Shown piece by piece: positions 1 through 20,179 of a DNA stretch of 20,179 nucleotides. Source of the DNA: a virus. A program made the translations under genes and the position numbers. The notes below the pieces were generated by a model, which saw only the letters and a list, made by a program, of their open reading frames with translations, was not told the origin of the DNA and ran no database searches. The stretch is taken from IMG/VR virus record IMGVR_UViG_3300049596_001001, positions 1-20,179 of that record. One strand, given 5' to 3'. Every line of letters starts with the position of its first letter. The stretch's first letter is position 1.

Positions 1-285
1 GAATACCGAGCTTGGTTGCTGAAAAATGGTGTCAATCCTGACGAAAAATCCAAAAAGAAAAAAGAATTTGTTGCGTATCAAACGCCAAAACAAGTTATTC
101 GTGAGACACCTCGCTACTCAAGTCTAACTACAGCAAGCGCTAGACCAGATGCTTGTGCAAAAAAAGAATCTCCAAAATACACTGGCACAAAAATGCTCGG
201 AATCGGCCAGTTGCACAAAAGCAACGCAGTACCAGTATTCTGTGACCAAGACGCAATTGACATCGCAAAGATGCGAAGAGGATAA
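1..285 (+). CDS. Conserved phage protein of unknown function, C-terminal part
   Basis: This reading frame is open from the first base, so the gene begins outside the window; about 94 residues are visible. The visible part is lysine-rich near its start, then serine/threonine-rich, and ends in a compact conserved-looking tail (YTGTKMLGIGQLHKSN, then AVPVF and IAKMRRG). I recall very similar tails in unnamed proteins of aquatic T4-like phages, but know no function. No membrane segment or catalytic motif is seen. Its stop lies one base before the start of the serine hydroxymethyltransferase gene, and the end of this gene (GAAGAGGA) supplies that gene's ribosome-binding site, so the two are probably read as one operon. 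The TTG at 16 is not a credible start because the frame is open upstream. Confidence 0.8.
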   Translation, partial: EYRAWLLKNGVNPDEKSKKKKEFVAYQTPKQVIRETPRYSSLTTASARPDACAKKESPKYTGTKMLGIGQLHKSNAVPVFCDQDAIDIAKMRRG

Positions 286-286
286 T

Positions 287-1429
287 ATGATCGACAAAAG
301 AATTCTAAGTATACTTTCGAACGAAGGTATTCGTCAAGCTGATACCATTGAACTAATTGCAAGTGAAAACTTTGCCAGTAAAGAAGTACTGCAACTAGCT
401 GGTAGTATCCTTACTAATAAGTATGCAGAAGGTTATCCTGGTAAACGCTATTACAATGGATGCGCAAACGCAGATGACATTGAGCAATTAGCTATCGATA
501 CGTTATGCGATTTGTTTGGTTCTAAGTTTGCTAACGTTCAACCTCATTCTGGTGCTAATGCTAACCTCGCAGTATTTAAAGCATTCTTGCAACCCGGCGA
601 TACTGTGCTTGGAATGGATCTAGCAAGCGGTGGTCATTTGTCGCATGGTGCTAAAGTAAATATTTCAGGTGCATGGTTTAATTCTCATTCATACGGAGTG
701 AATGATGAAGGTTTGCTAGACTATGAAGCTATTAGAAACATGGCCGTTAATCTAAAGCCAAAGATGATTGTTGCTGGAGCAAGTGCTTATCCACGACAAA
801 TCGATTGGGTAAAATTCCGCGAAATTGCTGATGAAGTCGGTGCTCTACTACTTGTAGATATGGCACACTACTCAGGGTTGGTCGCTGGAGGGGCTTATGA
901 CAGTCCGATTGAGTACGCTGATATCGTCACATCAACTACTCACAAAACACTCCGTGGACCTCGTGGAGGCATTATTCTATGGAACAATGAAGCATATACT
1001 AAGAAAATCAATGGTGCAATCTTTCCAGGTACTCAAGGTGGTCCTTTGATGCATATTATTGCTGCAAAAGCTCAATGCTTTATTGAAGCAAGTACAGACG
1101 AATTTATGGAATACTCTCAAAACGTTGTGCGAAATGCAAAAGCAATGTGTGATGTGTTTACCAAAGAAGGTTTTAAAGTACAAACTGACGGCACCGATAG
1201 TCACATTATTTTGATGAATCTAAGTGAGAGTAAATACAGTGGTCGTGAAGCAGCAGATTTGCTCGAAGCAAACGGAATTACTGTAAACAAGAATGGTATT
1301 CCTAATGACCCCCGTAGCTTTGTAGAAACAAGTGGTATTCGTATTGGTACTGCTGCTGAAACAACACGCGGTCATGACGAACAATGGTTCCGTGAACTAG
1401 CATACACTATTACAGACATTCTAAAATAA
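287..1429 (+). CDS. glyA: Serine hydroxymethyltransferase
   Basis: PLP enzyme that interconverts serine plus tetrahydrofolate with glycine plus 5,10-methylene-tetrahydrofolate, the one-carbon donor for dTMP and for hydroxymethylated pyrimidines. The 380-residue product carries the family signatures in order: IELIASENFAS (21-31), NKYAEGYPGKRYYNGC (44-59), QPHSGANAN (85-93), the PLP-binding LLVDMAHYSGLVAGG (188-202; D191, H194), the Schiff-base lysine in STTHKTLRGPRGG (K220), FPGTQGGPLMH (246-256) and the carboxylate-binding arginine in SGIRIGTAA (R352). It is shorter than the E. coli enzyme (417), mostly by trimmed loops and tail, with no visible loss of active-site residues, so it is probably active. 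The ATG at 287 is chosen over an in-frame upstream start because GAAGAGGA sits just before it and the protein then begins like other GlyA proteins. In a phage this is an auxiliary metabolic gene, likely supplying folate one-carbon units for viral DNA synthesis (inference). Confidence 0.95.
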   Translation: MIDKRILSILSNEGIRQADTIELIASENFASKEVLQLAGSILTNKYAEGYPGKRYYNGCANADDIEQLAIDTLCDLFGSKFANVQPHSGANANLAVFKAFLQPGDTVLGMDLASGGHLSHGAKVNISGAWFNSHSYGVNDEGLLDYEAIRNMAVNLKPKMIVAGASAYPRQIDWVKFREIADEVGALLLVDMAHYSGLVAGGAYDSPIEYADIVTSTTHKTLRGPRGGIILWNNEAYTKKINGAIFPGTQGGPLMHIIAAKAQCFIEASTDEFMEYSQNVVRNAKAMCDVFTKEGFKVQTDGTDSHIILMNLSESKYSGREAADLLEANGITVNKNGIPNDPRSFVETSGIRIGTAAETTRGHDEQWFRELAYTITDILK

Positions 1430-1431
1430 CC

Positions 1432-1439
1432 TATAAATA
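1432..1439 (+). promoter_or_regulatory. T4-type late promoter TATAAATA before the nuclease gene
   Basis: Exact match to the T4 late promoter -10 box, just after the glyA stop. In T4 the transcript starts six bases after this box, which here is A1445, inside the 5' arm of the hairpin that follows. Confidence 0.75.
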
Positions 1440-1462
1440 TCTCCATATATGTGTATGGAGAT
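1439..1462 (+). promoter_or_regulatory. Hairpin sequestering the nuclease ribosome-binding site
   Basis: ATCTCCATA (1439-1447) is the perfect complement of TATGGAGAT (1454-1462), with a six-base loop TATGTG. The 3' arm contains the GGAG Shine-Dalgarno sequence (1457-1460) for the ATG at 1466, paired with CTCC at 1441-1444. mRNA reading through from glyA would fold and hide it. mRNA from the late promoter would start near 1445, just after CTCC, and could not form the stem. The same arrangement is known for T4 I-TevI. Confidence 0.75.
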
Positions 1463-1465
1463 TAT

Positions 1466-1882
1466 ATGTGGTTCTATAAAGGTGAAGTGTTTACTTCAGA
1501 AATGATTGAAGATTATGTTGGATTTGTTTATTTAATTACAGACAAATCCAACAATAAAAAATATGTTGGAAAAAAGTTACTTACATCTAAGCGCAAACTT
1601 GCACCACTAAAAGGTAAGACTAGAAAAAGAACCGTAGTAAAAGAAACTGATTGGCAAAAATATTATGGTTCTTCTGAAGAAGTTAAGTTAATGGTAGAAG
1701 AAAAAGGTGTAGATAATTTTCATAGAGAAATTTTATATCTTTGCATGTCAAAAGGACAACTTGGTTATTTAGAAGCAAAATATCAATTTGAAAACGATGT
1801 GCTATTACGAGATGATTATTACAACGGAATTATACAGTGCAAAATCCACCGAAATCATGTTCGTAGTTTGATTGCTAGTTGA
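1466..1882 (+). CDS. GIY-YIG endonuclease, homing-type
   Basis: 138-residue protein with the GIY-YIG nuclease fold: GFVYLIT (19-25) is the GIY strand and KKYVGKK (31-37) the YIG strand. These are followed by basic residues suited to the catalytic arginine, a glutamate in YLEAKYQFE (E103) and an asparagine in DYYNG (N120). The WFYKGEVFTSEMIEDYVGFV opening matches a short nuclease family that is frequent in T4-like cyanophages as I recall it, usually called Seg-like or homing endonuclease. Such enzymes cut phage DNA and spread themselves by recombination. The start at 1466 is preferred over GTG 1451 because GGAG lies five bases before it. Regulation appears late-only through the hairpin and late promoter directly upstream. 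The stop codon overlaps the -35 box of the next promoter. Confidence 0.8.
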   Translation: MWFYKGEVFTSEMIEDYVGFVYLITDKSNNKKYVGKKLLTSKRKLAPLKGKTRKRTVVKETDWQKYYGSSEEVKLMVEEKGVDNFHREILYLCMSKGQLGYLEAKYQFENDVLLRDDYYNGIIQCKIHRNHVRSLIAS

Positions 1883-1906
1883 CATTTAAAATTTATAGTG
1901 TATAAT
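1879..1906 (+). promoter_or_regulatory. Sigma-70 consensus promoter abutting a start codon
   Basis: TTGACA (1879-1884), 16-base spacer, TATAAT (1901-1906). Only five bases separate the -10 box from the ATG at 1912, so the mRNA would begin at or next to the start codon (leaderless) unless translation uses read-through mRNA. No Shine-Dalgarno sequence is present. Confidence 0.75.
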
Positions 1907-1911
1907 AAATT

Positions 1912-2553
1912 ATGATCATATTATTTAACGGTCCTCCTGGTTCTGGAAAAGATCATGCTGCAGATTATTTTAAGCAGTATGGCTTTAAGCACTTGTCATT
2001 TAAATATCAACTTTACGTAGAAACTATTAAATATTTTGGTGTTGATACGAAATGGTTCATGGATGGTTATAATGATCGTTCTCAGAAAGAAGTTAAATCT
2101 CCGCTTCTTGATAACATGTCACGTCGAGAAGCAATGATTCATGTCTCTGAAAAAATCATTAAACCTCGTTGTGGCTTAGACTATTTTGGTAAATTAGTAG
2201 CTAATGAAATTGATCTTCAAAAAGATTATTGCATTTCAGACGGTGGCTTTATTGATGAACTTATTCCTGTAGTTGAAAAAGTTGGAAACGATAATTTTAT
2301 CTTAGTTCAACTTACACGTGATGGACATGATTTTTCTTCTGATTCTCGGAGGTATTTTGATGGAAATGTAACACAAGAATTTGTGATTAATAAGAAAACT
2401 GATATAGAAAAGAAATATGTATTACCTCATAAGTTTGATGTAAAGACCTATAGGATACACAACAACGGCGATATTTCAGACTTTGAAGAAGTGCTGAAAG
2501 AAATTTGTAAAAAAGAAATAAATATTAACCTAAACTGGAAATTTTTACCATGA
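1912..2553 (+). CDS. P-loop kinase resembling T4 gp1 dNMP kinase
   Basis: 213-residue protein opening with a beta strand and a Walker A loop, MIILFNGPPGSGKD (P-loop 7-14). The layout of the rest (SFKYQLYVETIKYFGV, an SRREAMIHVSEKI helix, a long central region, VQLTRDGHDFS near 134-144, and a C-terminal segment with NNGD) resembles the T4 gene 1 family of deoxynucleoside monophosphate kinases, which phosphorylate dNMPs to dNDPs for phage DNA synthesis. Substrate specificity cannot be read from the sequence, so a broader nucleotide or nucleoside kinase-like role is possible. An in-frame stop at 1906-1908 rules out any upstream start, making ATG 1912 firm. It overlaps the next gene by four bases (ATGA), suggesting translational coupling. 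Confidence 0.65.
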   Translation: MIILFNGPPGSGKDHAADYFKQYGFKHLSFKYQLYVETIKYFGVDTKWFMDGYNDRSQKEVKSPLLDNMSRREAMIHVSEKIIKPRCGLDYFGKLVANEIDLQKDYCISDGGFIDELIPVVEKVGNDNFILVQLTRDGHDFSSDSRRYFDGNVTQEFVINKKTDIEKKYVLPHKFDVKTYRIHNNGDISDFEEVLKEICKKEININLNWKFLP

Positions 2554-2810
2554 TGAATCAACAAGAAATTAAAAATGCTTTGCACTCAAATGTTTGTACT
2601 GTTACTTTTACAAAAGTAAATGGTGAAGAGCGAGTAATGCAATGTACTCTCAAAGAAGACCTTCTCCCTGCTCAAATTGATCTAGAAGAAACTATTGAAA
2701 AGAAAACAAAAACACCTAACCCAGATGTTCTTGCGGTATATGATGTTACAGCTGAAGGCTGGCGTTCATTCCGTTGGGATTCGCTTAAAGATTTTAAAGT
2801 GGAGCAATAA
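2550..2810 (+). CDS. Small SH3-barrel-type protein, DUF2693-like
   Basis: 86-residue protein with alternating short strands (NVCTVTFTKVNGEERVMQCT, then LAVYDVTAEGWRSFRWDSLKDF) that match my recollection of the DUF2693 / WYL_2 Sm-like SH3 barrel family, widespread in T4-like phages and without an established function. The GWRSFRWDSL tail is the most diagnostic part. It may start at 2550, overlapping the stop of the kinase gene as ATGA, or at the adjacent ATG 2553. It directly abuts the glycosyltransferase gene downstream, so it is in the same operon. The small barrel could bind nucleic acid or protein (inference only). Confidence 0.65.
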   Translation: MMNQQEIKNALHSNVCTVTFTKVNGEERVMQCTLKEDLLPAQIDLEETIEKKTKTPNPDVLAVYDVTAEGWRSFRWDSLKDFKVEQ

Positions 2811-3764
2811 ATGAGTATGATTTATAAAGGTGAGGTTGTAGAAACCGAGCTATCTAAAAATTCTATGGGCGGAACAGAAATGATGCGAAAGCGCCTTCTT
2901 AGTACGGTTCAAAAAGAATTGTTAGAAGGTTATGCAATCCACTTTTCAAGACCTCGTGACATTCCTAAAGATGTAAAAAATATTATGTATTGTCATGATC
3001 TTGCAGAAGATCCAGAAAACAAGGTCTTGATGGAAGACGGTTGGAAGCAATTCGATCATTTTGTTTTTGTGTCCTCGTGGCAGCGTGATCAGTATATTCG
3101 ATTGTTTCAAATCCCGTATTCTAAATGTTCTGTTATTCCTAATGCTATTGAAAAGCGTTATGAAGCAAAAGAAAAAGATACAACAGGCACTATTCGATTT
3201 ATCTATCATACTACACCACATCGTGGTCTAGAACTTGTATTTCCTATTATAGATGCGCTGTCTCGGGAATATCCGAATATTCATCTAGATGTTTATTCGT
3301 CTTTTGCAATTTACGGTTGGGCTCAACGCGATGAACCATACGCTAAATTGTTTGAACAGATCAAAGCACATCCTAATATGACTTATCATGGTGCAGTTCC
3401 TAATGAACAAGTTCTTCAAGCATTAGATAATGCGCATATTTTCTTGTATCCAAACATTTGGAAAGAAACCTCTTGTATTGCTTTGATTGAAGCTATTCGT
3501 AGTGGATTGCTATGTATTCATCCAAACTTTGGTGCTTTACCTGAAACTGCAGCAAATGCTACAATCATGTATGATTATACAGAAGATACGGCAGATCATG
3601 CTAATCTAGCTTACGCTGTTACGAAAAGCGTCTTAGAGCATCAGAAAAACGATCCCAATTTCCTTACAAGATTCACCCGTTCAGACCGCTTTGGTTTAGT
3701 TCCTAACGACATCAACAGCTTTTCTAACTCGTGGACAAAACTATTACGCCAGAAATACCAATAA
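2811..3764 (+). CDS. GT-B fold glycosyltransferase, family 4 type
   Basis: 317-residue GT-B enzyme. The N-terminal half has the acceptor-side glycine motif NSMGGTEMM (17-25), a CHDL segment (61-64) and VFVSSWQRDQY (85-95), typical of GT4 enzymes. IPNAIEK marks the domain linker (109-115). The C-terminal donor-binding half has GTIRFIYHTTPHRGLE (126-141), a PNEQVLQALDNAHIFLYPN stretch (197-215) and the E-x7-E motif (E219 and E227 in ETSCIALIE). It should transfer a sugar from a nucleotide-sugar donor; donor and acceptor are unknown. Its position among nucleotide and replication genes, rather than with the surface-type glycosyltransferases at 9.2-12.1 kb, leaves open modification of DNA bases or of an early host target (inference). 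The MSM start directly follows the previous stop. Confidence 0.85.
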   Translation: MSMIYKGEVVETELSKNSMGGTEMMRKRLLSTVQKELLEGYAIHFSRPRDIPKDVKNIMYCHDLAEDPENKVLMEDGWKQFDHFVFVSSWQRDQYIRLFQIPYSKCSVIPNAIEKRYEAKEKDTTGTIRFIYHTTPHRGLELVFPIIDALSREYPNIHLDVYSSFAIYGWAQRDEPYAKLFEQIKAHPNMTYHGAVPNEQVLQALDNAHIFLYPNIWKETSCIALIEAIRSGLLCIHPNFGALPETAANATIMYDYTEDTADHANLAYAVTKSVLEHQKNDPNFLTRFTRSDRFGLVPNDINSFSNSWTKLLRQKYQ

Positions 3765-3767
3765 AGG

Positions 3768-3796
3768 TTGACATTTCAGTTTACATGTGTTATAAT
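3768..3796 (+). promoter_or_regulatory. Perfect sigma-70 promoter for RNase H gene
   Basis: TTGACA (3768-3773), 17-base spacer, TATAAT (3791-3796), all consensus. The expected start is near 3803, giving a leader of about 29 bases before ATG 3832. It lies four bases after the glycosyltransferase stop. Confidence 0.85.
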
Positions 3797-3809
3797 TAAC
3801 ATGTAAACT
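3778..3809. repeat. Perfect 11-bp inverted repeat around the -10 box
   Basis: AGTTTACATGT (3778-3788) and its exact complement ACATGTAAACT (3799-3809) flank the ten bases GTTATAATTA that hold the -10 box. The predicted start site lies inside the second arm, so a transcript from this promoter cannot fold it. It is therefore either a two-fold DNA operator, or a hairpin at the 3' end of read-through mRNA from upstream. Confidence 0.75.
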
Positions 3810-3831
3810 AACTTAAACATTAAAGAATATT

Positions 3832-4692
3832 ATGGCAATCCTAGTTGATTATAATCAAGTTATCCTAGCTTCACTTTTTGCAAGCATCGGTAACCACACT
3901 GATGTAGCAGCAGACGAGAACATCATTCGTCATATGTTCCTTAACTCTTTGCGTTCTAACCGCAAAAAGTTTTCTGCAGAATATGGCGAAATCGTTATTT
4001 GTGCTGACGGTAAAAATACTTGGCGCAGAGAAGCATATCCGTATTACAAAGCTAATCGCAAAAAGTCTCGCGACGAATCTGGTATGGATTGGAATGCTTT
4101 GTTTGAAATTATGAATAACATTCGTGGTGAACTGCGAGAATTCTTTCCATATAAAGTAGTTCACATTGATCATTGCGAGGCCGACGACATTATTGGTACA
4201 GTATGTAACACCTTTGGATCTGAATTGAATATTGGTGCTGAAAAGTTCCTTATTCTGTCTGGTGATAAAGACTACATCCAACTGCAAAAATACGCTAACA
4301 TTCATCAATACGATCCTATTCGTAAGCGTTGGTTGCGTACAGATCAACCTGATCAATTTTTGCAAGAACATATTATCAAAGGTGATACTGGTGACGGTGT
4401 ACCTAATATTCTCTCTGCTGATAACTGTCTTGCTGTTGGCGAGCGACAAAAAGCAATGACACAAAAGCGTCTAGATTTGTACAAGCAAGGTACGGATAAA
4501 ATGGATGAAGAAACACTGCGACGTTTCTACCGTAACAAAATGATGATTGATCTTTCGCAAATTCCACAAAAATATCAAGATCAGATTCTAGACGAATACA
4601 ACCAAGAAAAAACGGTTGGCCGTGAGCAACTTTTCAACTTCTTTATTAAAAAGAAGTTGAAACATCTTATTACTGATTTACAGGACTTTTAA
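3832..4692 (+). CDS. rnh: T4-type RNase H, 5'-3' FEN nuclease
   Basis: 286-residue member of the FEN/5'-nuclease family, close in length to T4 RNase H (305). In T4 this enzyme removes RNA primers and adjacent DNA from lagging-strand fragments. The metal-binding acidic residues are present in order: D6 (LVDYN), D59 (ICADGKNTWRR, also the basic substrate-gripping stretch), E116/D118/D119 (CEADDIIGT), D145/D147 (LSGDKDYIQLQ), D185/D188 (KGDTGDGVPN). A basic C-terminal tail (KKKLKHLI) may interact with DNA or clamp/SSB proteins. It has its own strong host-type promoter, so early expression is likely. The ribosome-binding site is weak (TTAAAGAA). A large antisense open frame over this gene has no support and is treated as a shadow. 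Confidence 0.93.
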   Translation: MAILVDYNQVILASLFASIGNHTDVAADENIIRHMFLNSLRSNRKKFSAEYGEIVICADGKNTWRREAYPYYKANRKKSRDESGMDWNALFEIMNNIRGELREFFPYKVVHIDHCEADDIIGTVCNTFGSELNIGAEKFLILSGDKDYIQLQKYANIHQYDPIRKRWLRTDQPDQFLQEHIIKGDTGDGVPNILSADNCLAVGERQKAMTQKRLDLYKQGTDKMDEETLRRFYRNKMMIDLSQIPQKYQDQILDEYNQEKTVGREQLFNFFIKKKLKHLITDLQDF

Positions 4693-4693
4693 A

Positions 4694-5119
4694 ATGGCAG
4701 TAAGAATTTCTATCACAGAAATCATTCAAAGCGCAGCTGAAAAGAAAACAACTGAAGAAAAAGTTGATTTTCTTCGTAAAAATGATAATCCAGCACTTAG
4801 AATTGTGCTAAAATATACATATGATAACGCGATTGAGTTTTTGATTCCGAACACACCTCCACCTTGGGAGAAAAACGAATACGAAGACGAAGCAAAAAGT
4901 CTTTTATTTAGAGAAGCTCGTAAATTAAGAATGTTCATTAAAAACGGCGGATATGATAGTTTAAATAAAGTCAAGCGCGAACAGCTGTTTATTAGTCTTT
5001 TAGAAGATGTTGATAATGATGACGCAGATACTCTCTGCCAAATGATTAGCAAGAAGCCTTTTAAAGGACTTACTAAAAAGACTATTGAAGAAGCATTTCC
5101 TAATCTAATTGAATCGTAA
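4694..5119 (+). CDS. Conserved T4-like phage protein, DUF6433-like
   Basis: 141-residue soluble, mostly helical protein with no catalytic motif that I can name. Recognisable stretches are EEKVDFLRKND (21-31), PNTPPPWEKNEYEDEA, LLFREARKLRMFIKNGGYD, VKREQLFISLLEDVDNDDA, and KKPFKGLTKKTIEEAFPN. This pattern, and the position directly after rnh, match my memory of the DUF6433 family of marine T4-like phages, whose function is unknown. The gap to rnh is one base, and AGGAC inside the rnh end may serve as ribosome-binding site, so it is probably co-transcribed with rnh and involved in replication or repair (inference from context). Confidence 0.75.
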   Translation: MAVRISITEIIQSAAEKKTTEEKVDFLRKNDNPALRIVLKYTYDNAIEFLIPNTPPPWEKNEYEDEAKSLLFREARKLRMFIKNGGYDSLNKVKREQLFISLLEDVDNDDADTLCQMISKKPFKGLTKKTIEEAFPNLIES

Positions 5120-5135
5120 TAAAGGCAGTACGTAA

Positions 5136-5315
5136 ATGAGTAATGGCATCAAAAAATTCCGTGAAACATGGGAAGATGATGAGTGGGGTTCTGATGATTC
5201 TCCTTCCAGAAAAAGAAAAGAAAGAACAAAAGAGCAGCGTAAAAAAGCTCGAGATCAGAAGCTTTCTGACCGTTGGTATGATGACGACATGAAAATAAAG
5301 CGAAAAAAGAAGTAA
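5136..5315 (+). CDS. Small highly charged protein, unknown
   Basis: 59 residues: an acidic/aromatic N-terminal part (FRETWEDDEWGSDD) followed by a strongly basic stretch (RKRKERTKEQRKKARDQK) and an RWYDDDMKIKRKKK tail. No membrane segment or known fold is seen; it is probably helical and nucleic-acid or protein binding (inference). An AAAGG sequence precedes the ATG by about ten bases. Same strand as and 16 bases after the DUF6433-like gene, so it ends the rnh operon. Codon use and a clean start/stop support a real gene despite its size. Confidence 0.65.
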   Translation: MSNGIKKFRETWEDDEWGSDDSPSRKRKERTKEQRKKARDQKLSDRWYDDDMKIKRKKK

Positions 5316-5352
5316 AAAGTGTATCTTTTTTGACACACTTTCGCAAAAGTAG

Positions 5353-5381
5353 TGTACATTTGTTCTGAAATGATGTATAAT
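5353..5381 (+). promoter_or_regulatory. Sigma-70-type promoter, copy 1 of a repeated promoter
   Basis: TGTACA (5353-5358), 17-base spacer, TATAAT (5376-5381). The spacer and -10 region (5360-5385) are identical over 26 bases to the promoter at 5735-5760. Drives the gene at 5411, which has a strong AAGGAG ribosome-binding site. Confidence 0.75.
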
Positions 5382-5410
5382 TAATTATATTCAGAAACAA
5401 AGGAGCTTTT

Positions 5411-5722
5411 ATGAAATACGCAAACCACTTCGGATACAGTGATGTTAACCCTTTTGAAATCGTTCGTAAAGTCTCAGACAAAACGATCGAAATTCGTGAA
5501 ATGAATGCAGTTCGTGACGAATCAGTAAAGATGGAGTTTGTTGTTGGTGGCTTCTCAGCTCACTGCACAAATCAACGTGATCAAAAGTGGGATATTTCAT
5601 CTGATGAAACTGCTCCAGTTGTTCGAATTCGATTCAGCAAAAACCGTGGATGGCAAGATAAACACGGTCGCCGATTCGATCTGGCGGAAAAACCAGTGAA
5701 ATTTTACGACTATAACTTCTAA
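5411..5722 (+). CDS. Conserved hypothetical protein, 103 residues
   Basis: Soluble protein rich in short strands: MKYANHFGYSDVNPFEIVRK, VSDKTIEIREMN, VVGGFSAHCTNQRDQKWD (51-68), VVRIRFSKNRGWQD, and a conserved-looking end VKFYDYNF. I have the impression of similar proteins in other phages and plasmids but can name no function; no catalytic motif is evident. It has its own host-type promoter and an excellent ribosome-binding site (AAAGGAG, six bases before ATG), so it is probably an early, well-expressed protein, perhaps acting on the host (inference). Confidence 0.8.
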   Translation: MKYANHFGYSDVNPFEIVRKVSDKTIEIREMNAVRDESVKMEFVVGGFSAHCTNQRDQKWDISSDETAPVVRIRFSKNRGWQDKHGRRFDLAEKPVKFYDYNF

Positions 5723-5727
5723 AACTG

Positions 5728-5756
5728 TTGACAATTGTTCTGAAATGATGTATAAT
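5728..5756 (+). promoter_or_regulatory. Perfect sigma-70 promoter, copy 2 of a repeated promoter
   Basis: TTGACA (5728-5733), 17-base spacer, TATAAT (5751-5756). Shares 26 identical bases (5735-5760) with the promoter 375 bases upstream. The predicted mRNA start is near 5763, ahead of three short genes that follow as an operon. Confidence 0.85.
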
Positions 5757-5785
5757 TAATCATAGATTGAAAAAAGGCACAAATC

Positions 5786-5953
5786 ATGAATATGTACACT
5801 AAACACATTGCAGCTCTTTTGAAAATTACCATCGAACAAGCTTTGAAAGTACAAGCTCGGATGGAAGGCAACGGAGTTGATTTTTCAGAAGTTTCTACCC
5901 GCACTTTCAACAAAGAAGCTAAAGCAGCTGCTCAAGAAATTGGAGTTAAATAA
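5786..5953 (+). CDS. Small hypothetical protein, 55 residues
   Basis: Starts at ATG 5786 after AAAAAGGCAC and encodes 55 residues: a helical N-terminus (NMYTKHIAALLKITIEQALK) and an alanine-rich C-terminal helix (FNKEAKAAAQEIGVK). It stands directly behind a perfect host-type promoter, so early expression is likely. Its stop overlaps the next start (TAATG), indicating translational coupling. No family recognised; function unknown. Confidence 0.65.
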   Translation: MNMYTKHIAALLKITIEQALKVQARMEGNGVDFSEVSTRTFNKEAKAAAQEIGVK

Positions 5954-6183
5954 TGATCACTAATCGCAACGACACAATCGAACTGATCTTGGAACATGCT
6001 ATCCAACAAGGTTCTTACTCACAATTCTACATGAATCGATTGTCAGCAATGAATGATGCTGAACTTAATATGGAACTTGAACGTATCGAAAACATCGCGG
6101 TTTATGGTGTTGCAGATTACGGATTTGTTGATGTAGGTGGAATGACTTATGACGAAGTTCGTAATCTTTCTAGAGGTGACTAA
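5953..6183 (+). CDS. Small acidic hypothetical protein, 76 residues
   Basis: Acidic, helical 76-residue protein (NDTIELILEHAIQQGSYSQF, then MNDAELNMELERIEN). The C-terminal part is GMTYDEVRNLSRGD. Coupled on both sides: its ATG overlaps the previous stop, and its stop overlaps the start of the metalloprotein gene (TAATG at 6181-6185). The three genes from 5786 to 6611 form one tight operon read from the promoter at 5728. No family recognised. Confidence 0.7.
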   Translation: MITNRNDTIELILEHAIQQGSYSQFYMNRLSAMNDAELNMELERIENIAVYGVADYGFVDVGGMTYDEVRNLSRGD

Positions 6184-6611
6184 TGAATAACATCATAGTA
6201 AACGGTGGAAAACGTTCAGAACGTGACATCGTAGAGCATGCCGTTTATTGGTGCGTTCAAAAAATGATGCCAAAAATTAAAACGCTTGATATAGAAGTAA
6301 CCATCTTAAAGCTTGATGACGCTTTTGGCTATTGTTTATGTGAAGATAAACGTACTTTTCAACTTGACATCAAAAAAGGTTTAACTCTTTATGACTTGAT
6401 TAGTACTGTTTGCCATGAAATGACTCATGTAAAACAATACGTCCGTGGCGAACTTAAAGAAGTTAATTATGGCGCTAAGTGGAAAGGTAAGCTATTTAAA
6501 GATAGTATGGCATATGCAAAAATGCCTTGGGAAAAAGAAGCATTTGACCTAGAAAAAGAGTTAACATTTAAATGCTTTGAAGAAATTAGTTTTACATTTC
6601 ATAATCAATAA
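6183..6611 (+). CDS. SprT-like zinc metalloprotein (HExxH)
   Basis: 142-residue protein with a zincin motif HEMTH (H78, E79, H82) inside the helix STVCHEMTHVKQYV, and a downstream PWEKEAFDLEKEL helix (115-127) whose glutamate (E117 or E119) is the likely third zinc ligand. This layout fits SprT-like minimal metalloproteases, which in cells act on DNA-bound proteins; phage versions have no proven substrate. Only the core is present, with no C-terminal zinc ribbon. A role in proteolysis during replication or host takeover is inference. It is the last gene of the early operon starting at 5728. Confidence 0.8.
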   Translation: MNNIIVNGGKRSERDIVEHAVYWCVQKMMPKIKTLDIEVTILKLDDAFGYCLCEDKRTFQLDIKKGLTLYDLISTVCHEMTHVKQYVRGELKEVNYGAKWKGKLFKDSMAYAKMPWEKEAFDLEKELTFKCFEEISFTFHNQ

Positions 6612-6625
6612 ATAAAGCTAAATAA
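6607..6625 (+). promoter_or_regulatory. Two late-promoter-like boxes
   Basis: AATAAATA (6607-6614) and CTAAATAA (6618-6625) both resemble the T4 late box TATAAATA and variants reported for T4-like cyanophages. They lie just before the gene at 6641 and its AGGAAAG ribosome-binding site. In A+T-rich DNA such near-matches also arise by chance. Confidence 0.4.
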
Positions 6626-6640
6626 CATATAGGAAAGCAA

Positions 6641-6904
6641 ATGGAAAACCTAACTCTATCAGAAATTAATCAACTTATTGTAGAAGCAGGTGGTGCTGTT
6701 GTAGCAGAAACTGCTGAATTTAGACAAATTAATGCTTCAGGCGAAGCATCATATCGTATTACTTATCCGGGTTCAAGCACAGTTATGCAAATGAACTCTG
6801 AGGGATCGATGGAAGAAATTACAAGCGATACAACTACGAATACTATTTTCGTTACTGCAAAAGAAGATGGTGGATTCAGGGCAAGTATCAATAGTTTACT
6901 CTAA
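6641..6904 (+). CDS. Hypothetical protein, 87 residues
   Basis: Acidic, polar 87-residue protein. It begins with a helix (NLTLSEINQLIVEAGGAVV) and continues with a beta-rich, Ser/Thr-rich stretch (YRITYPGSSTVMQMNSEGSM, then NTIFVTAKEDGGFRA). No signal peptide, membrane segment or catalytic motif. A good ribosome-binding site (AGGAAAG) precedes the ATG, and possible late boxes lie upstream, so it may be a late, virion-associated protein (inference). It ends just before a pair of terminators. Confidence 0.7.
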   Translation: MENLTLSEINQLIVEAGGAVVAETAEFRQINASGEASYRITYPGSSTVMQMNSEGSMEEITSDTTTNTIFVTAKEDGGFRASINSLL

Positions 6905-6908
6905 ACAA

Positions 6909-6928
6909 AAATGCCCCTAAGGGCATTT
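6909..6928 (-). terminator. Rho-independent terminator for the minus-strand gene
   Basis: AAATGCCC (6909-6916) pairs with GGGCATTT (6921-6928) around a CTAA loop. Read on the minus strand the stem is followed by a T-rich run (TTTTTGTTT), so it ends transcription coming from the membrane-protein gene. On the plus strand no T run follows. Confidence 0.7.
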
Positions 6929-6937
6929 CTAAGAATT

Positions 6938-6962
6938 GGCTAGGATTTTCCTAGCCTTTTTT
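6938..6962 (+). terminator. Rho-independent terminator for the plus-strand genes
   Basis: GGCTAGG (6938-6944) pairs perfectly with CCTAGCC (6950-6956), five-base loop, followed by six T (6957-6962). It ends plus-strand transcription after the 87-residue protein. Its T run overlaps the stop codon of the facing gene. Confidence 0.85.
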
Positions 6963-7302
6963 ATTCATTTTTATTAGTACTCTTGTATGCATCAGCACCA
7001 AAGAATGCAGCAACTAAAGCTGAAATAGCAATAAAGTATGTTGGCGCAATATCACCAATAATGCCAGCAGCTGTATCTAAACCTAGGAATGAAGTAACCA
7101 TGATTGTTGTTGGATATAGTAGCATACCAAACAATGCGAACCATGTCATTTTGCGCATAGCATCGCGTTGAGCATCTTGATCTTCTAAAGTTTTACGTTT
7201 AAACTCTAGATGCATGTCCATTTCTGATTGGCTAATGTGACCATCTTCATTAGCGTCCATGCCTTCAACTGCAGTTGAGTCAATTGTTTTTCTCGTTGCC
7301 AT
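6961..7302 (-). CDS. EF-hand membrane protein, holin-like
   Basis: 113-residue protein joining a calcium-binding EF-hand loop to a two-helix membrane hairpin. The loop DANEDGHISQSE (16-27) has all canonical positions: D1, N3, D5, G6, I8, E12. A charged helix (EFKRKTLEDQDAQRDAMRK) leads to membrane segments near 54-75 (FALFGMLLYPTTIMVTSFLG) and 85-106 (IAPTYFIAISALVAAFFGA), and a short charged tail. Size, two membrane helices and charged ends suit a holin, but this is inference; another small inner-membrane protein is possible. It is the only minus-strand gene in the first 12 kb, with its own late promoter, a strong AGGGGA ribosome-binding site and its own terminator, as expected for a separately timed late gene. 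Confidence 0.75.
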   Translation of the reverse strand: MATRKTIDSTAVEGMDANEDGHISQSEMDMHLEFKRKTLEDQDAQRDAMRKMTWFALFGMLLYPTTIMVTSFLGLDTAAGIIGDIAPTYFIAISALVAAFFGADAYKSTNKNE

Positions 7303-7359
7303 ATATATCCCCTGTAAATTTACGGTTTAAATACATAACAAAGAACCTCACACTATAAC

Positions 7360-7367
7360 TATTTATA
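7360..7367 (-). promoter_or_regulatory. Late promoter for the EF-hand membrane protein
   Basis: TATAAATA read on the minus strand, overlapping a plus-strand copy by four bases in the palindrome TATTTATAAATA. Predicted start near 7354, about 50 bases before the gene. Confidence 0.65.
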
Positions 7368-7371
7368 AATA
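7364..7371 (+). promoter_or_regulatory. Late promoter for the structural genes
   Basis: Exact TATAAATA on the plus strand. Predicted start near 7377, giving a leader of about 60 bases that contains the 12-base palindrome ATTAGATCTAAT (7385-7396) and ends in an AAAGGAGA ribosome-binding site. It probably reads the whole run 7439-12134, as no other convincing promoter or terminator is seen there. Confidence 0.7.
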
Positions 7372-7438
7372 ACAGTATTGGATCATTAGATCTAATCAAA
7401 TCAAAACAAATAAATGCTAATAGTCAAAGGAGACGAAG

Positions 7439-7633
7439 ATGGCAATAAAAATCAATAGTACTGTAGTGATTAACAATTCTCGTCAATTGGAAAATATCAC
7501 AGAAGCCGATGTAACTACTGACGCAACAATCAATCAGGCGATTAAAAATCAACTTAATGTTCTTAGAATCTATGATTCTACTGGAACTGAAGTTAGAACG
7601 CTTTGGTGTGCCGCTACTACAGCCGTATCTTAA
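7439..7633 (+). CDS. Small virion/tail-fibre-type protein
   Basis: 64-residue protein whose opening (MAIKINSTVVINNSRQLENI) matches the short repeat-like start found on many tail-fibre and structural proteins of T4-like aquatic phages, as I recall. The rest is polar and beta-prone (LNVLRIYDSTGTEVRTLW). No signal peptide or membrane segment. It has a strong AAAGGAGA ribosome-binding site behind a late promoter and is followed 17 bases on by another structural gene, so a virion component is likely. Exact position in the particle is unknown. Confidence 0.65.
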   Translation: MAIKINSTVVINNSRQLENITEADVTTDATINQAIKNQLNVLRIYDSTGTEVRTLWCAATTAVS

Positions 7634-7650
7634 TTTAAGGGGTAATACTT

Positions 7651-8616
7651 ATGGCTGTTCGTAGACCGATCGTTTATGACGATCGACCAACCGGTTTTCA
7701 CATCTACCAATTAAGTGATACGGAAATTACATCTATTATTGATGGCACCGCGGAAGATGCTTATTATGCCAATCCGGCAACTACGTTAACTGTTGTAGGT
7801 TCAGGTGGCAATTTAGCCGGTTTGCCAATGACCGATACTCGCTATCAAGCCGGTGGTGCTACTTCAAGAGTAGATAGATTTTCTACAGAAGCTGAAACGC
7901 CAGACATTTCAATCGTTACTGTAAACTATTCTAGAATTAGTCAAACAATTTTTACCGGATCAATTCCAGCTAATACAAGTAATTTAAGATGGCCCGTCTA
8001 TTTAGACGGTAGTAATAACATAAGAGCCATGACTACCACTGACTTTTATGATACTTTTGTGGTGCCTTCACTAGCTCGTATTAATAGCGCTACTTCTGGT
8101 TCACCTACTGGAATTACTAACGATTATATTATTAATACATCAACAACTCTTACAGGTTATACGTTAGTTTCTAGTACACCAGTATTTACTGATACTCGCG
8201 CAGATACATCACTTTATACTGCAGGTGGTATTGCAGAAACACAAGATCAACCTGCCACTATTAATAACTATTATCTTCATCAAAATGGTGGCGCAGCATA
8301 TAATGATCCTGGTTTTATGCCATTGTATTTTGATGCTGGTACTGAGCAACTACGCACATACACACAAGCGACATGGAGAGCAACTCTTGGTCCAATGTTA
8401 CAATATTATAAAGCCCAGTCGGGAAGTACGGTATCTTATAGCATTAATGGAACAGGCACTACGATGGGAACTATTATGCTGAACACAATACTTTCGCCTA
8501 CTGGCACTGGATATACACAAAACTTTGTTAATGTTGACGATTATCGTACACAAGAATTTCCAAACGGCACTGTAATTACAGCAAACACCTATGAATTGAA
8601 GAAAACTACAATATAA
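7651..8616 (+). CDS. Virion structural protein
   Basis: 321-residue, glycine/serine/threonine-rich, beta-type protein. Its opening MAVRRPIVYDDRPTGF, the TLTVVGSGGNLAGL stretch (45-58), the DTRYQAGGATSRVDRFSTEAETP segment and the ISIVTVNYSRISQTIF strand recall a structural protein family of T4-like cyanophages found near tail or neck genes. Low charge, repeated Thr/Gly/Ser runs (STSGS, NTSTTLTGYT, SINGTGTTMGTIM) and absence of enzymatic motifs fit a particle protein. It has an AAGGGG ribosome-binding site and sits between two genes of the same late operon. It may be a fibre, baseplate or neck component; the sequence does not decide. Confidence 0.7.
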   Translation: MAVRRPIVYDDRPTGFHIYQLSDTEITSIIDGTAEDAYYANPATTLTVVGSGGNLAGLPMTDTRYQAGGATSRVDRFSTEAETPDISIVTVNYSRISQTIFTGSIPANTSNLRWPVYLDGSNNIRAMTTTDFYDTFVVPSLARINSATSGSPTGITNDYIINTSTTLTGYTLVSSTPVFTDTRADTSLYTAGGIAETQDQPATINNYYLHQNGGAAYNDPGFMPLYFDAGTEQLRTYTQATWRATLGPMLQYYKAQSGSTVSYSINGTGTTMGTIMLNTILSPTGTGYTQNFVNVDDYRTQEFPNGTVITANTYELKKTTI

Positions 8617-8627
8617 GGAAATACATA

Positions 8628-9182
8628 ATGTCATTATTTAATGGAAAAATATTAGAAGCTCGTTACATGGACGCAGAATACTCTATAGTGGAAGTATTAT
8701 ATGAAAGTGATGACGGGAAAGTTTATTCGTACGCTCTTAGACCAGATCCAGAAAATGAAGAATGGAAAGATTTAGTTGCAGACGGTTGGGATCAAGATAA
8801 ATTAATAGAGCAAACTGTCGCATATAAAAAAGCAGCATCTGGTTCTTTTGCTGCGCAAGTTAATGCTGCTGCAAAGGCGCTTGTCGATCAATTGCTTGCA
8901 AAAAAGTCTGATTCACAATCAGAGTTTGATGTATTGTCATTAGCAAAATTAAGTAATTTAAATGCTGAAGAATACGAAAAAAGAAAAGAAGCCGAATTAG
9001 AAGGTCAAAATGTCTATAATTTTATTATGGATAAGAACTCAGATAAAGACGAATTGTTTAAATTTAAAATGTGGGCATTAGACTTAGATTTTGTTAAGAG
9101 TAAGGATAAAGAAACTAAGTCTGCTTTACGTAAAGTGCAAAGTATTTTAGAAGGTTTATCAATGCTAAATAGCCTGAAATAA
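8628..9182 (+). CDS. Hypothetical protein following the structural genes
   Basis: 184-residue soluble protein. The first third is beta-rich (ILEARYMDAEYSIVEVLYES, KVYSYALRPDPENEEWKDLV); the remainder is helical and charged (AAQVNAAAKALVDQLLAKK, EEYEKRKEAELEGQNVYNFI, ETKSALRKVQSILEGLSML), with likely amphipathic or coiled-coil helices. No enzyme motif. With an AAGGAA ribosome-binding site and placed 11 bases after the structural gene, it probably is a minor virion protein or an assembly/chaperone factor for its neighbours (inference from position). Confidence 0.65.
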   Translation: MSLFNGKILEARYMDAEYSIVEVLYESDDGKVYSYALRPDPENEEWKDLVADGWDQDKLIEQTVAYKKAASGSFAAQVNAAAKALVDQLLAKKSDSQSEFDVLSLAKLSNLNAEEYEKRKEAELEGQNVYNFIMDKNSDKDELFKFKMWALDLDFVKSKDKETKSALRKVQSILEGLSMLNSLK

Positions 9183-9200
9183 TACTGATGAACTTATATT

Positions 9201-9794
9201 ATGTTGAATATTATTTTTGTTAAACACGGTAATAAGTATACAGCTGAGCACGTTAATAGATTAGCAGATCAGCTTTTTAAATATTACCCAACGTCAAACT
9301 TTTATTGCTATACAGAAGATCCTTGGAATGTTAAAATACCAATTATACCAATATTTAAAAAACCTACTTTAAAATTTTGGTGGAATAAATTAGCGATGTT
9401 TAGTAAGGATTTTCCAGTGGAAGGAAAATGTCTTTACTTTGATTTAGACATGGATATTAAATCAGACTTTTCTGAGTATATCAAATGGGACGGATTAACA
9501 GTACTTCGCGACTACTGGAAAGACGAACTATACATGGCTCCTCATGCTTATGATGTCCACATAAATAGTTCTATAATAACATGGATTGCCGGTGAACAAT
9601 CGCATATATGGGAACATTTTTTATCTAATAAAGATTATTTCATGAGAAAATATGTCGGTATAGACAGATTTCTTATTCATGAAAAGTTTGAATTAAATAA
9701 TTTTAAAGATGGCATAGTAAACAGTGTTGGTAATCCACTACCATACGATGCGCCAATTGATATGTACAATGGAATAAAATATGAGTTATCGTGA
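9201..9794 (+). CDS. GT-A type glycosyltransferase
   Basis: 197-residue protein with a GT-A nucleotide-sugar fold: an N-terminal strand (MLNIIFVKHGNKYT), KFWWNKLAMFS, then the metal-binding acidic motif in CLYFDLDMDIKSDF (D81, D83, D85), followed by a HINSSIITW segment that could form the acceptor side. It is short for a glycosyltransferase, so only the catalytic core is present. Donor and acceptor are unknown. It overlaps the next gene by 14 bases, implying coupling with the methyltransferase-like protein. No clear Shine-Dalgarno sequence precedes its ATG. Start of the accessory enzyme island. Confidence 0.75.
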   Translation: MLNIIFVKHGNKYTAEHVNRLADQLFKYYPTSNFYCYTEDPWNVKIPIIPIFKKPTLKFWWNKLAMFSKDFPVEGKCLYFDLDMDIKSDFSEYIKWDGLTVLRDYWKDELYMAPHAYDVHINSSIITWIAGEQSHIWEHFLSNKDYFMRKYVGIDRFLIHEKFELNNFKDGIVNSVGNPLPYDAPIDMYNGIKYELS

Positions 9795-10431
9795 AGAAAT
9801 TTATAAAAATGCATTAAAGCAAATAGAAAAAATTTATATTGAATCAAAATACAATCCAAACGCGGATTTGTATAGAAGTCTTGATATTATGAATTCAGTA
9901 AGTGATGGCCAATTTGCAAGCAAAGAATGGCTAGTAAAAAACCTAGATCCCTTTATTAATCATGCTGAACTTCGTAACGTAGCGGTATTGGGAAGCTGGT
10001 ACGGTTTAGTTGGAATGATTTTAAGACATCACATCTCAAAAGACGTCAGCATTGTAAACATTGATTCTGAAGAGTTGACTAAAGAAATTGGTTTTATATT
10101 TACAAGAGATAACCCAATTTATAAAAACAATTATTATAAAATTGATGATGCTGTAAATCACATTATGGAAGCACAACCAAACGCGTATCAAATTATTATT
10201 AACACCAGTTGCGAGCACATGGAGCCGGATGATATTCAGTTTATATTGAAATCTAAAGGTGGAAAATCTATGGTATGTTTTCAAAGTAATAACTACGACT
10301 CTGTCCAAAGTCACGTTAACACGCATAAAAGTTTAGATGATTTTGCTAATTCGTTAAATTTAATTGACGTGTATTATGCCGGTACTCTTAGAACAAATAA
10401 TTATGAAAGATACATGGTTATTGGTGTATGA
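9781..10431 (+). CDS. Class I methyltransferase-like protein
   Basis: 216-residue protein with a Rossmann-type motif I, VAVLGSWYGLVGMIL (67-81), and an acidic residue ending the next strand, VSIVNIDSEE (D95), as in SAM-dependent methyltransferases. Later strands (YQIIINTSCEHME, SMVCFQSNNYD) fit motifs IV-V, with NTSCEHM in place of a classical catalytic motif. The glycine motif is unusual (LGSWYG rather than GxGxG), so activity is not certain. It overlaps the flanking genes by 14 and 4 bases, so it is translated together with two glycosyltransferases and may methylate the same glycan or sugar (inference). Confidence 0.65.
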   Translation: MSYREEIYKNALKQIEKIYIESKYNPNADLYRSLDIMNSVSDGQFASKEWLVKNLDPFINHAELRNVAVLGSWYGLVGMILRHHISKDVSIVNIDSEELTKEIGFIFTRDNPIYKNNYYKIDDAVNHIMEAQPNAYQIIINTSCEHMEPDDIQFILKSKGGKSMVCFQSNNYDSVQSHVNTHKSLDDFANSLNLIDVYYAGTLRTNNYERYMVIGV

Positions 10432-12134
10432 AAAGAATAATTTTTACGTCTTATGATGATCTCAAGACAAATAATTTATCAAAGCTAGATTCTACTGCTG
10501 AGAATCAAATTGCAGACTATTTTGATCGTCTTGTAGAAAATAAGAAAAATTATGCTAAAAGTATTGGTGTGGATTTTAAGTTGTATCATAATACAATGCA
10601 AGATTTTGCAGTAACTGGTGAATTAGAATTTACTAAGGTTAACTTATATAAGCATCATCTTATGCATGAGCTTGCTAAACAATATGATGAAGTTATGTAC
10701 GTAGATATGGATGTAGTATTTAATACAACAAAGAACGTATTTGAAGAACTTCAATTAGATCAAGGTATTCATGTTATTCACCAAGATGAAGAAATTCTTT
10801 CTAAAAATATAAACGAAATACTATTCCAAAAATTAGGGTTAAGAAATTCTACTCTTAAATACCATATTACAAAAGATCTTTTAGACGGAAAAGACAATCA
10901 CGTAATTAACACTGGTGTTATCATTGGTAAAAGCGAACACTTAAAACAAATTAAACTTGTAGAAAGACTACCAGATATTATTGAAAAAATAAATGATTTA
11001 AAAAATCAAATCGGATCTGGTAAAGATTTCGTTTATTTAAGGGGTTATTATTATCCTAATAACGAATCAGTATTTTCTTACATTTTAGAAGAATACGATA
11101 TTCCATATGTAATAATGGATAAGAAGTGGCATACTATTTGCGATTATGTCGCTAGACAAAAGAGTGAAGCTGAAATTTATCACTTTGTTAATAAAAACTT
11201 TTATGCTTTTTTTAAAAATAAAACAAAAGCTATATTTTCAATTTACGTAAAAATAGATGACGTAAATTTAGATAATCCGAGTTCAGCTGTCGATAGTATA
11301 ATTCCAAAAAGTAAACAAACTCAAATATTGCTTGAACAATACAAAGATCAGCTCTACGCTAATAAAGAACAATATGCTAAAGCTATTGGCGCAGAATTTA
11401 TCTTGTTTCAACGAGATGAGAAGTACGAAACGTTTTTAAAAAGATTTCCAGATCTTTCAGAATACGATGTTGTAAATCTATATAAAATTTATTTGTTAGA
11501 TGAATTAACAAAGCAATATGATTATGTTCTATATTTAGATTATGATGTTGTTGCATTAAATAGCATAGATTTTTTTGATCATGTTCCGGTAGAAAACGCT
11601 ATTGGTTGTTATTATTCTACTCCTGAAAGTTTGGATATACCAAAAGACAAAAACAACTATTTTAAAAATTATAGTAAAGATTTTAGATCTCCGCACAGCA
11701 AATATTGGAATGCTCATGCTTTGTTGTCTGAAGAAGATTTAGATCCAGAAAATGTAGTATTTAATACTGGCATTATTGGCGCTAGTAAGAAAATGATGGA
11801 TAAGTTAGATTATTTTTCTGATATAGATAAAACTATTCAAACAATGAAAGCTCTTAAAGAGTCATCTATGTATCCCGAAAAAGTACAAGCTGCTTTTGGT
11901 TATGACAACGAAACTATTTTCTCATACAAAGTTAAAAAGAATAAAGTACCAGTTTATCAATTAGGTAGTGATTGGCATTATAAACACAACTATAAAAACA
12001 AAGATTCTTTTACTAAAGGAACAAGTTCTTATACGCTAGATAAATATGAATTCGAGCTAGATGTAAAAAGACATAACGTAGTTCTTGCTCATTTTATTTC
12101 TAAAAATTTTGGAATATACTTTGAAAGAACTTAA
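10428..12134 (+). CDS. Tandem double-domain GT-A glycosyltransferase
   Basis: 568-residue protein made of two related GT-A (GT8-like) domains, about 1-265 and 266-568. Each has the same order of landmarks: a metal-binding motif (VMYVDMDVVF, D93/D95; VLYLDYDVVA, D371/D373), an NTG motif (VINTGVIIG, 161-163; VFNTGIIGA, 446-448), an NE-S/T-x-FSY segment (NESVFSY 212-218; NETIFSY 494-500), a W-H (KKWHTI; SDWHYK), and a final HF-x-x-KNF (252-258; 555-561). Both domains keep their motifs, so both may be active, perhaps adding two sugars in sequence. Last gene of the plus block; its stop overlaps that of the converging oxygenase gene by four bases. Confidence 0.8.
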   Translation: MKRIIFTSYDDLKTNNLSKLDSTAENQIADYFDRLVENKKNYAKSIGVDFKLYHNTMQDFAVTGELEFTKVNLYKHHLMHELAKQYDEVMYVDMDVVFNTTKNVFEELQLDQGIHVIHQDEEILSKNINEILFQKLGLRNSTLKYHITKDLLDGKDNHVINTGVIIGKSEHLKQIKLVERLPDIIEKINDLKNQIGSGKDFVYLRGYYYPNNESVFSYILEEYDIPYVIMDKKWHTICDYVARQKSEAEIYHFVNKNFYAFFKNKTKAIFSIYVKIDDVNLDNPSSAVDSIIPKSKQTQILLEQYKDQLYANKEQYAKAIGAEFILFQRDEKYETFLKRFPDLSEYDVVNLYKIYLLDELTKQYDYVLYLDYDVVALNSIDFFDHVPVENAIGCYYSTPESLDIPKDKNNYFKNYSKDFRSPHSKYWNAHALLSEEDLDPENVVFNTGIIGASKKMMDKLDYFSDIDKTIQTMKALKESSMYPEKVQAAFGYDNETIFSYKVKKNKVPVYQLGSDWHYKHNYKNKDSFTKGTSSYTLDKYEFELDVKRHNVVLAHFISKNFGIYFERT

Positions 12135-12676
12135 GTTTGTATATATTTTTCAAACTTCTTAACAACTTCTTCCCAAGGCATTGAAAAATTATTAATATCG
12201 CGAATGCTAACTACTAATCTCGAATTCCAACCTTTAGCACGATGCGGCATATCAGTATTAACTAAATATGCGCCAGGAGTTTGTATATACGTTTTATAAG
12301 GAGATTGTGTTGTAGTCATTAATGGAAATATTGCACCATTAGAAGCATGATCTCGAACATCAGTTTTTTCTATTTGTTCTGGTAGCCAATATTCAATAGT
12401 TCCATAACCACCATGCACCCAATTAATTGCCCACGGTAACACGTTTTTTGCGTGATGATCGGTATGTATTGACGGTCGATCTTCTTTTCCGGCGCTTTTA
12501 TAAAAAGAAACAGCGCGTTCAAAGCGCATATCGTTCCAATAAACCCATTCTGGTTTTATTATTTCTAGACTATCCTGATGAACTTGAAATTTTTCTTGTG
12601 ATTCTAATATATTAGAATCTTCTTTTACTACCAATGGTAATGCTGGTAAATTTAATTTGTATGTCAGTTCTAACAT
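12131..12676 (-). CDS. Fe(II)/2-oxoglutarate oxygenase 1
   Basis: 181-residue cupin-fold oxygenase. The metal triad is visible: H71-x-D73 in SIHTDHHAKN and H145 in TDMPHRAKG. An arginine in NSRLVVSIR (R153 or R159) is suited to bind the 2-oxoglutarate carboxylate. AINWVHGGYGTIEYWLP between them is the double-stranded beta-helix core. Such enzymes hydroxylate a substrate using O2 and 2-oxoglutarate; the target is unknown. It is one of three different oxygenases in a row (12131-13883), two bases after its upstream neighbour, and converges tail-to-tail with the tandem glycosyltransferase gene. Confidence 0.75.
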   Translation of the reverse strand: MLELTYKLNLPALPLVVKEDSNILESQEKFQVHQDSLEIIKPEWVYWNDMRFERAVSFYKSAGKEDRPSIHTDHHAKNVLPWAINWVHGGYGTIEYWLPEQIEKTDVRDHASNGAIFPLMTTTQSPYKTYIQTPGAYLVNTDMPHRAKGWNSRLVVSIRDINNFSMPWEEVVKKFEKYIQT

Positions 12677-12678
12677 AA

Positions 12679-13254
12679 TTATTTAAATATGCGTTTTACA
12701 TCGTCAAACTCATGACCAAAGCCATAAGTAATTAAATATCTTGGTGTGTGTCTGTCTCCAGTTACAGCATGATAATTATACGTATTAACTAAAAACCCAA
12801 AACCGTCTTCTATGATATAATTAGTAGAATTGTTATAAAAATTTACATTAGTATTTTGGTGTGCAATTTTAGTAATTGCACTATTACTATTTTTCACACC
12901 AATATTAATACAGCACATTCTGCTAGATTCGTCTCGATGTGGTAAAATACTTCCTAACGTTTTAATAAAATGTACCCTATTAGGATCTGGCTTAAATTCA
13001 TCAATGGTTATATTATCTATTATTTTTGCTACTTTTTCGCACATTTCATATAGCACATTATTTTTTATAGTATTTCTTGTAAAACCAATAGAACCTGCTA
13101 TTCCTTTTTCATCTCTATATTCCATCCAACATGGATAACTTGGTACAACCATTTTTGTTCCATACTTATGCAATACAGTTTCAAAAGAATTTGTTTCTTC
13201 AATATACTTATCAAATTCGCTTGGGTCTAATAATTTTCCTAAACTCAGCATCAC
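12679..13254 (-). CDS. Fe(II)/2-oxoglutarate oxygenase 2
   Basis: 191-residue protein with an HxD...H...R set: H106-x-D108 (GSILPHRDESSR), H162 (NTYNYHAVTG) and R172 (HTPRYLITYGFG). CCINIGVKNSNSA follows the HxD as the expected core strand. The N-terminal hundred residues differ from the neighbouring oxygenases, so this is a separate family member rather than a recent tandem copy. Substrate unknown. Its start overlaps the stop of the upstream oxygenase gene by four bases, so the block is translated as a coupled operon from the late promoter near 14500. Confidence 0.75.
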   Translation of the reverse strand: MMLSLGKLLDPSEFDKYIEETNSFETVLHKYGTKMVVPSYPCWMEYRDEKGIAGSIGFTRNTIKNNVLYEMCEKVAKIIDNITIDEFKPDPNRVHFIKTLGSILPHRDESSRMCCINIGVKNSNSAITKIAHQNTNVNFYNNSTNYIIEDGFGFLVNTYNYHAVTGDRHTPRYLITYGFGHEFDDVKRIFK

Positions 13255-13883
13255 ACCTCCAACATAGTTAAATTTTTTGGTAAAACAGATTTGTCAACAT
13301 CTAAAATTAACACATTTCTGATTTGTGTACCACGATTTTCAGCCCAGTGATTTAACAACCCGTCTTCAAATCCAAAGCATAAATTTTCGCGGTATTTTAA
13401 AGGATATAAATTTTCTATAAAGAAATAAGAGTCATCACCAGGTTCAATAGTAATGTGTATTCTAAAATGATCTGGGACCTTATTAACAGCTAAACCATTT
13501 ACTCCAAAATGAGGATTGATTTTTGCACCGGGATGCAATACGTTATAAAACATTTGTCTAACTGTTGGGTTATTTTTTAAAAAATTCTTATGCAAAGGAC
13601 AAAGTTCTCTACGTTGGCGCTGTCTTTCTAAGTTAGCTTCTCTGTCTTTACCAAACATAACTTGTTCACGCGCATCTAATAAATTTTCATCTATTTGAAG
13701 CATATAAGTATTAACTTTGCCAAGATATACTGGCAAACCTTGCGGAGTAACTGTTTGAAATTTTTTAACAAACATTGTTGTGTTTTTAAAATCTGGTAAA
13801 TTTAAAAACTCTGCTTTGTACTGCTCCAAAGATTGCGTAATCTCTTGAACCATTTCTAATTTACTAACATCTAAGTATGACAT
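13251..13883 (-). CDS. Aspartyl/asparaginyl beta-hydroxylase-like oxygenase
   Basis: 210-residue protein whose C-terminal half fits the Asp/Asn beta-hydroxylase family: VLHPGAKINPHFGVNG (115-130), FRIHITIEPG (140-149; R141, H143), FGFEDGLLNHWAENRG (170-185; H179) and R189 in IRNVLILDV. The metal site reads H125-x-G127...H179, lacking the usual aspartate. That is known for human AspH, which binds iron with two histidines, so it does not mean inactivity. The N-terminal part contains a very basic stretch (KDREANLERQRQRRELC, 79-95). A peptide or amino-acid side chain is the expected substrate type; the actual one is unknown. Confidence 0.75.
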   Translation of the reverse strand: MSYLDVSKLEMVQEITQSLEQYKAEFLNLPDFKNTTMFVKKFQTVTPQGLPVYLGKVNTYMLQIDENLLDAREQVMFGKDREANLERQRQRRELCPLHKNFLKNNPTVRQMFYNVLHPGAKINPHFGVNGLAVNKVPDHFRIHITIEPGDDSYFFIENLYPLKYRENLCFGFEDGLLNHWAENRGTQIRNVLILDVDKSVLPKNLTMLEV

Positions 13884-13895
13884 ATATTAATCTTT

Positions 13896-14468
13896 TTATC
13901 GTATCCATTCAGCATAGATTCTGCGATTGTTATTTTCCCAGCAACATTCGTTTAGATTAAATCCAAATTTATTTGCAAGTCTAATATGTTCATCAATCGA
14001 CCACGGATAAAAATTAATTTTTTTACACTCTTCGCTAGGATGATCTTGCTGACCAGGATTACATCTCCAATAAATTCGTGCAGATGGTTTTAGCAAACTA
14101 ACAACTTTAGTAATTTGTCTTTCAATGTCGGCGACATCACCAAAGTTAATACTTCCTAAACACAATGCGACATCAAACTTTTTATCAGTTATAAATTCAT
14201 CAATGCCACACTTTACATCAGCTTGATCAAACGCAGGATCTATACCTACTAAGTTTTTAATTAATCCTTTAAAAGGATTTGTTCCGCATCCTACATCAAT
14301 GACTTGATCTTCTAAACTAATTTTATCAAGTAATAGCATTCCAGACTTTTCATTTTGAATGCTGGGATTACTGTTAGTGTGCCAAATATTTCCAAAATAA
14401 TAATCTAAATATTTTTGATCTACCATCGATGCTACTGCCATAAGTGCCATCATAACCAGTCCTTTCAT
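13896..14468 (-). CDS. SAM-dependent methyltransferase
   Basis: 190-residue class I methyltransferase: motif I VIDVGCGTNPFKG (56-68), motif II NLVGIDPAF (72-80; D77), a later strand FDVALCLGSINFGD (98-111) in the motif IV position, and VVSLLKPSARIYWRCNPG (122-139). It resembles small-molecule or sugar methyltransferases more than DNA enzymes. The start is uncertain: ATG 14468 gives an N-terminus MKGLVMMALMAVASM with no ribosome-binding site, while ATG 14453 has AAAGGA six bases upstream. The first 15 residues are oddly hydrophobic for a cytosolic enzyme. It leads the minus-strand block with the three oxygenases. Confidence 0.75.
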   Translation of the reverse strand: MKGLVMMALMAVASMVDQKYLDYYFGNIWHTNSNPSIQNEKSGMLLLDKISLEDQVIDVGCGTNPFKGLIKNLVGIDPAFDQADVKCGIDEFITDKKFDVALCLGSINFGDVADIERQITKVVSLLKPSARIYWRCNPGQQDHPSEECKKINFYPWSIDEHIRLANKFGFNLNECCWENNNRRIYAEWIR

Positions 14469-14476
14469 TATAAATA
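14469..14476 (+). promoter_or_regulatory. Late promoter for the plus block at 14510
   Basis: Exact TATAAATA; predicted start near 14482, leader about 28 bases without a clear ribosome-binding site. It lies between the start codon of the opposing methyltransferase gene and that gene's own promoter. Confidence 0.65.
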
Positions 14477-14496
14477 ATCAACAGTGACTACAAACT

Positions 14497-14504
14497 TATT
14501 TATA
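14497..14504 (-). promoter_or_regulatory. Late promoter for the minus block ending at 12131
   Basis: TATAAATA on the minus strand; predicted start near 14491. It faces the plus-strand late promoter at 14469-14476, so each promoter lies in the leader region of the other transcript and the two 5' ends would overlap by about ten bases. Confidence 0.65.
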
Positions 14505-14509
14505 GAATT

Positions 14510-15085
14510 ATGCTACCAAATAAAATATTTTTAACAGGTGTACCAGGAAGCAGATGGAGCGGTATTGCACAAACTTTAGAATCATTGAATGGTTTTAATA
14601 TTAGTGATAGGACTCCTACTCGAGAGTTTAGTCACAATGGATTTACAGGACATAAGGGTGCATACTTTGGTGAAGGTATGGAATTTGAATCTTACCTAGA
14701 TCCCAGCTATATTGATAATGCTTGGTTAAATAACACAGGTACTAAAGTAGTTAAGAGTCACGATTGGGCATACAATTTGCAAACAATACGAGAAGTATTC
14801 CCTGATGATTGGATCATGCTGGTCTATCGTCCCGACAAGGCTAGTTATACATGGTGGTGCGAAGCAGGCGGGTTTGATATTAAATATCCTACCTACAATA
14901 TGTACAAAGACAGCGCAACTATGTTAGCTAAGATAGAAGAACAAAATGCATGTATATTGCGTTTTGCGCACAAACATAATTTAACTTGGAATTACTTTAC
15001 ACCAAGTTGGATTGAACAAAATTTTAAACAAAATGTAGAAGTGAGACAATCATGGCCAGATATATTAGTAACTTTATTAAAGTAA
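14510..15085 (+). CDS. P-loop protein, sulfotransferase-like, paralogue A
   Basis: 191-residue protein opening with IFLTGVPGSRWSGIA (6-20), a P-loop-like turn of the kind sulfotransferases use to bind the PAPS 5'-phosphosulfate. It has SHDWAYNLQTIREVFPDDWIMLVYRPD in the middle, where the VYRPD...S pattern would be the 3'-phosphate site. It is clearly related to the gene at 16947: shared landmarks are MLPN-IF-TG-PGS-W, SDRT, GH-GAYFG, HDWAY, DWI, a WW pair and the G-Y-KYP-Y segment. Similar unnamed proteins occur in T4-like aquatic phages, as I recall. Sulfo transfer is inference; another nucleotide-dependent function is possible. The gene overlaps the next one by 34 bases. Confidence 0.7.
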   Translation: MLPNKIFLTGVPGSRWSGIAQTLESLNGFNISDRTPTREFSHNGFTGHKGAYFGEGMEFESYLDPSYIDNAWLNNTGTKVVKSHDWAYNLQTIREVFPDDWIMLVYRPDKASYTWWCEAGGFDIKYPTYNMYKDSATMLAKIEEQNACILRFAHKHNLTWNYFTPSWIEQNFKQNVEVRQSWPDILVTLLK

Positions 15086-16026
15086 TTGTTTTTGCATTAA
15101 TTACATCAACCGCATGGGCGTGGGAACCGACTAAGCATGTTAATGTATTAATAGGTTTTGCGCCTGGATCAGGTAATGAATTGAGTTTTAGAGGCATTAG
15201 TAGTATTCTAGAAAAAGCAAATCCTAAACTAACTTTTGTAATAGAAAATCGTCCAGGCGCTAGTGGTGTTGTAGCAATGAACGAATTCATTTCTCGTGCA
15301 GCAGACGGTCACCACATTCATATTCCTAGCAATCAAGGAGTATTTGTTACTGCAGAATTTTTTCAAAAAAGTATCGTCAAATACAATTTAGATGATTTTG
15401 AATATGTAGTAGGAATCGCAAAGAGTCCTTTAGTTGTTATTGCACATAGTAGTAGTGATGTTAATAATCCTAGTGAATTAGTTAATAAGTTACGAACAAC
15501 TACTAAGCCGATTAATATTGCCGCAGGCAGTGGAGCACACAAGTTAGCATATGATTATATGGCTGACAAGATTAAACTAGATAAAAAACTAATTACTACT
15601 ATAGAATATAAAGGTCCTGCGCAAGCTGGAGCAGATGTTGCAGGCGGCCATTTAGAGTTTGGTATTATTCCTGCAGCAATAGCAGCACCACTAGCACAAT
15701 CTGGAAAAGTTAAAATCATTGGTTTGACTAGTGAACGAACTATCAAAGGTTTTGAAAATACTCCATTAATGAATAAATGGGTACCAGGAATGAACGTCTA
15801 TGCCGGTTGGGGTATCATACTGCCTAAAGGAACATCTGCTGAAATACAAAAATGGTACGTTGATAACTTTTCTAGGGCTATTAGAAGCCCAGAAGCACGA
15901 GTATTTTTTGAAAATAATTATATGTTTGCAGACGAAACAGAACTAACATCAGATGGTTTTAAGAGAAGTATGGCAGATTTAAGAAAACTGTGGGTGCCAG
16001 TATTAGAAAAATTATCAATCAATTAA
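15052..16026 (+). CDS. Bug/TctC-type periplasmic solute-binding protein
   Basis: 324-residue member of the Bug (TctC) family, the extracytoplasmic receptors of tripartite tricarboxylate transporters and their orphan relatives, which bind carboxylates and similar small molecules. A Sec signal peptide is clear: basic/polar start, hydrophobic VIVFALITSTAWA (11-23), cleavage expected after A23. Family landmarks follow: HVNVLIGFAPGSGNEL (29-44), a VIENRPGASGVVAMNEF block (63-79), AADGHHIHIPSNQG, INIAAGSGAHKLAY, EYKGPAQAGADVAGGHLEFG and VPGMNVYAGWGIILPKGT. Full length; no TctA/TctB membrane partners are in the window, so it would need host partners or act alone. The start is fixed by the signal peptide even though it overlaps the previous gene by 34 bases. 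Confidence 0.9.
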   Translation: MARYISNFIKVIVFALITSTAWAWEPTKHVNVLIGFAPGSGNELSFRGISSILEKANPKLTFVIENRPGASGVVAMNEFISRAADGHHIHIPSNQGVFVTAEFFQKSIVKYNLDDFEYVVGIAKSPLVVIAHSSSDVNNPSELVNKLRTTTKPINIAAGSGAHKLAYDYMADKIKLDKKLITTIEYKGPAQAGADVAGGHLEFGIIPAAIAAPLAQSGKVKIIGLTSERTIKGFENTPLMNKWVPGMNVYAGWGIILPKGTSAEIQKWYVDNFSRAIRSPEARVFFENNYMFADETELTSDGFKRSMADLRKLWVPVLEKLSIN

Positions 16027-16032
16027 TAAATA
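16025..16032 (+). promoter_or_regulatory. Late-promoter-like box before the degenerate PP-loop gene
   Basis: AATAAATA, one base off the T4 late box, overlapping the end of the Bug gene. Predicted start near 16038, followed by an AAAAGGG ribosome-binding site and ATG 16061. Confidence 0.5.
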
Positions 16033-16060
16033 GTACTAGCTATTTCTAAAAGGGCATAAC

Positions 16061-16960
16061 ATGATATCAATTCCACAACATATTAAATGGTCTATTAATT
16101 CTATAGACTTCGGTAATTACGAAGGTATACCATACAATGACGATGTTAATTTTGTTTTTAATTATGAAAACATATATGAAGGATATGATCCTTCAGTTAA
16201 TTTTAAACAAGCAATTAGAAACAGACTAACACAATTAAGTGATAAAAAACTTGCAATTTGCTTATCAGGAATAGATAGCGAAATTATTGCTAGAGAAGCT
16301 AAGGATCTTGGTTTAAACTTTGAATTGTTTTTTCTAAGCAATTGGGGATTAAACAATTATATGCTTGCGTTGTGCGAGCAGCTTGCTATTGAATTAAATA
16401 CTAAATTAAATGTAGTAACTGTTACTAGACAAGATGCTTTTGATTTTGCTAAGTTGCAGTACCAGACAAGAAGAGTAAATAAGCCAACGTATTTAATTTT
16501 GCCTATGTTGTTTGACGCTATCCCTGAAGACTATTATATTATTTGCGGCGAAGGTGACATCAATAAATCTGGTAAAGACTATACAGAAGCGCAGATTGTT
16601 GTTGAAGATAATATTAGTATTTCGAATACTGAAATTTCATATTGGCTGTGGGCCATGCAAAAAAACAGAAATGGAGACTATTATTTCTTTTCTGCAACTA
16701 AAGAATTAATTTTGTCAGACTGGAATGCTCCATTAACAGAAATAAACTTTCCGGAAATTTCTAACAGAAGAAATATACAAAGCTTGTGGGGCAACAATTT
16801 AATTTTTACTGAAAAGACTACCAATTGGGATACTGAGGCAGGCAGACAAGCAAATTACGAAATGAGATTAGAAAATTATAATGTATTTGGGCTCGATAAA
16901 ATTTATCGAGGTGTTGTTATTTGTAATGTTGTAATTGAGAGAATGAATGCTGCCCAATAG
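16061..16960 (+). CDS. PP-loop-like protein with a degenerate ATP motif
   Basis: 299-residue protein with a PP-loop ATPase-like core: KLAICLSGIDSEIIAREAKDLG (63-84) aligns with the SGGxDS loop of asparagine synthetases and related enzymes that adenylate a carboxylate or thiolate substrate, but reads LSGIDSE, with the first glycine replaced. FELFFLSNWG (87-96) and LNVVTVTRQDAF are the expected next strands; YYIICGEGDINKSG (157-170) resembles the later ATP or substrate loop. The altered loop could mean a changed or lost ATP reaction. It does not look like a copy of the PP-loop protein at 17695-18801. An AAAAGGG ribosome-binding site precedes it, and it overlaps the next gene by 14 bases. Confidence 0.6.
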   Translation: MISIPQHIKWSINSIDFGNYEGIPYNDDVNFVFNYENIYEGYDPSVNFKQAIRNRLTQLSDKKLAICLSGIDSEIIAREAKDLGLNFELFFLSNWGLNNYMLALCEQLAIELNTKLNVVTVTRQDAFDFAKLQYQTRRVNKPTYLILPMLFDAIPEDYYIICGEGDINKSGKDYTEAQIVVEDNISISNTEISYWLWAMQKNRNGDYYFFSATKELILSDWNAPLTEINFPEISNRRNIQSLWGNNLIFTEKTTNWDTEAGRQANYEMRLENYNVFGLDKIYRGVVICNVVIERMNAAQ

Positions 16961-17576
16961 AATTTTTGTAACAGGAGCACCAGGATCTAAATGGACTAGC
17001 GTAACACACTTATTAGAAACTGTACCAGGTGCAAATACTAGCGATAGAACTACTAATAGGTGTTATGATCATGCTGTTTTTCAAGGACATCACGGCGCAT
17101 ACTTTGGATTACCCCATCGCAAATATGAATTTGATTGTAAAATAGATAGCGATTACATTGATAGTGCGTTTGAAACTAATAGCAGCGGCAGATTTGTAAA
17201 AGGTCACGATTGGGCTTATCACCTTGACGATTTAAAAGAAGCGTTTCCCGGCGATTGGATTATAATGGTTCAGCGAGATAGTATTGATTGTTTTGCGTGG
17301 TGGAATAATCACGGCGGTTACACAACAAAATATCCTAGTTATGAAAGCTATGGAGAAAATGCTGGCATGATGGGTGAGATAATGAAATTGAACGAAATAT
17401 ATTCAGACTTTGCTCAGAAGCATGACCAAAAATGGGAATACTTTAATACTAGATGGATTGCTGAAAATTTTAATCATCAAGTAACAGATGAACATTTAAA
17501 AGTTCTTAATCACTTAGCACTTCAAGACTTTACAACATTCTTTAAAAGAGTAAAAGTATGTTTGGTAAAATTATGA
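16947..17576 (+). CDS. P-loop protein, sulfotransferase-like, paralogue B
   Basis: 209-residue paralogue of the protein at 14510. Shared landmarks: MLPNRIFVTGAPGSKWTSV (1-19, with the P-loop lysine that paralogue A has as arginine), SDRT, GHHGAYFG, GHDWAYHLDDLKEAFPGDWI, a WW pair, GGYTTKYPSYESYG and FAQKHDQKWEYFNTRWIAENF. It has a longer C-terminal tail than paralogue A. The two genes are separated by the Bug and PP-loop genes, so this is an old, diverged duplication. A PAPS-dependent sulfo transfer is inferred only from the loop pattern. GAGAG lies just before the ATG, within the end of the preceding gene. Confidence 0.7.
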   Translation: MLPNRIFVTGAPGSKWTSVTHLLETVPGANTSDRTTNRCYDHAVFQGHHGAYFGLPHRKYEFDCKIDSDYIDSAFETNSSGRFVKGHDWAYHLDDLKEAFPGDWIIMVQRDSIDCFAWWNNHGGYTTKYPSYESYGENAGMMGEIMKLNEIYSDFAQKHDQKWEYFNTRWIAENFNHQVTDEHLKVLNHLALQDFTTFFKRVKVCLVKL

Positions 17577-17698
17577 TTGATAAATTTTTAAAGCTTTTTG
17601 AAAATTGGCTATGTGGCGGTGTAAGCAAACAACCGGCCGAGTTAACTGATAGCGAACTACGTGATCTTTTTATTGCAAAATCTTTTATTATGTTTTAA
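17558..17698 (+). CDS. Small peptide, 46 residues, unknown
   Basis: Frame from ATG 17558 to TAA 17696-17698, overlapping the end of paralogue B by 19 bases in another frame. It encodes an amphipathic basic N-terminal helix (MFGKIMIDKFLKLFENWL), a CGG turn, then an acidic part (ELTDSELRDLFIAK) and a hydrophobic end. An AAAGAG sequence lies upstream. It fills the only gap between two accessory enzyme genes, and its stop overlaps that of the converging PP-loop gene. No family recognised; it could be a real small protein or a chance frame. Confidence 0.45.
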   Translation: MFGKIMIDKFLKLFENWLCGGVSKQPAELTDSELRDLFIAKSFIMF

Positions 17699-18801
17699 AC
17701 AAAGCTATTGTTAGGATTGTAAAAATCTATAGGATTTAATTCATCTTCATGTATGAAGTTTAAATTAGAATCAATTGCTTCTGCGGATTTCTTTTGAATG
17801 AATAGCTTATAAAGACTTCCCATTTTTACTTTATTATCTCGATAGTCTTCATCTTTATTAAATTCGCAAATTACTCTTTTTGCTTCCCACTTATACGTGC
17901 TCCACGTTGAAAATAATTTCTTATCTGGATTAGTCATACTCCACATTTGAAATTCTGGTGTTCCGTAAAACATAATAAAATGATCTTTAAGAAAATCAAC
18001 GCTTAAATATTTTCTATAATTTTCATCAACGCGCGCTAGCATTCTAAAGAAAACTGTTTGCCATTTGAAGCAAAAGTTAACCCACCAAAAGAAATCGAAG
18101 TTGGTTTTAACTTCACATGGCGCAATGTTTTTTATTTGATAGTCAATTAGATTAAACCAAGCATTTGCGCCATCTTCAGTCATGCCTTGCATTATAAACC
18201 AGCCAACAATGTATTCGCGAGAATAAGGATGCGTTATTTTTGAATAGTCATATTGTCTATAAATCTTTCCTACGACATCGCTACCAGAAAGTTGATCGTT
18301 AAATTCACCACCCAATACGATACAGTCACCTGTAAGAAACGCACCAATGTTGTCACTTGATTCTATTTTAAATTTATCTCGTATATGTTCGTAATAAAAG
18401 TTAGGGTTTTCAACGATACTGTCAGTATTCATTGCAACAATGACTCTGTCTTTTCTTTCCTTTACACTTAAATTTTTAATTAAAGATACTAAGGTAAGAG
18501 TGCTATCAATACCACCCGAATATAATACACGAATAGGTTTGTTTAATCTACGAGACAAATTTATAATTTCAACCGCTCTTTTGTTGCAGCAGTCTTCATA
18601 AGACATATTAAAATTAGGATCAATGTTAGGAATTTGAAACCCGTCATATAGTTTAAAATTAAATGGCATTTTTATATGCTCAGTCCTATCAACTACACTA
18701 ATATTAAGACCTATAAGCTTATACATATTTCCCCATCGTTGTACAGACGGAGATTGATATTGTGTAAGTGACGTGCATCTTGCTAGATATAACGAATTCA
18801 T
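17695..18801 (-). CDS. PP-loop ATPase, asparagine-synthetase-like
   Basis: 368-residue protein with an intact PP-loop, RVLYSGGIDSTLTLVSLIKN (91-110), the ATP-binding signature of asparagine-synthetase-type amide-forming enzymes, in which ATP activates a carboxylate for amination. VIVAMNTDSIVENP (124-137) is the expected next strand and specificity loop. The N-terminal ninety residues do not start with the catalytic cysteine of a glutaminase domain, so ammonia would come from elsewhere or another nucleophile is used. The C-terminal half is aromatic and tryptophan-rich (FFWWVNFCFKW). True asparagine synthesis is only one possibility. It overlaps the upstream gene by four bases (ATGA), last gene of the minus block. 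Confidence 0.75.
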   Translation of the reverse strand: MNSLYLARCTSLTQYQSPSVQRWGNMYKLIGLNISVVDRTEHIKMPFNFKLYDGFQIPNIDPNFNMSYEDCCNKRAVEIINLSRRLNKPIRVLYSGGIDSTLTLVSLIKNLSVKERKDRVIVAMNTDSIVENPNFYYEHIRDKFKIESSDNIGAFLTGDCIVLGGEFNDQLSGSDVVGKIYRQYDYSKITHPYSREYIVGWFIMQGMTEDGANAWFNLIDYQIKNIAPCEVKTNFDFFWWVNFCFKWQTVFFRMLARVDENYRKYLSVDFLKDHFIMFYGTPEFQMWSMTNPDKKLFSTWSTYKWEAKRVICEFNKDEDYRDNKVKMGSLYKLFIQKKSAEAIDSNLNFIHEDELNPIDFYNPNNSFV

Positions 18802-19433
18802 ATTTGCACTCTTCCGTATAAATGTTCCATTCCGCGGTTAAACACTATCATCATTTCTTTTTCAGTTTTTTCTTTATTAATTAAATGAACATACTTTTGG
18901 TATACAGCATGATTTCTAATATATTGTAATGCAATAGACTCTGATCTCATTTTTAATTCTTGATATGCTGCTGCAGCAGATATCTCACTAATAGAAGCCC
19001 ATTCCTGAATTGCTTGCGTATAGTGATTATTAGGTGGGTCGCATTTTTCTATTTGATTCCACAAATATCCATCTAAGACTCCTAACGTATGAAAATCATG
19101 ATTTCTATTTTGTAAGAATTGTTTGCATCTTGCTTCCCATGCAGTATGGAAATTGTTTCTTGTATGTGCTAATTGTTTAGAAGCAACCCATTTATCATCA
19201 ACTATATTTGGATTCATTATATTAACTTGCATATTTTGGTGCGTATAATAAACCTTATGCTGATTAAAATCGTAATGTCCGTATCTTTCTTTGAATACTG
19301 AATAACTCATAGGAAGAACTTTAATAGTAGAATTTATAAAACCTAATGAAACGGCCTGAGCAATACTTGGAGTAATTGACTCGCACAATATTCCTTCTGT
19401 TTCCATATCTACTACAATGTATTTGTCGCTCAT
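18798..19433 (-). CDS. Hypothetical protein, 211 residues
   Basis: Soluble protein without a family I can name. It begins with strands (KYIVVDMETEGILCES) and continues with a mixed middle (KVYYTHQNMQVNIMNPNIV) and a long helical C-terminal half (QAIQEWASISEISAAAAYQELKMRSESIALQYI, split here for description) ending in MEHLYGRVQI. The VDMETEG opening recalls an acidic nucleotide- or metal-binding strand but is not enough for a call. It overlaps both neighbours by four bases, so it is made together with the GNAT and PP-loop proteins and is probably part of the same pathway. Confidence 0.65.
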   Translation of the reverse strand: MSDKYIVVDMETEGILCESITPSIAQAVSLGFINSTIKVLPMSYSVFKERYGHYDFNQHKVYYTHQNMQVNIMNPNIVDDKWVASKQLAHTRNNFHTAWEARCKQFLQNRNHDFHTLGVLDGYLWNQIEKCDPPNNHYTQAIQEWASISEISAAAAYQELKMRSESIALQYIRNHAVYQKYVHLINKEKTEKEMMIVFNRGMEHLYGRVQI

Positions 19434-19873
19434 AATTTTTTAAACATTCTATAATAGAGTGGTTCAAGTCCAACTTTTTTTGCTGACGCAAGACGGCTTG
19501 CATTATTAACTGATACAGTACTACCTACAGACTGCATTCCTTTATCTCGTAATATCTTATACAATACTTCGTGGCATGCAGTATTAATTCCTTGATTCCT
19601 GAATTCCGGGTCTGTAAAACTTAAAAAAATCCAACCTTCTTGTCTGTCAGCGACAAGTTCATACACTATACCACCGAGTATTCTTTTTTCAGAATTTTCT
19701 AACCACAACACAGATGACATATTACGAAATGGCATTGTAGCCATCGCCATATCTTTTTCAAGCAATTCATTAAAACACTGAAGTACTAATTTAAATGGAG
19801 GAGATTGAGCAATAGAATTTGCGTTAAATACATTAATCTTTTCATTGTTTAGTAAAATCGTATCAATTTTCAT
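19430..19873 (-). CDS. GNAT family N-acetyltransferase
   Basis: 147-residue GNAT enzyme, which transfers an acyl group from acetyl-CoA to an amine. The fold order is visible: a core strand ILGGIVYELVADRQ (65-78), then WIFLSFTDPEFRNQGINTAC (81-100) with the CoA pyrophosphate-binding motif A as R-N-Q-G-I-N, a helix HEVLYKILRDKGM, and the final motif-B part STVSVNNASRLASAKKVGLE, ending in YYRMFKKL. Complete for a minimal GNAT. The substrate is not evident; ribosomal, antibiotic, sugar and amino-acid substrates all occur in this family. It sits between a desaturase and an unknown gene in a coupled minus-strand operon. Confidence 0.8.
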   Translation of the reverse strand: MKIDTILLNNEKINVFNANSIAQSPPFKLVLQCFNELLEKDMAMATMPFRNMSSVLWLENSEKRILGGIVYELVADRQEGWIFLSFTDPEFRNQGINTACHEVLYKILRDKGMQSVGSTVSVNNASRLASAKKVGLEPLYYRMFKKL

Positions 19874-19906
19874 ATGTCACCTTATATAATCTAATAAGAA
19901 TACAAC

Positions 19907-20179
19907 CTAGTTTTTATTTCTAATTAATCGTATTAGCCAATATGTGGGATCGAGTTCCCACCACCTTTTTCCAAAATTTGCATTCTTAGGATCTGCATGA
20001 TGATTATTATGCCATGCTTCTCCAAAGCTAATAAACCAAGTCCAAATAGAATTTACACTGTTATCATCAGTTTTAAAACTTTGATATCCGAATAATTTTG
20101 TGTGATTTAAACTTGTGCTAACACCAAAGCTATGTAAAGCTGCTAACGCTGGTAGTAACATTAAAAACATCCAAATTTG
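19907..20179 (-). CDS. Fatty-acid desaturase, C-terminal fragment
   Basis: Open to the window edge, so the N-terminal part of the gene lies outside; about 90 residues are visible. The last histidine box is present, GEAWHNNHHADPKNANFG, followed by KRWWELDPTYWLIRLI, the usual ending of acyl-lipid or acyl-CoA delta-9 type desaturases (DesC/SCD-like), which are di-iron membrane enzymes introducing a double bond into fatty acyl chains. The part upstream (FLMLLPALAALHSFGVSTSLNH) is a membrane segment with another histidine. Such a gene could alter host membrane fluidity during infection. It is separated by 33 bases from the GNAT gene and is its upstream neighbour on the same strand. Confidence 0.85.
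   Translation of the reverse strand, partial: QIWMFLMLLPALAALHSFGVSTSLNHTKLFGYQSFKTDDNSVNSIWTWFISFGEAWHNNHHADPKNANFGKRWWELDPTYWLIRLIRNKN

Follow-up and report, generated by a model that had tools for sequence, protein, structure and literature searches.

A TctC/Bug-type receptor gene in a conserved cassette of T4-like phages

Results

The window analysed here is the entire IMG/VR record IMGVR_UViG_3300049596_001001, a genome fragment of 20,179 bases, in which a gene for a TctC/Bug-type receptor lies next to genes for a P-loop protein (ST), a class I SAM methyltransferase (MT) and a 2OG-Fe(II) oxygenase-like protein (Table 1). Two phage markers are present: a T4-type RNase H / 5'-3' exonuclease, which in tblastn is 47.6% identical to Sinorhizobium phage phiM12, and a SegE-type homing endonuclease. 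Six records with relatives of the receptor (335, 320, 303, 212, 201 and 155 kb) hold a full-length T4 Gp23 capsid gene, three of them with a terminase match in addition, and the gene neighbourhood of the window is found again in independent contigs that encode the Gp23 capsid protein and terminase. The window is DNA of a T4-like phage, with T4 core genes present both in the window itself and in related records; the label 'lytic-type', which the initial annotation had attached to it, would be compatible with this kinship. A phage-borne serine hydroxymethyltransferase gene stands near one end of the window; its listed ORF has about 48 surplus N-terminal residues, so that the true start is probably internal. 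The other end cuts through a fatty-acid desaturase gene, and desaturase-like genes were seen again in related phage loci, e.g. L094.

Table 1 Features of the 20,179-base window.
Feature	Position	Strand	Evidence or remark
Serine hydroxymethyltransferase, phage-borne	149..1429	+	NCBIfam 1.4e-168
SegE-type GIY-YIG homing endonuclease (phage marker)	1451..1882	+	PF19835 2e-38
T4-type RNase H / 5'-3' exonuclease (phage marker)	3832..4692	+	PF09293 7e-11, PHROG 107 9e-57
Aspartyl/asparaginyl beta-hydroxylase-like 2OG-Fe(II) oxygenase	13251..13883	-	PF05118 1.6e-10
Class I SAM methyltransferase (MT), cassette gene	13896..14468	-	Family in 65 of 67 loci
P-loop protein (ST), perhaps sulfotransferase- or kinase-like, cassette gene	14510..15085	+	Family in 61 of 67 loci
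ST/receptor gene overlap, 34 nt, likely translational coupling	15052..15085	+	Window and five of 59 distinct loci counted
Viral Bug/TctC receptor, 324 aa	15052..16026	+	Pfam, phmmer, AlphaFold, 66 distinct viral homologues
Sec signal peptide, residues 1-23 (..STAWA/WEP), A-x-A site	15052..15120	+	Inferred cleavage, from conservation
Ligand loop 1, G35-E43, GFAPGSGNE, viral form of TTT motif PFxAGGxxD	15154..15180	+	Alignment of 66 viral sequences
YKGPAQA stretch, residues 186-192, YKG the family-typical part	15607..15627	+	Invariant in 66 of 66 viral sequences
PP-loop ATPase-like ORF, directly downstream of receptor	16061..16960	+	SGIDSE motif in translation only
Second ST-family copy	16947..17576	+	Sequence comparison, 43% identical to first
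PP-loop ATPase-like ORF, weakly DndC-like (DNA phosphorothioation)	17695..18801	-	PADLOC DndC 1.3e-4, NCBIfam DndC 0.003
Fatty-acid desaturase fragment, cut by contig end	19907..20179	-	PF00487 8.8e-9

The Pfam model TctC (PF03401) matches residues 61-320 of the receptor at 1.7e-24 (87.3 bits, cut-off 27, covering profile positions 16-271 of 274), and phmmer against PDB sequences returned Bug27 (2qpq) at 2e-18 as well as TphC and BugD, while no model of PHROGs or NCBIfam matched the protein. Its AlphaFold model, computed with 60 viral homologues as input (pLDDT 92.1, pTM 0.85), has the two-domain Bug fold with two alpha/beta domains (TM 0.82 to 2dvz, 0.82 to Bug27, ~0.8 to TphC and ~0.8 to BugD), and the 17 PDB structures that match it best are without exception TTT receptors (E 1e-21 to 1e-24, TM 0.73-0.82). 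Profile match, Bug27 match and predicted fold together confirm the initial assignment of this ORF as a full-length, phage-encoded Bug/TctC receptor. The Sec signal peptide proposed along with it is supported by the conservation of its cleavage site: all 66 distinct viral homologues have Ala at position -1 and 58 have Ala at -3 (otherwise Ser/Val), the first mature residue is Trp in 63 and Phe in three of them, and the hydrophobic stretch varies between sequences. Two homologues (L007 and L005) have near-identical mature parts and different signal peptides, both ending in the same type of site. The conserved site points to export of the receptor via Sec to the periplasm.

In characterised receptors, the backbone of the loop PFxAGGxxD holds two waters that bridge to the ligand carboxylate (PMC5812351, PMC8556258). 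The viral consensus of this loop is [PG]-x-x-P-G-[SA]-G-N-E, with G39, G41, N42 and E43 invariant in 66/66 sequences; compared to the motif, the first highly conserved Gly is retained, the second is replaced by Ser or Ala, and the Asp is Glu throughout, a position that is occupied by Asp in 22 and by Glu in two of 24 sampled bacterial Bugs. The YKG of the second invariant stretch aligns with the YKG of Bug27 and TphC. Since the loop residues are conserved with an Asp-to-Glu change, the pocket appears to be retained in a form altered specifically in this lineage. The receptor is under purifying selection: comparing the window, L009 and L010 with one another gives dN/dS values of 0.05-0.07, against L011 they are 0.12-0.14, and they span 0.05-0.14 over all different-phage pairs save one very close pair, L013/L014, with 0.18 (0.12 when the signal peptide is left out).

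Relatives of the receptor were found with one seven-sequence profile on at least 149 IMG/VR viral contigs, 80 of which were kept; those read are 41-90% identical to the receptor of the window, and carriers include phages of 303-335 kb with the T4 major capsid protein. The searched records hold one to three TctC matches each. A0A6J5T247 from an uncultured Caudovirales phage (44% identical over 303 columns, TM 0.88) belongs to the same family, and such phage proteins bear the UniProt names 'PBP2_Bug_TTT domain containing protein' or 'Bordetella uptake protein', which are automatic names only. A maximum-likelihood tree built from 68 sequences places the viral receptors in one clade (support 100/100) whose stem measures 1.55 changes per column. 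When the proteins of 399 Burkholderiales and 398 Pseudomonadota genomes were searched, no Bug was better than E ~2e-31 or ~30% identity (best 28-30%), although likely hosts encode many, with 59 in a Limnohabitans genome and 22 in Polynucleobacter. A Variovorax genome has 140, and those of the Limnohabitans and Variovorax genomes are at most 30% identical among the matches listed. The profile's patterns also gave no relative in 84,980 species genomes, which by itself shows little, as these patterns are virus-specific words. The attempt to trace a bacterial donor by phylogeny thus failed; with so long a stem and no bacterial Bug above ~30% identity, the donor is not recognisable, and the receptor, in which the initial annotation had seen a pointer to the host group, does not point to a donor. 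With relatives on many viral contigs that form a single clade, it is a member of a phage-only lineage and no gene picked up singly from a host. Another set of Bug-like phage proteins, highly divergent, was noticed in L091, L092, L093, L094, L065, L071 and L088, each adjoining a PP-loop ATPase-like gene; L092 holds two genes of either kind.

The receptor does not stand alone either, but goes with a conserved gene cassette. Near it, in 67 distinct viral loci, the MT and ST families recur with the frequencies given in Table 1, and the 2OG-oxygenase-like family in 43. The commonest layout, found in 34 of 59 counted loci, has the MT gene divergent, then receptor, P-loop protein and oxygenase, with 4-nt overlaps between the receptor and P-loop genes in 19 loci and between the P-loop and oxygenase genes in 27; in the subgroup of the window, the P-loop gene precedes that of the receptor, and the two overlap by exactly 34 nt. 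Such overlapping coding regions point to co-expression. MT family members match Pfam Methyltransf_31/23 weakly and share invariant D-GCG and GIDP-type motifs. The ST protein has no Pfam match, and its model (pLDDT 94) found no confident match in the PDB, the best being the sulfotransferase Stf0 with E 0.03 and TM 0.40, so we rejected the outright name sulfotransferase and take 'sulfotransferase-like' as a lead only. For the ORF directly downstream of the receptor, no match was obtained in Pfam, NCBIfam or PADLOC.

Reverse searches were performed from both enzymes. Among the best 80 loci found from ST, MT lies within 4 kb in all 80, the receptor in 32, TctA plus another TctC-like gene in eight and neither in 40; among the best 80 found from MT, ST is present in 72, the receptor in 43 and TctA in five. 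The cassette's core pair is hence MT and the P-loop gene, with the receptor as a frequent third member. No locus of either set has receptor and TctA together, a mutual exclusion that is not strong evidence at these numbers, as the two sets share contigs and comprise best-scoring loci only.

A complete TTT transporter comprises TctA, TctB and TctC. No TctA was found in the 20-kb window, nor in 27 of 28 receptor records searched, so that the initial statement 'without its membrane partners' is correct for the window; since this is a genome fragment, the statement is valid for the fragment alone, and it fails for relatives. A phage-type TctA occurs in the MT-ST cassette of 12 related contigs (13 loci, two of them on the same contig: L255, L265, L270, L272, L283, L288, L290, L293, L318, L329, L372, L374). 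These proteins match PF01970 at 1e-82 to 1e-93, full-length copies have 8-12 predicted hydrophobic membrane segments, and their genes mostly lie within 70 nt of one for an exported TctC-like product of 350-380 aa, which matches PF03401 at 6e-5 in one case and gave no match in three others tested. A full Gp23 is encoded on two of the TctA-bearing cassette contigs (213 and 344 kb). The best bacterial relative of the cassette TctA in 150 Burkholderiales genomes is only 31-32% identical, so this protein also looks phage-specific. TctB is absent from the TctA-bearing cassettes. We asked whether DUF6552, a small membrane protein of many cassettes, might be a reduced TctB, and rejected this because its bacterial homologues adjoin betaine genes or an oxidoreductase and not TTT genes; in the bacterial genomes L389 and L390 (~5050-5320) it lies among apparent choline/betaine genes (sulfatase, aldehyde dehydrogenase, GMC oxidoreductase, regulator).

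TctA, TctB and a receptor are all present in one phage record, G021 (IMGVR_UViG_3300032102_000007, 142 kb). Here TctB and TctA are adjacent (L090:9461-11419, minus strand; PF07331 1.5e-15 and PF01970 5e-151) and flanked by phage genes that have relatives in L009 and L010, and the same record holds the receptor family member L058. With 63-70% identity to TctA of Comamonadaceae and other Burkholderiales, the G021 TctA looks like a recent acquisition, and it is the only gene that hints at a Burkholderiales host. TctA scan matches on contigs that are possibly prophage edges or bacterial DNA were left out of the counts. We also excluded MT836965 ('Bacteriophage sp.', human faeces) as evidence, an unannotated record marked UNVERIFIED in which a Bug 23% identical to the receptor is followed by a TctA-like ORF.

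Discussion

What might a phage gain from a receptor of this kind? We think it probable that the exported receptor delivers a carboxylate to TctA(B), be it that of the host or, in relatives, that of the phage, and uptake through host transporters, as initially proposed, thus remains the leading idea. The receptor would be synthesised in the infected cell, a Gram-negative host, and reach the periplasm through Sec, where its conserved cleft would bind a small molecule, presumably a carboxylate. It would then pass this ligand to TctA/TctB, which in most phages would be the host's own and in some relatives would include a phage-encoded TctA. Docking on the TctAB of the host is plausible, since likely hosts have many such receptors and, in bacteria, several orphan receptors have been proposed to share few TctAB or a single one (PMC5994714, PMC5812351); as TctA is missing from all but one of the receptor records searched, most of these phages would depend on such a putative host partner. 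The receptor would be produced together with MT and the P-loop enzyme, and the imported compound, or a derivative of it, may be their substrate. This link between import and enzymes would not be obligatory, because the MT-ST pair often occurs without any receptor (40 of the 80 ST-seeded loci). Further points speak against uptake: the canonical motif is altered in loop 1, with Glu for Asp and Ser/Ala for Gly, the TctA-bearing cassettes have no TctB, and the receptor adjacent to the phage TctA is of another, weakly matching type.

With known TTT receptors (TctC/Bug: Bug27, BugD, TphC, MatC, AdpC), the protein shares PF03401, the two-domain fold (TM ~0.8), the Sec signal and ligand loops in place. 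It differs from them in being just 20-30% identical, in forming a separate viral clade, in being phage-encoded with the MT-ST cassette, and in having Glu for Asp and Ser/Ala for Gly in loop 1. The closest functional parallel is arguably the PstS of T4-like cyanophages, likewise a phage-encoded periplasmic receptor that is presumed to use a membrane transporter of the host (PMC6359870); in contrast to PstS, the present receptor belongs to another transporter family, no host donor was traced for it in this analysis, and some related phages encode TctA themselves. Another TTT membrane gene, a tctA, was counted among phage auxiliary genes after a single domain hit on a SUP05 viral contig (PMC4164917), but receptor and cassette are not described there. 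In open-licence PMC papers we found no description of the receptor lineage, the cassette or the phage TctA, which is not proof of absence, and no TTT genes in the literature on jumbo and freshwater phages.

Other functions have to be weighed against uptake. The receptor might bind its carboxylate for signalling and not for transport, its loaded form contacting a sensor kinase of the host and thereby shifting host gene expression. This would suit the lack of TctA in most phage genomes searched, and BctC of Bordetella does act on both a transporter and a sensor, BctE (PMC5812351). Signalling alone, however, hardly explains the phage TctA in the cassette of relatives, no sensor gene is linked, and we regard this possibility as unlikely. 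The receptor fold could also have been recruited into the MT-ST pathway, e.g. for holding, exporting or presenting a sulfated or methylated small-molecule product of the phage enzymes, as the tight linkage with MT and ST, the gene overlaps and the altered loop 1 might suggest; yet MT and ST are predicted to be cytoplasmic while the receptor is exported, the pair is common without a receptor, and such a recruitment appears less likely still. Even less can be said for a periplasmic sponge or shield that sequesters a molecule of the host or of a competitor, such as a defence or signalling compound, or that blocks superinfection. A secreted binding protein with no transporter on its own fragment, and several receptor types per phage genome, would fit such a role, but the fact that TctA is linked to TctC-like genes in relatives speaks more for transport, and PADLOC has no match for receptor or ST and only weak DndC and MADS matches nearby; the earlier suggestions of superinfection block and defence-molecule binding thus found no support, and we consider this function improbable. 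That the gene is bacterial contamination or a misassembly, which the initial annotation had named as a refutation and which the abundance of Bug genes in likely hosts might suggest, is hardly credible and, to the extent that sequence allows, refuted, given the RNase H and SegE markers of the window, receptor relatives in records with Gp23 and terminase, the same cassette in many independent viral contigs, viral receptors that are monophyletic, and about 800 bacterial genomes in which no close relative was found.

Returning to uptake of a carboxylate as the preferred function, we can extend it, tentatively and with more doubt than conviction, to a wider hypothesis: T4-like water phages may keep a TTT system of their own, with phage-only TctC and TctA, and the imported carboxylate may be modified by the phage MT, P-loop transferase and oxygenase during infection. 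The analysis suggests that large T4-like water phages could steer the nutrient uptake of the infected bacterium. Where phages are known to carry nutrient-uptake genes, the nutrient is mostly phosphate (PstS), and the idea, if true, would extend to the uptake of organic acids, by means of a receptor lineage old enough to hide its bacterial donor and of membrane subunits that some phages bear themselves. The cassette proteins form a testable set for uptake by infected freshwater bacteria and for the chemistry that follows.

Two minor observations concern the cassette genes. The MT of L077:3847-4572 and other members of a distant group have an N-terminal extension of ~70 aa that by eye resembles an acyl carrier protein without the usual serine. 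In L394 (MH319720, Marine virus AG-345-D19, 6558-11046), a gene of the P-loop family is followed by DUF6552, and a psbA-like gene was recognised by eye on the same contig; from this gene content, part of the cassette seems to reach cyanophages.
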